Shown here: positions 1 through 64,000 of the stretch, piece after piece
Layout: each line of letters begins with the position of its first letter
Numbering within the stretch: the stretch's first letter is position 1
The notes under the pieces: model-generated
Seen by the model: only the letters and a program-made list of their open reading frames with translations
The model's database searches: none
What the model was told of the DNA's origin: nothing
DNA from: Fonticella tunisiensis
Lineage (GTDB): Bacteria > Bacillota > Clostridia > Clostridiales > Caloramatoraceae
Direction: 5' to 3'
DNA: 64,000 nucleotides
Assembly: GCF_004364155.1 (NCBI RefSeq)
Contig: NZ_SOAZ01000008.1
Coordinates: 1-64,000, forward strand
Position numbers and translations under genes: made by a program

Positions 1-2
1 TG

Positions 3-155
3 ATAATAGCCTTTAACTTAACCCAATTATACTTTTTTAGAAACATTCGAGGATTCAGAGAAAAAAGGCTTTTGCAGATAAATATAATAGAAGATTTGAA
101 AGATGAAATGTTGATAATTATGAATTGGATTAATCCAATTTTTAACACCGCATAG
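3..155 (+). CDS. C-terminal tail of a possible transposase (5' end outside window)
   Basis: A reading frame runs in from the left edge and stays open for 50 codons to a TAG at 153-155. The peptide has a hydrophobic stretch followed by a basic FRNIRGFREKRLLQ-type segment and an acidic end (IIEDLKDEM). That is the texture of transposase C-termini, but I cannot name an IS family. No terminal inverted repeat could be fixed. It may equally be chance open frame in AT-rich DNA. Confidence 0.3.
   Translation: MIAFNLTQLYFFRNIRGFREKRLLQINIIEDLKDEMLIIMNWINPIFNTA
123..140. repeat. Perfect 18-bp palindrome
   Basis: AATTGGATTAATCCAATT reads the same on both strands. It lies inside the open frame at the left edge and could be a protein-binding site or a chance AT-rich palindrome. 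I can assign no function. Confidence 0.3.
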
Positions 156-268
156 TCGATAATAAAATTGGAAATACAGCTTTTCATTATGATGGGGAGG
201 GGGAAGGTGTATCTATATACATGGCCTACGGCCTTTTTCCCTTCCAAAATTTCAATAAAATAGAAAAA

Positions 269-311
269 ATCTAATTTCCTATAAAGAAAAAAGCTTTACT
301 GGAAATTAGAT
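269..311. repeat. Long two-tier hairpin between the left-edge frame and the glycine leader
   Basis: The outer arms ATCTAATTTCC and GGAAATTAGAT pair over 11 bp. Inside them TAAAG pairs with CTTTA around an A-rich loop. No U-run follows, so it is not a normal terminator. A second, weaker fold (GGCC-tac-GGCC then TTTTT) sits just upstream at about 221-237. The stretch 156-340 holds these folds and no coding sequence that I can support. They could be the end of an insertion element. Confidence 0.4.
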
Positions 312-340
312 GCGAAATCTCTGTTACGGATTAAGGATAC

Positions 341-369
341 TTGAATAAACTCAAGAAAATTGGTAAGAT
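341..369 (+). promoter_or_regulatory. Housekeeping-type promoter for the glycine-leader operon
   Basis: TTGAAT at 341-346 and TAAGAT at 364-369 are separated by exactly 17 bases, a good sigma-A arrangement. The predicted start near 376 lies about 30 bases before the aptamer. Assigned by inspection only. Confidence 0.45.
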
Positions 370-404
370 ATAAAGTATTATTTAAAACTTGACAGTTTGA
401 TGAA

Positions 405-562
405 GATAGCGAGAAAGAGGTAGATTTATCTATTCATTGAAGAGGTTAATTTTTCAGGTACCATATTATGGGGATAGCCCTTATTGGCGATCCTCTGGAG
501 AGACTCTTCATGAGTACCGAAGGAGAAAGTCTGCAAATAAAACTTAAAATATTTAGGAGGAA
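405..562 (+). promoter_or_regulatory. Glycine riboswitch-like leader (two aptamers)
   Basis: Two glycine-aptamer signatures lie in tandem. The first ends with TTTCAGGTACCAT then GGGGATAGC, the hallmark 3' side of the glycine fold. The second contains CTCTGGAGAGAC and ACCGAAGGAGAAA, matching the conserved core. The linker between them is short, as is usual for glycine tandems. No intrinsic terminator separates the leader from the gene. Instead the ribosome site AGGAGG (555-560) can pair with TCCTCT at 491-496, which suggests control of translation. The second aptamer's 3' side is less canonical. The downstream ACT-domain gene fits amino-acid sensing. Confidence 0.68.
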
Positions 563-568
563 CGCAAA

Positions 569-838
569 ATGAGAGCTGTTATAACTGTAATTGGAAAAGA
601 CAAAATAGGAATTATTGCAGGAATAAGTACTATACTTGCAGAATGCAATGTAAATATTCTTGATATTAGCCAAACCATTCTACAGGATTATTTTACAATG
701 ATTATGCTTGTGGATTTAACTTATATGAATGTATCGTTGAGCGAATTAAATGAAAAACTGGATAAAAAAGAAGAATCTTTAGGGGTATCCATCAAGGTAC
801 AACATGAAGATATCTTTAAAGCTATGCACCAGATATAG
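569..838 (+). CDS. ACT-domain protein, UPF0237 family
   Basis: This 89-residue protein is a single ACT domain. It opens MRAVITVIGKDKIGIIAGI, the typical first strand and ligand loop, and shows the beta-alpha-beta-beta-alpha-beta pattern over its whole length. Free-standing ACT proteins related to GcvR are thought to bind amino acids and regulate partner proteins. The gene starts 8 bases after AGGAGG and directly precedes a DUF711 gene with a 12-base gap, the same pairing seen widely in Firmicutes. The glycine-riboswitch-like leader suggests that glycine availability controls the pair. The biochemical role is not established. Confidence 0.85.
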   Translation: MRAVITVIGKDKIGIIAGISTILAECNVNILDISQTILQDYFTMIMLVDLTYMNVSLSELNEKLDKKEESLGVSIKVQHEDIFKAMHQI

Positions 839-850
839 GAGGTATTTGCA

Positions 851-2209
851 ATGATAAATTCTAATGAAATAATAGAAACAATTAGAATGATAGAAGAAGA
901 AAAACTTGATATTCGGACGATTACTATGGGAATTTCTCTTCGTGACTGCTGCGACTCCGATGGAGAAAAGGCAAGGCGGAAAATATATGATAAAATTACC
1001 CGATATGCTGAAAACTTGGTGAAGGTGGGGGAAGAGATTGAAATGGAATATGGTATCCCTATCATTAACAAGAGAATCTCGGTAACCCCTATTTCAATGA
1101 TTGCTGAATCATCGGATGAAGAGGACTATGTTAAATTTGCCGTAGCTTTAGATAAGGCAGCTAAGACCACTGGAGTAAATTTTATTGGTGGATTTTCTGC
1201 TTTAGTACACAAAGGATATACAATCGGCGATGGTAAGCTAATTGCTTCTATTCCAGAGGCGTTAAATATCACGGAAAGAGTATGTTCTTCAGTAAATGTA
1301 GCAACTTCTAAAGTTGGCATAAACATGGACGCAGTAAGACAAATGGGGGAAGTTATCAAGAAAACTGCTGAACTTACTGCGGATCGGGATGGTTTGGGTT
1401 GTGCTAAACTAGTAGTTTTTGCAAATGCGCCGGAGGACAATCCTTTTATGGCGGGAGCTTTTCATGGAGTGGGAGAGCCGGAATGTGTAATTAATGTTGG
1501 GGTAAGTGGGCCTGGGGCTGTAAAAGCTGCGCTTGAACGTGTAAAAGGAGCAGATTTTGATACGGTGGCTGAAACCATTAAAAGAACTGCATTTAAAATT
1601 ACCAGAATGGGTCAACTTGTAGCCCGGGAGGCATCTAAAAGATTGAATGTTCCCTTTGGAATTGTTGACCTATCTCTTGCGCCTACGCCGGCTGTTGGGG
1701 ACAGTGTAGCTTACATTCTTGAAGAAATGGGACTTGAAAGCTGTGGAGCACATGGAACTACAGCCGCCTTAGCATTATTAAATGATGCCGTAAAAAAGGG
1801 TGGAGTCATGGCTTCATACCATGTAGGGGGATTAAGTGGTGCGTTTATTCCTGTAAGCGAAGATGCAGGCATGATTGAAGCTGTAGAGAGGGGAGCTTTA
1901 AATATAGATAAATTAGAAGCTATGACCTGTGTTTGTTCGGTAGGGTTAGACATGATTGCAATTCCAGGAGATACTCCTGCAGAAACTATCTCAGCTATCA
2001 TTGCTGATGAATGTGCCATCGGCGTGATGAATAACAAGACTACTGCCGTACGTATTATTCCGGTACCGGGTAAAAAGGTTGGTGAAGTTGTAGAGTTTGG
2101 TGGATTATTAGGTAGAGCGCCTATTATGCAGGTAAGCAGATTTTCCAGCTGCGATTTTATAAAAAGGGGAGGAAGAATTCCTGCACCTATCCACAGCTTT
2201 AAGAATTAA
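851..2209 (+). CDS. PFL-family protein, UPF0210/DUF711
   Basis: The 452-residue product matches the full-length DUF711 (UPF0210) family, whose fold is related to glycyl-radical pyruvate formate-lyase-like proteins. Recognisable stretches include [11 protein letters not shown] near the N-terminus, the glycine-rich [12 protein letters not shown] centre and [18 protein letters not shown] near the end. I see no glycyl-radical loop, so radical chemistry should not be assumed. Its start follows GGAGG, which overlaps the ACT gene's stop codon, so the two are probably translationally coupled. A strong terminator follows. Function is unknown; the leader hints at glycine-linked metabolism. Confidence 0.85.
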
Positions 2210-2232
2210 TATCTTTTGAAGAAGAAAAAAGA

Positions 2233-2300
2233 AAAACCTTCTTGCGTTTAGTAGATTTATAAGAAAATTTACTAATGGCAGGAAGGTTTAATTATTTTTC
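2233..2300 (+). terminator. Terminator after the ACT-DUF711 operon
   Basis: AAACCTTCTTGC pairs with GCAGGAAGGTTT, with a second paired tier (TTTAGTAGATTT with AAATTTACTAA) inside. It is followed by an AT-rich ATTATTTTTC tract. The stem is long and nearly perfect. Confidence 0.75.
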
Positions 2301-2341
2301 TATCAAAAATTCAGTGTTCTCATACTATATCTTTTATATCA

Positions 2342-2366
2342 GGGGGCACCGTATGCAGGTACCCCG
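2342..2366 (-). terminator. GC-rich hairpin at the aspD 3' end (weak terminator candidate)
   Basis: On the minus strand GGGGTACC pairs with GGTGCCCC, one G-U pair included. It lies just past the aspartate decarboxylase stop. No good U-run follows on that strand, so termination is uncertain. Confidence 0.35.
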
Positions 2367-2388
2367 AAATTTTTCATGAATAAAACCT

Positions 2389-4044
2389 CTATTGAGAAGA
2401 TTTTTGCAAGCCAAGTCTTGATGATTCCCTCCATAACGAAACATACTCCTCAAGTACCTTATGGAGAACTTTACCAATTATAGAGTATGCCTCATCATTG
2501 AGATTTGCAAGCGATATTCTAATTGACCATTCTGGCCCGGAGAATCCGCCACCACTTAAGAGAACAATTGATGATTCCTGTGCCAGACGATAGAGGATGT
2601 CTACGGGTTTGTGATGTTCCTTAAGATATCTAGCGAATTCTTCACCGTAATAGTGACATGCCCATTCCAGTAAATCAAACTCAGTATAATAAGCTGCGTC
2701 ATAAGGATCCTTTCGCAGATCCAATCCAAGACTGTCGAAAAATAACTTTTGACGCCGCCTGCAAATATTTTTAGTTAACTCTTTGTATCTGTTTTCTTTA
2801 TCAAGAAGGGCAAATGCACAGAAAAAGGCCATCTGTACCTGCTGGGGTGTTGATAAACCCGCTGTGTGATTTAACGCAACCTGACGGCTGTCAGCAACAA
2901 TTCTATCGATAAATGGTATGTCATCAGGATTAGTTGAAAGGGCTGCATATCGCTGTCTCAGCTCTTCCTTGATGTTCTCGGGCAATTCCTTAAGCAATTT
3001 GTCAAACACGTTGTTTTCATGAAGGGCAATTGTCCCAAGTCGCCAGCCCGTTACTCCAAAATATTTTGAAAATGAATAAACTCCAATCGTATTAAATGGT
3101 AGGTCAGCCATTAAAGAGCGAAAGTTGTCTACAAAGGTACCATATACATCATCGGAAATAATCATAAGGTTTGGATTATAATCCTCTACGATATTGATTA
3201 GTTGCCTGACCGATTCAGGCTTAATTGCAACGGAAGGTGGATTGCTGGGGTTTACAACAAACAGAGCTTTTATTGTTGTATCACGAAGCTTTTCAAGTTC
3301 AGACTCTGGATACTGCCAGGTGTGGGTGCCGTCTTCTGTCATTTCATTGGCTCTTATTTTTATTACTTCAAAGTTATATCTGGGTAGAAGAGGAATTTCA
3401 AGGTATGGAGTGAAGATAGGAGTCATCAGCGCTATCCTATCCCCCCTGGATAATAATTCATTTGCGATAAGGGAATCGAATATGTAGCACATTGCAGCAG
3501 TGGCACCTTCCACTGCAAATATGTTAAATTTGCCCACAGGAGGCCTGTTATAACACATTTCCTGAACAAGATATTCATGGACAACCATTTCAATGTGTGG
3601 AAGCATCCTGTCTGGGACAGGATAATTATCACCAATGATGCCGTCTGCCAGTTCATGTACCCAGGCATCTGGATCAAAGCCCAGGTTGGTTATACCGTAA
3701 TCTATTATTTTTTCAAGTAGTTCTATTCCAGAAGCATCGCTGTGTCTTGCAGCGTAGCTCTTAAAGCGGCTGGCAATTCCTCCCCTTCTCGGCATACCAG
3801 CCAGATCCCCTTCATTCCATACTCTTCGAGCTTCCTCTACAGCAAACTGTCCGAAGGTGAAAAAGGCTTCACGGGGAGTTGCTGCTGTCCAGTTTGGGTT
3901 ACCTCTTCCAGCATCCAGTAAGACATGCGCGCTTTTTTTCCCCTGTCCTTCTGCGAGGTGAATCAGCCTATTTTTAAATTCAAAAGGGCTAATTTTTCCA
4001 TATACATTTTCCAATTCTTCACGCTGGATATTGTAGAAATCCAT
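2389..4044 (-). CDS. aspD: Bifunctional aspartate transaminase / aspartate 4-decarboxylase
   Basis: This 551-residue fold-type I PLP enzyme is expected to convert L-aspartate to L-alanine and CO2, with side aminotransferase activity. The long N-terminal arm (LLDAGRGNPNWTAATPREAF) is diagnostic of the aspartate 4-decarboxylase family and absent from ordinary aminotransferases. The PLP lysine lies in YSFSKYFGVTGWRLG. The usual family length is about 530-550. GGGAGG stands 10 bases before the ATG. A small zinc-ribbon gene lies upstream on the same strand with a 44-base gap. No AspT-type antiporter is adjacent, so coupling to a proton-motive cycle is not shown here. Confidence 0.85.
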   Translation of the reverse strand: MDFYNIQREELENVYGKISPFEFKNRLIHLAEGQGKKSAHVLLDAGRGNPNWTAATPREAFFTFGQFAVEEARRVWNEGDLAGMPRRGGIASRFKSYAARHSDASGIELLEKIIDYGITNLGFDPDAWVHELADGIIGDNYPVPDRMLPHIEMVVHEYLVQEMCYNRPPVGKFNIFAVEGATAAMCYIFDSLIANELLSRGDRIALMTPIFTPYLEIPLLPRYNFEVIKIRANEMTEDGTHTWQYPESELEKLRDTTIKALFVVNPSNPPSVAIKPESVRQLINIVEDYNPNLMIISDDVYGTFVDNFRSLMADLPFNTIGVYSFSKYFGVTGWRLGTIALHENNVFDKLLKELPENIKEELRQRYAALSTNPDDIPFIDRIVADSRQVALNHTAGLSTPQQVQMAFFCAFALLDKENRYKELTKNICRRRQKLFFDSLGLDLRKDPYDAAYYTEFDLLEWACHYYGEEFARYLKEHHKPVDILYRLAQESSIVLLSGGGFSGPEWSIRISLANLNDEAYSIIGKVLHKVLEEYVSLWRESSRLGLQKSSQ

Positions 4045-4088
4045 ATTATTTTGTCCTCCCTTGGTAGTTAGATGGTTTTAAACAATCT

Positions 4089-4403
4089 TTATCCTAAAAA
4101 TTCAGGATTTGAAACATAATATGAACGTATAGCCTTCTGCAAAATTATAAGGTCAACCCCCCTGTTGCCTTCGTTAAAGGAGCAGAGGTATCTAGAGCCA
4201 CAAACATTACATTCTATATACTGTCTGGACTCAAGGAGTTTTCGATTGTCAAATAAAAATGGAAGGAACTCTTCATCGTTTTTAAGGCCCGGAGCATTAG
4301 AATCAATTGAATAGGAATATAAATAAGTAGCTTCATATTTTGCAGTAAAGCTGCTGTCGTTGCATGCTGGACAAACTATGCGGGTTGAAAGATTCAATTT
4401 CAT
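4089..4403 (-). CDS. Small protein with two CxxC pairs (zinc-ribbon-like), unknown function
   Basis: The roughly 104-residue protein has CPAC near the N-terminus and CNVCGSRYLC in the middle, enough ligands for one structural zinc. I do not recognise the family. The start is ambiguous: ATG at 4403 lies only two bases from GGAAGG, while a TTG six bases further in would have ideal spacing. It probably shares a transcript with the aspartate decarboxylase gene downstream. It could be a regulator, a chaperone-like accessory or a nucleic-acid-binding protein. Confidence 0.6.
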   Translation of the reverse strand: MKLNLSTRIVCPACNDSSFTAKYEATYLYSYSIDSNAPGLKNDEEFLPFLFDNRKLLESRQYIECNVCGSRYLCSFNEGNRGVDLIILQKAIRSYYVSNPEFLG

Positions 4404-4540
4404 CACCTTCCACTTGTTTTAGCATTATATATATTATAGCTCCGTTTTAATATACATATACTTTATGGAAAGGATAAAGACGATGGATTTTAGGATGCTT
4501 GAGGTAAAGGACTTTACCAGTTTAAAAATAGCATAAAATC

Positions 4541-4577
4541 AAAACAACACCTTCCGATTACCAGAAGGTGTTGTTTT
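4541..4577 (-). terminator. Terminator downstream of greA
   Basis: AAAACAACACCTTC and GAAGGTGTTGTTTT form a perfect 14-bp stem around a 9-base loop. Flanking A and T runs make it usable on both strands. It sits a few bases past the greA stop. Confidence 0.85.
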
Positions 4578-4582
4578 GTGAA

Positions 4583-5059
4583 TTATTCAACTGTAATTTT
4601 TTCTATTCTGACAGCATATCTTCCCTGTGGAGATTCAACCATTACTTCATCTCCTACTTTGTGCTTATATATGGCTTTTCCAAGGGGAGATTCTATGCTT
4701 ATCATGTTGTTTAATGGATCTGCTTCTATGGTTGTGACGATTTTAAACTCATCTACTTCATTGTCCTCCAGAAATCTAACAGAGACTGATTTTCCAATTC
4801 CAACTTCATCTTCAGAGGTGGTATCCTTTATGATTTTGGCGGTTCTTATCATTCTTTCAAGATAACGTATTCTGCTCTCATTTTTAGCCCTTTCCCTTTT
4901 GGCTGCTTTGTATTCAAAGTTTTCGCTTAGATCTCCATGGGCCCTTGCCTCTTTAATATCCTCGAGTATTTTATGCCTTACAACGACTTTGCGATATTCA
5001 ATTTCTTCTTTAAGCTTGTTAATCGCTTCTTCGGTAAGGTAATTATGCAATTTAATCAC
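4583..5059 (-). CDS. greA: Transcription elongation factor GreA
   Basis: GreA rescues backtracked RNA polymerase by stimulating transcript cleavage through the secondary channel. The 158-residue length is standard. Residues 1-75 form the antiparallel coiled coil, with the acidic tip in IKEARAHGDLSENFEY, the family signature. The C-terminal half is the FKBP-like domain (VGDEVMVESPQGRYAVRIEKI). The gene stands alone between a strong terminator and an AT-rich intergenic region. Confidence 0.95.
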   Translation of the reverse strand: MIKLHNYLTEEAINKLKEEIEYRKVVVRHKILEDIKEARAHGDLSENFEYKAAKRERAKNESRIRYLERMIRTAKIIKDTTSEDEVGIGKSVSVRFLEDNEVDEFKIVTTIEADPLNNMISIESPLGKAIYKHKVGDEVMVESPQGRYAVRIEKITVE

Positions 5060-5407
5060 CCTTCTTTTTATAAATTTAGTATAATATTATAATAACATTT
5101 ATATTGATAATATGTTATTTGTTTTTATATTAACATTATATATCAGTATTATGAAGCTATGGAAGATAAGTTCATAAAATGGGACAAAGTAAAATATTTA
5201 AAATTTGCTTGTTTATCTTTATAAAAAATAATTAATTTTCGAAGGATAATGGATATTAATATAGAATATACAAATAATGTGCATTTCTATATCTTATTTG
5301 ATGGTGTTGCGGTTTTTGTAAAAATATCCATATTATATATTTTCAATAGTTAGACGAAACTGTTGAAGCAAAATTTGTATTCTATATGCAGTAAGGGGGA
5401 TACTAAT
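5060..5407. other. AT-rich intergenic region between greA and the MATE gene
   Basis: About 350 bases between divergent genes must hold both promoters. I see an imperfect inverted repeat (ATAACA ... TGTTAT near 5093-5118) but no leader-RNA family I recognise and no small gene that I can support. Confidence 0.4.
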
Positions 5408-6778
5408 ATGAAAACTATTCGAGAGGATGTATTAAAATTAACTGTTCCTATTCTCGTTGAACAGATGTTTGTAATGTCTATGGGAACGATAAACACGATG
5501 ATGGCAGGGCACATTGGAAAGGAAGCAGTATCGGCAATTGGAATGGTGGACTCCATTAATAATATTTTTATTGCGTTCTTCTCAGCCCTGGCTGTTGGAG
5601 GTACGGTCGTTGTAGCGCAGTATACAGGGCAGAGAAACGTTAAAAAGGCAAACGAAGCTACAAAACAGGCGCTTTATTCAAGTTTAGCCATATCACTTGC
5701 AATTACAATTATTACATGGGTTTTTAGGGAGCCTCTTATATCCATACTTTATGGCTCAGCAGAAAAGGAAGTCATAAACGACGCCTTTATCTATCTTGCA
5801 ATAACGCTTCTCACCTATCCAGCCATATCAATAAGCCTTGTTGCAAATGGAGTTCTCCGGGGGGCAGGTGACTCTAAGACTCCAATGACAATAACGATAG
5901 TTATGAACATTATGAACGTTATTTTAAGCTATCTTTTGATTTATGGAATTAACATAAAAAATAATTTTATTAATATTTATATTAAGGGGCTTGGAATAGA
6001 AGGTGCAGCCCTTGGAATTGCAGCTGCAAGGACAATTGGTGCTCTTATTGTTATGCTTGTTCTCCTAAGAGGGTCGGCATCGTTAAAGCTTAAGGGTATT
6101 TTCAAATTCAAAATGGATAAGGAGTTGCTAAAATCTATTTTTGGTATAGGAGTTCCGGCAAGTGTGGAATCCCTTCTTTTTAATGGTGGAAAACTGATAA
6201 CGCAGATTTATATAGTAGGCATGGGTACAGTATCCATAGCTTCTAATGCTATAGCAGGATCCATAATTTCAATGTTAAATATTCCAGGGAATGCACTAAG
6301 CATTGCTGCGACTGCACTTGTAGGGCAATATATGGGAAGAGGAAACACAGAGGAGTCGGGTAGAGTATTGTCATATATGACAAAGCTTTCTACCATATGT
6401 CTGGCAATAATTGGGGTATTATCGGTTCCATTTGCAAACCAAATTGCAATGCTTTATAACAAAAATGCTGACATAGTACAATTAACTGCAGATATTATAA
6501 GAATTAATGCAATATTTATGCCACTTTGGTCCGTATCCTTTGTTTTGCCGGCAGGATTGAAAGGTGCAGGGGATGCTACCTATACAATGGTTACAGCAGT
6601 AATTGGAATGTGGCTGTTTAGAATTACACTGGGATACTTTTTAGGAATTCCATTAAAGCTTGGATTAATTGGGGTATGGATGGGCATGTACATTGACTGG
6701 CTTGTTCGTGGAATATTGTATTATAAAAGGTTGAAAAATGGAAAGTGGAAAGACCACGTTGTGATAAGGAGCGTGTAA
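5408..6778 (+). CDS. MATE-family multidrug/toxin efflux transporter
   Basis: This integral membrane protein of about 456 residues has two MatE repeats and roughly 12 hydrophobic segments. Recognisable MATE stretches include VPILVEQMFVMSMGTINTMMAGHIG at the N-terminus and LRGAGDSKTPM, repeated as LKGAGDATYTM in the second half. MATE proteins export cationic compounds using sodium or proton gradients. I use ATG at 5408, seven bases after AGGGGGA. An upstream TTG would add 15 residues but lacks a ribosome site. Substrate cannot be read from the sequence. Confidence 0.9.
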   Translation: MKTIREDVLKLTVPILVEQMFVMSMGTINTMMAGHIGKEAVSAIGMVDSINNIFIAFFSALAVGGTVVVAQYTGQRNVKKANEATKQALYSSLAISLAITIITWVFREPLISILYGSAEKEVINDAFIYLAITLLTYPAISISLVANGVLRGAGDSKTPMTITIVMNIMNVILSYLLIYGINIKNNFINIYIKGLGIEGAALGIAAARTIGALIVMLVLLRGSASLKLKGIFKFKMDKELLKSIFGIGVPASVESLLFNGGKLITQIYIVGMGTVSIASNAIAGSIISMLNIPGNALSIAATALVGQYMGRGNTEESGRVLSYMTKLSTICLAIIGVLSVPFANQIAMLYNKNADIVQLTADIIRINAIFMPLWSVSFVLPAGLKGAGDATYTMVTAVIGMWLFRITLGYFLGIPLKLGLIGVWMGMYIDWLVRGILYYKRLKNGKWKDHVVIRSV

Positions 6779-6864
6779 AAACAAAGGGACTGGATATTGC
6801 TTTCTAAAGACAAGCAGGGATAAAGCTGTTATAATATTGTTCGTAGTACTAAGGAGGCGATAGA

Positions 6865-7734
6865 ATGAGCAACGTGGCTGGAAGTGGATGTGAGGTACTG
6901 ATACCTTTCAGCGAAAGAAAACCTCTGGAGGAAATAGAAAGAAGTATAATCAAAAAATATAGAAAACATATATGGTCCAAATTTGTTAAGGCAATAAACG
7001 ATTATAAACTGGTGGAAGAGGGAGACAAAATTGCAGTGGCCATATCAGGTGGCAAGGATAGTCTGTTAATGGCAAAGCTATTTCAGGAGCTGAAGCGCCA
7101 TAGAAAGTTTAATTTCGAAGTGGAGTTTATTGCTATGGACCCGGGATATCATCCAAGTATTAGGGATCTTTTGATTGATAACTGCAGGTACTTGAATATA
7201 CCTGTACACATTTTTGAATCAGGTATATTTGAAATTGCAGATAGGATTGCAAACGACTATCCCTGTTACATGTGTGCAAGGATGAGGAGAGGAGCCCTTT
7301 ACTCAAAGGCCCGGGAGCTTGGATGTAACAAACTTGCATTAGGCCATCACTTTAATGACGTTATTGAAACAACTATGTTAAATCTTATATATACTGGATG
7401 CTTTAAAACAATGCTTCCAAAATTAAAATCAACAAACTTTAAAGGACTTGAGCTTATAAGGCCGCTATATTATATTGAGGAGCGCCATATTGCAAGCTTT
7501 ACTCAGGAAAACGGTATATGGCCTTTAAACTGTGCATGTATGGTGGCGGCCAAAAGGACTGCCAACAAGAGATATGAAATAAAGGAATTAATTGAGAACT
7601 TAAAGGAGAATTTCTATAAGGAAGCGGACAAATCCATATTTACAGCAGCTCAAAATGTTAATATGAACTCCATTTTAGGATGGCAAAAGGATGGGAAAAA
7701 CTATACTTACCTTGATTTTTATGACGAGGAGTGA
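6865..7734 (+). CDS. TtcA-family PP-loop ATPase (tRNA thiolation-like)
   Basis: The 289-residue protein carries the PP-loop AISGGKDSL that adenylates a substrate. CYMCARMRR supplies a CxxC, and a third cysteine lies in NCACM, the Fe-S/thiolation set of TtcA/TtuA-type tRNA sulfurtransferases. It also has the GHHFNDVIETTMLNL segment typical of the family. TtcA makes 2-thiocytidine in tRNA, but Clostridia carry several paralogues, so the target is not certain. AAGGAGG precedes the ATG with good spacing. It appears monocistronic, with a terminator shared with adhE on the other side. Confidence 0.85.
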   Translation: MSNVAGSGCEVLIPFSERKPLEEIERSIIKKYRKHIWSKFVKAINDYKLVEEGDKIAVAISGGKDSLLMAKLFQELKRHRKFNFEVEFIAMDPGYHPSIRDLLIDNCRYLNIPVHIFESGIFEIADRIANDYPCYMCARMRRGALYSKARELGCNKLALGHHFNDVIETTMLNLIYTGCFKTMLPKLKSTNFKGLELIRPLYYIEERHIASFTQENGIWPLNCACMVAAKRTANKRYEIKELIENLKENFYKEADKSIFTAAQNVNMNSILGWQKDGKNYTYLDFYDEE

Positions 7735-7742
7735 GAATCATA

Positions 7743-7782
7743 TTAAAAAGCAGCGACATAGATTTTATGCCGCTGCTTTTTA
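7743..7782. terminator. Bidirectional terminator between the TtcA-like gene and adhE
   Basis: AAAAAGCAGCG-a-CAT pairs with ATG-c-CGCTGCTTTTT around a short loop. A- and T-runs on both sides let it serve both convergent genes. Confidence 0.85.
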
Positions 7783-7789
7783 ATGTTTA

Positions 7790-10402
7790 TTATTTATTAT
7801 TTTCTTCAGTTTCCTTTGAAATTCCTTCGAAAGCGTTTATATACATCTGCTTGATTTCGCTTATTAACGGATATCTTGGGTTGGCACCTGTGCACTGGTC
7901 GTCGAAGGCCTGTTCGCACATTTCATCAAGGGTTGCGTAGAATTTCTCTCTTGAAACACCAGCTTCACTTATCGTTTTTGGCATGTTAACCTGGTTCTTT
8001 AAGTCGTCGATTGCCTTTATAAGGAGTTCAATCTTTTCATCTTCGGTATTTCCGCCAAGGTTCAGGTAGTCAGCAATCCTTGCATATCTGAACTTGGCGT
8101 TTGGATATTTATACTGTGGGAATGCAGTTTGCTTTCTTGGGTTATCAACTGCATTAAATCTTATTACTTCGTTAATTAGAAGGCCGTTGGCAACTCCGTG
8201 TGGTACATGATGCATTGCTCCAAGCTTGTGGGCCATTGAGTGGCATACGCCGAGGAATGCATTTGCAAAGGCCATACCAGCCATAGTTGCAGCGTGGGCC
8301 ATCTTTTCCCTTGCTTTGATGTTGTTTGGACCATCATTATATGCCTGTGGTAGATATTTGAATATAAGTCTTATCGCTTCAAGGGCAAGTCCGTTAGTAT
8401 ACTCTGATGCAAGTACCGAAACATAGGCTTCTATTGCATGAGTTAGGGCGTCTATACCAGATGCTGCTGTAAGTCCCTTTGGCATATTGAGCATAAGTTC
8501 TGCATCTACTATTGCCATATCAGGAGTTAACTCATAGTCTGCAAGAGGATATTTAATTCCCGTCTTTTCATCGGTTATAACAGCAAATGGAGTAACCTCT
8601 GAACCTGTTCCGGAAGAAGTTGGGATTGAAACCATCATAGCCTTTTCGCCCATCTTTGGGAACTGGTAAACTCTCTTTCTAATATCCATAAATCTCATTG
8701 CAAGGTCTTCAAACCTTACTTCCGGATGCTCATAAAGTACCCACATAATCTTTGCAGCATCCATAGGTGAGCCTCCACCAACTGCAATTATTACATCCGG
8801 ATTGAGGCTTTTCATTTGTGCTGCACCCTTTCTTGCAGTTGCAAGTGTTGGGTCTGGTTCAACGTCAAAGAACACGCTATATTCAATTCCTATTTCATCA
8901 AGGGTCTTTGTAACTGTATCGATAAATCCTAAATTATACAGAACTTTGTCAGTAACGATGAATGCCCTCTTCTTGCCCATATCCTTTAATTCCTTTAATG
9001 CTACAGGCAGGCAGCCGTATTTGAAGTATATCTTTTCAGGAACTCTGAACCAAAGCATATTTTCTCTCCTTTCAGCAACACTCTTGATGTTTAAAAGATG
9101 CTTAACTCCAACGTTTTCAGATACAGAGTTTCCACCCCATGTACCACATCCGAGTGTTAGCGAAGGAGCAAGCCTGAAGTTATAGATATCTCCTATTGCA
9201 CCTTGGGACGAAGGCATATTGATTATTGTTCTTCCTGTCTTCATAGTCGCACCAAATTTTTCAATTCTATCCCTTGATTTTACCTGGTCGGTATATAGAA
9301 CTGATGTATGCCCAAATCCGCCAAGTTCCACAAGCCTTGCAGCTTTCTGAAGTGCCTCATCGAAGGTTTTAGCCTTATACATAGCGAGCACAGGTGAAAG
9401 TTTTTCGTGTGAGAATGGTTCATCGAGTTCAACGGATTCAACTTCTCCGATTAATACCTTTGCTGTTTCAGGAACTTTAACTCCAGCCATTTCAGCTATT
9501 TTGTGGGCAGGCTGTCCAACTATATTTGCATTTATTGAACCATTAACAAGTATTATCTTTCTAACCTTGTCGATTTCCTCTCCCTTTAGGAAGTATGCTC
9601 CTCTTTCCTCAAACTCACGCTTAACTTCGTCATATATTTGTTCCATTACAATTACTGACTGTTCTGAAGCACATATAACTCCGTTGTCAAATGTCTTTGA
9701 AAGAAGTATGGAGCTTACTGCCATTTTAATATGTGCTGTTTCATCTATTATTGCAGGCGTATTTCCAGCACCTACTCCTATTGCGGGTTTTCCTGAGGAA
9801 TAAGCAGCTCTTACCATTCCGGGGCCGCCTGTGGCAAGTATCATATCAGCTTCCTTCATAACGATCTGTGAAAGTTCAACCGTTGGTTCATCAATCCATC
9901 CTATTATTCCCTCAGGGGCACCGGCCTTAACTGCAGCATCAAGTACGATTTTAGCTGCTGCTATAGTTGATTTTTTAGCCCTTGGATGGGGTGAGAAAAT
10001 CACACCGTTTCTTGTTTTTAAAGCGATTAATGCTTTAAATATTGCAGTGGATGTCGGGTTGGTAGTTGGTACTATTGCAGCGATAACTCCTATAGGTTCT
10101 GCAACCCTCATTATGCCGAAGGATTCATCTCTGTCAATAACTCCGCAGGTCTTTTCATCCTTATATTTATTGTATATATATTCTGAGGCAAAGTGGTTTT
10201 TAATAACTTTGTCTTCTACAATTCCCATTCCTGTTTCTTCAACAGCCATCTTTGCAAGCTTAATTCTTGCATTGTTAGCAGCCATAGCAGCCTGTCTAAA
10301 TATTTCATCTACCTGTTCCTGGGTGTAGGAGGCGAATATTTTTTGGGCTTTTCTAACCTCCTCAAGCTTTAATCTTAGTTCTTCTGCATTTGTTACTTTC
10401 AT
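7790..10402 (-). CDS. adhE: Bifunctional acetaldehyde-CoA / alcohol dehydrogenase
   Basis: AdhE reduces acetyl-CoA to acetaldehyde and then ethanol, oxidising two NADH. The 870-residue length is canonical. Residues 1 to about 440 are the CoA-acylating aldehyde dehydrogenase, with the catalytic cysteine in FDNGVICASEQS. The rest is the iron-dependent alcohol dehydrogenase, with the nucleotide motif AVGGGSPMDAAK and metal ligands in HSMAHKLGAMHHVPHG. AdhE normally assembles into spirosome filaments in the cytoplasm. A Rex-type operator about 120 bases upstream suggests induction when NADH is high. It is a single-gene unit ending at a terminator. Confidence 0.97.
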   Translation of the reverse strand: MKVTNAEELRLKLEEVRKAQKIFASYTQEQVDEIFRQAAMAANNARIKLAKMAVEETGMGIVEDKVIKNHFASEYIYNKYKDEKTCGVIDRDESFGIMRVAEPIGVIAAIVPTTNPTSTAIFKALIALKTRNGVIFSPHPRAKKSTIAAAKIVLDAAVKAGAPEGIIGWIDEPTVELSQIVMKEADMILATGGPGMVRAAYSSGKPAIGVGAGNTPAIIDETAHIKMAVSSILLSKTFDNGVICASEQSVIVMEQIYDEVKREFEERGAYFLKGEEIDKVRKIILVNGSINANIVGQPAHKIAEMAGVKVPETAKVLIGEVESVELDEPFSHEKLSPVLAMYKAKTFDEALQKAARLVELGGFGHTSVLYTDQVKSRDRIEKFGATMKTGRTIINMPSSQGAIGDIYNFRLAPSLTLGCGTWGGNSVSENVGVKHLLNIKSVAERRENMLWFRVPEKIYFKYGCLPVALKELKDMGKKRAFIVTDKVLYNLGFIDTVTKTLDEIGIEYSVFFDVEPDPTLATARKGAAQMKSLNPDVIIAVGGGSPMDAAKIMWVLYEHPEVRFEDLAMRFMDIRKRVYQFPKMGEKAMMVSIPTSSGTGSEVTPFAVITDEKTGIKYPLADYELTPDMAIVDAELMLNMPKGLTAASGIDALTHAIEAYVSVLASEYTNGLALEAIRLIFKYLPQAYNDGPNNIKAREKMAHAATMAGMAFANAFLGVCHSMAHKLGAMHHVPHGVANGLLINEVIRFNAVDNPRKQTAFPQYKYPNAKFRYARIADYLNLGGNTEDEKIELLIKAIDDLKNQVNMPKTISEAGVSREKFYATLDEMCEQAFDDQCTGANPRYPLISEIKQMYINAFEGISKETEENNK

Positions 10403-11094
10403 TTAATACACCTCTCTTATATATTATTTACTAAAGGGGCTCACAGGATATTATAAATAAAGATTATCAAATTATTATGTTTTAATAACATCCTGTTTCT
10501 TCATAAAATTTCAATCACTTTGTTTAATATTTAACAAAAATGTTTAAATAAAATATTCACCGATAAAATAGTGAATAAATATAGATTGCTTTGGATGGAT
10601 ATTTTAAAATATCTTCTCTACATTTCTTATTATAATATCGTTTTTACATTTTGTAAATTAAAAATTTAACAAAGTTGCGAAAAAAATTATAGAAAATGAT
10701 CAAGGAACTTTAAAATAACTTTGAAACTCTGAAAGTAACATTTAAAATCTGTGATAGCTCAGTAATTTACGTTGATTCAAATGATGCTTTATTTTGATAG
10801 ATATATAACAAACTAATGTTTTATCAGTTATTTGAATAATAATAAATCTCTTATAAAGGTAAGGATGGTTTAAAATCGCTGATGAAATTATTAAAAAAGG
10901 ATTCAATAGAAAAATGGCCATGAGTGCGTTTGTGCGCATAACTGCGGATTAAATATACTGCTGCAGCTGGAAAAGTATATTAGATATTTTCAGTGGATAT
11001 CATATAAATGCATGAAAAAGAAATTGATTTAGATTATTTATGTATATTGGAGAACAGTAAAATCCTTTTGAAGCCAGCAGGAGGAAATAGGGGA
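10403..11094. other. Long intergenic region between adhE and the GT39 gene
   Basis: Nearly 700 bases lie between divergent genes. The adhE side contains the Rex-type operator and an imperfect leader hairpin (ACAGGAT with ATCCTGT, about 10442-10500). The part from about 10680 to 11070 is AT-rich and I can assign nothing in it: its open frames lack ribosome sites and look non-coding. Confidence 0.4.
10520..10537 (-). promoter_or_regulatory. Rex (redox repressor) operator upstream of adhE
   Basis: TTGTTTAATATTTAACAA matches the Rex consensus TTGTTAA-N4-TTAACAA at 17 of 18 positions. Rex binds such sites when NADH/NAD+ is low and represses adhE in many Firmicutes. A weaker half-match lies at 10655-10672. 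The rex gene itself is not in this window. Confidence 0.7.
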
Positions 11095-12615
11095 ATGGAT
11101 CGCTTAAGGAAAGATTTTTATAATAGGTTATTAGATATCATCGAAAGGCTTTATTATTTTTTTCTAATAGGCATTTTATTACTAGCAATATACAATTTAT
11201 TCTTTTGTCTTAAAGAAACGCCTATATACAGCTGGGATGAAGCAAGACATGGTATAAGCGCATATGAAATGATAAAGCGTAGAGATTTCATAGTAAACAC
11301 CTATGGATATAGAAATGATTACTGGAATTTGAAACCACCGCTAAGTTTCTGGGCTATAGCCCTCGGCTATAAAATAGCAGGCTTTAACCCACTGGGATTA
11401 AGGATATTTTCAGCTGTTGCGGCTTTTTTCACAATATTGATTTCGGTTTTATTTGTAAAATATAGGCATGGAAGGCTCGCATCACTTATTACGGCAATCG
11501 TTTTAATTACATCACCTAAATATATAGTAATACATAGCGCAAGAACGGGGGATGCGGATTCGTTATTTGTACTGTTCTTTTCAATGTCGATGATTTCGAT
11601 GATTTTATCAGAGAAAAACATTAAATGGCTATACCTGGCGGGCTTTTCTTTTTCTATGGCCTTTCTTACGAAGAGCTGGCATGCATTAAACATAGTAATC
11701 ATCGGCCTTATCCATCTTGTATATAGTAGAACATTATTTCGACTCAAGGTAAAGGAATGGACTTTGTTAATTTGCAGTGCATTTGCTCCCATAATATCGT
11801 GGGCATCAATTAGATATACAAGGGATGGGTTTACGTTTTTAAAGCTCATGATAACCTATGACCTATTGACAAGAAGTGCAACTACGATTGAAGGACATAT
11901 CGGAGATCACTGGTATTATTTTGACACATTAAAAAGCTTTTATTCAATTTGGCTCTGGGTACTTGGAATTGGTGTTGTTGGATACATGATATTATATTCA
12001 AAGCTGATTTATAAAGATAGGTTCAATGCCAGCAGAAAAAACTACGTACTATTGATGATTTTGTGGTCATCGATACCACTTATCACTTTTACAAAGGCTG
12101 GTACCAAAATAGGGTGGTATATACTTCCAATCTATCCTGCCATAGCTATATCCATTGGCGGGCTTTGTGGAGAAGTGATGCGAGGAGCCAGACGAAGTAC
12201 TCTGCTCCAAATAGTTCTATTATTATTCATTATAAAAGGAGCGATAATTTATCAAACAGAGATTTATAAACACATTATTATTTTTAAGAACGATAAAAAT
12301 CGTGTTACATTTGAATATTTCGAGCCTGGAAGAGATATTAGGGGATCAAGAATGTATATGGATTATGGCCCATATGCCAAAATCAACGTTGGGCCATTAA
12401 GCGAGTTTAAAAATTGGCAGCAAAGCGATATGTTATCCGCTGAACTTTACTGGGATATTGTTCCCGAAGATGGAAAAATGGATGCGTTTTTACGTGATGG
12501 GAGTAGGGAAGCGCTTATAATGGTTCCTAAAATTCAGTATTTTAAGGATATCATTATGGATGAGGGGCTTAAGATAGTTGGTGAAAGCAGTTCGGTATAT
12601 ATTCTAAGTAAATAA
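11095..12615 (+). CDS. GT39/ArnT-like polytopic glycosyltransferase
   Basis: The 506-residue membrane protein resembles the PMT/ArnT (glycosyltransferase 39) family, which moves sugars from polyprenyl-phosphate donors to lipid or protein acceptors outside the membrane. The acidic first-loop motif WDEARHGISAYEM follows the first membrane helix, as expected. About 10 further helices and a C-terminal extracellular domain follow. ATG at 11095 is chosen because AGGAGG lies 10 bases ahead; an upstream ATG at 11008 has no ribosome site. The gene stands alone, so acceptor and donor are unknown. Confidence 0.75.
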   Translation: MDRLRKDFYNRLLDIIERLYYFFLIGILLLAIYNLFFCLKETPIYSWDEARHGISAYEMIKRRDFIVNTYGYRNDYWNLKPPLSFWAIALGYKIAGFNPLGLRIFSAVAAFFTILISVLFVKYRHGRLASLITAIVLITSPKYIVIHSARTGDADSLFVLFFSMSMISMILSEKNIKWLYLAGFSFSMAFLTKSWHALNIVIIGLIHLVYSRTLFRLKVKEWTLLICSAFAPIISWASIRYTRDGFTFLKLMITYDLLTRSATTIEGHIGDHWYYFDTLKSFYSIWLWVLGIGVVGYMILYSKLIYKDRFNASRKNYVLLMILWSSIPLITFTKAGTKIGWYILPIYPAIAISIGGLCGEVMRGARRSTLLQIVLLLFIIKGAIIYQTEIYKHIIIFKNDKNRVTFEYFEPGRDIRGSRMYMDYGPYAKINVGPLSEFKNWQQSDMLSAELYWDIVPEDGKMDAFLRDGSREALIMVPKIQYFKDIIMDEGLKIVGESSSVYILSK

Positions 12616-12671
12616 ATCGATTTTCATATGAAATAAGCATTTGGGCGAGAATCTGAAAATTCTTAGAGAAG

Positions 12672-12752
12672 AGGTGGAAGATAGGCCATAATGTAATTCC
12701 TTGCGTTTAAATGCATGCAAGTTTGTAAATCGATCTGGCCCGTCTTCTACCG
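12672..12752 (+). ncRNA. Unassigned two-tier RNA structure between convergent genes
   Basis: GGTGGAAGATAGGCCA (12673-12688) pairs with TGGCCCGTCTTCTACC (12736-12751) at 15 of 16 positions. Two of those are G-U pairs that only work in plus-strand RNA. Inside lies CTTGC/GCAAG around a 12-base loop. No U-run follows, so it is not an ordinary terminator. It could be a 3'-UTR element of the glycosyltransferase mRNA or a small RNA. Confidence 0.4.
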
Positions 12753-12757
12753 CTTGA

Positions 12758-13675
12758 TTATTTAACTAACTCATCAAGGCTTCTTATTTCGTATCCCTGT
12801 GCCTTCCATTCAGCGATTACACTGTCAAGTATGTCTGCATTAGTTTTGGAAACTGCGTGGAGAAGTATTATGGCGCCATTGTGAGTCCTTTCAAGTATTC
12901 TCTTCCTGGCAAATTCCCTGGAAGGCTGATTATTAGGGTCCCAATCCGCGTAGGCAAAGCTCCAGAATATGGTTTTATACCCTAAGCTTTTAGTATAGTA
13001 TAGGGATAATTCGCTGTATTTTCCCATGGGAGGTCTGAAGTATTTAGGCATTTTTTGCCCCGTAACTTTTTCAAAGGCCTCTTCGACATCAGTCAATTCC
13101 TTATTAAATTTTTCCTGATTCTTCAAAGAGGCCATTGATGGATGCCTTGCACTGTGATTGCATACAAGATGGCCTTCATCAACCATTCTTCTAATTATAT
13201 CCGGATTCGAGGTTATATACGGCTTAACAACGAAAAAAGCTGCTTTTATATTATGCTTTTTCAACACATCAAGAATTTGAGAAGTGTATCCATTTTCGTA
13301 TCCTTCATCAAAAGTTAAATATATAACTTTTTTTGAGGTATCACCGAGATAGAAGCTGTCATATTTAGAAAGAAAATTCCTGGTTTCATCAGGAGGCCCG
13401 GGGGGCGTACCGTTAGCTATATGTTTGAAGTACCAGTTATATTCCTTTGTGTCTAAACCCTCAGGAGTTTTAGCAGAAAAGGAGTTTTTAAAAAACATTG
13501 TGATTTCATCGTATTTAAACTCCTGCAGTCTATCTGCAGTTTTGATAAAGGTAATAAAGGAAGTAGATTTATTTAGGTTTAATTCATTCGTATTTTTATG
13601 GGTTGTGTATTTCAATAAAAATGAGCTGAATATAATCAGTGATATTAAAAAAATACATATGGTTTTCCTGTTCAT
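12758..13675 (-). CDS. pdaA: Polysaccharide deacetylase PdaA (muramic delta-lactam de-N-acetylase)
   Basis: PdaA removes the acetyl group from muramic acid in spore cortex so that delta-lactam can form, which is needed for germination. The 305-residue protein has an N-terminal membrane anchor (residues 5-22) and a NodB-type domain. The motifs are LTFDEGYENGY, which holds the catalytic aspartate and is typical of PdaA, HSARHPSM with metal histidines, RPPMGKYS, WSFAYADWD and ILLHAVS. It acts outside the membrane of the forespore or cell. No partner gene is adjacent. Confidence 0.9.
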   Translation of the reverse strand: MNRKTICIFLISLIIFSSFLLKYTTHKNTNELNLNKSTSFITFIKTADRLQEFKYDEITMFFKNSFSAKTPEGLDTKEYNWYFKHIANGTPPGPPDETRNFLSKYDSFYLGDTSKKVIYLTFDEGYENGYTSQILDVLKKHNIKAAFFVVKPYITSNPDIIRRMVDEGHLVCNHSARHPSMASLKNQEKFNKELTDVEEAFEKVTGQKMPKYFRPPMGKYSELSLYYTKSLGYKTIFWSFAYADWDPNNQPSREFARKRILERTHNGAIILLHAVSKTNADILDSVIAEWKAQGYEIRSLDELVK

Positions 13676-13860
13676 TTAATCGCACCTCTTCCTGGAATTC
13701 ATAAAATATTAAAACAGGAAGTACAAGCATTATCAGGAAGAAATATAAAAGATCTATGTCTATAAATATTATGTGCATTATGCTTTGAACAAATATATGC
13801 AAAAAAAGTAAAGGCATGAAACTATATGAAGTTTATAATTTCATGGCAAGAAAAAATGAA

Positions 13861-14355
13861 TTATAACCTGATCAGAGTTAAAAATGTATGTTTATAAACA
13901 TTTCTTTCATCCATTATGCCCTCCTGTTTTTCTATGATATCCCATTCATTTCTATTATATTTAGGAAAATAAGTATCACCTTCAAAAAAATCATGTATTA
14001 GGGTTATATACATTTTTTTTGCATATGGCATTAGGGTTGTAAATATATCCCCTCCACCTATGACGAAGAATTCTTCCTCATCTATTATGTATGGGTTTAG
14101 TTCATCGATATCGTGAATTACATAAACATTATCGTCATCAATTTCATAGCACTTATTCCTGGTGAGTATTATGTGCTTCCTGCCGGGAAGAATACCAGGA
14201 AGTGCTTCAAAGGTCCTCCTTCCCATAATCATTGTTCTGCTTTTCGAACATGTGATTTCTTTAAACCTCTTTAAATCATTGGGAAGATGCCAGGGCAGAT
14301 TATTATTTCTGCCTATTACGTTATTTAAAGACATTGCGACTACAAAGCTTAACAT
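13861..14355 (-). CDS. folA: Dihydrofolate reductase
   Basis: It reduces dihydrofolate to tetrahydrofolate with NADPH. The 164-residue product has the substrate-site motif IGRNNNLPWHLPNDLKRFK, the NADPH-binding MGRRTFEALPG and FFVIGGGDIF, in family order. I begin at the second ATG (14355) because AGGAGG lies nine bases upstream; the longer frame adds seven residues without support. No thyA is adjacent, and the gene appears to be transcribed alone. Confidence 0.93.
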   Translation of the reverse strand: MLSFVVAMSLNNVIGRNNNLPWHLPNDLKRFKEITCSKSRTMIMGRRTFEALPGILPGRKHIILTRNKCYEIDDDNVYVIHDIDELNPYIIDEEEFFVIGGGDIFTTLMPYAKKMYITLIHDFFEGDTYFPKYNRNEWDIIEKQEGIMDERNVYKHTFLTLIRL

Positions 14356-14630
14356 TGGCTTAAACCTCCTGCACAAATCGTTATACCATTAAGTTTATCA
14401 TAATAATACTTCAAATTCATTCAAGAAGCATGTTAAAAACAATATATATAATGGAATGCATAAGGATTATTTTCAAAGGATTAACGGGGAAATATAATAA
14501 TTAAAGATAATCAATCTTTAAAAAGAATGAAAATTTATATTAAATGAAAATTATTATTGATTAATATAAGTTATCGATATATAATAAAGATACAATACAT
14601 ATTGAATAATTAAAGATGAGGTGTTTCAAG

Positions 14631-16310
14631 TTGAAATATAATATTCTAATTGGCGGCCAGGCAGGCCAGGGAATGGATACAATAAGCGATGTTTTGGAAA
14701 AACATCTTAAATCAAGGGGGTTATTTGTATTTTCCAATAAGGATTACATGTCAAGGGTAAGAGGGGGACACAACTTTATTCAGATAAGGTTTGGCGATGA
14801 GCCTGTATATTCACATTATCCCGAACTGGATCTTATCATTGCCCTTGATAAAAATACCATTGAATTTCACAGAGATAGATTAAAAGCTTCCGGTAGTATA
14901 ATAGCGGATGAACTTATAGCATATCAGAATGAAAGAGTTATTTCACTTCCAATTACAAAAGCAACGAAGGAGATAGGTTTTTATAAGGCCTTTGGAATGG
15001 TAGCTGCAGGTGCAGCTCTTAAATACTTTAATATATCCTTGGAGGGTGTTGAAAAAGTACTTCCTAAAAAATTCAGCGATGAAATTAAAACAAAAAACCT
15101 TGATGCCATAAAGAAAGGCTACGAACTTCTTGAATCAAGGCTTAGCCTTTCAGAAGGCTGTACAAGTAATAATATACTTATAAACGGTAATACTGCTATT
15201 GCCCTTGGGGCGCTGGCGGGCGGATTATCATTTTACTCGGCATATCCAATGACTCCGGCAACCAGTATAATGACGTATCTTTCAAAAAAACAGGTTGAAG
15301 CAGGCATTGTAGTAGAACAGGTAGAGGATGAGATATCAGCCATAAACATGGCAATAGGTGCTTCCTATGCGGGAGCCAGAGCTATGACAGGTTCATCAGG
15401 AGGAGGTTTCTCTCTCATGGTGGAAGCCCTGGGGCTTGCAGGCATAACTGAGACTCCCCTTGTTGTGGTAAATTCACAGAGGCCAGGTCCTGCAACAGGA
15501 TTGCCTACAAGAACTGAGCAGAGCGATCTTTCCTTTATGCTTACGGCATCACATGGAGAGTTTCCCAGAATGGTTATAGCACTGAGAAATCCTGAGGATG
15601 CATTTTATCAGACCTTTAGAGCGCTAAACCTTGCTGATAAATATCAAACGGTGGTTATGATCCTTACGGATCAGTACCTCGCAGATTACAGAATGACTAT
15701 TCCAAAGTTTAAACTTGATGGACTTAAGATTGAGCGATATATTTCTGGCGAGGAAGTTCTTGAAGAAGGAGAGGAGTACAGAAGGTATAAGTTAACGGGA
15801 AATGGAATATCTCCAAGACTAATACCGGGAAAGGTTGAAGGCCAGATTGTGCTTGTTGACAGCGACGAGCATACAGAATATTCTCATATAACTGAATCTG
15901 CTGAGGTTCGTAATGCGATGATGGAGAAAAGAATGAAAAAGCTGGAACTTATGAAGGAGGACATAATTGAACCCGAGTATTTTGGAGTTGAGAAACCTGA
16001 AGTTGTCCTGATTGGATGGGGATCCACCTACGGACCTCTCAAAGAAGCTGTTGAAATGCTAAATAATGAAGGATATAGGGTTGGAGCGCTATCCTTTGGA
16101 GATATTTATCCGCTTCCTCAAAAACTTTTAAGAAAATATGCTGAAGAGGCAAAAGTCCTTGTTAATGTAGAACAGAACTATACAGGGCAGCTTGCAAAAC
16201 TGATAATGCAGGAAACGGGAATTAAAATGGATAAGAGCATATTAAAGTATGATGGAAGGCAGATAGATCCAAAGGAAATATATAATAGAGTAATAAGCGA
16301 GGTGCTTTAA
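14631..16310 (+). CDS. korA: 2-oxoacid:ferredoxin oxidoreductase, fused gamma-alpha subunit
   Basis: With KorB this forms a thiamine-diphosphate enzyme that oxidatively decarboxylates a 2-oxoacid (2-oxoglutarate or related) to an acyl-CoA and reduces ferredoxin. The gamma domain comes first (ILIGGQAGQGMDT, SRVRGGHNFIQIRFG, residues 1 to about 170). The alpha pyrimidine-binding domain follows (GNTAIALGALAGGLSFYSAYPMTPAT). I choose the TTG at 14631, since GAGGTG lies seven bases upstream and the protein then begins MKYNILIGGQ. The ATG at 14616 has no ribosome site. It is one base from korB. Substrate specificity is not proven. Confidence 0.88.
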   Translation: MKYNILIGGQAGQGMDTISDVLEKHLKSRGLFVFSNKDYMSRVRGGHNFIQIRFGDEPVYSHYPELDLIIALDKNTIEFHRDRLKASGSIIADELIAYQNERVISLPITKATKEIGFYKAFGMVAAGAALKYFNISLEGVEKVLPKKFSDEIKTKNLDAIKKGYELLESRLSLSEGCTSNNILINGNTAIALGALAGGLSFYSAYPMTPATSIMTYLSKKQVEAGIVVEQVEDEISAINMAIGASYAGARAMTGSSGGGFSLMVEALGLAGITETPLVVVNSQRPGPATGLPTRTEQSDLSFMLTASHGEFPRMVIALRNPEDAFYQTFRALNLADKYQTVVMILTDQYLADYRMTIPKFKLDGLKIERYISGEEVLEEGEEYRRYKLTGNGISPRLIPGKVEGQIVLVDSDEHTEYSHITESAEVRNAMMEKRMKKLELMKEDIIEPEYFGVEKPEVVLIGWGSTYGPLKEAVEMLNNEGYRVGALSFGDIYPLPQKLLRKYAEEAKVLVNVEQNYTGQLAKLIMQETGIKMDKSILKYDGRQIDPKEIYNRVISEVL

Positions 16311-17174
16311 ATGCTGGATATAAAGCTTTATAATACAAATGATGAAAACGCATGGTGCCCTGGTTGCGGAAACTTTTCAATATTGGACGCTCTTAAATGT
16401 GCTACAGCGGAGCTTGAAATAAGACCGGAGGATCTTGTGGTCGTTTCGGGTATAGGTCAGGCAGCAAAGACGCCACATTATATAAGGGCTAATGGTTTTA
16501 ACGGTTTGCATGGAAGGGCGCTGCCGCCTGCTCAGGGCATAAAGATGGTAAACAAAAACCTGAAGGTTATTGTAACAAGCGGTGACGGTGATTCCTATGG
16601 AGAGGGTGGAAATCACTTTATACACGCTATAAGAAGAAACATGGATATAACACATTTGGTTTACGATAACCAGATATATGGTTTGACTAAGGGTCAGGGT
16701 TCTCCAACAACAGCCCTTGGGCAGAAAACAACAATGCAGTTTGAAGGAGTGATACAGAACCCATTAAATCCTCTTGCACTTGCAATTGCATCAGGAGCAA
16801 CCTTTGTAGCTAGAACTTTCACCGGAGATAGGGAAGGAATGATTAAGATTTTAAAAGAAGCAATAATGCACAAAGGATATTCCCTTGTAGACATTCTTCA
16901 ACCCTGTGTATCCTTTAATAAGGTAAATACCTTTAAATGGTACATGGATAGAGTGTACAGCCTTGATGAGTCCTATGATCCAACGAATAAGGTTTTAGCT
17001 TTCCAAAAGGCGCTTGAGTTCGGCGATGATGGAATTCCTGTTGGGGTAATCTACAGAGAATACAATAAACCTATTTTTGAGGAACTTCACCCTGTTATAA
17101 GAGATAACGAAAATGTTATAGATAGGGTTTGGAATCCTCAGGATGCAGAAAAATTCATAGAAGAATTCATGTAA
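16311..17174 (+). CDS. korB: 2-oxoacid:ferredoxin oxidoreductase beta subunit
   Basis: This 287-residue subunit binds thiamine diphosphate. WCPGCGNFSILDAL is the conserved N-terminal cysteine region. GDGDSYGEGGNHFIHAIRRN is the ThDP/Mg motif, followed by YDNQIYGLTKGQGSPTT. No separate ferredoxin-type delta subunit is encoded nearby, as expected for the two-gene KorAB form. It abuts korA and ends at a strong terminator. The reduced ferredoxin it makes could feed the Rnf complex encoded at 26657-31620. Confidence 0.9.
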   Translation: MLDIKLYNTNDENAWCPGCGNFSILDALKCATAELEIRPEDLVVVSGIGQAAKTPHYIRANGFNGLHGRALPPAQGIKMVNKNLKVIVTSGDGDSYGEGGNHFIHAIRRNMDITHLVYDNQIYGLTKGQGSPTTALGQKTTMQFEGVIQNPLNPLALAIASGATFVARTFTGDREGMIKILKEAIMHKGYSLVDILQPCVSFNKVNTFKWYMDRVYSLDESYDPTNKVLAFQKALEFGDDGIPVGVIYREYNKPIFEELHPVIRDNENVIDRVWNPQDAEKFIEEFM

Positions 17175-17207
17175 AATAAGGTCAGCATTTCGCTGACCTT
17201 ATTTTAT
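17174..17207. terminator. Bidirectional terminator between korB and queF
   Basis: AAAATAAGGTCAGC and GCTGACCTTATTTT form a perfect 14-bp stem with a 5-base loop, flanked by A/T runs that suit both convergent units. Confidence 0.88.
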
Positions 17208-17701
17208 CTATTGTCTATTCTTTCAGGATACATATCATGATAAAACAGTCTTTTTTCTGCAACCTCTTTCCATTTAGTTCCTTCTTTGCCGTAATTACAA
17301 TAAGGATCTATAGAAATTCCCCCTCTTGGGGTAAATTTGCCCCATACCTCTATATATTTTGGAGCCAGAAGCTTAATTAAATCCTTCATAATGATATTAA
17401 CACAGTCTTCATGAAAATCTCCATGATTTCTAAAACTAAAGAGGTAGAGCTTTAATGATTTGCTTTCTACCATAAGCTTATCGGGTACATAGGATATATA
17501 AATAGTGGCAAAGTCAGGCTGACCCGTTTTTGGGCAGAGACTTGTAAATTCAGGACAGTTGAATTTTACAAAGTAATCGTTGTCCTGATGTTTATTAACA
17601 AACGTTTCAAGTACAGAGGGGTCATAATCATATTTATATTTTGTGCCCTTTTCACCTAACAAAGTTACGCCTTCAAGCTCTTTGTCTGTCCTTCCACTCA
17701 T
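17204..17701 (-). CDS. queF: NADPH-dependent preQ0 reductase QueF
   Basis: QueF reduces the nitrile 7-cyano-7-deazaguanine (preQ0) to preQ1 for queuosine in tRNA. The 165-residue size is the short, single-domain T-fold type. The catalytic cysteine and nearby aspartate lie in [14 protein letters not shown], and the NADPH-side motif is [14 protein letters not shown] at 17701 follows GGAGG by seven bases. It lies 25 bases downstream of queT on the same strand, so both should answer to the preQ1 riboswitch. Confidence 0.95.
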
Positions 17702-17726
17702 AGAATTTCCTCCTTCTTGCAATATA

Positions 17727-18239
17727 TTATAGAGAGTTATGTTGCAGCTTGTATCTTAATTGTTTTACTAGTATGACGCCGACTATTCCTGGTATAATTT
17801 GCCCTATACAAAGGCTTATTGCCAGCAACTTGTATGGTATGTTCAATATTGTAGAAAGCCATATAGGTACAATTAACCCTGGACCGAATATTATTGGTAA
17901 AGCAATAAACAAGTCGTTTAGATTTAATCTTTTGATTATATAGACAGCAGTGGTCGTAATAATTCCCACAATTAAACCACCAGCCATATCTAAAATTCCG
18001 AGACCACCCATCAGTGCATTACTTAGCAGGTTGCTTATTCCCATTGGAATGATTAGAAAAGGGTAAATGGCACTGAGAGCATATAGTGAAGTTGCTATTC
18101 TTATCTGATATTGTCCAAAGGCGAAGCCTTGAGTAATATACATTAATATAATATAAAGTGCCATCACAACCCCTGAAATAGTTATTTTCCAAGTATAGGA
18201 TAAATCCTTGTCAAATGTAAAATTTGATTTCATCTGCAT
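17727..18239 (-). CDS. queT: QueT-family queuosine-precursor transporter
   Basis: The 170-residue protein has about five or six hydrophobic helices and belongs to the QueT family, thought to be substrate-binding S components of ECF-type importers for queuosine precursors. The signature [24 protein letters not shown] is visible. I start at ATG 18239, six bases after GGAGG. The leader holds a preQ1-I aptamer, so uptake should switch off when preQ1 is plentiful. The shared EcfAAT module would have to be encoded elsewhere. Confidence 0.9.
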
Positions 18240-18272
18240 GATAAACCTCCTTTTGTTAATGCTTTTAAAATT

Positions 18273-18304
18273 CAAATAAAAAAGGGCACAACTGCCCTAT
18301 AAAC
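18273..18304 (-). terminator. Second terminator in the queT leader
   Basis: On the minus strand GGGCA-gtt-TGCCC is followed by TTTTTTATTTGAA. The downstream tail is the same as that of the other leader terminator, suggesting duplication of the expression platform. Confidence 0.65.
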
Positions 18305-18347
18305 AAAAACTGGTTAAGGATAGTCTGCTGTTTTAAACGTAAAATGT

Positions 18348-18375
18348 TTCAAATAAAAAAGGCGCATACGCGCCA
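18348..18375 (-). terminator. First terminator in the queT leader (riboswitch expression platform)
   Basis: On the minus strand GGCGCGTATGCGCC is followed by TTTTTTATTTGAA. It lies about 30 bases after the preQ1 aptamer and is the likely ligand-controlled terminator. Confidence 0.7.
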
Positions 18376-18404
18376 CATAACAGACTACCTCAGTAATCAT
18401 TTGC

Positions 18405-18446
18405 CCGTAGTTTTGTTTATAGACAGGATGGTTTCGAACTGTCTTA
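18405..18446 (-). promoter_or_regulatory. PreQ1-I riboswitch aptamer controlling queT-queF
   Basis: On the minus strand AGACAG pairs with CTGTCT around a loop carrying AACCATC. The A-rich tail ATAAACAAAACTA completes the H-type pseudoknot. This matches the small preQ1 class I aptamer closely and sits immediately ahead of two queuosine-salvage genes. The tail can alternatively pair with a sequence at 18297-18311 (see findings). Confidence 0.85.
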
Positions 18447-18461
18447 TTAAGTTTTACATTT

Positions 18462-18490
18462 ATTATATTACATTTTACGGTTAAAAGCAA
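18462..18490 (-). promoter_or_regulatory. Promoter of the queT leader
   Basis: On the minus strand TTGCTT and TATAAT are separated by exactly 17 bases, placing the start near 18456, about 10 bases ahead of the aptamer. Confidence 0.6.
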
Positions 18491-18515
18491 TGGAAAATAA
18501 TTATATAATGTTAAT

Positions 18516-18556
18516 AAAAAATCAAGGCTGTCGGTTCCGACAGCCTTGATTTTTTA
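18516..18556 (-). terminator. Terminator after the LysM-SleB hydrolase gene
   Basis: AAAAAATCAAGGCTGTCGG and its complement form a 19-bp perfect stem with a 2-base loop and flanking A/T runs. The 3' edge touches the stop codon. Confidence 0.88.
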
Positions 18557-19327
18557 TTAGTAAACAAATACCATTCTGTCTATTCGTGCTGCCAGGGGCT
18601 TGGACCACAACCACTGGTTTGTAGCACTATCGTCAAAGTAGAATAAAGCACCATTAGTTGGGTCTGCACCATTAAGTGCTTCGCAGGCAGCTCTTCTTGA
18701 TTCTGCCGATGCAGGATTATTAATTGTTCCATTTAAAACAGGAGTGAATTGATAGTATCCATTTATTCTTTGATATATAACTTCCCTTATTGTGTTTGGA
18801 AACTGTGAACTTTGTACCCTATTTACAACTACGGCTCCTACTGCAACCTTTGCACTGTAAGGCTGATTCTCGGCTTCTGCCTGTATAAGCCTTGCAAGGA
18901 GATCTAAATCATCCTGTGTGTATGGTATTACAGCCTTTGGCTGGGACGATACCACATTTCCCTTTGGAAGGATAAGCTTTTGTCCAGGATATATCAGGTT
19001 GTCCCATTTGTTGTTTGCCTTTCTTAATGCGTCAAGGGATATGCCAAACCTCTTAGAGATTAAGAAAAGCGTATCTCCGCTTTTTACTGTGTAAGTTTCA
19101 GCAGGCACATTTAATACCTGTCCTGGATATATTACATCGCTTCCAAGGTCATTTGTTGATTTTATTTCTGAAGCAGTTGTATTAAATAACCTGCTTATTT
19201 TGAATAGTGAATCGCCTGATGTTACTTTATAGGCTGCTGCAAAAGCATTATGCTTTGTAAAGATAGTTAGAGCCATTGTAGTAGATAGGGCAAATAGAAA
19301 GGTTTTTAGTTTCTTTGATTTGAACAT
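18557..19327 (-). CDS. Secreted LysM cell-wall hydrolase (SleB/CwlJ-like)
   Basis: The 256-residue protein has a signal peptide (hydrophobic residues about 8-30, ending near AFAA). Two LysM peptidoglycan-binding domains follow (YKVTSGDSLFKISRLF and YTVKSGDTLFLISKRF), then a C-terminal SleB-type hydrolase domain beginning DLDLLARLIQAEAENQPYSAK. That domain's family includes spore cortex-lytic and vegetative lytic enzymes. ATG 19327 follows GGAGGTG by six bases. The preceding c-di-AMP riboswitch ties its expression to envelope stress or turgor. Whether it acts on cortex or vegetative wall is not decided. Confidence 0.88.
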   Translation of the reverse strand: MFKSKKLKTFLFALSTTMALTIFTKHNAFAAAYKVTSGDSLFKISRLFNTTASEIKSTNDLGSDVIYPGQVLNVPAETYTVKSGDTLFLISKRFGISLDALRKANNKWDNLIYPGQKLILPKGNVVSSQPKAVIPYTQDDLDLLARLIQAEAENQPYSAKVAVGAVVVNRVQSSQFPNTIREVIYQRINGYYQFTPVLNGTINNPASAESRRAACEALNGADPTNGALFYFDDSATNQWLWSKPLAARIDRMVFVY

Positions 19328-19338
19328 GTTAAACACCT

Positions 19339-19447
19339 CCATCGCCTCCGAGGTTAGTTGACGGGTTCGGGTAGAGGTACCCTACTCATAATGAGATTCA
19401 CCCCAAAAGTTTAGTCCCCCGTACTCCTACTGGAGATTCGGCTTTTT
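19339..19447 (-). promoter_or_regulatory. Cyclic di-AMP riboswitch (ydaO/yuaA class)
   Basis: On the minus strand the conserved blocks occur in order: GCCGAATCTCC, TACGGGGGA, TTGGGGTGAATC, GTAGGG...CTACCCGAACCCGTCAACTAACCTCGGAGGCG. The closing helix pairs GCC (19441-19443 region) with GGC just before the ribosome site. This class senses c-di-AMP and commonly precedes LysM hydrolase genes. No terminator sits between the aptamer and the ATG, so GGAGGTG just downstream may be the regulated target. Confidence 0.88.
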
Positions 19448-19568
19448 TCAATATGCATTTTAACATGAGATTATAAGCAAGTCTATATAAAGTATATGGC
19501 AGCGAAGGTATACAGAGCTAAGAGAGTAATATGATGGTTACGAAATAAATTTAAATGGATAATGATTT

Positions 19569-20678
19569 CTATTTCTTATCTGAAACTTTAAGGCGGTATT
19601 CCGCAACTAATAGGTTTACCATCCTGTTATAGCTGTATATGCCTTCCCCCTGAAGGTTTGACTTTAGATAAGTGTTGTTAATTTTAGATGTTACCCTGTC
19701 TATAGGACCTTCATATCGTCCCCAGAATTTGTTTATGTATAGTAAATCTCTCCTAACGCCATCGCTGTACATTGATTTTAATCTGCTAAAGGCTTTTAAA
19801 TCCTGTTGTGCCAGGGCATTCATACTGTATACCAATGCAAACAATGTACCTGAATATTGGAATTGTACATCAGGATTCATTGTGCTAGTTAAATATGCAA
19901 TGTAATTTGCTTCGTCTTCCCTTGCAAACCCCCTTTGATGAGCCATTTCATGGCATATAGCAGCAGGGAGAATTGAATTTGGTATATTGGTATTTACATT
20001 TGCTTCTCCGGTAAAGGGAAAATACACCCCTGAAATACCGGTATATGACATTAGCCTTGAAAGAAAAACTCCCTTAGGCCTTCCGTATTTTCCACCAATA
20101 ACGGGATATATTATAGAAGCTTCATCATAGCCTTTATATGCTTCATTAAAAGCCTGGACACTGTTGTAAGATAATTTCATAACACCCTCTGTGTTTTCAT
20201 TTACAAGGCTGCGCAGTTTATTGGCACGTTCTATGAGATCCAGGCAAAGCCCTTCAAGTTCATTGACATTAGGAGGAGACACGGGCATATTGATAATTTG
20301 TGAAAATGGTTTGCGGTGGTAGTTAAGCCCCCAGAGAACTATAAATGAAAAATATGTGATGCTTATAGAAGCTGATGTATTAATTATAAAAGTCTTCAGT
20401 ATTTTTCCCTTTCCATGGGGTACTTTAATTAATCTGTATATTAAATAAAATATTCTATATAAGATGTATATAGTTAGAAGGATAATAATAACCTCTGCAA
20501 GAGAAAAGGGAAATATTCCTGTAATTTGGCTTAAGGGTCTTCCAATAAATCTATAAGTTCCCGTAGAATAAAGCTTCTCTACCAGACCAGGGTATTTCGA
20601 TACAGAATATGAAAAAATTACAGCCGCAGGCAAAAGTAACACTAATAGAAGTTTGTTTATGTATCTTTTTTTACACAT
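19569..20678 (-). CDS. DUF3810 membrane protein with zinc-protease-like HExxH motif
   Basis: The 369-residue protein has three N-terminal membrane helices (about 9-27, 58-80 and 98-117) and a large soluble part. HEMAHQRGFAREDEANY at residues 243-259 gives HExxH plus a downstream acidic residue, the layout of a zincin metalloprotease. DUF3810 proteins have no established function that I know of. The gene stands alone between the c-di-AMP-controlled hydrolase and a divergent DUF3892 gene. Protease activity is inference from the motif only. Confidence 0.8.
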   Translation of the reverse strand: MCKKRYINKLLLVLLLPAAVIFSYSVSKYPGLVEKLYSTGTYRFIGRPLSQITGIFPFSLAEVIIILLTIYILYRIFYLIYRLIKVPHGKGKILKTFIINTSASISITYFSFIVLWGLNYHRKPFSQIINMPVSPPNVNELEGLCLDLIERANKLRSLVNENTEGVMKLSYNSVQAFNEAYKGYDEASIIYPVIGGKYGRPKGVFLSRLMSYTGISGVYFPFTGEANVNTNIPNSILPAAICHEMAHQRGFAREDEANYIAYLTSTMNPDVQFQYSGTLFALVYSMNALAQQDLKAFSRLKSMYSDGVRRDLLYINKFWGRYEGPIDRVTSKINNTYLKSNLQGEGIYSYNRMVNLLVAEYRLKVSDKK

Positions 20679-20717
20679 ATCACATACCAGCTTTCTTTAA
20701 AGATATTATAATATGGA

Positions 20718-20779
20718 GATAAAAAAATATATTCTGCTTACAACTACGCTTGCAAAAAAATCAGCGCAACAAGTTATAA
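20718..20779 (+). repeat. Dispersed repeat, short copy (related to 39494-39635)
   Basis: The segment starts GATAAAAAAATATATTCT, continues ACTACGCTTGCA and ends AAATCAGCGCAACAAGTTA. All three blocks recur in order at 39494-39635 with few changes, but there they are separated by about 85 extra bases. This is non-coding: the open frame that spans it has no ribosome site. Confidence 0.55.
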
Positions 20780-20928
20780 TAATATATTATTTTATGAGTG
20801 AGAATGTGTCAAAACAAAAGTCCAAGTTTTTGAAAAACACCTTTTCTATAGTCGATATCGAATCTGAGATTGCTCATTTACGAATAACAGAAGCAAAATG
20901 TAAAATACTAAATGCAGGAGGGATATGT

Positions 20929-21159
20929 ATGGGAGATAAATCAAAAATAATCAAGGTTAAAAAGAATCCTGATGGTGACATTACAGATGTTATGCTGGAT
21001 AATGGCAATGTTTATTCCATAAATGAAGCGATAATGATGGCTAAGGATGGGATTATCGAGGGAGTAAATGTTGGAAGGGCTAAAAATGGAAGGGAATATT
21101 TAAGGAGTAATCCAAATGGAGAAGTAAATGATAACATGGATAATTTGCCTGTGTTTTAA
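20929..21159 (+). CDS. DUF3892-domain protein
   Basis: The 76-residue protein is a single DUF3892 domain: a basic first strand (IIKVKKNPDGDITDVMLDNGNVY), a central helix (INEAIMMAKDGIIEGVNVG) and the closing GREYLRSNPNG. I start at ATG 20929, behind AGGAGG. A longer frame upstream runs through repeat DNA and is not supported. Function is unknown; related small proteins are common in spore-forming Firmicutes. It ends at a terminator shared with lysA. Confidence 0.8.
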   Translation: MGDKSKIIKVKKNPDGDITDVMLDNGNVYSINEAIMMAKDGIIEGVNVGRAKNGREYLRSNPNGEVNDNMDNLPVF

Positions 21160-21161
21160 AT

Positions 21162-21209
21162 AAAACGAATCAGCATATCGGCCTATCCGATATGCTGATT
21201 CGTTTTATA
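21162..21209. terminator. Bidirectional terminator between DUF3892 and lysA
   Basis: AAAACGAATCAGCATATCGG pairs perfectly with its complement across a 5-base loop, giving a 20-bp stem with A/T flanks. Confidence 0.9.
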
Positions 21210-22503
21210 AAGCAATTTCACGGTTTATCAAATCTTCGTATGTTTCTCTTCTGCAAATTACCTTTGACTTCCCATCCTTTACAAGGACTACAGCTGCCCT
21301 TGGAATTTTATTGTAATTGCTTGACATGGAATAACAATAAGCTCCTGTTGATAGGACTGCAAGAATATCTCCGCTGTTGCTTTCAGGAAGTTCTATATCT
21401 TTTATAAGTATATCTCCTGATTCGCAGCATTTTCCTGAGATCGTTACAACCTCTCTACGTTCGCCTTCTATACGATTTGCGACTATGCATTCATATTCTG
21501 CATTGTAAAGTGAAGGTCTTATGTTATCAGTCATCCCTCCATCCACGGCTACATATTTTTTGATACCGGGGATTTGCTTGATGGAACCTACTGTATAAAG
21601 GGTGGTACCTGCATTTCCAACTATAGATCTTCCAGGTTCAATGGATAGTGAAGGAAGAGGAATATTTAATTCTTTGGAGGTCTCCTGTGCTCTTTTTAAA
21701 ATAGAAGAACAAAAGTCCTCAATGGAGTTGGGATCATCGCCTTCACGATAATAAATCCCAAAGCCTCCTCCCAAATTGAGTTCATTAATTTCATATCCGA
21801 GCTCTTCCTTAATGCCTTTGATCAGGGAAAGCATTATATCTACCTCATCAAGATAAGGTTCAATATCGAAAATTTGTGAACCTATGTGACAGTGAAGGCC
21901 TCCCAGTTCTACGTTAGAAAGGGACATTACCCTTTTTACTGCAGTTAAAGTTTTATTGTTTAATATGGTAAAGCCAAACTTTGAATCAAGTTGCCCGGTT
22001 TTTATATAGCTGTGCGTATGGGCTTCAATTCCAGGAGTTATCCTTAGAAGAAGTCTTTGGATTGTACCTTTTCTTTTAGCAATTTCATTTATTTTATCTA
22101 TTTCATAGAAATTATCTGCTACAAAGGTTCCTACACCAAGCTCTATTGCCATTTCTATTTCATCGGGAGTTTTATTGTTGCCGTGAAAATATACTTTTTC
22201 AATGGGGAAACCACTTTTATAAGCAGTATATAATTCACCGCCGGATACAACATCAAGGCATAAACCTTCTTCGTTTATAATCTGGCACATGGCAATTGTT
22301 AAAAAAGCCTTTCCTGCATAAATAACTTTGTTATTGGGATTATTCTTCTTAAAACTTTCCATGTATCTGCGGCAGTTATCCCTTATCAACTTTTCATCAA
22401 GAACATAAAGTGGAGTTCCATATTTATCTGCTAGTTCAACTGTGCTAATACCGCCTATATATAGTTCATTATTTTTTATTTTCATAGTTCCGAAAAGTCT
22501 CAT
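21205..22503 (-). CDS. lysA: Diaminopimelate decarboxylase
   Basis: LysA converts meso-diaminopimelate to L-lysine, the last step of the pathway. The 432-residue fold-type III PLP enzyme shows the PLP lysine in YAGKAFLT, HCHIGSQIF, the phosphate-binding GGGFGIYY, and the dimer-site CESGDIL with its catalytic cysteine. GGAGG precedes the ATG by six bases. It follows lysC by 18 bases, so both genes should be governed by the upstream lysine riboswitch. Confidence 0.97.
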   Translation of the reverse strand: MRLFGTMKIKNNELYIGGISTVELADKYGTPLYVLDEKLIRDNCRRYMESFKKNNPNNKVIYAGKAFLTIAMCQIINEEGLCLDVVSGGELYTAYKSGFPIEKVYFHGNNKTPDEIEMAIELGVGTFVADNFYEIDKINEIAKRKGTIQRLLLRITPGIEAHTHSYIKTGQLDSKFGFTILNNKTLTAVKRVMSLSNVELGGLHCHIGSQIFDIEPYLDEVDIMLSLIKGIKEELGYEINELNLGGGFGIYYREGDDPNSIEDFCSSILKRAQETSKELNIPLPSLSIEPGRSIVGNAGTTLYTVGSIKQIPGIKKYVAVDGGMTDNIRPSLYNAEYECIVANRIEGERREVVTISGKCCESGDILIKDIELPESNSGDILAVLSTGAYCYSMSSNYNKIPRAAVVLVKDGKSKVICRRETYEDLINREIAL

Positions 22504-22521
22504 AAAATCCCTCCAAACGCT

Positions 22522-23721
22522 TCACAGGCCAAATTCCTCCGCGATAATCTTAACAGCTCTCAGTTTATCTTGAGTTTTTATTGCACAGGTAATCCTAATT
22601 TCAGAAGTAGTTATAAGTTTTACTTCAATATTATTTTCTGCAAAGAGTTTAAACATTCTTCCAGCTACACCGGAGGTTGTTTTCATTCCTATGCCCACTA
22701 TAGAAAACTTGGTTATATCCTCATCTATTGATAAGTTGTCTTTATCAGTAATTTCTGATAAAATGCTCATACATTCATTTAAGTCACCCTTTGGTATTGT
22801 AAAGGAAATATTGACAATACCATCTATTGGGGCAGTCTGGCTTATCATATCTATATTAATTCTTTTTGACGATATTTTTCCAAATAGATTTGAAATTGAA
22901 TTTATATTGTAGGGGATATTTTTTACTGTTATTGCAACATCATCATCGCTTGTTGCCAGGCCTGTTATTGGTTTGCTTTCCATGTTCATGTTTGTTACCT
23001 CCCTAATTAATGTACCCTTTATATTGCTGGTACTCAGTCCAACATATACGGGAATATTATATTTTTGTGCAAGCTCTATGGATCTCGAATGCATAACCTG
23101 GGCACCAAGGCTTGAAAGTTCCAGCATTTCTTCGTAGTCAATTTCAGACAGTTTTTTAGCATTCTTATACAATCTTGGATCAACACTGTATATTCCATCG
23201 ACATCTGTGTATATTTCGCATTGTGCATCCAGCTTTACTGCAATGGCTACCGCTGAGGTATCAGAGCCGCCCCTTCCGAGGGTGGTTATATCACCTTCAT
23301 CATTTACTCCTTGAAAACCAGCAACCACCACTATTTTACCCTCAGTAAGGCTCTTTCTTAGTTTTTCCCCATCGATGTCTTCTATGAGAGACTTGCCATG
23401 CTGTCCGGTAGTTCTCATACCAATCTGATAAGCTGTATAACTTATTGCGTCATATCCCATGGATTTGAGGGCCATGGCGAGAAGGGAAGCAGATATCATT
23501 TCGCCCGTTGAAAGAAGGGCATCAAGTTCCCTTTTATCAGGATATTCTGTTATCTGGTTTGCCAGTTCAATTAAATCATCAGTAGTATCTCCCATTGCAG
23601 ATACTACTACAACGACACTGTCTCCACTTTCTTTTCTTTTACCAACTGTTTCAGCAACCTTTTTAATCTTTTCTATAGTTGCAACAGAACTACCACCGTA
23701 TTTTTGAACAACTATACCCAT
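22522..23721 (-). CDS. lysC: Aspartate kinase
   Basis: It phosphorylates L-aspartate, the committed step to lysine, diaminopimelate, threonine and methionine. The 399-residue protein has the kinase signature VQKYGGSSVA at the N-terminus, the FQGVNDEGDITTLGRGGSDTSAV nucleotide region, and two C-terminal ACT domains (about 265-399) for feedback control. ATG 23721 follows GGAG by eight bases; an upstream GTG would add three residues. The lysine riboswitch and the lysA partner indicate the lysine-sensitive isozyme. Confidence 0.96.
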   Translation of the reverse strand: MGIVVQKYGGSSVATIEKIKKVAETVGKRKESGDSVVVVVSAMGDTTDDLIELANQITEYPDKRELDALLSTGEMISASLLAMALKSMGYDAISYTAYQIGMRTTGQHGKSLIEDIDGEKLRKSLTEGKIVVVAGFQGVNDEGDITTLGRGGSDTSAVAIAVKLDAQCEIYTDVDGIYSVDPRLYKNAKKLSEIDYEEMLELSSLGAQVMHSRSIELAQKYNIPVYVGLSTSNIKGTLIREVTNMNMESKPITGLATSDDDVAITVKNIPYNINSISNLFGKISSKRINIDMISQTAPIDGIVNISFTIPKGDLNECMSILSEITDKDNLSIDEDITKFSIVGIGMKTTSGVAGRMFKLFAENNIEVKLITTSEIRITCAIKTQDKLRAVKIIAEEFGL

Positions 23722-23736
23722 ATGAATCACTCCTTA

Positions 23737-23774
23737 AAAAAATAAATACAGCAAAGGAACACCTTTGCTGTATA
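23737..23774 (-). terminator. Riboswitch-controlled terminator before lysC
   Basis: On the minus strand ATACAGCAAAGG-tgtt-CCTTTGCTGTAT is followed by TTATTTTTTT. It is the classic expression platform of an L-box leader. Confidence 0.88.
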
Positions 23775-23805
23775 ATAAAATGCATACAGACAAACCGTGT
23801 ACCTT

Positions 23806-23972
23806 TGTAGCTCTCCACTATTTGAAATAGTGACAGTCCTGCATATATTCTATGCAGAACCAGGAAACCATTCCGCCGAACGATTTCCTTCGGCTGCAGT
23901 TCCTTTCCTTAACCATCATTGCCCGCCGGCTACGGATAAGTACTATTAACTAACAGCGCCTCTACCATAGGT
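23806..23972 (-). promoter_or_regulatory. Lysine riboswitch (L-box)
   Basis: On the minus strand the closing helix pairs GTAGAGGCGC with GGAGAGCTAC. Between them are the conserved AGTA region, GGAAAGGAACTGC, CAGCCGAAGG, GGCGGAATGG and GGTTCTGCAT...GCAGGACTGTCACT. These are standard L-box landmarks. Lysine binding should stabilise the aptamer and allow the downstream terminator to form, turning off lysC-lysA. Confidence 0.92.
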
Positions 23973-23999
23973 AAACTTTTATGATATTAAATTAAGTGT

Positions 24000-24028
24000 A
24001 TTCTACCATGAATAGCTTATTAATTCAA
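24000..24028 (-). promoter_or_regulatory. Promoter of the lysC-lysA operon
   Basis: On the minus strand TTGAAT and TAGAAT are separated by 17 bases. The implied start near 23993 lies shortly before the L-box closing helix. Confidence 0.6.
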
Positions 24029-24194
24029 CTAATTACTTTTAAAAATTTTTGCTAAAAATAACTAAAAAGTTAAATATCGATTTTCTTTCAAATTCCTATT
24101 ACAGCAGGTTAGCATTTAAAAACTGCTTTTCACATTGGTTCTAGCAGAATAAATAACTGTGAATTTAGGTATGATATTTATAGGAGGTGTTTCA

Positions 24195-24362
24195 ATGGCA
24201 AAGAAACATGGATTTAGAATGAGGGCAAAAGCTCAGTCTATGATAGATAACAGCAATGACAGCAGAAACTCCACACATGGCTATATGGAGATGGGTAATG
24301 ATGCTAAAATTCATGCAAAGGCAAGAGCTTTAAGAAATAGCGATAATGGTTCACATTTATAA
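24195..24362 (+). CDS. Small basic protein, 55 residues, unknown
   Basis: ATG 24195 follows GGAGG by seven bases, and a good terminator lies about 50 bases after the stop, so this is a convincing small gene. The product is rich in Lys/Arg/His/Asn/Ser (MAKKHGFRMRAKAQSMIDNS at the start) with no cysteine or membrane helix. Size and composition recall small DNA- or RNA-binding or spore proteins, but I do not recognise a family. A TATGAT-like -10 lies near 24168-24178 without a clear housekeeping -35. Confidence 0.65.
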   Translation: MAKKHGFRMRAKAQSMIDNSNDSRNSTHGYMEMGNDAKIHAKARALRNSDNGSHL

Positions 24363-24408
24363 CGATAAAATTAGCTTTTGAAGATATTTTTGCACTGAAA
24401 TAAAAATC

Positions 24409-24452
24409 AGGGACCTGTATTCAAAATAAGTTACGAATACAGGCCCTTTTTA
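24409..24452 (+). terminator. Terminator after the 55-residue gene
   Basis: AGGG-a-CCTGTATTC pairs with GAATACAGG-c-CCT around a 12-base loop, followed by TTTTTAATTT. Confidence 0.75.
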
Positions 24453-24509
24453 ATTTCATAAGACATAATATGAAATTGAAAACATTTATTCGGAGAAGGA
24501 AGTGATGAT

Positions 24510-24710
24510 ATGACATTTGTTATTTTTTTTCTTATAGGGTTGATAATAATCTTCGGAGTTCTTGCCAGATGCGGCAAATTTTATTATATGATTAAATTGT
24601 GCTTAATCTTGTTAATCATATTTGTAATTATCACTCTAACAGTATATTCAATCCCTATTATTGCAATAATGTGTATTTCATTTTTCCTTTTCCGGAGAAG
24701 GTGGTTTTAA
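24510..24710 (+). CDS. Small membrane protein, 66 residues, unknown
   Basis: Two hydrophobic segments (about 2-18 and 27-60) are separated by the short RCGKFYY loop, and a basic RRRW tail follows. A GGAAGTGAT ribosome site precedes ATG 24510. It overlaps the 3' end of the convergent kinase-like gene by four bases. No family is recognised. Likely topology is two or three helices in the cytoplasmic membrane. Confidence 0.55.
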   Translation: MTFVIFFLIGLIIIFGVLARCGKFYYMIKLCLILLIIFVIITLTVYSIPIIAIMCISFFLFRRRWF

Positions 24711-25285
24711 TCTGGCTGGCTGCTGGAGAAATTTTGAATCCACTCTTTAAACAATTCAAAGCGATGTTCCTTTAGAAAATCGATAAAATCTTCAAGAACC
24801 CCCAGTTTATTTAAACCCTTCATAAGGTGCCTGGGATAGCTTACATTTCTTGTATAACTTCCTTTAGGGTCAATTACCATCAATGACTCATCCCTGCGAA
24901 CCATAATATCCCTGCACCTTATGTCAATTTTAGTGAATCCCAATGAATAAAACTCTTCTGCAAGGCAAATTATTTTATTGATTAAATCATTGTTCAATCC
25001 ATTTTTCTTTATGTAGGAATTAAGAGGTTCACCATCTACGTACTCTCTAATTATAAAGTGTTCATCATAATCATAAATTTTTGGAAAATATTTACTGCCA
25101 TTGGTACGAGTTAATATAAAAGATTCGTATATGCAACTTTTACTGTCTTTACAAACTTTGATAACTCTGTCAGAAGCGATCAGATAAACTTTACCATGAT
25201 TTCCCATACCTAAAAGTTTGCATTGATTTAAATTCAAGCCATAATTATTTTCATATTCCAGATTTCTGGTACATTTATCTTTCAT
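24707..25285 (-). CDS. Small protein-kinase-like fold protein with altered catalytic loop
   Basis: The 192-residue protein resembles small bacterial Ser/Thr or sugar-kinase-like proteins. LGMGNHGKVYLI is the glycine-rich loop, VIKVCKD carries the ATP-binding lysine, and FIIREYVDGEPL is the hinge. The catalytic loop reads KIDIRCRDIMV, where a standard kinase has HxDxxxxN: the aspartate stays, but the metal-binding asparagine is replaced by aspartate. The DFG motif is replaced by DPKG. ATG 25285 follows GGATGG by six bases. It may be a weak kinase or a pseudokinase. Its substrate is unknown. Confidence 0.7.
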   Translation of the reverse strand: MKDKCTRNLEYENNYGLNLNQCKLLGMGNHGKVYLIASDRVIKVCKDSKSCIYESFILTRTNGSKYFPKIYDYDEHFIIREYVDGEPLNSYIKKNGLNNDLINKIICLAEEFYSLGFTKIDIRCRDIMVRRDESLMVIDPKGSYTRNVSYPRHLMKGLNKLGVLEDFIDFLKEHRFELFKEWIQNFSSSQPD

Positions 25286-25518
25286 AAAAAGCCATCCTTT
25301 CAATAAAATAGTATAAAGCATTAAATTCTCTATAAATTATTAAGCACAGCCTTAATAAAAATATGAAATGTTAATCTGTAAAGCTTGTTTGAAAGTGTTT
25401 GGATTTGCTTAATAATTATCCATAATACTAATATATTGGCTCAGTAAAAATAAGTTACCGTTTTAAACGTAAATGGTGAATGTTATAATAAAATAAAAAG
25501 AATGGATAAGGTGGAAAA

Positions 25519-26139
25519 ATGTGTGGAAGATATTTGCTTGATAATGAAATCAGAGATATGCTTGAAAGTTATAATATAAAAAGAGTGTTTATTGATGAGC
25601 TTCTCAAGGGGGACATATATCCAGGCTGCAAAGCTCCAGTAATAGTTGACAATTCAGGAATGGAGCTTAGGAAATACACCTGGGGATTTATGGTAAATAA
25701 CAGGAAAATCATAAATGCAAGAGCTGAATCCCTTGCTATAAAAAATACTTTTAAAAATTCATTTTACCGAAGAAGGTGTTTGATACCCTGCAGTGCATTT
25801 TATGAATGGAAAAATGAAAGAAATAGAAAAGTTAAATATAGAATTTCTTTGAAGAATAAAGAAATGTTTTCCCTTGCAGGAATTTATAATATGTTTCATG
25901 ATAAGAATCTGGGGTTTTACGAAGGATTTGTAATAATTACAACGGAAGCTAATAAAGATATGTCGGATATTCATCACAGAATGCCTCTAATAATTGATAA
26001 GAAATGGGAGGATGTATGGATAAATAACAAAAGTAAAATTGAGGACATAATGAAGCTTTTAAGCCCTTTTAATTCTCAACTTCTGATAGAACCTTGTTTT
26101 GATGGATCTTTCAACAATGAGCAGCTGAGTATGTTTTAA
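25519..26139 (+). CDS. SRAP-family abasic-site protein (YedK/HMCES-like)
   Basis: SRAP proteins crosslink to abasic sites in single-stranded DNA through Cys2. The 206-residue product keeps the essential features: MCGRY with Cys2, the asparagine in INARAES, the glutamate in FYEWK, and the histidine in HHRMPLII. It is a single-domain cytoplasmic protein. No LexA-type box is obvious upstream. The gene appears monocistronic. Confidence 0.92.
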   Translation: MCGRYLLDNEIRDMLESYNIKRVFIDELLKGDIYPGCKAPVIVDNSGMELRKYTWGFMVNNRKIINARAESLAIKNTFKNSFYRRRCLIPCSAFYEWKNERNRKVKYRISLKNKEMFSLAGIYNMFHDKNLGFYEGFVIITTEANKDMSDIHHRMPLIIDKKWEDVWINNKSKIEDIMKLLSPFNSQLLIEPCFDGSFNNEQLSMF

Positions 26140-26656
26140 TTTTATATCATCGATCAGCTTAAAAGCTTAAAATGTATTTTCAAATGAAAATAATAGTACT
26201 GATTTATAACAAATAATGGTGTGTACCGATAAATATATTGTTAAGATACTAACGTATTACAACCTTTAATTATTGACCAAAAAAGAATAAATAATATTAA
26301 AAATATTCTAAATATATATTAAATATAGAAAGTGATTTCGAACGATAGTTATATTCTATGCATCAGGGTTGATTTTTCAAGGGTTTAATAGAGCATTTAA
26401 TTAATCCTAACTTATTTGTTTTTGTATTTAGCTTTTTAAAAAATTGCTAATATATTATCATTGCTTGTAGATGCCTGAAACAAGTGCTAGAATGAAATTG
26501 TCAGAAAAGAGGTCTTACCATTTTATTCTAAAGTTTCTTGTGAAATATTTAATAAATGATCACCAAAATCATCTAAAAATTATTATTAAATGACAATTTA
26601 TATCGATTATTATTTTATATTATAATATACATTTCTAGGATGGGAGGATATATAAA
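26140..26656. other. AT-rich region upstream of rnfC
   Basis: About 500 bases hold no gene that I can support. A Rex-like site lies at 26538-26555, and a TATAAT at 26621-26626 is the best -10 for the rnf operon, although no well-spaced -35 is visible. I recognise no riboswitch here. Confidence 0.4.
26538..26555 (+). promoter_or_regulatory. Candidate Rex operator upstream of rnf
   Basis: TTGTGAAATATTTAATAA matches the Rex consensus TTGTTAA-N4-TTAACAA at 12 of the 14 defined positions. It lies about 100 bases before rnfC. Less perfect than the adhE site, but the same central spacer ATAT occurs in both. Confidence 0.45.
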
Positions 26657-27979
26657 ATGGCACTTACCTTTAAAAGAGGTGTTCATCCACCACATGGAAA
26701 ACACTTAACCGAAAACAATAAGATTGAATACTTGCTTCCAAAGGGACTTTTAGTTTTTCCTATGGTTCAGCATATAGGAGCTCCATGTGAACCCCTGGTG
26801 AAAAAAGGCGAAAGGGTGCTGCTTGGACAAAAAATAGGAGAAGGAAAGGGATTTGTTACAGCTCCTATACACAGCAGTGTTTCAGGGCTCGTAAAAGATA
26901 TTGCACCAATGCCTCATCCGAATGGAAGTAAAGTGCTTTCAATAATTGTAGAAAATGACGGCCTTTATGAAAAACATGAAAGCCTTGTTCCAAAACAGGA
27001 TTACAGGAGTCTGTCAAAGGAAGAACTACTTAAGATAATACAGGAAGCAGGCGTGGTTGGCATGGGAGGAGCAACTTTCCCAACCCATGTAAAGCTTTCA
27101 CCTCCTCCTGATAAGAAGATAGATACTATTATTATAAACGGGGCTGAATGCGAGCCTTATCTGACCTCGGACTATCGTGTTATGCTTGAGGAAACTCAAA
27201 GGGTAGTTGATGGGCTTAAGATAATTCTTCACATGTTCCCGGGAGCAAAGGGATACATAGGAATAGAAGATAATAAGCCCGCAGCCATTGAAGCTGTGAA
27301 AAGGGCTGTAAAGGATGAAGCAAATATAGAAGTTAAGGTGCTTAAGACGAAGTATCCGCAGGGTGGAGAAAAACAGTTGATTTATGCAATTACAAGGAGA
27401 CAGGTACCCTCAGGGAAACTTCCGGCTGATGTTGGATGCATAGTGCAAAACATAGAGACTGCAGTTGCAATTGAAAGGGCAGTTCTCAGAGGAAGACCAG
27501 TTATGAGACGAATAGTTACTGTTACGGGTGGGGCAATAAATAACCCAAAGAATTTCAACGTAAGAATTGGAACTACCTATAGAGAGCTTATAGAAGCAGC
27601 AGGAGGGTTTAAGGAAGAGCCTATTAAAATAATTTCCGGTGGGCCCATGATGGGAATTGCTATTCATACCCTCGATGTGCCGGTTACTAAAGGAACCTCT
27701 GCTATATTATGCCTTACCAGGGAAGAAGCAGTGTTGCCGGAGGAAATGAACTGCATCCGCTGCGGTAAATGTATACAAGCATGCCCGATGAATTTACTTC
27801 CAACTATGCTAAACTCACTGGCACTTAAGGGTGATTATGAGGCATTTGAAAAATACCATGGACTTGATTGTATTGAATGTGGAAGTTGCTCATTTGTTTG
27901 TCCATCAAAGCGTCACCTGGTGCAGTCAATACGTACGGCAAAACGTACTGTGCTTGCAAATAAGAAGAAAACAAAATAG
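26657..27979 (+). CDS. rnfC: Rnf complex subunit RnfC
   Basis: RnfC is the peripheral NADH-binding subunit of the ferredoxin:NAD+ oxidoreductase, related to NuoF. The 440-residue protein has the N-terminal biotin-like region, the nucleotide-binding GVVGMGGATFPTHVKL and a NINGAECEPYLT-type FMN region. Two 4Fe-4S motifs lie near the end (CIRCGKCIQACP and CIECGSCSFVCP). GGGAGG precedes the ATG. It heads the rnfCDGEAB operon in the order usual for Clostridia. Confidence 0.96.
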   Translation: MALTFKRGVHPPHGKHLTENNKIEYLLPKGLLVFPMVQHIGAPCEPLVKKGERVLLGQKIGEGKGFVTAPIHSSVSGLVKDIAPMPHPNGSKVLSIIVENDGLYEKHESLVPKQDYRSLSKEELLKIIQEAGVVGMGGATFPTHVKLSPPPDKKIDTIIINGAECEPYLTSDYRVMLEETQRVVDGLKIILHMFPGAKGYIGIEDNKPAAIEAVKRAVKDEANIEVKVLKTKYPQGGEKQLIYAITRRQVPSGKLPADVGCIVQNIETAVAIERAVLRGRPVMRRIVTVTGGAINNPKNFNVRIGTTYRELIEAAGGFKEEPIKIISGGPMMGIAIHTLDVPVTKGTSAILCLTREEAVLPEEMNCIRCGKCIQACPMNLLPTMLNSLALKGDYEAFEKYHGLDCIECGSCSFVCPSKRHLVQSIRTAKRTVLANKKKTK

Positions 27980-27990
27980 GAGGGACTTAT

Positions 27991-28923
27991 ATGGAAAATA
28001 TGGTATATACCGTATCCTCATCTCCACATATTCGATCGAAGGATTCGATTAAAGGAATAATGAGGGATGTAATTATAGCACTGCTGCCAGCAGCTGTTGC
28101 AGGAGTATACTTCTTTAAATTAAGAGCATTACTAATGATAATTATTTCTATAGCATCCTGTGTAGGTGCCGAGGCCCTATGGCAGAAGTTAACAAACAAA
28201 AAAATTACCATAAATGACTACAGCGCAGCAGTAACAGGAATGCTTCTTGCTTTTAACCTTCCAGTGGCAGCACCATTATGGATTCCTGTTGTTGGAGGAT
28301 TCTTTGCAATTATAATTGTAAAGCAGCTTTTTGGAGGATTAGGACAAAACTTCATGAATCCGGCGCTTGCAGCAAGGGCTTTCTTACTGGCATCCTGGCC
28401 GGTTCAAATGACGAGCTGGACTGTAGATGGTGTCGCGTCAGCTACTCCGCTTGGTATTTTGAAGGAAGGAACAGGAACACTTCCACCTTTATGGGATGTT
28501 ATTATTGGACATGTTGGAGGTACTATTGGAGAAACATCAGCTATAGCACTTATAATTGGAGGACTATATCTCCTCTTTAAGAGGGTGATTACATGGGAAA
28601 TTCCGGTTATATATATTGGTACAGTATTTATATTAACTTGGATTTTCGGAAGAAATGGTTTTATGACTGGAAACCCATTGTATGAGATTTTTGCAGGTGG
28701 ATTGTTGCTTGGTGCCTTCTTTATGGCGACGGATTATTCAAGTTCACCGATTACTCAAAAAGGAAAAATAATTATGGGTATAGGTTGTGGATTTATCACT
28801 ACTATTATCCGTATATATGGAGGTTATCCAGAGGGCGTTTCATACTCAATTTTATTGATGAACCTTGCTGTTCCATTGATAGATAAATTTACAGTTCCTA
28901 AGCCATTTGGGGAGGTGAAATGA
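27991..28923 (+). CDS. rnfD: Rnf complex subunit RnfD
   Basis: This 310-residue integral membrane subunit, related to NqrB, carries a covalently bound FMN on the outer side and takes part in sodium or proton translocation. About eight or nine hydrophobic helices are visible. GGLGQNFMNPALAARAFLL and the flavinylation region ATDYSSSPITQKG are family hallmarks. The start follows GGAGG, 11 bases after rnfC. The stop overlaps the start of rnfG. Confidence 0.95.
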   Translation: MENMVYTVSSSPHIRSKDSIKGIMRDVIIALLPAAVAGVYFFKLRALLMIIISIASCVGAEALWQKLTNKKITINDYSAAVTGMLLAFNLPVAAPLWIPVVGGFFAIIIVKQLFGGLGQNFMNPALAARAFLLASWPVQMTSWTVDGVASATPLGILKEGTGTLPPLWDVIIGHVGGTIGETSAIALIIGGLYLLFKRVITWEIPVIYIGTVFILTWIFGRNGFMTGNPLYEIFAGGLLLGAFFMATDYSSSPITQKGKIIMGIGCGFITTIIRIYGGYPEGVSYSILLMNLAVPLIDKFTVPKPFGEVK

Positions 28924-29495
28924 TGAAGGAGAATTTAAAACTGGGTTTTATATTGCTTCTTATAGCGGGAATTGCAGGATTTTTCCTTGGTGGTGCCTAT
29001 GTAATCACCAAAGAACCTATAGCGCAGCAGACTGTGAAAGCCAATAACGAAGCCATGAAACAGATACTTTCGGATGCAGATAATTTCAATAAAATAGATG
29101 TTAATCTTGAAAAATATCCTTTAGTTACTGAGGTGTATGAGGGTGCAAAAGGAAAGGATGTTGCAGGATATGTAGTAAAAGTTGCACCAAAGGGATACGG
29201 AGGAAAAATTGAGATGATGGTCGGAATATCCAATAAAGGTAAGGTTGCAGGCATCAAAATATTATCACATTCAGAAACGCCGGGGCTTGGTGCAAATGCT
29301 CCAGGGGAGAAGTTTTCAGGACAGTTTAAGAATAAGCCCATAGACAAAGCTCTGGAAGTTGTTAAAAAAGATCCTTCACAGGATAACGAAATCCAGGCAA
29401 TTACAGGAGCAACCATAACTTCAAGGGCAGTTACAGGTGGAGTTAATGAGGTCATAAAATTCTATAATTCTGAGCTTAAGGGGGGAGCTAAATAA
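28920..29495 (+). CDS. rnfG: Rnf complex subunit RnfG
   Basis: RnfG is a single-pass, outward-facing flavoprotein related to NqrC. The 191-residue product has one N-terminal helix (about 8-28). The FMN-attachment motif TGATITSRAV near residue 160 carries the threonine that is flavinylated. The FMN-binding region HSETPGLGANAPGEKF is conserved. Its ATG overlaps the rnfD stop, and a second ATG three bases on has the better spacing from GGAGG. Coupled translation is likely. Confidence 0.95.
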   Translation: MMKENLKLGFILLLIAGIAGFFLGGAYVITKEPIAQQTVKANNEAMKQILSDADNFNKIDVNLEKYPLVTEVYEGAKGKDVAGYVVKVAPKGYGGKIEMMVGISNKGKVAGIKILSHSETPGLGANAPGEKFSGQFKNKPIDKALEVVKKDPSQDNEIQAITGATITSRAVTGGVNEVIKFYNSELKGGAK

Positions 29496-30145
29496 TGAAC
29501 AGGGCAGCTGAAAGGTTGTATAACGGTATTGTAAAAGAAAACACGATTTTCGTACAGGTTCTGGCTATGTGCCCTACCCTGGCTGTTACAACCAGCGCGG
29601 AAAATGGGCTTGGAATGGGTTTGGCAACTACTGGTGTATTGATTTTCTCAAACCTGTTAATATCCCTTCTAAGAAAGGTTATTCCCGATAAAATACGTAT
29701 ACCGGCATACATAGTGATAATTGCAAGCCTTGTAACTCTGGTTGAGTTTATATTGAAGGGCTTTGTGCCAGGATTATATCAAGCACTGGGTATATTTATT
29801 CCGCTTATAGTTGTTAACTGTGTAATACTTGGTAGAGCTGAGGCCTATGCTTCTAAAAATCCAGTTTATCCATCCATATTTGATGGTCTTGGAATAGGAC
29901 TTGGATTTGCACTTGCGCTTTTATTACTTGGTAGTGTCAGGGAGATACTGGGGGCTGGCAAGTTATTTGGCGTACAGGTAATGCCATCATCCTATCAACC
30001 TGCTTTAATAATGGTCCTTGCACCGGGAGCGTTTTTTGCATTAGGTATAATAATGGGATTATTTAATTACAGAAAAATGAAAGTTGCTGATAGAAAGAAT
30101 AGGATAGTAAAGAAGAGTGCTAACCACTGCACTATTGAGCAGTAA
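29495..30145 (+). CDS. rnfE: Rnf complex subunit RnfE
   Basis: The 216-residue membrane subunit is related to NqrD and has six helices. With RnfA it forms the inverted pair that carries the intramembrane iron-sulfur centre. The landmarks are VLAMCPTLAVTTSAENGLGMG, with one cluster cysteine, and VNCVILGRAEAYA, with the other. It overlaps the rnfG stop by one base. The C-terminal tail is basic and ends on the cytoplasmic side. Confidence 0.95.
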   Translation: MNRAAERLYNGIVKENTIFVQVLAMCPTLAVTTSAENGLGMGLATTGVLIFSNLLISLLRKVIPDKIRIPAYIVIIASLVTLVEFILKGFVPGLYQALGIFIPLIVVNCVILGRAEAYASKNPVYPSIFDGLGIGLGFALALLLLGSVREILGAGKLFGVQVMPSSYQPALIMVLAPGAFFALGIIMGLFNYRKMKVADRKNRIVKKSANHCTIEQ

Positions 30146-30201
30146 TTACTTCAAAGTAGTGGATTATTATCATTATATTAATTTTAAGAGAGGTGAATGA
30201 A

Positions 30202-30780
30202 ATGCGAATATTAACCATTATGATCAGCGCCATATTTATAAACAACTTTGTTATGTCCAGATTCCTTGGTATGTGTTCATTTCTTGGTGTTTCCAAGAAA
30301 ACTGAAACAGCATTTGGAATGGGAATGGCAGTAACCTTTGTTATGACGCTGGCATCCTTCATTTCATATATAGTACTTAGTTTTATATTAAAGCCTCTGG
30401 GAATACAATACTTATATAATATAGCGTTTATATTAGTAATAGCTGCTCTGGTGCAGTTCGTTGAAATGGTGATTAAAAAGACGAGCCCTGGGTTATATAA
30501 TGCCCTTGGAATTTATCTTCCACTTATAACAACCAACTGTGCTATACTTGGTGCTGTAATAATAAATATGAATGAAAACTACAATATGATTGAATCAGTT
30601 GTTAACGGATTTAGTGCAGCCCTTGGTTACTTGTTTGCCATAACGCTTCTTGCTGGAATAAGAGAAAGAATAGAGGAAAACGAAGGAATACCTGCTGCAA
30701 TGAAAGGGTTTCCGCTTACTCTAATTACTGCTGGCTTGATGTCAATAGCATTTCTAGGTTTCCAGGGATTATTAAGCTAG
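30202..30780 (+). CDS. rnfA: Rnf complex subunit RnfA
   Basis: The 192-residue membrane subunit is related to NqrE and is the inverted homologue of RnfE. The landmarks are NNFVMSRFLGMCSFLGVSKK and LITTNCAILGAVI, each with one cysteine of the membrane 2Fe-2S centre. I start at ATG 30202, six bases after AGAGGTG; a GTG nine bases earlier is part of that ribosome site. It lies 56 bases after rnfE and 12 before rnfB. Confidence 0.95.
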   Translation: MRILTIMISAIFINNFVMSRFLGMCSFLGVSKKTETAFGMGMAVTFVMTLASFISYIVLSFILKPLGIQYLYNIAFILVIAALVQFVEMVIKKTSPGLYNALGIYLPLITTNCAILGAVIINMNENYNMIESVVNGFSAALGYLFAITLLAGIRERIEENEGIPAAMKGFPLTLITAGLMSIAFLGFQGLLS

Positions 30781-30792
30781 AGGGGGATTAAT

Positions 30793-31620
30793 ATGAATTC
30801 AATGGATATAATTAAACCGGTGCTTAGTTTAGGTGGGCTTGGTGTAACTTTCGGTGTTCTGTTGGGATATGCTTCAAAAAAGTTTGCAGTTGAAGTCGAT
30901 CCAAGAGTTACAAACATACGTGAGTGCCTTCCTGGTGCAAATTGCGGTGCCTGTGGTTATGCAGGATGTGATGCTTACGCCCAGGCTGTTGTGGATGGTG
31001 CGGCACCTCCTAATTCCTGTGCAGTTGGAGGTGCACCTGTAGCGGAAAGGATCGGAGAAATTCTTGGCCTTAAGGTGGAAGCAGTCGAAAAAAAGGTTGC
31101 CTTTGTAAAATGCAATGGAAACTGCAATGTGACTAAAGAAAAATACAAATATTATGGAGTACAGAATTGCCGCGATGCAGCAGCCATTCCAGGGGGAGGG
31201 CCAAAAACCTGTTCATATGGGTGCCTCGGACTTGGTGACTGTGTAAAGGTATGCGAATTCGGTGCACTAAGGGTTGAAAATGGAGTAGCTGTAGTAGATG
31301 AAGAAAAGTGCACAAGCTGCGGAAGGTGTGTCAATGTATGTCCTAAAGGGTTGATAAATATTGTTCCTGTGGCAAAGAAGGTTCGTGTACAGTGCAATTC
31401 ATTAGATCCAGGTAAAGAGGTTAGACAGAACTGCAGCGTAGGATGTATAGGGTGCAGAATGTGCGAAAGGGCCTGCCAGTTTGGTGCCATTGATTTTGCA
31501 AATAACCTGGCAAAGGTAAACTATGAAAAGTGTACTCAGTGCCAGGCTTGTGTGCAGAAATGTCCAACAAAGGCCATTAAGCTTATTGTAAGTGAAAGTG
31601 ATCAGAAAGTGGCTGTGTAG
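30793..31620 (+). CDS. rnfB: Rnf complex subunit RnfB (polyferredoxin)
   Basis: RnfB is the electron-entry subunit that accepts electrons from reduced ferredoxin. The 275-residue product has an N-terminal membrane anchor and the 4Fe-4S domain GANCGACGYAGCDAYAQAV. Several cysteine clusters follow, including CVKVCEFGAL, CTSCGRCVNVCPKG, CIGCRMCERACQFG and CTQCQACVQKCPT. This cysteine-rich form suits clostridial Rnf. It closes the operon before a strong terminator. Confidence 0.96.
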   Translation: MNSMDIIKPVLSLGGLGVTFGVLLGYASKKFAVEVDPRVTNIRECLPGANCGACGYAGCDAYAQAVVDGAAPPNSCAVGGAPVAERIGEILGLKVEAVEKKVAFVKCNGNCNVTKEKYKYYGVQNCRDAAAIPGGGPKTCSYGCLGLGDCVKVCEFGALRVENGVAVVDEEKCTSCGRCVNVCPKGLINIVPVAKKVRVQCNSLDPGKEVRQNCSVGCIGCRMCERACQFGAIDFANNLAKVNYEKCTQCQACVQKCPTKAIKLIVSESDQKVAV

Positions 31621-31624
31621 CGAA

Positions 31625-31660
31625 AAAAGAGATGTCGGGAAATCCCGCATCTCTTTCTAT
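31625..31660 (+). terminator. Terminator of the rnf operon
   Basis: AAAGAGATG-t-CGGG pairs with CCCG-c-ATCTCTTT across a 4-base loop, with CTATTT after. It also faces the convergent DUF3243 gene. Confidence 0.85.
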
Positions 31661-31923
31661 TTATCAGTTTCAATCATTTTAACTATTAACTTTGCAAGTG
31701 TCTTCCGGTCGTCGTCGTTGCCTGCTTTCCACAGCTCCTGTAAGACCCTTTCCTCCCTGTTTTCAGGATCAACTGCTGTAGATAGAAAATTGCCCACCCT
31801 GTATGCAATGTTATCTATAGTTTTTTTAGAAAGCCCAGCTGCTTCTCCTATATTTACGGCCGTTCTTAAGGTTTTCTTCCACTTTTCCCAATCTTTCAAA
31901 GTTTCGAAGTTATTTAAATCCAA
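31657..31923 (-). CDS. DUF3243 family protein
   Basis: The 88-residue, mostly helical protein matches DUF3243 (B. subtilis YmfJ-like): FETLKDWEKWKKTL, GEAAGLSKKTIDNIAYRVGNFLS and PENREERVLQELW. I start at TTG 31923, eight bases after GGAGG. The longer GTG start overlaps the ribosome site. Function is unknown. It is likely a soluble cytoplasmic protein, convergent with rnf. Confidence 0.8.
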   Translation of the reverse strand: MDLNNFETLKDWEKWKKTLRTAVNIGEAAGLSKKTIDNIAYRVGNFLSTAVDPENREERVLQELWKAGNDDDRKTLAKLIVKMIETDK

Positions 31924-31974
31924 TAAACACACCTCCTTTAGATAGTTTTATTTTTTGCATAATTTAGCTTGTTA

Positions 31975-32003
31975 TGCTACTCTGAAAGGCCCATTGGAAT
32001 CAA
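31975..32003 (+). repeat. Dispersed 29-base repeat (copy also at 39436)
   Basis: A 29-base segment containing GCCCATTGGAAT matches 39436-39464 at 25 of 29 positions. It is intergenic in both places. The second copy lies next to another dispersed repeat, suggesting fragments of one small mobile element. Confidence 0.5.
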
Positions 32004-32067
32004 CCTCCAAATTCCATTCCTTAGATTAACTTTTAATTTTAATGAACAACTGAAAAACAATATTTGC

Positions 32068-34496
32068 TTAGGAGCTAATATTGCTTAATTCATGATATTT
32101 GGCTGTGGCAGTATGGATGCCACAGAATTTCCTGTAGGAAATAGCGAGTAAAAATATACTCAAAGGTATGGAAAAACAAAGGTTGTAAATTAAAATAGAA
32201 TTCCCCTGAAACAATATGTTTGCAATCAGCAGGGACGTAAAAGGTATTTTCTCAAAAGCAGCGCTGCCGAAAAGGCAAATCATAATAGGGATAACTGCAA
32301 CTGCAGTGGCAGTTGCCATAGTATAAAAACTATTTTTTATCCCCAGGGAAACGGCAATAATAAATAGCATGATTATAAAGGCTGCAAACAACCGGACTGT
32401 GTAAATCAGAATAAAGTACTGCAAGACCGATATATTTTGAGGTAATGCCGAGAGATTTTGTAAACTGCATGCTGGTGCATTCATACCTCCGATACCATAG
32501 TTGCTAAGGATAAAATAAAAATCAGGGAAATAGGTAAGAAAATATAATATAAGCATTATAATAAGCCCTGTTAGCAGTTTTGAAGCAAAGGTTTTCCCCC
32601 GTCCATTTTTGCATACATGAAGCAGATCAATTGTACCTGTGGAATACTCATTGGCAAAAATGGACGAAATACAGACTATAAGGACCAGGCAAATTTTGAT
32701 GGAACTCATTAAGTCCATCCTGTTTCCCCCGGCGGTGGAAAGCAGGCCAAATCCCGTATCATATATAAAATATGGATTTTTGCTGTTTTTGCGTTGTTCT
32801 ATTATATAATCCGCCTGCTCTTTCACCCGTGAAAAAGCCTTCTGCTTTTGGAGTATTTCTTGATAGTATTGGCTTTGAACAGTGTACTGGGCATTATTAA
32901 TTTCACCTGCTGCGTAGTTTTCTCCAAGCTTCCTTAATCCCTCTGCGGCTTTGTCAAACTTCTCCTGCTCCTGCTTCAGGTATTCCATCTTTTCTATAGT
33001 CAATTCACCATTCAAAACCTTCATATATTGCTTATAAAACTGTTCATCCAGAGAAGGGTTGTATTGCATTAGTGAGTAGGAATACCCCTGTATTAAAGCA
33101 AAAATTAATAAAATAATCAGGACTTTATTTTCCATAAGCTGCTTATATAATTCGTTTCCAAGCAGGTTTACAGGATATCTGTTCCATAACCTAATCCTGC
33201 TTGCCATAAATTGAGCAAACGTTTTTTGCCTTGAGCTGTTAGATGTACGCCTGCAGAAAAATACCATGGTAAGCACACACAGGGATAAAAGGGACAAACC
33301 GAAGGTCATCCAGGTTACAGGTATAATATTTACCGGATAGGAGAAAAAATTGATATTGATGTATTCTCTATAAATCGGCGTAACCAGCAAAAATGGCACC
33401 AGATTAATCCTTTTAAAAAAACTTAACTGAGACTGCGCATCTATGGAAAGATAGAGGGCGAAGTTTGCACCAAATATGATACTGGCACCTGCGTAAACAG
33501 TGGAGGACTTTTTTAGCCTGACGCATAAAAATAGAATCAGCAGTGATGTTAAGAAATATGCAGCCAGCTTTGTAAGTAGATAAACTACAAAATACTGCAT
33601 GTCAGTAAACACAAAGGGACATCCGATAAGTCCTGTAACCGACTGGATTAGCCTTTCTGTATTACCAAAGCCAAACAGATAACCTGCAATTATAAAGTTT
33701 GTGCCGTAAAGCAGTGCTTCAATCAAAATGCATAATAGGAATGCAGCCGATATTTTGGTGAAAATGGTTTGCTTTTGCCCCTTCACCGTTGGTTTAATCA
33801 GTGAATACAGGCCGTTTTCTTTTTCCGGCATAATTAGGGACATGCAGGTTAGAGGAATCAGCAATACCGCAATGATATCCGTCGTATGGGACTGGGTATC
33901 CGTAATTACACCGTTAGAGATATCCGCCTGCAGCACATTTCCTTTGAGGGGAGCAAATGCGGCAGGGGTTAACTTTATATTTCGATAGGAAAAGGTACCT
34001 GGTTTTGCAAACAGAGAAGAACCGGACAAGACAGCTGCCCTTTCATCTATGCTGCGCAGGTATTGGTCGTAATTCAGCGCCGAGCTTACTTCATTAAGTA
34101 CCGTACCTATGATCTGGCGTTCTGAGTAAAGATCTCCGGAATATGTAAGGTAGTTTCCACTTTCATAAAGCTTAATATAATTTGGAATTTTATCTCTGTA
34201 TTCTTCAAGATAGTGCTGTGCAATTTCATGATTCCTCTTTTCAGTCAAATCCTTGATATTGGCGATTGCGGTAAGCACTTGTAGTACATCGTAGCGGGCC
34301 TGCAACTTTTCGAGTTTTTCTTCGTTTGAGTGTCCTGTCAAATCCTGGTATACCTGTTTGTATACAGTGGGAGAAAAGCCCAGTGTGGCGTGGGTGGTAT
34401 TATTGTAAACCCAAAACCCGTTGAACAGGATTAGCAGAGAAAAAATTCCAATATAGATTTTTGTGAATATAACTTTAGAAATTCATATCTTATCAT
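32068..34496 (-). pseudogene. ABC-type exporter permease, frameshifted near its N-terminus
   Basis: A frame of 757 codons encodes a two-half membrane protein: hydrophobic helices, a large extracellular coiled region (EQEKFDKAAEGLRKLGENYAAG) and a second membrane half with IFANEYSTGTIDLLHVCKNGR. This is the layout of ABC-2-type bacteriocin/antimicrobial exporter permeases. The frame continues upstream of its first usable start as YIGIFSLLILFNGFWVYN, the missing first helix. The expected start, ATG at 34496 (MIRYEFLKLY), is one base out of register. The shift falls at the 5-base A-run at 34458-34462 (minus strand); one extra A would restore it. The ATPase partner is also truncated. Confidence 0.6.
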
Positions 34497-34498
34497 TT

Positions 34499-34702
34499 TT
34501 ATAACAAAGTGCTCTCATCGTTAAAACGATAGAGATACACATCCTCCAAAGTAGGGGCCTTCTGTTTGAAATCATAGTTTTCCGGGGGATTGTCACTTAA
34601 AACACGGATATAAATATTTTTTTCATCCTTCGAGATGTTTACAATTTTATAGATATGTTCTAAACGGGTCACTTCAGTCTCGTCGGTGACAAAAAGTACC
34701 AA
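34499..34702 (-). pseudogene. C-terminal remnant of an ABC transporter ATPase
   Basis: Only about 67 residues remain. VTDETEVTRLEHIYKIVNIS leads into the C-terminal regulatory strand and the typical ending APTLEDVYLYRFND. The nucleotide-binding domain (Walker A, signature, Walker B, some 220 residues) is absent. The remnant begins inside the terminator of the neighbouring SDR gene, so the deletion junction is close to 34695-34702. It ends two bases before the permease ATG, as in an intact ATPase-permease operon. Confidence 0.65.
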
Positions 34703-34724
34703 GCCCTCTTGTGGGAGGGCTTGG
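34699..34724 (-). terminator. Terminator of the SDR gene
   Basis: On the minus strand CCAAGCCCTC-ccacaa-GAGGGCTTGG is followed by TACTTTTTG. The stem is perfect over 10 bp. Confidence 0.85.
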
Positions 34725-34728
34725 ATGA

Positions 34729-35565
34729 TTAATACATTTTTGATATTACAAATTGTATAAACCTTGGTGGAAAAAACCTTTTTAAAAACACAAACAGCTT
34801 GTAGGAAAAACCTGAGGTTACACGTATAGGAGGATTTTTGCTGTTTATTATTCTTGCTATCTCCTTAACAACTACGTGTGGGCCGGGTCCATTTCTTTCT
34901 GATTTTTCCATGGATGTTACGGATTTAGTAAAATATTTCTTGTAGACTGAATTTTGAGCGTCCTTTGCATAAAGCCTTTGGTCTGTGAACCCTGTTCTTG
35001 TATCTCCAGGCTCCACCATAGAAACTTTAATACCAAAGGGCTTAAGTTCCATTCTAAGAGCCTCAGTCATGGATTCAACTGCGTATTTGCTTGCACTATA
35101 CATTGATTGAAATGGTATTGGAAAAACTCCTGCAACTGAACTAACATTAATTATAAGTCCTTTACCCTGTTTTCGCATTATTGGCAAAACGGCTCTTAAC
35201 ATCCTGTGCGTTCCAAAAAAGTTAGTATTAAACTGTGCAAAGGCCTCTTCGGGTGAGGTGTCCTCAACGGAGCCAGCTATCCCAAAGCCTGCGTTGTTAA
35301 TAAGTATATCTATATGGCCTTCCTTTTCATATACATAACTTACAGCCTTTTTAACGGAATCGTCAGAGCAAACATCAAGAGGAATCATTTTAATAAAACC
35401 GCTGCTATCAGAGGTTGCAGCAACTTGTTCTTCAGTTTCAAAGTATGCCTTCCTTGATGTGCCATAAACCTTATATCCATGTTTTGCCAGAAATTCAGCA
35501 GTTGCTTTACCTATACCGGAGGAAGCACCTGTTATAAGAACGACGTCTCCATATATTTTTTTCAT
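34729..35565 (-). CDS. Short-chain dehydrogenase/reductase
   Basis: The 278-residue SDR has the NAD(P)-binding TGASSGIGKATAEFL, the NNAG motif in LINNAGFGIAG, and the catalytic YSASK in SMYSASKYAVESM, with the preceding serine in NVSSVAG. The arginine-containing TSRKAY after strand 2 favours NADPH. The C-terminus is basic and aromatic (FLKRFFPPRFIQFVISKMY), suggesting membrane association, as in lipid-modifying SDRs. ATG 35565 follows a G-rich ribosome site. It diverges from an alpha-oxoamine synthase gene, a pairing seen in keto-reduction of acyl-amine lipids, but the substrate is not shown. Confidence 0.85.
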   Translation of the reverse strand: MKKIYGDVVLITGASSGIGKATAEFLAKHGYKVYGTSRKAYFETEEQVAATSDSSGFIKMIPLDVCSDDSVKKAVSYVYEKEGHIDILINNAGFGIAGSVEDTSPEEAFAQFNTNFFGTHRMLRAVLPIMRKQGKGLIINVSSVAGVFPIPFQSMYSASKYAVESMTEALRMELKPFGIKVSMVEPGDTRTGFTDQRLYAKDAQNSVYKKYFTKSVTSMEKSERNGPGPHVVVKEIARIINSKNPPIRVTSGFSYKLFVFLKRFFPPRFIQFVISKMY

Positions 35566-35788
35566 TAACATCCCCCCAAATAAACAAATCAAATATATTA
35601 TACAATGTAAAAAAGTACCATGCAATCTTACAATTATAGATTAAAGTAAAAAATTAACAAAATAATAATGAAACTTTGCAAACTTTTCTTTATTTATGAA
35701 TTAAAGAATGATAAGATATATTATATATTTTATTTTACATTAAATTTTGCACTTATTTTACTATATTTTATCAGGGAGTGATGGTCTC

Positions 35789-36964
35789 ATGAGTGATATT
35801 TTCGAGAAATGTTTCAATTATACTGATGCAAAAAAAGTGATGGAGGCTGGAGTTTATCCCTATTTCCATGCCCTTGATAGCGGACAGGACACTGAAGTTA
35901 TTATGAATGGTAAAAGAACGATAATGCTTGGTTCCAACAATTATCTGGGACTTACTTCAGATGAAAGAGTAAAGCGAGCTGCAATAAAGGCTGTTGAAAA
36001 GTTTGGTTCTGGCTGCTCCGGTTCAAGATTCTTAAACGGTACCCTAACACTACATAATGAACTTGAGAAACGTCTTGCAAAATTTGTAAAGAAGGAAGCT
36101 GCATTAACTTTTAGTACAGGCTTTCAGACAAATCTTGGGATAATATCTGCTATTGCAGGCAGAAACGATTATATCATTTCTGATAGAGGAAACCACGCCA
36201 GCCTTGTTGATGGATGCAGGCTCAGTTTTGCAAAGAATGTTAAATACAGGCACAACGACATGGTTGATCTTGAGAGAATACTTAAGTCAATACCAGATAA
36301 GTGCGGTAAGCTTATAGTGTTTGACGGAGTGTTCAGTATGGAAGGTGATATTGCCAACTTACCTGAAATAGTAAGGCTTGCTAAAAAGTATGGGGCGAGA
36401 ATTATGATCGATGATGCACATGGGTTTGGAGTTTTAGGAAAGCATGGAAGAGGAACAGCAGAGTATTTCGGCCTTGAAGATGAAGTGGATATTATAATGA
36501 GCACTTTTAGTAAGTCACTTGCCAGTCTTGGAGGTTTTATTGCAGCAAAGGAAGAAGTTATACATTATGTGAAACATGTTTCAAGGCCATTTATATTCAG
36601 TGCATCAATTCCTCCTGCAAATGCTGCAGCTGCCCTCGAAGCATTAAACATAATGGAATCAGAGCCAGAAAGAATCAAGAGGCTGTGGGAAGTTGCTGAT
36701 TATATGAGGGAAGGATTTAAATCGATAGGTATACCGATTGGAAATTCTCAAACTCCTATAATTCCTGTTATGACCTATGATGATTATAGAACCTTCAAGA
36801 TAGCCAGGGATTTACTGGATGAGGGTGTTTATGTGAACCCTGTTATATCCCCTGCAGTAAATAAGGGAGAGGCTCTTCTTAGAACGAGTTACACAGCAAC
36901 ACATACTAAGGAGCAGTTAGATTATGCCCTTGAAGCCTTTAAGAGAGTCTTCAGCCGCAATTAG
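35789..36964 (+). CDS. Alpha-oxoamine synthase family PLP enzyme (KBL/BioF/SPT-like)
   Basis: These enzymes condense an amino acid with an acyl-CoA and release CO2. Members include glycine C-acetyltransferase, BioF and serine palmitoyltransferase. The 391-residue product has [40 protein letters not shown] and the PLP lysine in [16 protein letters not shown] 35789 lies behind GGGAGTG; the longer frame needs an unsupported TTG. No biotin or threonine genes are nearby. The divergent SDR with a membrane-like tail makes a lipid role possible, but glycine C-acetyltransferase remains a fair alternative. Confidence 0.85.
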
Positions 36965-36971
36965 TGCAAAA

Positions 36972-37012
36972 AAGGAGCTATTCACTCGTTAGGAGAGAAT
37001 AGCCCGTTTTTT
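36972..37012. terminator. Bidirectional terminator between the oxoamine synthase and DUF4397 genes
   Basis: GCTATTC-a-CTC pairs with GAG-GAATAGC around GTTAG-like loop bases, followed by CCCGTTTTTTT. The A-run at the left serves the opposite strand. Confidence 0.75.
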
Positions 37013-37695
37013 TATAATTTTAAATACGATATGCCATCCAGTGCTATCAAAGCTTGAAGAGGAGGATTACCTCCGGTAAAACCAACTGCATATATGGTGT
37101 AGTACCTATTTGGCTTTAGCCTTATATTTGGAACATGAAGCAGCGGTTTATTGCTTCCGGAAGGTCTGGCTTGAAGAGTATAGGTTCCTTCATCAACTGC
37201 AATATACTTTGTATATTCTTTAAACTCCACATTTTTAAATAGCCTGGTTCCGTCTGGCAGGGTTATGTCTACATTTGGTGTATCAGGAGAAAGGTGGGCA
37301 AAACGTATAAAGACTTTTCCCGGTATTGCCTTTGGTGGAACTTCAGGTATTATATATAAATTTATATTGGAAAGTTTGCCTCCGACTGCAACAGTAAAAG
37401 AGGATCTGGCTTTTATGTTAAGGCGAGTATTAATTACAGGATTATCTCTCTTTCCTGTCGGAAATATTTTAATATTATATGTTCCGGCAGTCACGGGAAG
37501 ATATTGCGTAAAACCCTTGAATGCCAGATTTGAAGCAATGAGTTTATCGTTTAAATAAGCATCTATATGAGGAGCGTCAGGCGAAGCATGGAGCAACCTC
37601 ATATAGGAAACATTTTTTTGTTCTCTGAAATAATCGCAATAAGTATTTTGATATGGATATTGATCATAATACACTTTACAGCACCTTTCAAACAT
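37012..37695 (-). CDS. DUF4397 two-repeat protein
   Basis: The 227-residue protein consists of two DUF4397 (beta-sandwich) repeats. The first starts YMRLLHASPDAPHIDAYLN and the second FIRFAHLSPDTPNVDITLP, with matching GTYNIKIFPTGKRDNP and GTYTLQARPSGSNKP segments. The N-terminus is Cys/Tyr-rich (CCKVYYDQYPYQNTYCDYF) and has no signal peptide. That is unusual for a family often predicted to be secreted, and could suit a spore-coat protein. Function is unknown. Confidence 0.8.
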   Translation of the reverse strand: MFERCCKVYYDQYPYQNTYCDYFREQKNVSYMRLLHASPDAPHIDAYLNDKLIASNLAFKGFTQYLPVTAGTYNIKIFPTGKRDNPVINTRLNIKARSSFTVAVGGKLSNINLYIIPEVPPKAIPGKVFIRFAHLSPDTPNVDITLPDGTRLFKNVEFKEYTKYIAVDEGTYTLQARPSGSNKPLLHVPNIRLKPNRYYTIYAVGFTGGNPPLQALIALDGISYLKL

Positions 37696-37756
37696 TACTT
37701 TAAAATCATTATATGAAGTGGATTTTTAATTTGTGAATAAGTTTGACGATAATTAT

Positions 37757-38494
37757 CTAAATTGCCATCAATTCATTCATAATCTTTTCCATCGTTTCAG
37801 CGAATGGACCGTGAATGATAATATCAGCTTGATCATCAAAGGGTGTGCTGCTCTTATTTATGATAATGAATTTATCACCTTTAAAATATTTTAAGAGGCC
37901 GGCCGCAGGATAAACTACAAGGCTTGAACCGGCTACTAATAATACATCAGCCCTCATAATGTGTTCCTTAGATTTTGAAAGAACATCCTGATCCAGGGGT
38001 TCCTCATAAAGAACTATATCAGGCCTTATTATACCTCCACAGCAACACAGTGGAACATTTTCAAAATCTTTTATATCATTATAACTATAGGCTTTGAAAC
38101 ATTTTGTACAATAGAACCTGTAAAGCGAACCGTGAAGTTCTAGAACTTTGTTGGAACCTGCTTTCTGATGAAGGCCGTCTATGTTTTGGGTTATTATTGT
38201 CTTTAATTTGCCAGCCCTTTCAAGCTCAGCAAGTATGATATGGCCCTTATTGGGTTTAACGTCCATATATTTTAGGATATTTTCCCTTAAGAAACTATAG
38301 AATATATTGGGCTTTTGATAAAAGAAAGAACGACTCAGAATCGTTTCAGGATCATAATGGAATTTCCTGCTGTATATGCCATTGCTGCTTCTGAAGTCAG
38401 GTATTCCGCATTCTGTTGAAACCCCAGCTCCTCCAAAAAATACTACGTATTTTCCGATTTTTATAGCCTGTGCTATGCTCCTGTATAAATTCAT
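37757..38494 (-). CDS. cobB: Sir2-family NAD-dependent protein deacylase
   Basis: Sirtuins remove acyl groups from lysines using NAD+. The 245-residue protein has GGAGVSTECGIPDFRS, TQNIDGLHQKAG, the catalytic histidine in ELHGSL, two zinc cysteine pairs (CTKC and CCCG), and VAGSSLVVYPAAGL. The start follows GGGGTG. No linked acetyltransferase or acs gene is present, so targets are unknown. Confidence 0.93.
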   Translation of the reverse strand: MNLYRSIAQAIKIGKYVVFFGGAGVSTECGIPDFRSSNGIYSRKFHYDPETILSRSFFYQKPNIFYSFLRENILKYMDVKPNKGHIILAELERAGKLKTIITQNIDGLHQKAGSNKVLELHGSLYRFYCTKCFKAYSYNDIKDFENVPLCCCGGIIRPDIVLYEEPLDQDVLSKSKEHIMRADVLLVAGSSLVVYPAAGLLKYFKGDKFIIINKSSTPFDDQADIIIHGPFAETMEKIMNELMAI

Positions 38495-38583
38495 ATTAAC
38501 ACCCCGTTTATACTATTGAAGTATAAATACTGCTTTTTTCAGTTTAAGGTTAGCAAAGAATAAAGCTTTGTAAGAAACTGATT

Positions 38584-38610
38584 AAAAAACCTCGGGTATA
38601 ACTCCCAGGG
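38584..38610 (-). terminator. Terminator after the small membrane protein gene
   Basis: On the minus strand CCTGGG-agttata-CCC-g-AGG is followed by TTTTTTAATC. Confidence 0.6.
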
Positions 38611-38693
38611 CGATAGAATCGGATCTCCTTATATATTATATTACAGAGAGGGAAAAATAAAAATAATTAAATGCTTATAAAGTAAAAATTTAA

Positions 38694-39062
38694 CTATGCA
38701 AATACTTCGTGTCTAAACCAGTAGACAATATATGTTATTCCTGATAAAACGATAGGAAAAGTAAAAATGAGATTCATTAATAGATTTTGGGTTGTAGTTA
38801 GATATTTTAAACAATAATAAGATATTATTATTCCTTCAGAAATTAAAAGAATACCTCCTTTGAATGGCTTTTTTGACGCAACCAAGTAGCTTGCCATTAC
38901 AACTGAAGGAGGTGTTAAAACAGCGGTATAGTTGTACCAGCTTCCTGATGTTAAATAGCATATTGATACGCCGAGTGCAGTCCAAAGCAGTACAGGAATA
39001 TGTACAAAATAGAAGCAAATATTTTTAGAAGAATATTTCGACAAAACATGTATAATCTTCAT
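38694..39062 (-). CDS. Small polytopic membrane protein, unknown
   Basis: The 122-residue product has about four hydrophobic helices (around 18-38, 42-62, 68-86 and 95-117) and a short amphipathic N-terminus. ATG 39062 follows GGGTGA by six bases, and a terminator lies downstream, so the gene is credible. I recognise no family. It might be a subunit or accessory of a transporter, but nothing adjacent supports that. Confidence 0.6.
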   Translation of the reverse strand: MKIIHVLSKYSSKNICFYFVHIPVLLWTALGVSICYLTSGSWYNYTAVLTPPSVVMASYLVASKKPFKGGILLISEGIIISYYCLKYLTTTQNLLMNLIFTFPIVLSGITYIVYWFRHEVFA

Positions 39063-39300
39063 TTTCACTCACCCTTATGAATATATTAATTAAAATTATA
39101 AGGAAAATATTAACAATATCAAGAAATAAGTTTCGATAAATTCTTACTTGTATTTACTAATTATTTAGAGGGATGACAGGGATTTATATAATACAAGAGA
39201 TAGATTATGCAGAAATATTATAATGAAAAAATATGTCGAAAGAATTTTTTGATGTTGTTGTATAAACTTAGTTAGAAGTGGAGATATTACATAATGGAAG
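39063..39300. other. AT-rich spacer
   Basis: This part of the 39063-39731 intergenic region shows no gene, terminator or leader that I can support. The rest of the region is described in the separate repeat and RNA entries. Confidence 0.3.
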
Positions 39301-39415
39301 CTCAAGGAACCCACCTTGAGATGGAAACGGAAGTTTCCATAAACAGAACCCCCCATCCCCCTTAGGGTTCGAATTTCTGGCAGGAGTCGGAAATTCGAAC
39401 CTCCTTTTATTTTAA
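39301..39415 (+). ncRNA. Three-hairpin structured element ending in a terminator-like stem
   Basis: Three perfect hairpins follow one another: CTCAAGG/CCTTGAG (39301-39320), then ATGGAAAC-GGAA-GTTTCCAT (39321-39340), whose loop is a GNRA tetraloop. A C-rich linker follows, then GGTTCGAATTTC/GAAATTCGAACC (39366-39401) followed by TCCTTTTATTTT. The order hairpin, tetraloop hairpin, terminator resembles a small RNA or leader. The next gene on this strand is 2 kb away. It could also be the end of a mobile element, given the adjoining repeats. Confidence 0.45.
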
Positions 39416-39435
39416 ATAGATAATTTAATCCCTTG

Positions 39436-39464
39436 TGCTATTTTGAAAAGCCCATTGGAATAAA
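39436..39464 (+). repeat. Dispersed 29-base repeat (copy of 31975-32003)
   Basis: Matches 31975-32003 at 25 of 29 positions, including GCCCATTGGAAT. It lies 30 bases before the longer dispersed repeat at 39494. Confidence 0.5.
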
Positions 39465-39493
39465 GGCACAAAATATCTACAGGTAGGCGCTGC

Positions 39494-39635
39494 GATAAAA
39501 AATATATTATTCTCAGAACTACGCTTGCACACAGAGGTTCTAAAGCTCGGTATTTGAAAAATCAAGAACTTTCGTTAAACTCGCCTTGCTTAAGTCACGA
39601 AAGTTCAAGGATAAATCGGCACAACAGGTTAAGCA
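39494..39635 (+). repeat. Dispersed repeat, long copy with internal hairpin
   Basis: Its ends match the short copy at 20718-20779 (GATAAAAAA, ACTACGCTTGCA and AAATCGGCACAACAGGTTA). About 85 bases between them are unique to this copy and contain a perfect 10-bp hairpin, GAACTTTCGT with ACGAAAGTTC. The layout suggests a small non-autonomous element, with the shorter copy an internal deletion. Confidence 0.5.
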
Positions 39636-39640
39636 TATAA

Positions 39641-39722
39641 AAAAGAGGATGTTTAAAAAGATGGAGGCTTTGATTGCTTTTTATACTATGCTGCATATTT
39701 AAAAGCCTTTAATACATCCTCT
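39641..39722 (-). terminator. Two-tier terminator after the FG-GAP-like pair
   Basis: On the minus strand AAAGAGGATG pairs with CATCCTCTTT, and AGGCTTT with AAAGCCT inside, followed by TTTTTATATG. It lies directly after the lipoprotein stop codon. Confidence 0.7.
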
Positions 39723-39731
39723 TTATTTATT

Positions 39732-40403
39732 CTATGGATTTGTATCTAATGATGAAATTTTGATATCCATGAAATCGATTTTTCCAGAACTATCAATTTT
39801 GTATATTATTGTAAGTATGAAAAGGGTACAGTTTTCGCTTGATGTTATGGAACCTTCGCTAATGAAATATATGTTTGATCCTGAATAGTCAAAATCGGTA
39901 GAATAAAAATTTAAGTACAGCTTATCGCTTGTTTCAATTTCTTTACGAAGATTTCCACATTCTATAACATATCCTCTTTTAGTTTGCTTAAACTCAACCG
40001 CTTCTGAAAATATTTCAGGTGATAGCAATTCGTAGAGGAACCCGTCATTAAAAGAGAAAGCATAAACTTTTTTGATGCAGTCGTCAATAGTGTAAAGTAA
40101 AATTTCTTCACGATTATCCATGTCGATATCCACTGCATATGTGGTACAGTTATTAAATCTCTTGTTTAACTTTATTACATAGTTTTTGCTATCATCATCA
40201 ATTACTTTGAGCATTGGTATACCTGTTTTGTCATAGAACACATAAAAGTTTTCGTTTTTTTCGTCACCGTCAAAATCTCCTGGAACTCTATATAAAAGAT
40301 TTTCTTTATACACTTCTTTATGATCATCTTTTTCAATAAGGTTTGATTTGCTGCAACTCGTCAAAAGGATCGCCAATATAAAAACTGCAAATACTTTCTG
40401 CAT
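39732..40403 (-). CDS. Lipoprotein with degenerate FG-GAP/VCBS-like repeats
   Basis: The 223-residue protein has a lipoprotein signal (hydrophobic residues 3-14, lipobox LLTSC). Acidic Asp-rich motifs follow: PGDFDGDEKNENFYVFYDK and DIDMDNREEILLY. These are calcium-binding beta-propeller-type repeats found in surface proteins. GGAGG precedes the ATG. It follows a membrane-anchored paralogue with a 41-base gap, and the two probably act together on the cell surface. No enzyme domain is visible. Confidence 0.7.
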   Translation of the reverse strand: MQKVFAVFILAILLTSCSKSNLIEKDDHKEVYKENLLYRVPGDFDGDEKNENFYVFYDKTGIPMLKVIDDDSKNYVIKLNKRFNNCTTYAVDIDMDNREEILLYTIDDCIKKVYAFSFNDGFLYELLSPEIFSEAVEFKQTKRGYVIECGNLRKEIETSDKLYLNFYSTDFDYSGSNIYFISEGSITSSENCTLFILTIIYKIDSSGKIDFMDIKISSLDTNP

Positions 40404-40444
40404 AGGAAGACCTCCTCAGGATAGTATTTGCAATTTTTATATAT

Positions 40445-41335
40445 TTATTTCGTTCTAGATATATTTGTAATTGTATATTCTGGGGATTTATTATCAAATT
40501 TTGTTAGATTCATAGTTACAAGGTACATACCAATATCCTTTTCATTTCCGTTTGATATGTTCGTTCTAACGAAATATGTGCATTGGGAGGGAATTGTATA
40601 TTTAGTATATTTAACTTCCCTTAGTTTAGAATCAAGGAATGTACCTTTTAAAACCTTTGAAAGATATTTATCGTCTACGTTAGATTTAAAGGCCGTCTGA
40701 TCCTTTGCCTCTACAAAATCTATAAAGGATGCTAAAGCCTCTCTACCAAGAGTTAGTGAAGAAGCTGGGGTTATTAAATTGAATCTTGAATTATAATAAG
40801 TATACTTTATACTGTCCTTCTCTTTGGAACCCAAAATTATTATATCGCTGTTGTCAACGGGATTTTTAATATTACCAAAAATTGAATATCTTCCTGAAAA
40901 AATCCTGGAAATTTTATCATTTTCATACTTGTAAACGTGGAGTAAGGGTCCATTAGAATCAGACGATTGGAGGATAATCTCTGGCTTATTATCACTGTTT
41001 ATGTCCCTTGCTTCTACTATCATGGGCCATTCGTCTGAATAGAACCCAAAGGTAGGAATTTCTTTATCGTCAGGAACCAGAGAATAGCTGCGCCCATCTT
41101 TCATGATAATATCAACAGAGTATTCTTTAGTCTTTTCATCGATTTTAGTAATTATTGTATCCATTTTACCATCATTGTTGATATCAACCTTCTGTGATTT
41201 TGTTTTGTTTATAACGTTCATAGTATCTTTCGTTTTCAGACTTATCAGTAGTATAGCAGCAATAATAACAATTGCGAGAATGATTGCAGTCCAGATTAGC
41301 TGTTGCTTTTTTATGATGTATATTCTTAACTTCAT
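40445..41335 (-). CDS. Membrane-anchored FG-GAP/VCBS-like protein
   Basis: The 296-residue protein has one N-terminal helix (about 13-33) and an outer domain. The repeats are VDINNDGKMDTIITKID and ARDINSDNKPEIILQ, each with the D-x-N-x-D-x-x-x-E/D calcium-loop pattern. A C-terminal domain of about 100 residues is less clear (FIDFVEAKDQTAFKSNVDD onward). GGAGGTG precedes the ATG. It shares a transcript with the lipoprotein paralogue downstream and diverges from a solute-binding lipoprotein. Function is unknown. Confidence 0.7.
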   Translation of the reverse strand: MKLRIYIIKKQQLIWTAIILAIVIIAAILLISLKTKDTMNVINKTKSQKVDINNDGKMDTIITKIDEKTKEYSVDIIMKDGRSYSLVPDDKEIPTFGFYSDEWPMIVEARDINSDNKPEIILQSSDSNGPLLHVYKYENDKISRIFSGRYSIFGNIKNPVDNSDIIILGSKEKDSIKYTYYNSRFNLITPASSLTLGREALASFIDFVEAKDQTAFKSNVDDKYLSKVLKGTFLDSKLREVKYTKYTIPSQCTYFVRTNISNGNEKDIGMYLVTMNLTKFDNKSPEYTITNISRTK

Positions 41336-41530
41336 TGTTTCACCTCCACTAAATTATATGTTGCATTATAAAAAAATATTTGTGGGAAAATAAAATTAAT
41401 TAGTTTTTAGGAATTTATTGCGACGGTTTGCTATCCTAAAATTCCGGATATTTGTATAAAAATAGTGAAGAATAAAATAAAAAAGTATATAATTAAAATG
41501 TTAGTTATGCTGGAAGATGGAGGGAGATTT

Positions 41531-42784
41531 ATGAAAAAGCACATATCGTTTTGGCTCGTATTAATTTTGTTTATATCAATGGGTCTTTATGGCTGCAGTA
41601 GTGCTGATAATAAAAAGCAGATGACAACCATAAAACTGGCCACTTTTTATTCCTCTAACGAGCAGGGAGAGATTTATAAAACCCTGGCCAGAGAGTATGA
41701 AAAAAACAATAAGAATGTTAAAGTTGAAGTTATAACTGACTTTGGCGATGATGAGAAGATAAAGGAGGCACTTACTAAAGAAGGAGATTTCAGTTTAATA
41801 GGTGTTACAAGGCAGCAGCTTATTGAATACGCTAAGTCCGGGCTTATAAGGGACATAACCAGTTTTGTTGATGAAAAAGGTTTGAATGATAAGCTTTATA
41901 AAATAAGTACCGCCTATGGAAAATACAATGGAAAGATCTACGGTATTGGAGATTTGCCAATGACTATAGAGTGGTTTTATAATCCCGATATTTTTAATAA
42001 ATATGGTATTAAGGAACCTAAGACCCTGGATGAGTTAATAAGTGCATGCAGTATACTTAAGAAGAACAATGTTATACCAATTAGCATTGGTGCAATGGAT
42101 GGATGGACGTTATCAACGCTTTTCGGTATGATAACTGCTCAAACAACTGGTGTAAAGGACCTTACTTCATACTATGGTTCCGATGCAGCATCTTTTAAAA
42201 AGCTTCCGGGAATTGATGAGGCCTTTAAAATATATGGCAAAATTGTTGCATCCTGTATCCCAAAGGAGAGTGCAGACATAAATTATGCTGCCAGCATAGA
42301 TGATTTTGTAAAGGGTAAAGCGGCTATACTCCCTGCCGGTTCATGGGCAACTCTGGCAATAGAAGAAAAAAAACCTGCAAATTTTAATTATAAGGTTTTT
42401 CAAACGGAGGTTGATTTTGTCAACAATCCTGTCTCAAGGTATAGTGCAACTGCTGGACAGATACTTGTTATACCAAATAATGCCAAACATTCAAAGGAAG
42501 CTCAGGATTTTATTGAATTCCTTTTAAGTGAACAGGGTCAGAAGGCCTTTATTGAAAAGGGATATATATCACCACTAATTTCAGCAAATAATAGGGATAA
42601 AGAATTGAAAAACCAGATAATGACCCATCTTGAAATGACTAATGATGATTCAGTAATGATAATAGATAACATGGACAGAAAAATGGGTGACAGCCTTACA
42701 AGGGTGCTTCAGGATATTCAGGAGGGTAGGGTAAATCCTTCTGAGGGATGGAGTAGAGTTTTAAAATTAACTTTTCAGCAGTAA
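41531..42784 (+). CDS. ABC-type extracellular solute-binding lipoprotein (carbohydrate type), orphan
   Basis: The 417-residue product is a family-1-like substrate-binding protein. It has a signal with lipobox LYGC, an N-lobe starting TTIKLATFYSSNEQGEIYKTLAREYEK, and the family feature AAILPAGSWATLAIEE followed by HSKEAQDFIEFLLSEQGQKAF. ATG 41531 follows GGAGGGAG. No permease or ATPase genes adjoin it, so it would have to use components encoded elsewhere or act as a sensor. Sugar specificity is not determinable. Confidence 0.85.
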   Translation: MKKHISFWLVLILFISMGLYGCSSADNKKQMTTIKLATFYSSNEQGEIYKTLAREYEKNNKNVKVEVITDFGDDEKIKEALTKEGDFSLIGVTRQQLIEYAKSGLIRDITSFVDEKGLNDKLYKISTAYGKYNGKIYGIGDLPMTIEWFYNPDIFNKYGIKEPKTLDELISACSILKKNNVIPISIGAMDGWTLSTLFGMITAQTTGVKDLTSYYGSDAASFKKLPGIDEAFKIYGKIVASCIPKESADINYAASIDDFVKGKAAILPAGSWATLAIEEKKPANFNYKVFQTEVDFVNNPVSRYSATAGQILVIPNNAKHSKEAQDFIEFLLSEQGQKAFIEKGYISPLISANNRDKELKNQIMTHLEMTNDDSVMIIDNMDRKMGDSLTRVLQDIQEGRVNPSEGWSRVLKLTFQQ

Positions 42785-42786
42785 AC

Positions 42787-42819
42787 AAAAAGGAAGGAAG
42801 ATCATCTTCCTTCCTTTTG
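42787..42819. terminator. Bidirectional terminator between the solute-binding protein and PerR genes
   Basis: AAAAGGAAGGAAGAT pairs with ATCTTCCTTCCTTTT over 15 bp with almost no loop. It overlaps the 3' end of the PerR gene. Confidence 0.8.
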
Positions 42820-43221
42820 ACATTCAGGACAAATCCCATAGAAGAACAGCTTGCTGTCTTCAATTATATAATCGGTTAACTTTTGAGCTTCCTCGTTAAT
42901 GAAGGTGAAATTATAGTTCTCTATATCATCCACTCTACTGCATGATCTACATATTAAATGTGGATGTGTATCCACATTAGCATCATATCTAAAATTATCT
43001 TCACCTACATTTATTTCCTTAACAAGACCGATTTCAATAAGTGTTCTTAAGGTTTTATATACAGTAGCAAGGCTCATGGTAGGATAATTTACTTTAAGAT
43101 CTTCATATATAGTTTCTGCTGATGGATGAGATTTAGTGGATTTTAAATACTTATAAATGGCATATCGCTGAGGAGTTACTTTTAAGCTTTTTTCTTTGAA
43201 CAATGAGTTCAATTGTTCCAT
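42802..43221 (-). CDS. perR: Fur-family regulator, PerR-like
   Basis: The 139-residue protein has the winged helix KVTPQRYAIYKYLKSTKSHPSAETIY, the recognition part SLATVYKTLRTLIEIGLV, the regulatory metal site DTHPHLICRSC, and two structural zinc cysteine pairs (CRSC and CPEC). PerR senses peroxide through iron-catalysed oxidation of its histidine ligands. Fur or Zur cannot be wholly excluded. ATG 43221 follows GGATGGTG. An AT-rich site resembling a Per box lies just upstream, suggesting self-regulation. It follows a membrane protein gene with a 65-base gap. Confidence 0.85.
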   Translation of the reverse strand: MEQLNSLFKEKSLKVTPQRYAIYKYLKSTKSHPSAETIYEDLKVNYPTMSLATVYKTLRTLIEIGLVKEINVGEDNFRYDANVDTHPHLICRSCSRVDDIENYNFTFINEEAQKLTDYIIEDSKLFFYGICPECQKEGR

Positions 43222-43240
43222 ATGAACACCATCCTTAAAG

Positions 43241-43255
43241 AGATAATTATTATTT
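43241..43255 (-). promoter_or_regulatory. Candidate Per box
   Basis: AGATAATTATTATTT matches the TTATAATNATTATAA consensus at 11 of 15 positions. It lies about 20 bases before the PerR start codon. AT-rich background makes chance matches likely. Confidence 0.3.
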
Positions 43256-43286
43256 ACTAACAGTTTATTGGAGTTAATAAAAATTG

Positions 43287-44708
43287 TCAATGATATTTTT
43301 TATTAGAATCCTTGAAAACAATGAAAATAAGAAAGATCATTGTAAACAGGGATAGAATTACGGAATTATCCTTTATAAATCGCTTAAATGATCTGAATGC
43401 TGCAATATTTCCGGAAAGAAAATCTATGTTGTAACATTCTCCACCAGTAAGGGATAGAAGAAATTTCCCAGAACGATAAAGACGCTGATAATCCATTACA
43501 CTTCCTTTTAAACTACTGGTTGTCAGATATAAAAAGTTAAAACCAGAGCTGTTTATAACGCTTTTGGAAGTTACTTTAAAATTGTTTTTATGCAGATAAT
43601 ATTCAACTGAATCACCAAGATATTTTGAAGGCTTGCTGTAGGAAATAAAATTTGTATCCCCGGAACCAAGACCATCGAGTATTAATATATCACCTTCCAA
43701 GTTTCTGCTGAATAGTCGTTCAAGTCCCTGTTTATTATACATATAACCTGAGATAAAAGCAAATACAATAGATCTGTCTGGAACTTTAGTCCTCTGGTAT
43801 TTTACTGCTCTTATGGTATCCAGAAGAACGGAAGGAGCAGTTACATATCTTTCAAATTCAAGATTGTTGTATCCCGGAGTATTGTAAATGCCGTCATAAA
43901 AAGAAACAAGAATCAAAGGTTTATAGCTTGAGTTTTTTCCTTTTATAAATCCATATATGTTTCTAAGTTTAGTTGGTTTTATTTCGCCACCAGATTTGAT
44001 TTTAATAATATAATTATCTTTACTGAATTTTTTTAGCTCGTTAAAAGTCTGTTGGGAGACGATTAACTTTATTAAATTTCCATCTACTAAGCTGCTTTTA
44101 TCATCATATAGCCCTGACTGTGATTTTAATTCGTTGGAATATGAAGGTGATATAACGGCAGCGGCACCAAGCGACCTAATTTTTGAATCAATATTTATAA
44201 TTTCATCTGGTGACTTGTTGGCATATCCATCAAACAGCAGTATTTTATCTGATAAATTAGTTTCAGAGTCTAGGGACTTAATATAAACACCGCTGGCTGT
44301 GAAAATCCCGGGTTTAATTGACCCTCTAAAATCTTCAAAGAAGTCTTCACCGTATTTATAGCTTTTTACTATACGCCCATATTTAGATTTAGATAATACT
44401 TCGAGGCTTGAAGGATATTTGAAGGAAGGAAGGTTTGACGACCATTCTTCTATATAATCAGAATCTTTTAGAGGCTTAATGTTATAGTCAGCAAAAAAAC
44501 TCATTATGTAATCCCTGGATGCATCTAAATATCCCTGATACTGCTTGTTATTATCCCAGGCATTTTTAAAGGTGTCTATGTGATTAATTATGTTATTCGA
44601 GGATGTTATATCGTTTTTAAAGTTTTGACCAAGATTAGAAAATAAAATTATAAAAACTATTACTACTATTAATAAAATATAGAAAAATTTGTCTCTGTAT
44701 TGCTGCAT
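43287..44708 (-). CDS. M28 aminopeptidase-like membrane protein lacking catalytic residues
   Basis: The 473-residue protein has an N-terminal helix (8-25) and a C-terminal helix (about 448-466). A PA-like domain (IYIKSLDSETNLSDKILLFDGY onward) leads into an M28-like core (NIYGFIKGKNSSYKPLILVSFYDG, APSVLLDTIRAVKYQR, RSIVFAFISGYMYNKQGLERLF). Active M28 enzymes have a metal H-x-D, an aspartate in the DDNASG loop and a Glu-Glu pair. Here they read SFYDG, are missing, and become SGYMYN. It looks like a pseudoenzyme on the outer face. It precedes the PerR gene in the same direction. Confidence 0.65.
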   Translation of the reverse strand: MQQYRDKFFYILLIVVIVFIILFSNLGQNFKNDITSSNNIINHIDTFKNAWDNNKQYQGYLDASRDYIMSFFADYNIKPLKDSDYIEEWSSNLPSFKYPSSLEVLSKSKYGRIVKSYKYGEDFFEDFRGSIKPGIFTASGVYIKSLDSETNLSDKILLFDGYANKSPDEIINIDSKIRSLGAAAVISPSYSNELKSQSGLYDDKSSLVDGNLIKLIVSQQTFNELKKFSKDNYIIKIKSGGEIKPTKLRNIYGFIKGKNSSYKPLILVSFYDGIYNTPGYNNLEFERYVTAPSVLLDTIRAVKYQRTKVPDRSIVFAFISGYMYNKQGLERLFSRNLEGDILILDGLGSGDTNFISYSKPSKYLGDSVEYYLHKNNFKVTSKSVINSSGFNFLYLTTSSLKGSVMDYQRLYRSGKFLLSLTGGECYNIDFLSGNIAAFRSFKRFIKDNSVILSLFTMIFLIFIVFKDSNKKYH

Positions 44709-44850
44709 TTAAATCATCTCCCCATATAATTATACAAAAAATTCAAGTTATTAACTACAGCAATGATATGCGTTTTATTTCTCGCTAACAAAATATGTAA
44801 GTTTAATTTTTAATGTATGAAAATTTTAAAGATTTAAAAGAAGTCAAGAA

Positions 44851-44882
44851 AAAATCAGAAGGTATAGCTCCTTCTGATTTTT
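44851..44882. terminator. Terminator after the small alarmone synthetase gene
   Basis: AAAATCAGAAGG-tatagct-CCTTCTGATTTT is a 12-bp perfect stem with A/T flanks, usable on the minus strand for the synthetase gene. Confidence 0.8.
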
Positions 44883-44920
44883 GCATAAATAATTCTCTTT
44901 ATTTCTTTAATTCATATTTA

Positions 44921-45736
44921 TCAGTCAAGCTGGAAAAGCTGTAGCCTGTACTGTTGAACCTTTTCATTTGATTCATCCAGCAGGGCTTTAAGTTCAGTTA
45001 TATTTGCACCCTCAAGCAATTTGTTAAATTTATCCTGAATATCGCTGGATTCAGATATTTTTCCAAGGGAATATAAAGCAATAATGTTATCAAGAATATC
45101 GGATATAATATTTGACTTAACCTCAAAAAGCTTTTGGGCCTCAATTATTTCTTCCTTTATCTCCGACATCTCTTCATCCAGGAGGAAAGCTAATTCAGCA
45201 GCTCTCTTTAGCCTTTCCTTTATATGTTCTGGAATGTCCTGTTTATACTTATAGTTTAAAGAATGTTCTATTGTTGCCCAGAAGTTCATTGCAAGAGTCC
45301 TTATCTGAATTTCCGCAAGTACCTCAACCTCACCTGAAGCTGTTTGTACAGGATATTTAATTATTATATGATAGCTTCTATAACCACTTTCCTTATTGTT
45401 TTTTACATAGTCCTTTTCATATACAATTTTTAAATCTTTACCGTCGCGTTGGTGTATTATCTGTGCAACCTTATAAATATCCTCAACGAATTGGCACATT
45501 ATTCTTATTCCTGCAATATCCTCCATGTCGTTGGCAACCTTATTCAATGGGATGTCGAGTTTTTTAGCCTTTTCAAGAATACTCGAAATCTCCTTTACTC
45601 TTCCAGTAACAAATTCAATTGGGCTGTATTCGTTTTTGCTTCTATATTGTTTTCTTATGCTTTTAAATTTGATTTTAAGCTCCTCAACGGCCTGTTCGTA
45701 AGGGATTAAAAATTCTTTCCAATCTTTAACTAGCAT
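44921..45736 (-). CDS. relQ: Small alarmone synthetase (RelQ/YjbM-type GTP pyrophosphokinase)
   Basis: It transfers pyrophosphate from ATP to GDP or GTP to make (p)ppGpp. The 271-residue protein contains only the RelA/SpoT synthetase domain: MEDIAGIRIMC, KESGYRSYHIII and EVLAEIQIRTLAMNFWATIEHSLNYKY. There is no HD hydrolase, TGS or ACT domain. The C-terminus is helical and acidic and may mediate tetramer formation. It is monocistronic. RelP is the alternative small synthetase; length and motifs fit RelQ better. Confidence 0.88.
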   Translation of the reverse strand: MLVKDWKEFLIPYEQAVEELKIKFKSIRKQYRSKNEYSPIEFVTGRVKEISSILEKAKKLDIPLNKVANDMEDIAGIRIMCQFVEDIYKVAQIIHQRDGKDLKIVYEKDYVKNNKESGYRSYHIIIKYPVQTASGEVEVLAEIQIRTLAMNFWATIEHSLNYKYKQDIPEHIKERLKRAAELAFLLDEEMSEIKEEIIEAQKLFEVKSNIISDILDNIIALYSLGKISESSDIQDKFNKLLEGANITELKALLDESNEKVQQYRLQLFQLD

Positions 45737-45868
45737 ACTCCCCCACGCTCCTTTCCTTAGTATATTGTATCAAATTTTTTCATTTAAGGAAATATTAAAT
45801 AAAGGTAATCGATTCGGCATTATCATATCCAGTTTCCGATGTAACTTGTTATACCAATTTTACTAAAA

Positions 45869-45902
45869 GGAATGGTCCAGAATTTTTTTCTGGACCATTC
45901 CT
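45869..45902 (-). terminator. Terminator after argS
   Basis: GGAATGGTCCAGAA and TTCTGGACCATTCC form a perfect 14-bp stem. It lies five bases past the argS stop. Confidence 0.8.
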
Positions 45903-45906
45903 AACA

Positions 45907-47595
45907 CTACATTTTCTCAACAACGTCAATTCCAAGAAGTGAAAGGACTTTTTTGATAACAATAGTTGTTGATTCAACCAGTTTTAATCTTGCAGCCTTT
46001 AACCCCACATCCTCACAGCTTATTATAGGATAGAGGTTGTAGAACTTATTGAAAGCCTTTGCAACATCTATAATATATCTTGAAAGTATTGAAGGTTCAT
46101 ATTTGTCAATAGCTGAAAGTATAGCATCATTTAAACCTCCGAGAAGTTTTACAAGTTCAAATTCCTCTTTTGAATTTAATTTGTTGTAATCAGGGGTGCC
46201 GCTAAAGCCAGTGGCTTTTCCAAGAATGCTTCTACCACGTGCATAGCTGTATTGAATGTAAGGCCCTGTTTCCCCATCGAAGCTTAATATGTCATCCCAG
46301 TTAAATACTATATCCCTTTCTCGATTATTCTTAAGATAAGTAAAAATAACCGCACCTATGCCAACTTTTTTTGCAACATCTTCCTTATTCTCGAGGCTTG
46401 GATTTTTTTCTTCAATAGCTGCCCTTGCACGGGAAATGCCTTCGTTAAGGAGGTCCTCAAGGAAAATAACGTCTCCTTTTCGAGTTGAAAGCTTCTTGTC
46501 TGCAAATTTAACGAGTCCGAAGGCTACATGAACGCAGTCATCAGCCCAGTCGAAGCCTGCAAGCTTTAAGGTCGCAAATATTTGCCTAAAATGAAGTGAT
46601 TGATCAGAACCTACAACGTATATATTTTTGTAAAAGTCATAGGTTCTTTTTCTATAAATTGCTGCGGCCAAATCCCTTGTTGCGTATATCGTTGCGCCAT
46701 CGGATTTTTTAATAATGCATGGAGGCATGTTGTATTCATCCAAGTTTACTACGAGTGCACCTTTGCTTTCAGTTAACAGACCCTTGTCCTCAAGAATTTC
46801 AACAACTTCATCCATCTTATCCGAATAGAAGCTCTCGCCTGCAAAGGAGTCAAACTTTACATTTAGCATATCATATATTCGGTTAAATTCCTTCAGGCTT
46901 ACATCCTTTATCTTCTGCCAGAGAGAAGTTTCCTCCTCGCATCCGTCTTCAAGACGTTTAAAGTGAAGCCTTCCAAGGTCCTCAAGTGATGGATCCTTTT
47001 CCGCTTCCTCATGAAATTTAACATAAATTCTGAGAAGTTCTTTAATAGGTTCCTTTTCAAGGGCTTCTTCATCAACCCACTTAAAGGCAGCTATAAGCTT
47101 TCCAAATTGAGTACCCCAGTCGCCAAGGTGGTTAATAGCTATAGTATTATAGCCCTGGGAGGATATAATTTTGTAAAGAGCGTTGCCAATTGCGGTAGAG
47201 CAAAGATGACCAACATGGAAAGGCTTTGCAATGTTGGGTGAAGAAAATTCCACTATAACATTTTTGCCTTCTCCAATATTGGAGTTTCCGTAGCTTTTAC
47301 CTTCACTTAATATTTTCTCAATAGTGCTGCTACTTAGAATACCTTTATCAACAAAAAAGTTAAGGTATGCACCAACAGTTTCAATTTTCTCAAAGCCCTG
47401 ACTGTCTATGGAGTTTTTAAGTTCCTGAGCAATAAGATTAGGCGCCTTTCTCATTGTTTTTGCAAGCTGAAAGCATGGAAAGGCAAAATCACCCATTTCA
47501 GGTTTTGGAGGAATTTCAATCATTTTTTCAATATCTTTGACTGGAATGTTAACCTTTTCACTTATACGGTTGCTTATTAAAGTTTTAAAATCCAT
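45907..47595 (-). CDS. argS: Arginyl-tRNA synthetase
   Basis: ArgRS charges tRNA-Arg and needs the tRNA for activation. The 562-residue class I enzyme has the N-terminal Arg-tRNA-synt-N domain, the HIGH-type motif [20 protein letters not shown], the KMSKS-equivalent [12 protein letters not shown], and the C-terminal anticodon-binding DALR domain ([13 protein letters not shown] onward). AGGAGG precedes the ATG. The gene is controlled by a T-box leader with an arginine specifier. Confidence 0.97.
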
Positions 47596-47635
47596 ATCTA
47601 CCCCTCCTATTTAGAATAATATTACTCTATTGTAA

Positions 47636-47890
47636 ATAAAAAAACCGTCTCTACAAAGCAAGAGACGGAAATTCCGCGGTACCACTCTAGTTAGCCTATG
47701 GCTCACTCAAATTTATAACCCTGTATAAGGGGCACGCTATACTTATGAATGGTAAACTAAAACCAAACATGTTCCAGCGGCTTCTCAGAGGTTCTATTCA
47801 CTAAAATATCCCTGCAGGCTTCCACCAGACCCTGCTCGCTGGAGGGAAATCCTTTAGCTACTTGTCCTCGTCATAGAATTTCAATATTTA
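47636..47890 (-). promoter_or_regulatory. T-box riboswitch (arginine) with terminator
   Basis: On the minus strand the T-box sequence AGAGTGGTACCGCGG (plus-strand 47673-47687) is followed by a CCGTCTC/GAGACGG terminator (47638-47668) with a T-run. Stem I occupies the upstream part. The likely specifier loop GAATAGAACC places the arginine codon AGA at 47793-47795. Uncharged tRNA-Arg(UCU) should bind the specifier and the T-box bulge and stabilise the antiterminator, allowing argS expression. Confidence 0.9.
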
Positions 47891-47899
47891 TTTTTAGTT

Positions 47900-47928
47900 A
47901 TTATACAATATGAAGAAATAAAAATCAA
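47900..47928 (-). promoter_or_regulatory. Promoter of the argS T-box transcript
   Basis: On the minus strand TTGATT and TATAAT are 17 bases apart, giving a start near 47893 at the head of the T-box leader. Confidence 0.65.
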
Positions 47929-47930
47929 CA

Positions 47931-48515
47931 TCATTTGTTTCTGAACTTATTTTCAGTACCTTTTATAAGCCTTTCAATGTTTGATTTGTGTCTGTAAACA
48001 ACGAATATCGCACTCATAAAGAGCACATAAAATGGTATTGAAAAGCCATAGGTAAAAAGAAACATAAATGAAGCCACAAAGCCTGATATCATGGAAGCAA
48101 CAGAAACATAATTTGTTATATATCTTAGAATAAACCATAGCGTTGCGAGGATCGCTGCTATAGTTAAATTTATAGCAAGAACTATTCCGAAGAAGGATGA
48201 TACTGCCTTGCCGCCTTTAAATTGAGCGAACAGAGGGTAGCAGTGCCCAATCATTCCAAAGAAACCAGCTATTGCAGCACCATTGATTCCTATATATCTT
48301 TTGGCTATGTAAGCAGGCACAAATACCTTGGCAACATCGATTGCTGAAACAACAATTCCCACTGTTTTACCAAGCACTCTTCCGGCATTGGTTCCTCCTA
48401 AATTTTTAGAACCATAGTTTCTGATGTCCTTATTGAAGAATTTCAAACCTATTATGAGCGCTGTAGGAATAGAGCCAACAATGTAAGAAATTATGATAAA
48501 AAATATTATCTGCAT
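47931..48515 (-). CDS. plsY: Acyl-phosphate:glycerol-3-phosphate acyltransferase PlsY
   Basis: PlsY uses acyl-phosphate to acylate glycerol-3-phosphate, the first step of phospholipid synthesis. The 194-residue membrane protein has five helices and the three conserved loops: GSKNLGGTNAGRVLG, the phosphate-binding HCYPLFAQFKGGKAV, and VYRHKSNIERLIKGTE. GGAGAGGG precedes the ATG. No plsX is adjacent. The argS promoter starts just past its stop. Confidence 0.95.
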   Translation of the reverse strand: MQIIFFIIISYIVGSIPTALIIGLKFFNKDIRNYGSKNLGGTNAGRVLGKTVGIVVSAIDVAKVFVPAYIAKRYIGINGAAIAGFFGMIGHCYPLFAQFKGGKAVSSFFGIVLAINLTIAAILATLWFILRYITNYVSVASMISGFVASFMFLFTYGFSIPFYVLFMSAIFVVYRHKSNIERLIKGTENKFRNK

Positions 48516-48670
48516 ATTCCCTCTCCTTCAATTTAAAACATATATATATTATTATTTTAAAATAAAATAGTATTTTTGTCTAAATAATATTTTTTATTAA
48601 GTATTTTTAAGGATATTTTAATCGCTTATAACGTTATATAACATATATTATTTATTTTAACTTTAAAATA

Positions 48671-48705
48671 TCAATAAAAATACTATGCTAAAGCATTTTT
48701 ATTGT
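48671..48705 (-). terminator. Terminator of the cysteine desulfurase gene
   Basis: CAATAAAAAT-act-ATGCT pairs with AGCAT-TTTTATTG across the stop codon region, with T-rich sequence on the minus strand after it. AT-rich, so moderate support. Confidence 0.5.
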
Positions 48706-49842
48706 TTTATATATACTTTCAACAGTATATTTTACTTCATCCATTGTATTAAAGTGTCCAAAACTGAACCTTACTGTGCCCTCTGGAAATGTTCCCAGTG
48801 TTTTATGGGCGCTTGGTGCGCAGTGGAGCCCCACCCTTGTCATTATTCCAAACTCGTTATCAAGAATATAGGACGCCTCGGCATTATCGTTTCCTACAAA
48901 ATCAAGAGAAACTACAGAAGTCCTACCTTCTATGCCCCGAAGGCCTATGAGTTTAACGCCCTTTATGTTTAAAACTTCCTTTATAAATTCTTCAGTAAGC
49001 TCCTGTTCAATTTTTCTTATATTTTGAATACCAGTGCTGCTTAAATATTTAAGTGCGGCATTTAGTCCATAAATGCCAGGAATATTTAGTGTACCGGATT
49101 CGAATTTGTCTGGCATATAGTCAGGTTGAAGCTCCGATTCTGACAGGCTGCCGGTACCTCCTTCACTTAAAGTTGATACTTCTTTTACAAAGTCGCTGTC
49201 TATAAGAAATCCACCTATTCCCTGAGGACCGAGAAGGCCCTTGTGTCCTGTGAATGCCAGCGCACTAAGATTCAATTTTTTAAAATCAACATCAAGGAAC
49301 CCGGCGCTCTGGGCGGAATCCAGAATAAAATGTATGTTATGCCTTCTGCATATTTTTCCTACCTCTTCAACCGGGAGGATAGTGCCGCAGACGTTTGAGG
49401 CATGTGTCATTACAACAAGCTTTGTGTTGGGCTTAATTTTTTCTTTAATATCCTCAGGATTTAATGTTCCATCCTGGCGGCATATGATCCTGTCAAATTC
49501 AACACCTGATTTTTTTAATGAATTGAGCGGCCTCATAACTGCGTTATGTTCCATTGATGATACTATTACGTGATCACCATTTTTTAAAAAACCTTTTAAT
49601 AGTATATTAAGGCTTTGAGTTATATTGGAAGTAAAAACACAATTCAGAGGATTGTCGAAGTTAAATAAATTACATATTAGTTCTCTGGTTTCATAAACCA
49701 TCTGGCCTGCAGAATATGCATTTTTATAAGTCCCTCTTCCGACGTTTCCGCCGATGTTTTCTATGTAATTATAAACAGCCTGTGCAACTCCCGGTGCTTT
49801 AGGATATGAAGTTGCAGCATTATCTAAATAAACTCTTTTCAT
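48688..49842 (-). CDS. Cysteine desulfurase-family PLP enzyme (class V aminotransferase)
   Basis: The 384-residue protein should take sulfur from cysteine as an enzyme persulfide. The motifs are YLDNAATSYPKAPGV, SSMEHNAVMRPL, the PLP lysine in FTGHKGLLGPQG, and the active cysteine in RVGLHCAPSAHKTLG. The group is the CsdA/SufS-like set annotated in Clostridia as a stand-alone desulfurase. No IscU, SufU or ThiI gene is adjacent, so the acceptor is unknown; selenium or tRNA-thiolation roles are alternatives. GGAGGG precedes the ATG. Confidence 0.88.
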   Translation of the reverse strand: MKRVYLDNAATSYPKAPGVAQAVYNYIENIGGNVGRGTYKNAYSAGQMVYETRELICNLFNFDNPLNCVFTSNITQSLNILLKGFLKNGDHVIVSSMEHNAVMRPLNSLKKSGVEFDRIICRQDGTLNPEDIKEKIKPNTKLVVMTHASNVCGTILPVEEVGKICRRHNIHFILDSAQSAGFLDVDFKKLNLSALAFTGHKGLLGPQGIGGFLIDSDFVKEVSTLSEGGTGSLSESELQPDYMPDKFESGTLNIPGIYGLNAALKYLSSTGIQNIRKIEQELTEEFIKEVLNIKGVKLIGLRGIEGRTSVVSLDFVGNDNAEASYILDNEFGIMTRVGLHCAPSAHKTLGTFPEGTVRFSFGHFNTMDEVKYTVESIYKTIKML

Positions 49843-50087
49843 ACTTTTCCCTCCGTAATCATTATATCAAATATTATAATGGTATGTTGTATAATTATGT
49901 ACAATATAATATAATCTATTTTAAAAATAGGTTGAGAATTTCAGCACTATTTGTGTTTTTTATTATACCGGGTGTGGGATTTATGGCAAAGTCCTTAATA
50001 TTAAAAATGAATATCCAAATATTGAAAAAAATATTTCTGTATAATACCGCATTACATTTTTAAAACTATCTATATGGAGTGATGTCG

Positions 50088-50402
50088 ATGAGAAAAGAAT
50101 ACTATAAGATAATAAGGGACAGGATTCCTAATATCATTGAAGCGGAGGGTAAACAGTATAAAACAAAGATATTATCCGGTGACAGACTCTTAAAATCGTT
50201 AAATGAAAAGCTCTGCGAGGAGCTTGAGGAATATAAGAAAAGCGGCAGCATAGAAGAACTTGTGGATATAATAGAAGTTATATATGGAATCTTAAAATCA
50301 AAGGGAATCAGCCTTTTTGAATTTGAGGAATTTAGAAGAAAAAAACTTATAGAAAAGGGAGGATTTCAAAAGGGTATATTCCTTGAATATGTTGATGAAT
50401 AG
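50088..50402 (+). CDS. MazG-like / phosphoribosyl-ATP pyrophosphohydrolase-like protein
   Basis: The 104-residue all-alpha protein resembles small MazG-superfamily pyrophosphohydrolases. It has YYKIIRDRIPNIIEAEGK, then ekLCEELEEYKK and ELVDIIEVIYGI, giving the E-x-x-E and E-x-x-D metal sites. Such proteins probably hydrolyse non-canonical NTPs. It is not HisE: there is no his operon, and the N-terminus is a distinct type. ATG 50088 is eight bases after GGAG. A terminator follows. Confidence 0.8.
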   Translation: MRKEYYKIIRDRIPNIIEAEGKQYKTKILSGDRLLKSLNEKLCEELEEYKKSGSIEELVDIIEVIYGILKSKGISLFEFEEFRRKKLIEKGGFQKGIFLEYVDE

Positions 50403-50403
50403 G

Positions 50404-50452
50404 AGAGCTGTGGCAGGAGTATATGGATACTTCTGCCACAGCTCTTTCTTTA
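50404..50452. terminator. Bidirectional terminator between the MazG-like gene and ytaF
   Basis: AGCTGTGGCAGGAGTAT pairs with ATACTTCTGCCACAGCT (one G-T) across a 4-base loop, followed by CTTTCTTT. Confidence 0.85.
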
Positions 50453-51070
50453 GACAAGACGAAGCAGTGCAAGGATTATCAGTATCATGCCTGGAAGTAT
50501 GGAAATTTTTTCGCCAATTGTTTTAATCAGATTTTGCCTTGCAAGTATGTTTCCAAGACCTATTAGAATGAAATGGGTCAATCCAAATAAAAACGGAGTT
50601 ATAAAAGGATTAAAGCCCATAAGTGAAAGGGTAAAGGCTGCAATTGATGCATCCATCGCAACAGCAAGGCCAAGTATAGAGCCTTCTATAGGTTTTATAT
50701 CATTTTTTTTATCGAAATCTGCAAGGATAGGGTCCCCTAATACTTTTATTAAATCTTTTATCTTAAATTTTATATTGCCATTATTGATATTACTTCTGTT
50801 TCTAGACTCTTTATATTCAGATATGAAAGTGAAAAGACCTAATAAAAATAGGAGAGCAGCACCTATATATTTTGCAGCTTTGATGGATATAATGTTTTTA
50901 AGGTTATATCCTATAACCATTGCAATCAGAGTGCATAGTACCGACCATGATGATATTATTATAAGTGAGATAGGAGTTATTTTAATTTTTCTAAGGCCAA
51001 ATGCAAACCCGCCCCAGAATCCATCAATGCTGACAGCTATAGCAACTAGAATAAGATTTAGAAAATCCAC
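50450..51070 (-). CDS. ytaF: Sporulation membrane protein YtaF (MntP-related)
   Basis: The 206-residue polytopic protein has six helices in two halves. The halves contain LVAIAVSIDGFWGGFAFGLRKI and LGLAVAMDASIAAFTLSLMGF, each with the membrane aspartate shared with MntP-type manganese exporters. The acidic loop between them (PILADFDKKNDIKP) is typical of YtaF. I start at GTG 51070, six bases after GGGGTG. The longer frame adds a non-membrane 31 residues. YtaF is linked to sporulation, but its transported substrate is not established. Confidence 0.85.
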   Translation of the reverse strand: MDFLNLILVAIAVSIDGFWGGFAFGLRKIKITPISLIIISSWSVLCTLIAMVIGYNLKNIISIKAAKYIGAALLFLLGLFTFISEYKESRNRSNINNGNIKFKIKDLIKVLGDPILADFDKKNDIKPIEGSILGLAVAMDASIAAFTLSLMGFNPFITPFLFGLTHFILIGLGNILARQNLIKTIGEKISILPGMILIILALLRLV

Positions 51071-51218
51071 AAGTATCACCCCTGTTTTAAAATCTATAAT
51101 AGAATATGTCTTAGCGATGTGAAATGACACATTCGGGTATTGGCATAAATTTTGTTTTACCATATAAGCAACAGGGTATATAATTTATTTGTAATTTAAC
51201 GTGTACGGGAGGATTAAT

Positions 51219-51776
51219 ATGAAGGCTGAAATACTTTCTGTTGGTACTGAGCTTTTGCTTGGAGAGCATGTTTACGGTATCGATGAAACAACTCTTGAAG
51301 ATGTTGTTGGTAAAATGCTGATAGATTCAGGACTTACAATTTCGACTGCTGAATCCTGTACAGGCGGACTTTTGGCAGGAAGGCTCATAAATTACCCTGG
51401 GATATCTTCAGTTTATCTGGAAGGAGTAATAACATACAGCAACGAGTCCAAAATGAAAAGGCTTAATGTAAAAGAGGAAACACTTAAAAAGTATGGGGCG
51501 GTGAGCAGTAAGACGGCAGCCGAGATGGCAGAAGGCATTGCTAAAGCTGCAGGGACAGACATAGGTATGTCAGTAACGGGAATTGCAGGCCCTTCGGGAG
51601 GAACTGAGGAAAAACCAGTTGGACTTGTGTATCTTGGACTGTATTTAAAGGGTATGGTTAAGACAAAGGAACTTAGGATTGTAGGAGGGGATAGGCAGTA
51701 TATTAGAAACAGAACGGTTGTGCAGGCTCTTGATTGGCTCAGAAGGGAATTGATTGAATATACAGGAAAAAGGTAA
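51219..51776 (+). CDS. cinA: CinA with in-frame internal deletion; retains the PncC-type nicotinamide-nucleotide amidase domain
   Basis: The first 16 residues (MKAEILSVGTELLLGE) are the start of full-length CinA, a protein of about 410 residues. They run directly into HVYGIDETTLEDVVGKML and then the whole C-terminal domain: STAESCTGGLLAGRL, ITYSNESKMKRL, SVTGIAGPSGGT and KPVGLVYLGLY. About 220 residues of the N-terminal COG1058 (ADP-ribose pyrophosphatase-like) domain are missing. The remaining domain should still deamidate NMN to NaMN. GGGAGG lies seven bases before ATG 51219, so the gene is expressible. A terminator follows. Confidence 0.88.
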   Translation: MKAEILSVGTELLLGEHVYGIDETTLEDVVGKMLIDSGLTISTAESCTGGLLAGRLINYPGISSVYLEGVITYSNESKMKRLNVKEETLKKYGAVSSKTAAEMAEGIAKAAGTDIGMSVTGIAGPSGGTEEKPVGLVYLGLYLKGMVKTKELRIVGGDRQYIRNRTVVQALDWLRRELIEYTGKR

Positions 51777-51810
51777 AACGTCCTCCTGTAATTTCAGGAG
51801 GACGTTTTAC
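51773..51810. terminator. Bidirectional terminator between cinA and pulA
   Basis: GTAAAACGTCCTCCTG pairs perfectly with CAGGAGGACGTTTTAC across a 6-base loop. It serves both convergent genes and overlaps their ends. Confidence 0.85.
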
Positions 51811-53948
51811 AGTGTAAATAAAAGGTTCATGCTTATTCCTTCAACTTCAATCATGCCTTCTGTTATGGCTTTAATTGACCTATTGCCGGCCTGGTTTTTA
51901 TTGGCGGCAAGATGCCAAATTCCATCTGGAGCAGGTATTGATACAGAATTCATGTTTCCATTATAAATGACAAATATTTTTTTCCATGTGTCACCTGCAT
52001 TATCGCCATTTATCATGAAAGCCACAACATTAGGTGGTACATTATCGATAAAAGATACATTCTCTCTAATAGCTTCTGGAGAAGACAGTCTGAAGGCAGG
52101 ATGATTTTTTCTGATTTCTATAAGCCCTTTATAATATTCAAAAACATCCAGAAATTCCAGCTTTCTATTCCAGTCCATCCAATTGATATTGTCAGGAGAG
52201 TTGTAGCTGTTTTCTACACCGTATTTAGTCCTGCAAAACTCTGCTCCTGAATGTATGAAGGGGATTCCCTGGCTTGTTAATACTATGGCATTTGACAGTT
52301 TCTGCATTGCCTTTTTGTCTTCCAGGCTGAACTCTCCTGCACATTTTTCAAGCTTATCCCAAAGGGTGTTGTTATCGTGGGCAGATACATAATTAATCGA
52401 CTGAACAGGCGAAGTGTATAATCCTTTTATATCATCGCTATAAAAAATGCAGCCAACAACCGATACTTTTATTCTGCTTTCTAGGCCAGGCCTTCCACTT
52501 ACAAATCCTTTTTCTGAGGCATTAAATACTCCTCCTCTTATGGAATCCCTTATGCTGTCGTTAAAAAATCCTATTCCGGGAAGCCTGTATGAATTGTAGT
52601 GGGTTGCTTTATCCTCATCCTGTAAGCCTGTATTTAAATTCCAGCCTTCCCCGTAAAGCATTATTGGCCTTTCAAGGGTATTCAATTTATCCCTAATTTT
52701 ATTCATAGTTTCTATATCGTGAAGCCCCATTAAATCAAACCTGAACCCATCTATATGATACTCCTGTGCCCAATATAATACAGAATCAACTATGAACTTT
52801 TGCATCATCTTGTGTTCAGATGCTGTATCGTTACCGCATCCGCTTCCGTTAAACAGCTCATTTTTTTCATTAAAACGAAAATAATATCCAGGAAAAATTT
52901 TTTCAAAGTTATTATTAATGCTGTCATACATATGGTTATATACAACGTCCATATTTACACATATTCCCTCCTTATGGAGGAGATAAATAAGCTGTTTTAA
53001 TTCTTTGATTCTGCATATCGGATCATAGGGGTTAGTGGAGTAGCTTCCCTCAGGCACATTGCAGTTCTGCGGATCATATCCCCAATTATATTTTAAATGA
53101 GGATTCACTTCATCAATGCTCTTATAGCTGAAATCAAATATGGGCATAAATTGTACATGTGTAACTCCAAGTTCCTTTATATGGCTTAAAGCTGTGGAAA
53201 CGCCTCCGCTTGAAGCAGTGTTTTTCTCAGTAAGGCCTAGATATTTGCCCTTGTTGAGTACGCCGCTGTCAGGGTGCATAGTCATATCCCTTATACTCGC
53301 CTCATATATGATTGCATCGGTATAATTTTTAAAATATGGAGATCTATCCTGCTGCCAGCCGTCAGGGTTGGTTTCCAGCAAATCTACTATTGCACCCCTT
53401 AGTCCATTTATTCCACAAGACTTCGAATATGGATCCACTGCTTCGTTTATTCTACCGTAAACTTTCACTTCATAGGTATAGAACATGTTTTTTAAATCTC
53501 CATTTACACTTATGCTCCATAAACCTGAGGTTTCCTTTAAAGGTATTCTTGTGGGTTCCTCAGGTATTGATGGATCGCCATTTTTGTAAAGTAGAAGCGT
53601 CACAGATGAGGCCGCAGGGGACCAAACTTTAAAAACAGTGCGCTCCCTGCTGTATAAAGCACCAAGTTTGCCATCATAATAATATCTATCATTGAAGGTT
53701 TTGCTTTTATACAATGGGTTATAGGATGCTTTAACACAGTTTCCATTCAGGCATATGAAACATTCATCTTTGATGTTGATTTCATCCTTTAAAGTAAAAT
53801 CCATATAGTTACCATAAATAGTAAAACTATCTACCTTTAAGTAATTACTTCCATTCATTACTTTAATCTCTGACAAATCTACTCCTAAATGATCAAAATG
53901 GACATTTATATGCTTAAAATCTAACACTGAAGCCCATAAAATCCTCAT
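51807..53948 (-). CDS. pulA: Type I pullulanase (GH13), intracellular
   Basis: It hydrolyses alpha-1,6 branches of glycogen or limit dextrins. The 713-residue protein has an N-terminal beta domain, a CBM48 around residues 90-180, and a GH13 barrel. The type I signature YNWGYDP is at 287-293, the nucleophile at Asp405 (GFRFDLMG), the acid/base at Glu434 (LYGEGW), and the third acid lies in SAHDNNTLWD. There is no signal peptide, so it should act on internal glycogen. No glg genes adjoin. GGTGG precedes the ATG. Confidence 0.93.
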   Translation of the reverse strand: MRILWASVLDFKHINVHFDHLGVDLSEIKVMNGSNYLKVDSFTIYGNYMDFTLKDEINIKDECFICLNGNCVKASYNPLYKSKTFNDRYYYDGKLGALYSRERTVFKVWSPAASSVTLLLYKNGDPSIPEEPTRIPLKETSGLWSISVNGDLKNMFYTYEVKVYGRINEAVDPYSKSCGINGLRGAIVDLLETNPDGWQQDRSPYFKNYTDAIIYEASIRDMTMHPDSGVLNKGKYLGLTEKNTASSGGVSTALSHIKELGVTHVQFMPIFDFSYKSIDEVNPHLKYNWGYDPQNCNVPEGSYSTNPYDPICRIKELKQLIYLLHKEGICVNMDVVYNHMYDSINNNFEKIFPGYYFRFNEKNELFNGSGCGNDTASEHKMMQKFIVDSVLYWAQEYHIDGFRFDLMGLHDIETMNKIRDKLNTLERPIMLYGEGWNLNTGLQDEDKATHYNSYRLPGIGFFNDSIRDSIRGGVFNASEKGFVSGRPGLESRIKVSVVGCIFYSDDIKGLYTSPVQSINYVSAHDNNTLWDKLEKCAGEFSLEDKKAMQKLSNAIVLTSQGIPFIHSGAEFCRTKYGVENSYNSPDNINWMDWNRKLEFLDVFEYYKGLIEIRKNHPAFRLSSPEAIRENVSFIDNVPPNVVAFMINGDNAGDTWKKIFVIYNGNMNSVSIPAPDGIWHLAANKNQAGNRSIKAITEGMIEVEGISMNLLFTL

Positions 53949-54171
53949 CTATATCCACCTCAAATTACCAATAATATAAGCCTATTATATTAAATATGCC
54001 CATAGAAAGATAATTGTTATTCTTCTCAAAACTTTATGTGTAGCTCTAAATTTATTCCATATATTTGATTTTTTTATTATACTTATAAATATAACAAATG
54101 CAAGCTTCATATATAGGACTTAATATGGAGATAATAAAAAAAGGATTAATTTATCGAATGGGGAGAGAAGG

Positions 54172-55071
54172 GTGAAGGAAAAACTTAAGAATTTCTGCAA
54201 AAGTATAGGAATTGAGTATGTTGGCATTGCATCGCCTGGTCCATACTTGGAACTTCAAAAGATATTAGAGGACAGGATCAACAAGGGGTTTTATACCGGC
54301 TTTGAGGAGAAGGAGCTTAAAAAGAGGATATACCCTGAAATTACAATGCCGGATGTTAAATCTATAATTGTATGTTTATTCCCGTATTATGTAGGGTATT
54401 CCAACGATACCAATATATCGAATTATACATACGCCAGGGACTACCATTTAATTGTAAAGGAAAAGTTGATAAATATCGGAGAATTTCTTAGAGAAAACAT
54501 AGAAGGTTTTAACTATATGGCTTTTGTTGATACAGGTCCACTTGTAGATAGATATCTAGCGTACCTTGCCGGGCTTGGCTTTTGGGGAATAAACACACAT
54601 ATAATAAATGATAAATATGGTTCCTACGTATTTATTGGTTATTTAATGGTAGACTACGAATTTGAGTTTGATACTCCTCATGACAGGACCTGCATACAAT
54701 GCGGGAGTTGTATTAGAAATTGTCCTGGAGGAGCAATCCTCGGTGGGTTTGAGATTGATCCGAGAAGATGTGTATCCTATCTAACCCAGAAGAAGGGGGA
54801 GCTCTCAGAGGAGGAAAAGGGGTGTATAAGAAACAATGGACATTCTGTATTTGGATGTGACATATGCCAGAAGGTTTGTCCTCATAACATGAATAAGGAA
54901 CATACAAACATGGAAGAGTTTAAAAAGGATTTAATTTATAAGCTCAACTATGATGAATTAAATTCTATTTCTAATAAAGAGTTTAAAAGAAGATATGGAG
55001 ACAGGGCATTTAGCTGGAGAGGCAGAACTATTATTGTAAGGAATTTTGAATATTTAATGGATGATAAATAG
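54172..55071 (+). CDS. queG: Epoxyqueuosine reductase QueG-like
   Basis: QueG is a cobalamin and Fe-S enzyme that reduces epoxyqueuosine to queuosine in tRNA. The 299-residue protein has the N-terminal cobalamin-binding region (YARDYHLIVKEKL, FVDTGPLVDRYLAYLAGLGFWG) and two ferredoxin-type motifs (CIQCGSCIRNCPGGAIL and CDICQKVCPHN). It lacks the C-terminal HEAT extension of longer QueG forms, like other clostridial versions. The start is GTG 54172 after GGGAGAG. It is unlinked to queT-queF at 17.2-18.4 kb but serves the same modification. Confidence 0.88.
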   Translation: MKEKLKNFCKSIGIEYVGIASPGPYLELQKILEDRINKGFYTGFEEKELKKRIYPEITMPDVKSIIVCLFPYYVGYSNDTNISNYTYARDYHLIVKEKLINIGEFLRENIEGFNYMAFVDTGPLVDRYLAYLAGLGFWGINTHIINDKYGSYVFIGYLMVDYEFEFDTPHDRTCIQCGSCIRNCPGGAILGGFEIDPRRCVSYLTQKKGELSEEEKGCIRNNGHSVFGCDICQKVCPHNMNKEHTNMEEFKKDLIYKLNYDELNSISNKEFKRRYGDRAFSWRGRTIIVRNFEYLMDDK

Positions 55072-55100
55072 TTAAAAACCCGGATTTCCGGGTTTTTAAC
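55071..55100 (+). terminator. Terminator after queG
   Basis: GTTAAAAACCCGG-attt-CCGGGTTTTTAAC is a perfect 13-bp stem containing the T-run. Confidence 0.85.
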
Positions 55101-55258
55101 TATTTCATTCCACTTGAACCTGATGTATAAAATGAAATTCTTATTTGTATAAGCCGGTTGACTAGAGATATATGGTAATTGTATATTCAATATATACATA
55201 TCATATTTATAATTTTTTCGTAGTGCTGTTATATTTGGAAAAAGGAGATGTTGATTAA

Positions 55259-55459
55259 ATGGATAGAGAAACAATTCTTGCTATGGATTCGTATATATTG
55301 CTTAGCTGGCTTAACATGAAGCTTAGAGATGAGTTTGACAGTCTTGAACTTCTATGCGAGGAATTTGGTGTAGATGCTGATGATTTGGTGGAGAAACTCC
55401 ATAAAATAGGGTACAGGTATAATAGAACTACCAATCAATTTATTAGTGAAGATGCATAG
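55259..55459 (+). CDS. DUF4250 protein
   Basis: The 66-residue protein matches DUF4250: ILLSWLNMKLRDEFDSLELLCEEFGVDADDLVEKLHKIGY covers nearly all of it and reads as a helix-turn-helix-like fold. Function is unknown. GGAG precedes the ATG by 11 bases. It stands alone between queG and the gnd remnant. Confidence 0.8.
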   Translation: MDRETILAMDSYILLSWLNMKLRDEFDSLELLCEEFGVDADDLVEKLHKIGYRYNRTTNQFISEDA

Positions 55460-55694
55460 TATATGTATCGAATTATTCCGTTGTGTTCGTTCATTATATT
55501 ACTATATATTTTAAGATAAATTAGTAAAATTAGCTAAAATTGATACATTTATTTCTTTACTTAAGATATAATAGGATATATAATGATAAATAACATTAAA
55601 TGAAAAATATTTGCATTTAGCGAATAAAATGGAATACACATAATATTTAATAGGAAAACTATATTTAAAATATTTTTAGGAGGAAATGGTAATA

Positions 55695-56010
55695 ATGAAA
55701 ATTGGACTCATTGGTCTTGGACGTATGGGTTTCAGCCTTGGATTTAATATGCGAGACCATGGGCATATTGTAGTAGCTTACAATAGATCGCCGGAAAAGA
55801 TGAAGAAAGCTGAAAAGGGGGCTAATAGTAGCATATAACGTAGAAGAGCTTGTTCAAAAATTTGAAAAATAAGCTATATGGCTTATGATTCCTGCGGTAA
55901 AGCCTATAGATGTAATGGTAAACTAATCAGAACAGGAAGAAACTTTCTCAGGGAAAGTGGTTGATGCTCTTAGAAATGAGTTCGATGGTCATGCTGTTGA
56001 AACTAAATAA
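55695..56010 (+). pseudogene. gnd: Remnant of 6-phosphogluconate dehydrogenase (gnd), internally deleted
   Basis: The 5' part encodes the NADP-binding start MKIGLIGLGRMGFSLGFNM. It then shifts frame near 55820 into VAYNVEELVQKFEK, a stop, and AIWLMIPAVKPIDVMV. The next recognisable piece is ETFSGKVVDALRNEFDGHAVETK, the very C-terminus of decarboxylating 6PGDH. Roughly 190 codons of the middle, including the catalytic Lys/Asn, are missing, and there are at least two in-frame stops. A ribosome site (AGGAGG) remains before the ATG. Intact zwf follows within 31 bases, so this was a gnd-zwf operon. Confidence 0.82.
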
Positions 56011-56040
56011 GCTGCTTGGCGTAGATTGAGGGTGATATTG

Positions 56041-57552
56041 TTGAGTACTAATCTAAATTTATCATGTGTTATGGTTATTTTTGGTGGAACAGGGGACTTA
56101 ACACACAGAAAACTTATACCTGCACTTTATAACTTAAAGTATGAAGGCATACTTCCGGATAATTTTGCGGTGATATCCGTTGGAAGAAGAGAAAAAACAA
56201 CTGAAACATATCGAAACGAAATATATGAATCGGTGAAATCCTTTTCCAGATTTAAAATGGATGATGAAAAATGGAAGGAGCTTTCTGAAAGAATATACTA
56301 CCACAGACAGGATTTTTCAGATGATGATGGTTACATCAGGCTTAATGATTTTTTAAATGAATTGGATAAGAAGTATAATACAAATGGAAACAGAGTTTAT
56401 TATCTTGCCGTTGCTCCGGAAAGTTTTGAAACAATTGTAGGAAAGCTTCATAAACACTGCATGGCTGACAATAGCAATTCATGGAGAAGGGTAGTTATAG
56501 AAAAGCCCTTTGGAAGGGATTTAAAATCAGCACAGTTTCTAAATCAAAAGATAAATGAAGCATTTGCAGAAAAGGATATCTATAGAATCGATCACTATCT
56601 TGGTAAAGAGATGCTTCAAAACATTATGGTTATTAGATTTGCCAATGCATTCTTTGAGCCTATATGGAATAACAGGTTTATAGATAATATTCAGATATCA
56701 TCAAGTGAGATGGTAGGGGTTGAAAACAGAGGAGGATATTATGAAAAAGCCGGAGCATTAAGGGATATGGTTCAAAATCATATGCTTCAGCTTTTAACGC
56801 TAACAGCTATGGAACCTCCTGTTAACCTTGAAACTGAGTCCATAAGGGATGAAAAGGTAAAGGTTTTGAGGTCCCTTCAAGTCCTAACTCCAGAACTTGT
56901 AAAGAAAAACGTTGTAAGGGGGCAATATGGTCCGGGAAAAATTGAAGGAAGAGGGGTTCCTGGATACAGAGAAGAGGAGAGAGTAAGTCCGGATTCTAAA
57001 ACAGAAACTTTTATAGCCCTTAAAACCTATGTCGAGAATTTTAGATGGAGCGGTGTTCCATTTTATATTAGAACGGGTAAGAGAATGCCGGCTAAATCCA
57101 CTGAGATAGTCATTCAATTTAAGCCACTGCCGGAAATACTTTACTTTAAAGAATATGGCATAATGGAGCCTAATCTGCTGGTTATTAAAGTTCAGCCCCA
57201 GGAGGGGATATTTTTACAGTTTAATGCAAAACGTCCTGGTACTTCAAACATAATTGTACCTGTACAGATGGATTTCTGCCAAAACTGCCACGCAGGAAGC
57301 AACTCACCAGAGGCATATGAAAGGCTTCTATATGATGTGATGAGGGGAGATTCCACTCTATTTACTAGATGGGACGAAGTGGAGCATTCCTGGAGGTTTG
57401 TTGATAATATTGCACAGGTATGGAATGACGAGAATACCGAGATTTCAAAGTATGAATCAGGAAAATGGGGACCTAAGGAGGCAGATGAGCTTTTAGCCAG
57501 AGATAATAGGAAATGGTGGAACATTGGGGAAGTTAGCTTTAAAAATATTTAA
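56041..57552 (+). CDS. zwf: Glucose-6-phosphate 1-dehydrogenase
   Basis: It oxidises glucose-6-phosphate to 6-phosphogluconolactone with NADP+. The 503-residue product has the coenzyme loop FGGTGDLTHRKLIPALYNL, the substrate/catalytic RIDHYLGKEM, EKPFGRDLKSA and RTGKRMPAKSTEIVIQF. I choose TTG 56041 (MSTNLNLSCV), placed properly behind GAGGGTG; an earlier TTG adds five residues. Both starts are non-ATG. The expected partner gnd, directly upstream, is broken, so any downstream step must be encoded elsewhere. Confidence 0.95.
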   Translation: MSTNLNLSCVMVIFGGTGDLTHRKLIPALYNLKYEGILPDNFAVISVGRREKTTETYRNEIYESVKSFSRFKMDDEKWKELSERIYYHRQDFSDDDGYIRLNDFLNELDKKYNTNGNRVYYLAVAPESFETIVGKLHKHCMADNSNSWRRVVIEKPFGRDLKSAQFLNQKINEAFAEKDIYRIDHYLGKEMLQNIMVIRFANAFFEPIWNNRFIDNIQISSSEMVGVENRGGYYEKAGALRDMVQNHMLQLLTLTAMEPPVNLETESIRDEKVKVLRSLQVLTPELVKKNVVRGQYGPGKIEGRGVPGYREEERVSPDSKTETFIALKTYVENFRWSGVPFYIRTGKRMPAKSTEIVIQFKPLPEILYFKEYGIMEPNLLVIKVQPQEGIFLQFNAKRPGTSNIIVPVQMDFCQNCHAGSNSPEAYERLLYDVMRGDSTLFTRWDEVEHSWRFVDNIAQVWNDENTEISKYESGKWGPKEADELLARDNRKWWNIGEVSFKNI

Positions 57553-57556
57553 TTTA

Positions 57557-57592
57557 AAATATGGTAACTTTTATAAGGTTACCATATTTTTT
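57557..57592 (+). terminator. Terminator after zwf
   Basis: AAATATGGTAAC pairs with GTTACCATATTT across a 10-base loop, followed by TTTATAA. Confidence 0.8.
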
Positions 57593-57659
57593 ATAAATTA
57601 TGCACAAACGATATTAAGGGATGAAGCTTCCATATTATACGGTTTAGAGGAAATTTCAT

Positions 57660-58904
57660 TCATAAAATACCAGCCAGCGTTTCATAGGCAAGCTTAATAC
57701 GTTCAAATAGAGCATCAGGAATATCTAATCTTTCAAGTTCAGTTCCCTTTGATGTCAATCTATTTTTTGCCCCCATGAACACTCCACCGAGAAAAGTAGC
57801 ACTGTAGTGCCACTCTCCCCGTATTGTTGCCAACAGGGATAAGCTTCCGGATGAGAGTGCGGGTGCAATATAGGGTTTGTGCCCGGCTTTCCTTATTTCG
57901 AGGTTGGCTTTTTTCGTTTTTTCGGTTAGATAAATAGAAAGCTCATGGTTGTAGTTTCTTATGCTGTCTGCTACTATTAATCCATCTCCGTGGGGCCCAA
58001 ACACTCTGCCTTCATGCAGGAAGTGCTCCAACTCTGGTTCCTTCTGTGCAAAATATGCAGCCCTTGCATTCATAACTCCAAGCCCATAACCTCTTATTTG
58101 ATCAGGTGCAAGCCCCATAAAATCTAACTTACCCGATTTATCGGTGTTGCTGGATAGAAACGCCGACTTGCACAGGAGATCAACTGGATCGGACACAACC
58201 GCGAATATGCCCTTAAATGCATAATTTCTAGCCTTTTTTGCGTAGTAATTTATTATTTTAGAATTTCCTTTAAATTGTGCCATTCTAACATCCATGCCTT
58301 CCTCACCTATAGGGGGAACACCACGGGATACGCAAAATATAAACATGTCACAGTTAAAAATATCGTCTTCATCAATTTTGATCACAGAGGGCATGGGCTC
58401 ACTATGAAATGCTGGCAGTATCTGGCTGACTTCCCTTTCCCAGCGGTTTACTTTGTTGATGTCAATATCATATATACCTATACTTGAAATGCAGTCCCCT
58501 CCAAGAAGTCTGAGACCAGTTATAAGCATTCCACCTACATCTCCGAGGCCTGCAATGTTAACTCTCCATTTATCGGGAAAGGATGTTTTAGTAACATCCT
58601 CCCAGCCAGGATAGTTTTTGTTTAATGCTATTACTTTTCTGAAATTGATTCTTTCTATAATCCATGAAGGAACGTTAACCGCAGATTCCGGTGCAGCTTT
58701 TAAAAGCTCTACCCCCTCTGACTCAATATAAAGTAGGGATGGGTCAGTGATTACAAAACTCCTTCGTGATGTTAATGCATCTAAATCCATTAGAGCATAT
58801 ATATATCCTTCTGAGATTCGGGCTTCATCTTCCGATATTCTATGGAAATCATCGTATTTTTTATTTGAGATAAAAACGTGTTTATTAAAACTATAGTAAT
58901 ACAT
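57660..58904 (-). CDS. Lactate/malate dehydrogenase-like enzyme with extra N-terminal domain
   Basis: The 414-residue protein carries an LDH/MDH-fold core from about residue 114. NIAGLGDVGGMLITGLRLLGG (116-136) is the Rossmann loop, with IYDID as the NAD-selecting acid. SDPVD at 238-242 replaces NPVD, GLGVMNARAAYFA follows, and FGPHGDG (303-309) holds the catalytic histidine. Ordinary LDH/MDH is about 310-330 residues. The first 110 residues here are extra and not recognised. GGAGG overlaps the stop of the giant gene upstream, so translation is coupled. NAD use is likely; the 2-hydroxyacid substrate is unknown. Confidence 0.75.
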   Translation of the reverse strand: MYYYSFNKHVFISNKKYDDFHRISEDEARISEGYIYALMDLDALTSRRSFVITDPSLLYIESEGVELLKAAPESAVNVPSWIIERINFRKVIALNKNYPGWEDVTKTSFPDKWRVNIAGLGDVGGMLITGLRLLGGDCISSIGIYDIDINKVNRWEREVSQILPAFHSEPMPSVIKIDEDDIFNCDMFIFCVSRGVPPIGEEGMDVRMAQFKGNSKIINYYAKKARNYAFKGIFAVVSDPVDLLCKSAFLSSNTDKSGKLDFMGLAPDQIRGYGLGVMNARAAYFAQKEPELEHFLHEGRVFGPHGDGLIVADSIRNYNHELSIYLTEKTKKANLEIRKAGHKPYIAPALSSGSLSLLATIRGEWHYSATFLGGVFMGAKNRLTSKGTELERLDIPDALFERIKLAYETLAGIL

Positions 58905-58913
58905 AACTGCCTC

Positions 58914-61900
58914 CTAATCCTTATTTAACAGATATTCAATTCGGCTTAAAAGCTCAAGATCGTTTTTAAGATAATGTGAAGCATTAAGGTTTAAATCATA
59001 ATTCATGTTGTAACCATGATCAGGACATCTTGGAGACATAAATACCTGGCCTAACAGCCCAAGAGTAAGGCTCCTTTCTTGGATAAATTGATATTCGCTT
59101 TCCAAGGCAGCCATAATATCCAGGGCGTTTTCTATACAAACCTTTGAAAGGTTGAATATTGAACTTGTTGAAGTTCCCTTTATGAAGGTTGGTGATGCAT
59201 ATGGCAGTATGAGGTTTATCGATGGAATAAGATTCCTACGGGGATAATCCCCCTGCCAGACGGTATCCCCTCCCATAAAGGGGTATAGAAGGCTTTCATT
59301 GAACCAAACTTTGAGTTTGGGGATATAGTAGGCGCTATCAACGCTTCTATTTTGAATATCCATAAGTTCTTTTCCCATTCCAGAGAGTATTCCCACTATT
59401 ATTTTTTGGACATTTATACCTTCTTTGTTGAGAAGAGGGTCAAGTGCTCTTATTCTATAGCCTTTATGAAGAATATCATCAACTAAAATAACAGGCCTGT
59501 CAAATGCTTTAAGCATCCTAATCTGATTTTCAAGGCTCAGATAGTTTGGAAAAGGTCCTATGGTATAGCTTTTCAAATCCCTCGAGAAATATTTTTCTGT
59601 GTGAAGAGATTTAGTTATAGTGTTTGGAACTATATTTCTTTTAAGTATGTTTCCAAAGGGAACGCACATTGAGTTGCCAAAGCTTCTGGGACAAAGTGGA
59701 GTTGTAGGGACCCCGTTCTCTCTACATATCTTTTTAATAATGTTTTCATACATCATATTTCTATTAAAGGAAAGCACCAGATTACCGGGGTAAAGCTTTG
59801 TAAGTGCCTCTTGAAGCCTTTTTCTCGATGTTTTAATAACTTTATTTATATTATTATTGCTTCGAAAGGGCTCCTTTATAATTGTTTTTATGTCAAGATT
59901 CAGGGTACAGGGTGAGCTCATATTTACTACATAGAAGGGTGAATCATTGGAATTATATGGTAGTTTTATAAACCCCTGCAGTCTCAGTACATCTTCAATT
60001 TGTCTGGAAGAAAAGTCGAGTATTATGCTTTTATATACTGCGTAATCATAATCTCTGGAAAGGCAGAATGCTAGAGTTTCGGTAAGGAGCATCTGCTCAA
60101 GGTTTTTTATTTTTGTGTTTTTATTTATATACATGCCGCCTATAAGAACTATTCTACCTGCAGCATTTTTTCTTATGTATTCACAAACTAATACATTTTG
60201 AAGCTCGCGATAAAGCTCGCTTATCCTTATCCAATGTATTAGTGAGAAGGCTACTATAGAATTGTTCTCATTTACTGAACGGAGCGCAACAATTCGAGCT
60301 GATGGCTTTTTGGAGAAATTCTTTAATTTTTCATATAAATCATACGGCCTGTTTTCAAGCAGGGAACAGATTTCATCAATGATGCCTTCATTAATGTTAT
60401 TAATGACTTCCACGTCGACAGAAACGGTTTGAATAGGAGATTTATACTGAGGCTCGTGCTGATAATAGCCATTTTCATACATGTACCTCTGTACAAGTGG
60501 ATCTATTAAACTTGAAATATCCATATTCTTATCAATATAATCCCTTATTCGAGTTGAACTTATATCCTCATACTGGGGCGCAAGGGAGAGATAAATAATC
60601 TCTCCATCTATCAGTTTTAATACATCATCAAGCCTGTGTTTCTTACCAGCAGGCTTCATATTTCGCTTAAATATTATATGTGAAAAGGAATGTATAGAAT
60701 TTTCACTTTTGCTCTTCTTGTAGGCAGATGCGTTTAAAAGAACGTCGCTTCCTACCACTATATAAATTTCAGAACAGGGAAATGCATTTCTTAAAGTCGA
60801 CAAATTATCGTTGTTTGAAATATTAATCTGAACATCCTCTGGAAAAAGGTAAACTTCAAGTTCATCTGCAATGGACATACTAATTATATTTCTTCTAATC
60901 ATATGGGGCCTTGTTTGCTTTGACCAGGAAAACTCATCAACTGCAAGGAAAACTTCAAATCCAAGATCTTTTATGGCCTTTACTATTTCCTTATGGCTTA
61001 AGGAAAAGGGATCAAAGGTTCCAGGAAAAAAGGCAACCTTGTCAGGATGTTGTAACTCGATTTTTCCCCGGATGCATGTATATTCTGAAATAAATCTGTA
61101 TATATGGTTAAGAGAAGCAGCTTTAGTAAGAAAGAGCAGCTCTTCATCAGAATCGTCAACTATGAGGGTAAGGAGCTTTTTAGAGATCAATTTGAATATG
61201 TTGTATTTTTGTTCTAAACCCAACCATCTGGAACAGAATATATCCTTGCCAATTACTCTGTATGCCATCTGTTTAACCTGAACATTGTAGTTTACAAGAC
61301 CGTTTAAAAGTATCCCCAGCATTTTAATCAGCCTGTTTTTAAAATTCTTTTCATCTTCATTAAACATATATCTATATTTTGGGTAGTTAGCTATTACTAT
61401 TCCGATTGTCTTTAAAATAAGGGATTTAACTCTGGGTTCAGACTGCTTTATTTTACCGATTAAATCATCTGTTACCTCATCTAATTCAATGGGCTTTAAG
61501 AAAAGCAGGATCTGTCCAAGGGAATAAGGAATAAATTCAGCAAATCTAAGACCTTCTATTTCTAGGGCTCTTAGAAGTTCAATTGCAACGTCGTTTCTCT
61601 GCTCTGGTGAAAGATGCGGAATAATCCTGACAAGGGCGTCACCGGCAAAGTTTCTAACGCTTTCAACTGCACTAACCTTTAGAAGATTGCAGTAGTGTAG
61701 TGCAGTATAAAATGCATTTTCCTTTGGATGCTTCAAGGAATGGTCAAGCAAAAGCTCAACCTGTATCTTTTTAATTATCCAATCCGTTGCTGTTTTTAGG
61801 TTGCTCAAGTATATATCAGGTATTTTCTTTAAATCACGTTTACAGAAATCTGAAAATCTTTTTTTTATGGCATCGTCCAAATCCAACTGATTTGCGATTT

Positions 61901-63812
61901 TTTCCTTAAGAAAATTCTCAGCAGGTATTTTGGAATAGTTAACTTTATGTGTAAGCTTTGTCTTGAGGTTTATAATAAAAATAAAATCGCTGCTCAGTCT
62001 ATACAATAAACTTCTAGAAACATCAAGTGCAGCAATTCTTAAAATGGAATTTTTAGAATCAAGCATATCCAGTATATAATTGAAAATTACGAGTGAATCC
62101 TTGTTTTCTGAAAACGGTATATATTTTGCAGCATAAAGTAAGGTGAGTTTATTGTCATTTGTGCTGTATTTTTCTTTATCATAATATTTAAATATAACGT
62201 CGCAATAAGCGTCAATAAGATTACTTTTGGCATTATTAAATAGTGAAGAAATCATAATTGGCAGAGTGTATACTATCCATTTTCTATGCTCCAGCAAAAT
62301 CTTATGGTCAGGGAACAGGAATAACCCTAAGTATTTATTCAAAAGATCAACACTTGTAAATTTAGGAGATCCAAGTTTTGCACTTGAAGGCAGCTCTTTC
62401 CTATAATCTTCATCAAATTCAGCTATTAGAACACCGATAAGCTCAGCAGACTTTTTTCGAATATCCTCCTCAGGGTGAGTGAGTTCCTCGTATAAAAAAT
62501 TTAGTGTGATAAGCTTTTGCTTTTGAGTTAAATATGTCGAATACTCTTCAAATATTTGAAGATATTGGCGGAGATTTTTCCAGTCATTTTCACTTCTTGC
62601 AAGATCAAGGATGAAATTAAGGGATGATTCTGTTCTCAGTTTGTACATAAGTTTTATATTATTTTCTATTGAAACATATTTGAGATTTTCTACAACTTCC
62701 TGGCCGTGCATAAGTGGATAGCTAAACTTTTTCCGGATTTTTAAAGCTTCGTTGTCAACCCTATCTGAAAAATCTGTGTTAACTTCTATTCCAATATTAA
62801 TCATAAAACTTTCAAAATCTTCAAGCTTAGAATATACTCGCTTATATCTGTTAAGCTTCATGTCATCAACGTTATCGAGCTTATCAAGTATTACGTTAAA
62901 TGCGTCCTTTAAAGTGAGAAAATGCATGGTGTCCTTTCCGTTCTTGTCCTTCAGGTTTTTAACCCTGAAATCGGAATAAATGAGTATTAGGGATTCCAGA
63001 GGAAGATTTTCCAGTTCAAGATCCCAGGTTGAGTGGTTCAAAGCTATGTTTCTTATGTAGAGTATATCATGCCTTGTAAACCATAAATCAGTATAATAAT
63101 AATGAAGATAGGGTACTCGCTTTATTTCTGAACCCGTACATCCATATTTACCTATATCATGGCCTGCAGAGGCTCCGGATACTCTGCCAAGGTCTATCGG
63201 AAGGCCCAAAGACTGAAACTGTCTGGCTAAAAACATGGCAAGGTAGTGTACACCGCAAATATGATCCAGGGTGTTATATCCTAAAAGCTCCTGATTCAAT
63301 TTCATCATTTCATAAATATATTCTTCATCGAATGAGTTTAGAAATTTTAAGTATTCATCTGGATTTTCAAGGGAATTAATCTCTTCCTGGGATAGAAAAT
63401 AAAGAGGATACTTGCTCTGCCATGTTCCGTCATTTGAATGCTTTTGAATTTGGGATGCTATTTTAAGCACCTTTAAATATATTTCATATGATTGTGCATC
63501 TATTGACGTATATACTAACGTTGAAGCGTGGGGAAAGGATTTACTAAGTGCATACTGGTATACATTCATAAGCCACTCCATATTATTTTGAACAGGAGCT
63601 ATTAGGTCAATCAAGTTTTTAATTAGAATTAAAGTGGAAAAACAGCTAAAATCCTTTTTTTCGACCATCGACCTAATATGGCTTTTTACCTCTTCACTGT
63701 ATAGGAATTCTTTCAGCATTTCCTTGCTGAGCAGATGTCTATTTATAAATTCATTGTTCAGTAGTTCATATAACAAATTGTCATAGAGTTCTTTTTCAAG
63801 CTGGCCATTCAT
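58914..63812 (-). CDS. Giant multidomain protein: HD / helical repeats / NMNAT-like / GNAT-like / phosphoribosyltransferase-like
   Basis: The 1632-residue protein combines several enzyme-like domains. Residues about 175-300 are an HD phosphohydrolase (H184 or H189, H218-D219 in AGHDIGK, D281). Residues about 380-915 look like helical HEAT/ARM-type repeats. Residues 925-1117 are a NadD-type nucleotidyltransferase (AFFPGTFDPFSLSH at 927-940, ISSTRIRDYI at 1084-1093). About 1130-1300 is GNAT-like. About 1340-1510 is phosphoribosyltransferase-like, with the PRPP loop PVILVDDILHKGYR. There is no signal peptide or membrane helix. GGGGG precedes the ATG. It is co-transcribed with the LDH-like gene. 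The whole architecture suggests nucleotide or NAD-related metabolism, but no function is known to me. Confidence 0.8.
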   Translation of the reverse strand: MNGQLEKELYDNLLYELLNNEFINRHLLSKEMLKEFLYSEEVKSHIRSMVEKKDFSCFSTLILIKNLIDLIAPVQNNMEWLMNVYQYALSKSFPHASTLVYTSIDAQSYEIYLKVLKIASQIQKHSNDGTWQSKYPLYFLSQEEINSLENPDEYLKFLNSFDEEYIYEMMKLNQELLGYNTLDHICGVHYLAMFLARQFQSLGLPIDLGRVSGASAGHDIGKYGCTGSEIKRVPYLHYYYTDLWFTRHDILYIRNIALNHSTWDLELENLPLESLILIYSDFRVKNLKDKNGKDTMHFLTLKDAFNVILDKLDNVDDMKLNRYKRVYSKLEDFESFMINIGIEVNTDFSDRVDNEALKIRKKFSYPLMHGQEVVENLKYVSIENNIKLMYKLRTESSLNFILDLARSENDWKNLRQYLQIFEEYSTYLTQKQKLITLNFLYEELTHPEEDIRKKSAELIGVLIAEFDEDYRKELPSSAKLGSPKFTSVDLLNKYLGLFLFPDHKILLEHRKWIVYTLPIMISSLFNNAKSNLIDAYCDVIFKYYDKEKYSTNDNKLTLLYAAKYIPFSENKDSLVIFNYILDMLDSKNSILRIAALDVSRSLLYRLSSDFIFIINLKTKLTHKVNYSKIPAENFLKEKIANQLDLDDAIKKRFSDFCKRDLKKIPDIYLSNLKTATDWIIKKIQVELLLDHSLKHPKENAFYTALHYCNLLKVSAVESVRNFAGDALVRIIPHLSPEQRNDVAIELLRALEIEGLRFAEFIPYSLGQILLFLKPIELDEVTDDLIGKIKQSEPRVKSLILKTIGIVIANYPKYRYMFNEDEKNFKNRLIKMLGILLNGLVNYNVQVKQMAYRVIGKDIFCSRWLGLEQKYNIFKLISKKLLTLIVDDSDEELLFLTKAASLNHIYRFISEYTCIRGKIELQHPDKVAFFPGTFDPFSLSHKEIVKAIKDLGFEVFLAVDEFSWSKQTRPHMIRRNIISMSIADELEVYLFPEDVQINISNNDNLSTLRNAFPCSEIYIVVGSDVLLNASAYKKSKSENSIHSFSHIIFKRNMKPAGKKHRLDDVLKLIDGEIIYLSLAPQYEDISSTRIRDYIDKNMDISSLIDPLVQRYMYENGYYQHEPQYKSPIQTVSVDVEVINNINEGIIDEICSLLENRPYDLYEKLKNFSKKPSARIVALRSVNENNSIVAFSLIHWIRISELYRELQNVLVCEYIRKNAAGRIVLIGGMYINKNTKIKNLEQMLLTETLAFCLSRDYDYAVYKSIILDFSSRQIEDVLRLQGFIKLPYNSNDSPFYVVNMSSPCTLNLDIKTIIKEPFRSNNNINKVIKTSRKRLQEALTKLYPGNLVLSFNRNMMYENIIKKICRENGVPTTPLCPRSFGNSMCVPFGNILKRNIVPNTITKSLHTEKYFSRDLKSYTIGPFPNYLSLENQIRMLKAFDRPVILVDDILHKGYRIRALDPLLNKEGINVQKIIVGILSGMGKELMDIQNRSVDSAYYIPKLKVWFNESLLYPFMGGDTVWQGDYPRRNLIPSINLILPYASPTFIKGTSTSSIFNLSKVCIENALDIMAALESEYQFIQERSLTLGLLGQVFMSPRCPDHGYNMNYDLNLNASHYLKNDLELLSRIEYLLNKD

Positions 63813-63960
63813 TTTTATCCCCCTTAAGCTTAAATGAATATGGTAAAGATCTCTAGTATAATTATATTAATATTTTTATGATTTTTCTATTAATAAAGCT
63901 TTTATATATACTCTATATTTGAAAGTGCTTTATATAAAATATAATATAAAGTTAACAATA

Positions 63961-64000
63961 ATGGAAAAATATGAAGTGATCGTTATGAAGCTTGATGTAA
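63961..64000 (+). CDS. Possible start of a rightward gene cut by the window edge
   Basis: A frame opens with ATG at 63961 or, better placed behind AAGTGAT, at 63985, and runs off the edge (MKLDV). Only 13 codons at most are visible, so the product cannot be named. The AT-rich stretch 63813-63960 would be a divergent promoter region shared with the giant gene. Confidence 0.2.
   Translation, partial: MEKYEVIVMKLDV

Follow-up and report, generated by a model that had tools for sequence, protein, structure and literature searches.

The window analyzed here, a 64,000-nucleotide stretch of DNA from Fonticella tunisiensis, carries a gene for a giant five-domain protein immediately followed by a gene for a protein with the lactate/malate dehydrogenase (LDH/MDH) fold. 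The two genes form an ancient pair whose adjacency is far beyond chance, and they usually belong to a three-gene cassette that runs from the giant through the LDH-like protein to an FMN-reductase-type flavoprotein. We propose, with a probability of about 0.4, that the products of this cassette synthesize, edit and employ a dinucleotide similar to NAD and that the window holds a reduced two-gene form of it. Literature searches returned no description of the cassette, and no family model names the giant as a whole.

Arrangement of the two genes in the window

Both genes lie on the minus strand. The giant gene (58914..63812), defined by its open reading frame, family matches and full-length relatives in many Clostridia, encodes a 1632-residue protein in which an HD domain is followed by a HEAT-like region, a NadD-like nucleotidyltransferase, a GNAT domain and a phosphoribosyltransferase (PRTase)-like domain. 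The dehydrogenase-like gene (57660..58904; 414 residues), supported by an open reading frame, a family match and a structure model, begins after a gap of 9 nt. On the minus strand, the junction reads GAT TAG GAGG CAGTT ATG. The AGGAGG ribosome-binding site of the dehydrogenase gene (58910..58915) was read from the sequence and has two bases in common with the giant's stop codon TAG (58916-58914), and a 5-nt spacer separates it from the ATG at 58904-58902. The overlap of ribosome site and stop codon described in the original prediction was thus confirmed.

A candidate sigma-70-like promoter, TAGAAA-17-TATAAT, precedes the start of the giant gene by 48 nt (63861..63889, minus strand); it is a consensus match only, of a class that was not clearly above shuffled background. 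Directly downstream of the dehydrogenase gene is a convergent zwf, and between the two a 13-bp inverted repeat with a T run was found by eye (57556..57590). This repeat, which was not reported by an automated terminator scan with a loop limit of 8, is likely a terminator shared by the dehydrogenase gene and zwf. The pair had been described as isolated from other metabolism genes, which did not hold in the window, given the neighboring zwf and a pncB gene approximately 5.5 kb upstream. A conserved link to pncB was rejected, as the gene was present in no other fetched flank.

Co-occurrence and adjacency across the Clostridia

Among 225 genomes of the window's order, the dehydrogenase was present in 63, the giant in 62 and both in 61; two genomes carried the dehydrogenase only, one the giant only and 161 neither (Fisher p = 1.6e-51, a statistic that ignores relatedness). 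For the dehydrogenase, hits had to reach E 2e-58 to be counted, which removed weak hits to the LDH/MDH family and two additional fragments, in G006 and G015; for the giant, hits to NadD and short additional fragments were set aside. Sixty of the 63 dehydrogenase genes adjoined the giant on the same strand. Only two of the 63 dehydrogenase-bearing genomes of the order sample had no giant, G097 being the clearest candidate, and the phylum sample had no such case among 8. The expectation that homologues of the two genes would be found together, and side by side, across Clostridia was therefore borne out, and the opposite pattern, a dehydrogenase found mostly without the giant, was not observed.

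Adjacency at named loci was assessed by tblastn, since some dehydrogenase genes were masked by longer antisense open reading frames. The dehydrogenase was next door in 71 of the 75 loci with room for it (80 loci, of which 5 end too soon). The intergenic gap had a median of 8 nt and was at most 30 nt in 55 of 62 loci; this list covers 62 of the 64 loci with a dehydrogenase open reading frame, excluding L120, where genes intervene, as well as L179 and other loci where the dehydrogenase was seen by tblastn only. Second giants that lack a dehydrogenase and lie beside an APH-like kinase gene were found in four genomes, indicating that the giant does not depend on the dehydrogenase to function.

A flavoprotein gene completes the usual cassette

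Of the 65 loci with enough flanking sequence to show it, 61 had the flavoprotein gene directly downstream. It was the sole conserved neighbor of the pair: beyond the cassette genes, each neighbor family was confined to at most 15 of the 80 loci. It was present in 12 of the 13 other genomes tested from the window's family but was not found in the window's own genome, which retains the giant and the dehydrogenase. The window's pair therefore looks like a reduced form of a three-gene cassette, and the flavoprotein is dispensable. The two-gene operon originally proposed was upheld as an adjacent pair with an overlapping ribosome site, but the usual cassette has three genes. The third gene product matches the FMN_red domain (1e-21), carries an extra N-terminal domain of approximately 160 residues and has four invariant cysteines with the spacing CX2CX4CX8C (43/43); it had no match in the PDB. 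Mantel correlations among the three cassette proteins at 53 loci were 0.65, 0.86 and 0.72, and none of 2000 permutations was as high. These correlations show shared history, not interaction.

Other genomic contexts were considered and rejected. A defence system was not supported, as PADLOC returned ShosT alone (0.0088), for the PRTase-like part of the giant, and no neighbor family exceeded the frequency given above. A mobile element was rejected because there was no phage match and the single 'plasmid' match was a 2.6-Mb circular record that is probably a chromosome. A link to glutamate synthase was confined to G246 and G354/L120.

Domains of the giant protein

The nucleotidyltransferase domain (residues 923-1120; 60453..61046, minus strand, as are all domains of the giant) carries the motifs GTFDPF..SH and ISSTxIR and was modeled by AF2 with a pLDDT of 90.7. 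The model matched the NadD/NMNAT fold (4rpi) with a VIA-align Z of 17.0 (rmsd 2.7, 186 aligned), and the NadD model TIGR00482 matched the giant at 7e-11, with 42.5 bits against a curated cut-off of 112.45. The NAD-synthesis-like domain noted earlier is thus supported by both family match and fold. D934, H940, S1086 and R1090, of the T/HxxH and ISSTxxR motifs, were invariant in 111 of 111 giants. All 111 also had Tyr1031, which aligned with a tryptophan in the two NadD sequences compared; this tryptophan presumably stacks on the nicotinate ring in NadD. The PPHK loop of NadD is replaced by a conserved DEFSWSK. The domain would have the chemistry of NadD with a different base pocket. The giant is not the cell's own NadD, as a separate canonical nadD-yqeK pair is located on the same contig.

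The HD phosphohydrolase domain (residues ~140-345; 62778..63395) was recognized by Pfam HD in 47 of 56 giant members (best 7e-8), and its metal-ligand residues H184, H218, D219 and D281 (H...HD...D) were invariant in 111/111 giants. Its closest solved relative by profile was 1xx7 (E 0.03). The HEAT-like helical region that follows (residues ~380-915; 61068..62675) was assigned from sequence only: PF02985 matched at E<=0.1 in 9 of 10 giants tested and exceeded Pfam's own cut-off in two. The GNAT, or acetyltransferase-fold, domain (residues 1129-1299; 59916..60428) was confirmed by alignment of residues 1129-1298 to 1wwz (VIA-align Z 14.4, rmsd 2.7, 146 aligned).

The PRTase-like domain (residues ~1310-1560; 59133..59885) was likewise assigned from sequence. 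Pfam Pribosyltran matched weakly in 33 of 56 giants (best 0.0022), the window's giant scored 11.6 bits against Type I phosphoribosyltransferase PF00156 (cut-off 26.3), and hhalign against the genome's own PRTases covered the PRPP loop only (P 54%, E 1.3e-4). The loop motif, VDDxLHKGYR, is atypical; acidic D1445 and G1451 were each kept in 110 of 111 giants, but the glycine is preceded by HK and followed by R where Thr stands in the canonical TGxT loop. Because the motif is non-canonical and the family match weak, this domain may only bind a nucleotide.

An LDH-fold protein with an altered active site

The dehydrogenase-like protein matched Pfam Ldh_1_N at 3e-7, and its model (residues 110-414) aligned over the full LDH/MDH fold to 4lmr with a VIA-align Z of 30.4 (rmsd 2.6, 278 aligned). 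Residue 110 is the first in the match to LDH; ahead of it lies a confidently modeled N-terminal extension (residues 1-109; 58578..58904, minus strand), which is absent from the shortest relatives; family members range from 315 to 459 residues. In the NAD-binding GxGxxG motif, G121 and G124 were kept in 108 of 109 LDH-like sequences (one gap) and position 119 was Gly or Ala in 108 of 109, while the acidic residue after beta-2, D146, was found in 101 of 109. Equivalents of Arg109 (R207, 108/109), Arg171 (R281, 109/109) and His195 (H305, 109/109) were also retained.

Two active-site residues were replaced in all 109 sequences: the catalytic Asp168 by Met278 (VMNAR versus LDTAR of 4q3n) and Asn140 by Asp239 (SDPVD versus SNPVD). 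According to PMC4109310, even the divergent HicDH clade retains Asp168. The L-lactate dehydrogenase model TIGR01771 gave 30 bits, far under its curated cut-off of 303.55, and given this score and both replacements the protein is not an ordinary lactate or malate dehydrogenase. Given the change of Asp168 to Met, the protein may not be a catalyst. Of the predicted NAD-dependent dehydrogenase, the NAD-type fold therefore stood, but the activity is putative. The invariant methionine offers directly testable chemistry.

Proposed function and alternatives

Among classes of function, a redox sensor or a pathway dedicated to a cofactor or nucleotide is the most plausible. The cassette is best read, on the hints available, as a pathway for an NAD-like dinucleotide of its own or as a unit for NAD repair. 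The original interpretation, a cofactor or modified-nucleotide pathway or a redox sensor, gained from the co-occurrence and adjacency, but the reaction itself stays predicted. From the observed gene order, overlap, co-occurrence, NadD, GNAT and LDH folds, invariant HD and nucleotidyltransferase residues and loss of Asp168 and Asn140, we infer the reactions, their order, the identity of the dinucleotide and the formation of a complex. A single chain, the giant, would carry out the steps in the handling of a nucleotide cofactor. Its PRTase-like domain would bind or form the ribose-5-phosphate mononucleotide of some ring compound, and the NadD-like domain would convert this mononucleotide into a dinucleotide with AMP from ATP. 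Incorrect or excess dinucleotides would be hydrolyzed by the HD domain, an intermediate or the protein itself would be acylated by the GNAT domain, and the HEAT-like solenoid would hold the parts. The co-translated LDH-fold protein would bind the dinucleotide through GxGxxG and the Asp that ends beta-2, and serve as a redox enzyme or sensor with chemistry unlike lactate or malate dehydrogenation; the flavoprotein, where present, would transfer electrons.

Several observations count against this pathway: the PRTase motif (HKGYR) departs from the canonical loop and its family match is weak, the LDH-like protein may be no catalyst, the flavoprotein is dispensable, and giants occur without a dehydrogenase, both as the second giants described above and in G990 and G991, where none was detected in the genome. 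A bolder version, which we regard as unlikely, is that Clostridia make an undescribed NAD-like cofactor that the giant builds from a base and PRPP and then ATP, with HD editing and acylation in the same chain, and that the rewired LDH-fold oxidoreductase and the cysteine-rich flavoprotein use. If true, it would be a private redox currency of anaerobes. Clostridial redox balance would have to be seen differently if these bacteria had either a non-NAD redox cofactor or a pathway devoted to NAD repair. A five-domain protein of ~1600 residues that keeps invariant active sites and the same partner across much of the class Clostridia and beyond must matter to these anaerobes.

Somewhat unlikely, although the strongest of the alternatives, is NAD damage control, in which the giant would proofread or repair damaged or mis-made NAD(P)/NaAD analogues, and the LDH-like protein and flavoprotein would reduce or reoxidize abnormal NAD(P)H before or after cleavage and re-adenylation. 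In JCVI-Syn3A, a fusion of an HD hydrolase with a NadD-type domain was shown to proofread NaAD analogues (PMC9426524), and the giant has this arrangement in one chain with both sets of catalytic residues invariant. The giant would be an extra unit beside the host's ordinary nadD-yqeK, and its restriction to anaerobes, as judged from the organisms named, fits a special NAD problem. However, its HD domain lies ~580 residues from the NadD-like domain and may not be YqeK-like (best solved relative by profile 1xx7, E 0.03), its base pocket differs from that of NadD, and the GNAT and PRTase-like domains are left unexplained.

It is doubtful that the cassette is a redox or stress regulator, in which a pseudo-dehydrogenase would read the NADH/NAD ratio and the giant would answer with a nucleotide signal or a protein modification such as acetylation or AMPylation. 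Loss of Asp168 and Asn140 from a protein that keeps its NAD site could reflect an NAD-binding sensor, and the HEAT-like region, the GNAT domain and the repeated placement of extra giants beside an APH-like kinase would suit this role, yet the retained His195, Arg171 and Arg109 equivalents speak for catalysis, strict constraint acts on the giant at its HD and nucleotidyltransferase positions, and no regulator gene is among the conserved neighbors. A mere transcriptional link between genes of unrelated function is very improbable, for although the two genes are separable (other genes intervene in G246 and G354, and the two lie apart in G912 and G981), 12 of 14 genomes with a non-adjacent or unseen dehydrogenase at the giant locus still have one in the genome, and the genes are neighbors not just within the window's order but also in other classes of the phylum.

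Comparison with known systems

The LDH-like protein resembles the L-lactate/malate dehydrogenase superfamily in fold, GxGxxG motif and the Arg109, Arg171 and His195 equivalents, but differs in its Met for Asp168, Asp for Asn140 and 109-residue N-terminal extension. Similarly, the giant shares the fold (Z 17.0) and the GTFDP..H and ISSTxIR motifs of bacterial NadD/NMNAT, but scores under the NadD cut-off, and both the PPHK loop and the presumed ring-stacking Trp are replaced. Like the NadD-YqeK fusion of mycoplasmas (JCVI-Syn3A; PMC9426524), it combines NadD-type and HD domains in one chain with catalytic residues kept. In contrast to that fusion, the 1632-residue giant has its HD domain first, the HEAT-like region between and the GNAT and PRTase-like domains after, its base pocket is altered (Trp to Tyr), and its host also has ordinary nadD and yqeK. 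The third gene product shares an FMN_red domain and four invariant cysteines with the iron-sulfur flavoproteins of anaerobes, whose compact cluster motif is given as CX2CX2CX5-7C in PMC3164229, but it has the spacing CX2CX4CX8C and an additional N-terminal domain of ~160 residues.

Gene pair and its junction

The giant gene (1632 aa, 58914-63812, - strand) and the dehydrogenase-like gene (414 aa, 57660-58904, - strand) are consecutive open reading frames in the window. Their junction on the - strand reads GAT TAG GAGG CAGTT ATG, in which AGGAGG shares two bases with the giant stop codon and lies 5 nt from the dehydrogenase ATG; the original prediction that the ribosome site of the dehydrogenase overlaps this stop codon was thus exact. 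A consensus-type promoter candidate lies 48 nt 5' of the giant, a consensus match of a class not clearly above shuffled background, and a 13-bp inverted repeat with a T run, read from the sequence with a loop beyond the limit of the scan, lies between the dehydrogenase and the convergent zwf. Neighboring genes encode a type I pullulanase (51807-53948, - strand), a QueG-type tRNA epoxyqueuosine reductase (54172-55071, + strand) and glucose-6-phosphate dehydrogenase (56026-57552, + strand). Past the window end, pncB, which encodes nicotinate phosphoribosyltransferase (contig C8, ~69.3-70.8 kb; flank L205, 5592-7079, - strand), is found 5.5 kb upstream of the giant on the same strand, with opposite-strand genes intervening; it was absent from every other fetched flank.

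Co-occurrence of the giant and the dehydrogenase

Among 225 genomes of the window's order, the dehydrogenase was detected in 63, the giant in 62 and both in 61, and in 60 of the 63 the dehydrogenase immediately followed a giant, with both genes on one contig and one strand. Three genomes departed from this: in G102 (51% complete) the dehydrogenase is close to the end of a contig, in G212 the giant is located on other contigs, and in G097 the dehydrogenase was present and neither the giant nor the third gene described below was found. In G013, the sole giant-only genome, the giant fills a 4.3-kb contig. The class sample (391 genomes) contained 26 giant-bearing genomes from outside the order, 25 of them with the dehydrogenase. 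All 8 dehydrogenase-bearing genomes of the phylum sample (398 genomes) had the giant: G000 and G287 were already known carriers, and the other six were checked (6/6). The giant therefore accompanied nearly all dehydrogenases in the order and phylum samples, and a dehydrogenase occurring mostly without it, named beforehand as evidence against coupling, was not seen.

A scan of a species-genome collection returned at least 315 relatives of the giant, and the best 80 were fetched. Most came from Clostridia, among them Alkaliphilus, Geosporobacter, Lutispora, Sedimentibacter, Fusibacter, Anaerotignum, Blautia and Oscillospiraceae; a small number of records bear the labels Spirochaetes, Atribacteria or Calditrichales, perhaps through misassignment. 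Five of the 80 loci ended too soon to be scored by tblastn. The dehydrogenase adjoined the giant in 71 of the remaining 75, was nearby in one (L120) and was lacking from three: L135, a second giant whose genome has another giant upstream of a dehydrogenase; L173, whose genome has the dehydrogenase at another place; and L198, in whose genome it was not detected. The gap between the genes had a median of 8 nt and was ≤30 nt in 55 of 62 loci.

Split glutamate-synthase modules lie between the two genes in L211 (9588-13236) and L120 (15763-19169), comprising GATase_2, Glu_synthase with Fer4, and GXGXG (Pfam names in L120 only), as does an ammonium-transporter-like gene named by eye. In G912, the giant is near three TerD-like genes, also named by eye (L206, 6382-8166), and the dehydrogenase and third gene sit on a different contig. 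The whole cassette is borne by NZ_CP154629.1 (L227) of Acetoanaerobium noterae, a 2.63-Mb circular record labeled a plasmid that is probably a mislabeled chromosome.

A third gene in relatives

In relatives, a third gene of ~350 aa follows the dehydrogenase. Seven of the 72 loci with a dehydrogenase ended too soon; in the other 65, the third gene was directly downstream on the same strand in 61, on the opposite strand and convergent in one (L177, 8760-9821), and absent from three (L145, L160, L187). It stays beside the dehydrogenase even where the giant is apart (L120/L199, L201; G912). Four cysteines (C209-x2-C212-x4-C217-x8-C226) are invariant in the predicted protein, whose C-terminal domain is of the FMN-reductase type (1e-21), and a profile search against solved structures matched none. 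With G015 (broken cassette) left out, the third gene was present in 12 of the 13 other genomes tested from the window's family, the exception being G013 (64% complete). Since a search of the window's own genome found it absent, the two-gene operon is best regarded as a reduced version derived from the three-gene cassette.

Domains of the giant

Residues 120-390 matched the Pfam HD domain in 47 of 56 members (best 7e-8), the window's own member not being among them, and H184, H218, D219 and D281 were invariant in 111/111 sequences. Weak HEAT matches fell within residues 380-918 in 9 of 10 members. An AlphaFold2 model of residues 916-1632 (pLDDT 90.7) contained domains of the NadD/NMNAT (Z 17.0, rmsd 2.7, 186 aligned) and GNAT (Z 14.4, rmsd 2.7, 146 aligned) types. 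The nucleotidyltransferase keeps GTFDP..H and ISSTxIR, but Tyr1031 occupies the position of the NadD Trp in 111/111 sequences, and DEFSWSK stands in place of the PPHK loop. The C-terminal part has a weak likeness to type I phosphoribosyltransferases (33 of 56 members, best 0.0022; hhalign P 54% over 33 columns against the genome's own enzymes), with HKGYR replacing the usual TGxT loop. The nadD-yqeK pair of the host cell is separate from the giant.

In four genomes, a second giant with no dehydrogenase beside it lies next to an APH-like kinase gene: G374, G416, G521 and G980 (locus L135). The kinase genes are at L208 8905-9843, L209 3017-3946, L210 10259-11182 and L135 8073-9032. On a tree of 83 giants, these four require two changes even with poorly supported branches disregarded, and the association may therefore have arisen twice. 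The pairing is consistent with a giant acting on a small phosphorylated compound.

Active site of the dehydrogenase

In a model of the dehydrogenase (pLDDT 94.4), residues 110-414 matched lactate dehydrogenase (LDH; Z 30.4, rmsd 2.6, 278 aligned) behind a 109-residue N-terminal extension. Equivalents of LDH Arg109, Arg171 and His195 are kept in 108, 109 and 109 of 109 sequences, whereas Asp168 is replaced by Met278 and Asn140 by Asp239 in all 109. The eLife study PMC4109310 notes that even HicDH, a divergent clade, retains Arg109, Asp168, Arg171 and His195. Replacement of active-site residues as seen here is accordingly unusual and ancient, and neither LDH nor MDH reveals the substrate.

Proposed function and comparison with known systems

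The giant would synthesize and edit an NAD-like dinucleotide, of which the dehydrogenase is the predicted user. We favor this reading tentatively, at a probability of roughly 40%, because a phosphoribosyltransferase-like mononucleotide-binding fold, an active-looking NadD-type domain and an HD hydrolase occur with an NAD-site protein. NAD proofreading of the NadD-YqeK fusion type ranks second and is less probable. A redox sensor or regulator ranks third and is less likely still. The original prediction of a two-gene operon was borne out as an observation, and its interpretation, a dedicated cofactor or modified-nucleotide pathway or a redox sensor, is partly supported. A literature search for the architecture found no description of it. 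The cassette is made of known folds in a conserved architecture, and the nearest known precedent is NAD proofreading by the NadD-YqeK fusion of JCVI-Syn3A, as shown in PMC9426524.

Follow-up and report, generated by a model that had tools for sequence, protein, structure and literature searches.

A conserved five-module protein of about 1600 residues and its dehydrogenase-like partner in Clostridia and Atribacterota

The window that we analyzed, the first 64,000 nucleotides of contig NZ_SOAZ01000008.1 of Fonticella tunisiensis, encodes a single chain of 1632 residues (gene A, 58914..63812 (-), whole reading frame including the stop codon), in which an HD hydrolase, helical HEAT repeats, a NadD-like nucleotidyltransferase domain, a GNAT-fold domain and a phosphoribosyltransferase (PRT)-like domain follow one another. 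An assembly of this size, strictly co-inherited with the same dehydrogenase-like partner (gene B), points to a metabolic pathway not described in the open-license literature that we searched. The module order had been proposed in a sequence-only reading, and profiles and structure models agreed with it: when the chain was split, profile search and structure prediction gave folds consistent with those named and placed no segment in an unrelated one. The boundaries that we found (about residue 345, 917, 1125, and about 1313) lie close to the 330, 920, 1125 and 1330 of that reading, and the protein does contain the three motifs that it named (HD, SSTRIR and VDDILHKG), the HKG of the last being H-K-G, N-K-G or S-K-G in relatives. 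Its claim that no characterized protein has this layout also stood, in that a full-text search of the open-license literature yielded neither a characterized ortholog nor a description of the five-module arrangement. The gene A family may carry a database name without a described function.

Gene A has an ATG start preceded by a purine-rich, RBS-like site (AAGGGGGAT), and its frame is open. Full-length relatives of about 1600 aa, 40–60% identical, occur in Clostridia and Atribacterota, and the chain, approximately 1570–1690 aa across the family, is nearly always full-length, apart from copies cut off by contig ends, some that are broken and a few whose open frame is interrupted. Alignment of 25 full-length relatives gave 1666 columns with a mean column identity of 61%, and relatives of the C-terminal half are encoded by at least 576 stretches of species genomes; judged from this alignment and this wide spread, gene A is evidently under selection. 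A chimeric assembly or gene-calling artifact was rejected in view of the approximately 100 full-length relatives, and within the sample we found no separate family carrying the modules in pieces. Two copies (G063:C1:2256134-2260957 and G016:C1:2564897-2569713) contain several stops and frame changes, and are apparent pseudogenes or reflect sequencing errors.

Within a sample of the class Clostridia, gene A was carried by 31 of 391 genomes, called positive by a clear gap between best matches per genome above 600 bits and ordinary NadD matches below 44 bits. The matches listed included relatives in Caloramator, Thermobrachium, Fervidicella, Alkaliphilus, Tepidibacter, Geosporobacter, several Clostridium species and Atribacterota. 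The Atribacterota copies formed a single clade within Clostridia in the tree, consistent with one transfer of the gene, and the C-terminal half is more than 50% identical between the two groups. One further copy, from a record titled Calditrichales bacterium MX18-03 (L044, JAJGRE010000003.1), was placed deep within Clostridia, and this genome is possibly mislabeled or mixed. A phage or plasmid origin was rejected: no phage or viral contig matched, and the one match on a plasmid-filed record lies on Acetoanaerobium noterae pTPELB2 (L168, NZ_CP154629.1:2028049-2046145), whose 2.6-Mb size suggests that it is a chromosome. A role in anti-phage defense was likewise set aside, as PADLOC gave no clear match for gene A, gene B or the third gene described below (gene C), with a weak ShosT match to gene A (E 0.009), and RNA-controlled expression was rejected on finding no Rfam match across 19 loci.

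Examination of the neighborhoods of homologs, which had been suggested together with the sequence-only reading, revealed partners that the reading itself had overlooked: gene B without exception, gene C in almost all cases, and, in part of the genomes, a kinase. Gene B encodes a 414-aa lactate/malate-dehydrogenase-like protein (57660..58904 (-)), 9 bp downstream of gene A and on the same strand; zwf is the next gene past it, on the opposite strand. Like L-lactate/malate dehydrogenases, gene B has a Rossmann domain and retains the active-site His and two Arg of the LDH type (R207, R281 and H305), but the position of the Asp of the His-Asp pair is not conserved in its alignment, DP replaces NP, about 110 aa are added at the N-terminus, and its scores fall far under the equivalog cut-offs. 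Gene C encodes a flavoprotein of the FMN_red family (FMN-reductase-like), with an extra N-terminal region and a Cys-rich stretch; it was not found in the F. tunisiensis genome. Of 79 loci with an anchor gene, 75 had B and 70 had C, several of the absences falling at contig ends, and most loci had the operon order A-B-C, with gene ends that often overlap or almost touch. In the Clostridia sample, gene B was found in exactly the 31 A-positive genomes and gene C in 29 of 391, all of them A-positive (p ~8e-42, ignoring shared ancestry). Because the sampled genomes are related, such co-occurrence p-values are too small; the link of B and C to A holds over 21–22 genera.

The N-terminal half of the protein was modeled as residues 1-916 (pLDDT 87.3), with an almost all-helical HD region followed by a long HEAT solenoid. 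Helical residues 1-140 precede the HD metal-dependent hydrolase domain (approximately residues 140-345, 62778..63395 (-)), which is recognized by profile and by its ligands: Pfam PF01966 matched 36 of 45 relatives (best E 6e-5), and H184, H218, D219, H237, H260 and D281 were invariant in 103 sequences. These six comprise the H...HD...D ligand set of the HD superfamily (H184, H218, D219, D281) and, between HD and D, the His pair of the dinuclear subset (H237 and H260). An H...HD...H...H...D set is diagnostic of dinuclear HD enzymes, of which YqeK is an example (review, PMC8177086), and by this ligand set the gene A site is predicted to be of the dinuclear type. Membership in the YqeK family was rejected: the motif order agrees but the profiles disagree, TIGR00488 (YqeK) matching none of the 45 relatives and an alignment to the YqeK profile reaching only P 0.019, while HD proteins of the same genome other than YqeK aligned better with the gene A domain. 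NF045665, the DVU_1551-family NTP transferase model, also matched the HD region (43 of 45 relatives, with a best E of 9e-5) and has no other module in common with gene A. Judging by the family name, its members would combine an HD region with a nucleotidyltransferase, the latter presumably MobA-like rather than NadD-like. The HEAT solenoid itself (approximately residues 371-915, 61068..62702 (-)) is supported by the model and by structure-search hits to HEAT proteins that span model residues 387-914. In the Foldseek results the HEAT repeats took up the list for this half and the NadD domain that for the other, and the HD and PRT-like folds were assigned on other evidence.

The C-terminal half (residues 917-1632) also gave a confident model (pLDDT 84.5). 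Its NadD-like domain (residues 917-1124, 60441..61064 (-)) contains GTFDPFSLSH, GSD and ISSTRIR, matched Pfam PF01467 (E 1e-8), and superposed over model residues 8-202 on NadD of M. tuberculosis (VIA Z 17.5, rmsd 2.7, 185 aligned). The fold and the SSTxIR motif are those of NadD (TIGR00482), and NadD models ranked first among NCBIfam profiles, at a TIGR00482 score of 42.5 bits that is far below the cut-off of 112.45. Across 103 sequences the motifs read G-T-F-D-P-F-[ST]-x-[SG]-H, GSD and SSxxIR, and the final His, the two Ser and the Arg never vary; the main lineage keeps those of adenylyl transfer, GTFDP...H and SSxxIR, with little or no variation. Unlike the (H/T)xGH of NadD, gene A has SxSH or TxGH for HxGH (first position S in 82/103 and T in 21/103, third position S in 76/103 and G in 26/103), embedded in a 1600-aa chain, and the residues on the nicotinate side differ (GSDVLLNASAY, versus GYDTLRDMDSW in the genome's own NadD). 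An ordinary nadD with yqeK after it lies apart from gene A on the same contig, beyond the window (G000:C8:115762-116932), and for this reason we rejected the identification of gene A as the housekeeping NadD.

The two remaining modules depart from the canonical motifs. The GNAT-fold domain (approximately residues 1128-1300, 59913..60431 (-)) matched SbzI and polyamine N-acetyltransferases (8zt3, 4fd6, 5k9n) with Z ~14 over model residues 212-384, and the Gly-rich CoA-binding loop (R/Q)xxGx(G/A) was absent in 105 of 109 sequences of the domain and present in 4. The PRT-like domain (approximately residues 1313-1497, 59322..59876 (-)) contains VPNTxTKxxHTEK and ILVDDxLHKGYR. Its assignment, based on weak profile matches and a consistent topology, is a putative one: PF00156 matched 36 of 45 relatives (best E 2e-4), the window's own copy scoring 12.8 bits against a family cut-off of 26.3, and the model shows the strand-helix order of type I phosphoribosyltransferases, with ILVDD ending the expected strand. 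D1445, G1451 and R1453 were invariant in 103 sequences, and the second acidic residue is D, N or T, followed by K-G-Y-R where PRPP enzymes have T-G-G-T. The chain ends in a conserved extension recognized from the alignment, YPFxGGD ... PRxPDxG (approximately residues 1498-1632, 58917..59321 (-)).

Paralogs of gene A provide a further view of the modules. An APH/choline-kinase-like gene (Pfam APH E 8e-19) adjoins gene A paralogs in two separately placed groups, and is not near gene A in the main lineage, where the neighborhoods of the kinase were varied and no further partner was found. Of the 391 genomes, 7 had it, every one of them A-positive (p ~1e-8, ignoring shared ancestry); in an order-level sample it also occurred in 7 genomes, of which 6 were A-positive, four of those belonging to one genus. 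In three paralogs adjoining the kinase (L142:7830-12722, L143:6197-11110, L144:5381-10093) the NadD motifs erode stepwise, SSxxIR first, then GTFDP and GSD, so that the ISSTxIR of gene A disappears. The HD ligands of these paralogs and their PRT-like residues (NTxTKxxHxEK, DD, KG and R) are unchanged. Adenylyl transfer would therefore not be needed in every version of gene A, and the modules would not be locked to one reaction chain; the pair of HD and PRT-like domains looks like the functional core. Some versions perhaps skip adenylyl transfer since the kinase-linked route differs. In Marinisporobacter, the kinase overlaps the start of a gene A paralog (L046:6385-15467, with a matching stretch of L110), and the locus continues with an EamA transporter and a pair of radical SAM-SPASM genes on the opposite strand.

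We tentatively favor, as a plausible reading somewhat short of probable, that gene A forms the scaffolded center of a small-molecule pathway in which adenylylation and HD editing or recycling are combined with redox steps catalyzed by B and C. Our observations cover the modules, the conservation of their active-site residues, the A-B-C operon, the strict co-inheritance and the tie to the kinase, whereas we infer every chemical step, the order of the steps and the substrate. The NadD-like domain would move AMP from ATP onto a 5'- or otherwise phosphorylated small molecule, which need not be nicotinate mononucleotide, to form a product of the dinucleotide type. The phosphorylated monomer may be supplied or held by the PRT-like domain, which would handle a phosphoribosyl or phosphate group; where the separate APH-type kinase occurs, that enzyme may do so instead. 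The dinuclear HD domain would hydrolyze the wrong or spent product. This editing role is proposed by analogy because there is a direct precedent: in NadD-YqeK fusions, the HD half destroys mis-made NadD products and NaAD analogs (PMC9426524). Such a fusion, known from mycoplasmas (JCVISYN3A_0380; PMC9426524), resembles gene A in that an adenylyltransferase of the NadD type shares its chain with an HD hydrolase of the dinuclear type, but has only these two domains, an HD domain of another subfamily, and neither HEAT, GNAT and PRT-like modules nor B and C partners. The HEAT solenoid would hold the modules, and probably B and C as well, with B performing an NAD-dependent and C a flavin-dependent redox step on the metabolite. 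Against this scaffolded-pathway reading we count the different nicotinate-side residues, the decay in L142-L144, the KGYR loop and the GNAT domain without a CoA loop. The sequence-only reading had gone further, proposing that all modules serve one nucleotide-derived molecule; its domain assignments hold, and its common substrate is weakened by the missing CoA and T-G loops and by the paralog lineage that loses the NadD-like site and shows no change in the HD and PRT-like sites. It is quite unlikely, in our estimate, that the three proteins A, B and C, together with the accessory kinase, both make and use a new NAD-like dinucleotide, serving as a cofactor or signal in these anaerobic Clostridia and Atribacterota, with A building it by adenylyl transfer and removing it through the HD domain, B as its dedicated dehydrogenase and C as its flavin reductase. 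If the product were such a dinucleotide, it would join a very small list of cofactors of this kind.

Other explanations account for parts of these observations. The protein could be a sensor or regulator, in which the HEAT, PRT-like, GNAT-like and NadD-like parts bind nucleotides without turnover and the HD domain, the sole enzyme, gives an output that controls B and C. The missing CoA loop, the non-canonical PRT-like loop with its variable acidic residue (D/N/T), the loss of the NadD site in one lineage and never of the HD site, and the protein-binding scaffolds formed by HEAT repeats in known proteins are consistent with this; however, the NadD-like catalytic motifs are kept throughout the main lineage, and the invariance of D1445, G1451 and R1453 exceeds the usual need of simple ligand binding, leaving this possibility on the unlikely side. 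Metabolite repair would instead have A, B and C recognize damaged or mis-made pyridine or adenine dinucleotides, which the HD domain would cut and the NadD-like domain, with B and C, would rebuild and re-reduce. YqeK fused to NadD proofreads NaAD analogs (PMC9426524), the gene A HD domain has the same six-ligand dinuclear type, and two redox partners are co-inherited with it. The HD domain nevertheless falls outside the YqeK family by profile (TIGR00488, 0/45), other HD proteins of the genome aligning better, the genome already has nadD-yqeK, and a patchy spread over 31 of 391 Clostridia is ill-suited to a general repair need, making repair unlikely.

It is conceivable that the pathway serves the activation of a phosphorylated alcohol with a logic like that of LicA-LicC and choline phosphate, the kinase making the phosphate and gene A activating and trimming it. 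The association of the kinase with paralogs in two separately placed groups, and the nearby EamA transporter in Marinisporobacter, would fit. However, the kinase is present in only 7 of the 31 A-positive genomes and away from gene A in the main lineage, and the versions that it adjoins are those with a decaying NadD-like site, so that we regard this explanation as very unlikely.

Elsewhere in the window, a CinA-like protein of only 191 aa, recognized by eye (51201-51776 (+)), begins with the residues usual for such proteins, MKAEILSVGTELLLGE, but these lead almost straight to the amidase domain of the C-terminus, which looks as though the N-terminal domain had been largely deleted.
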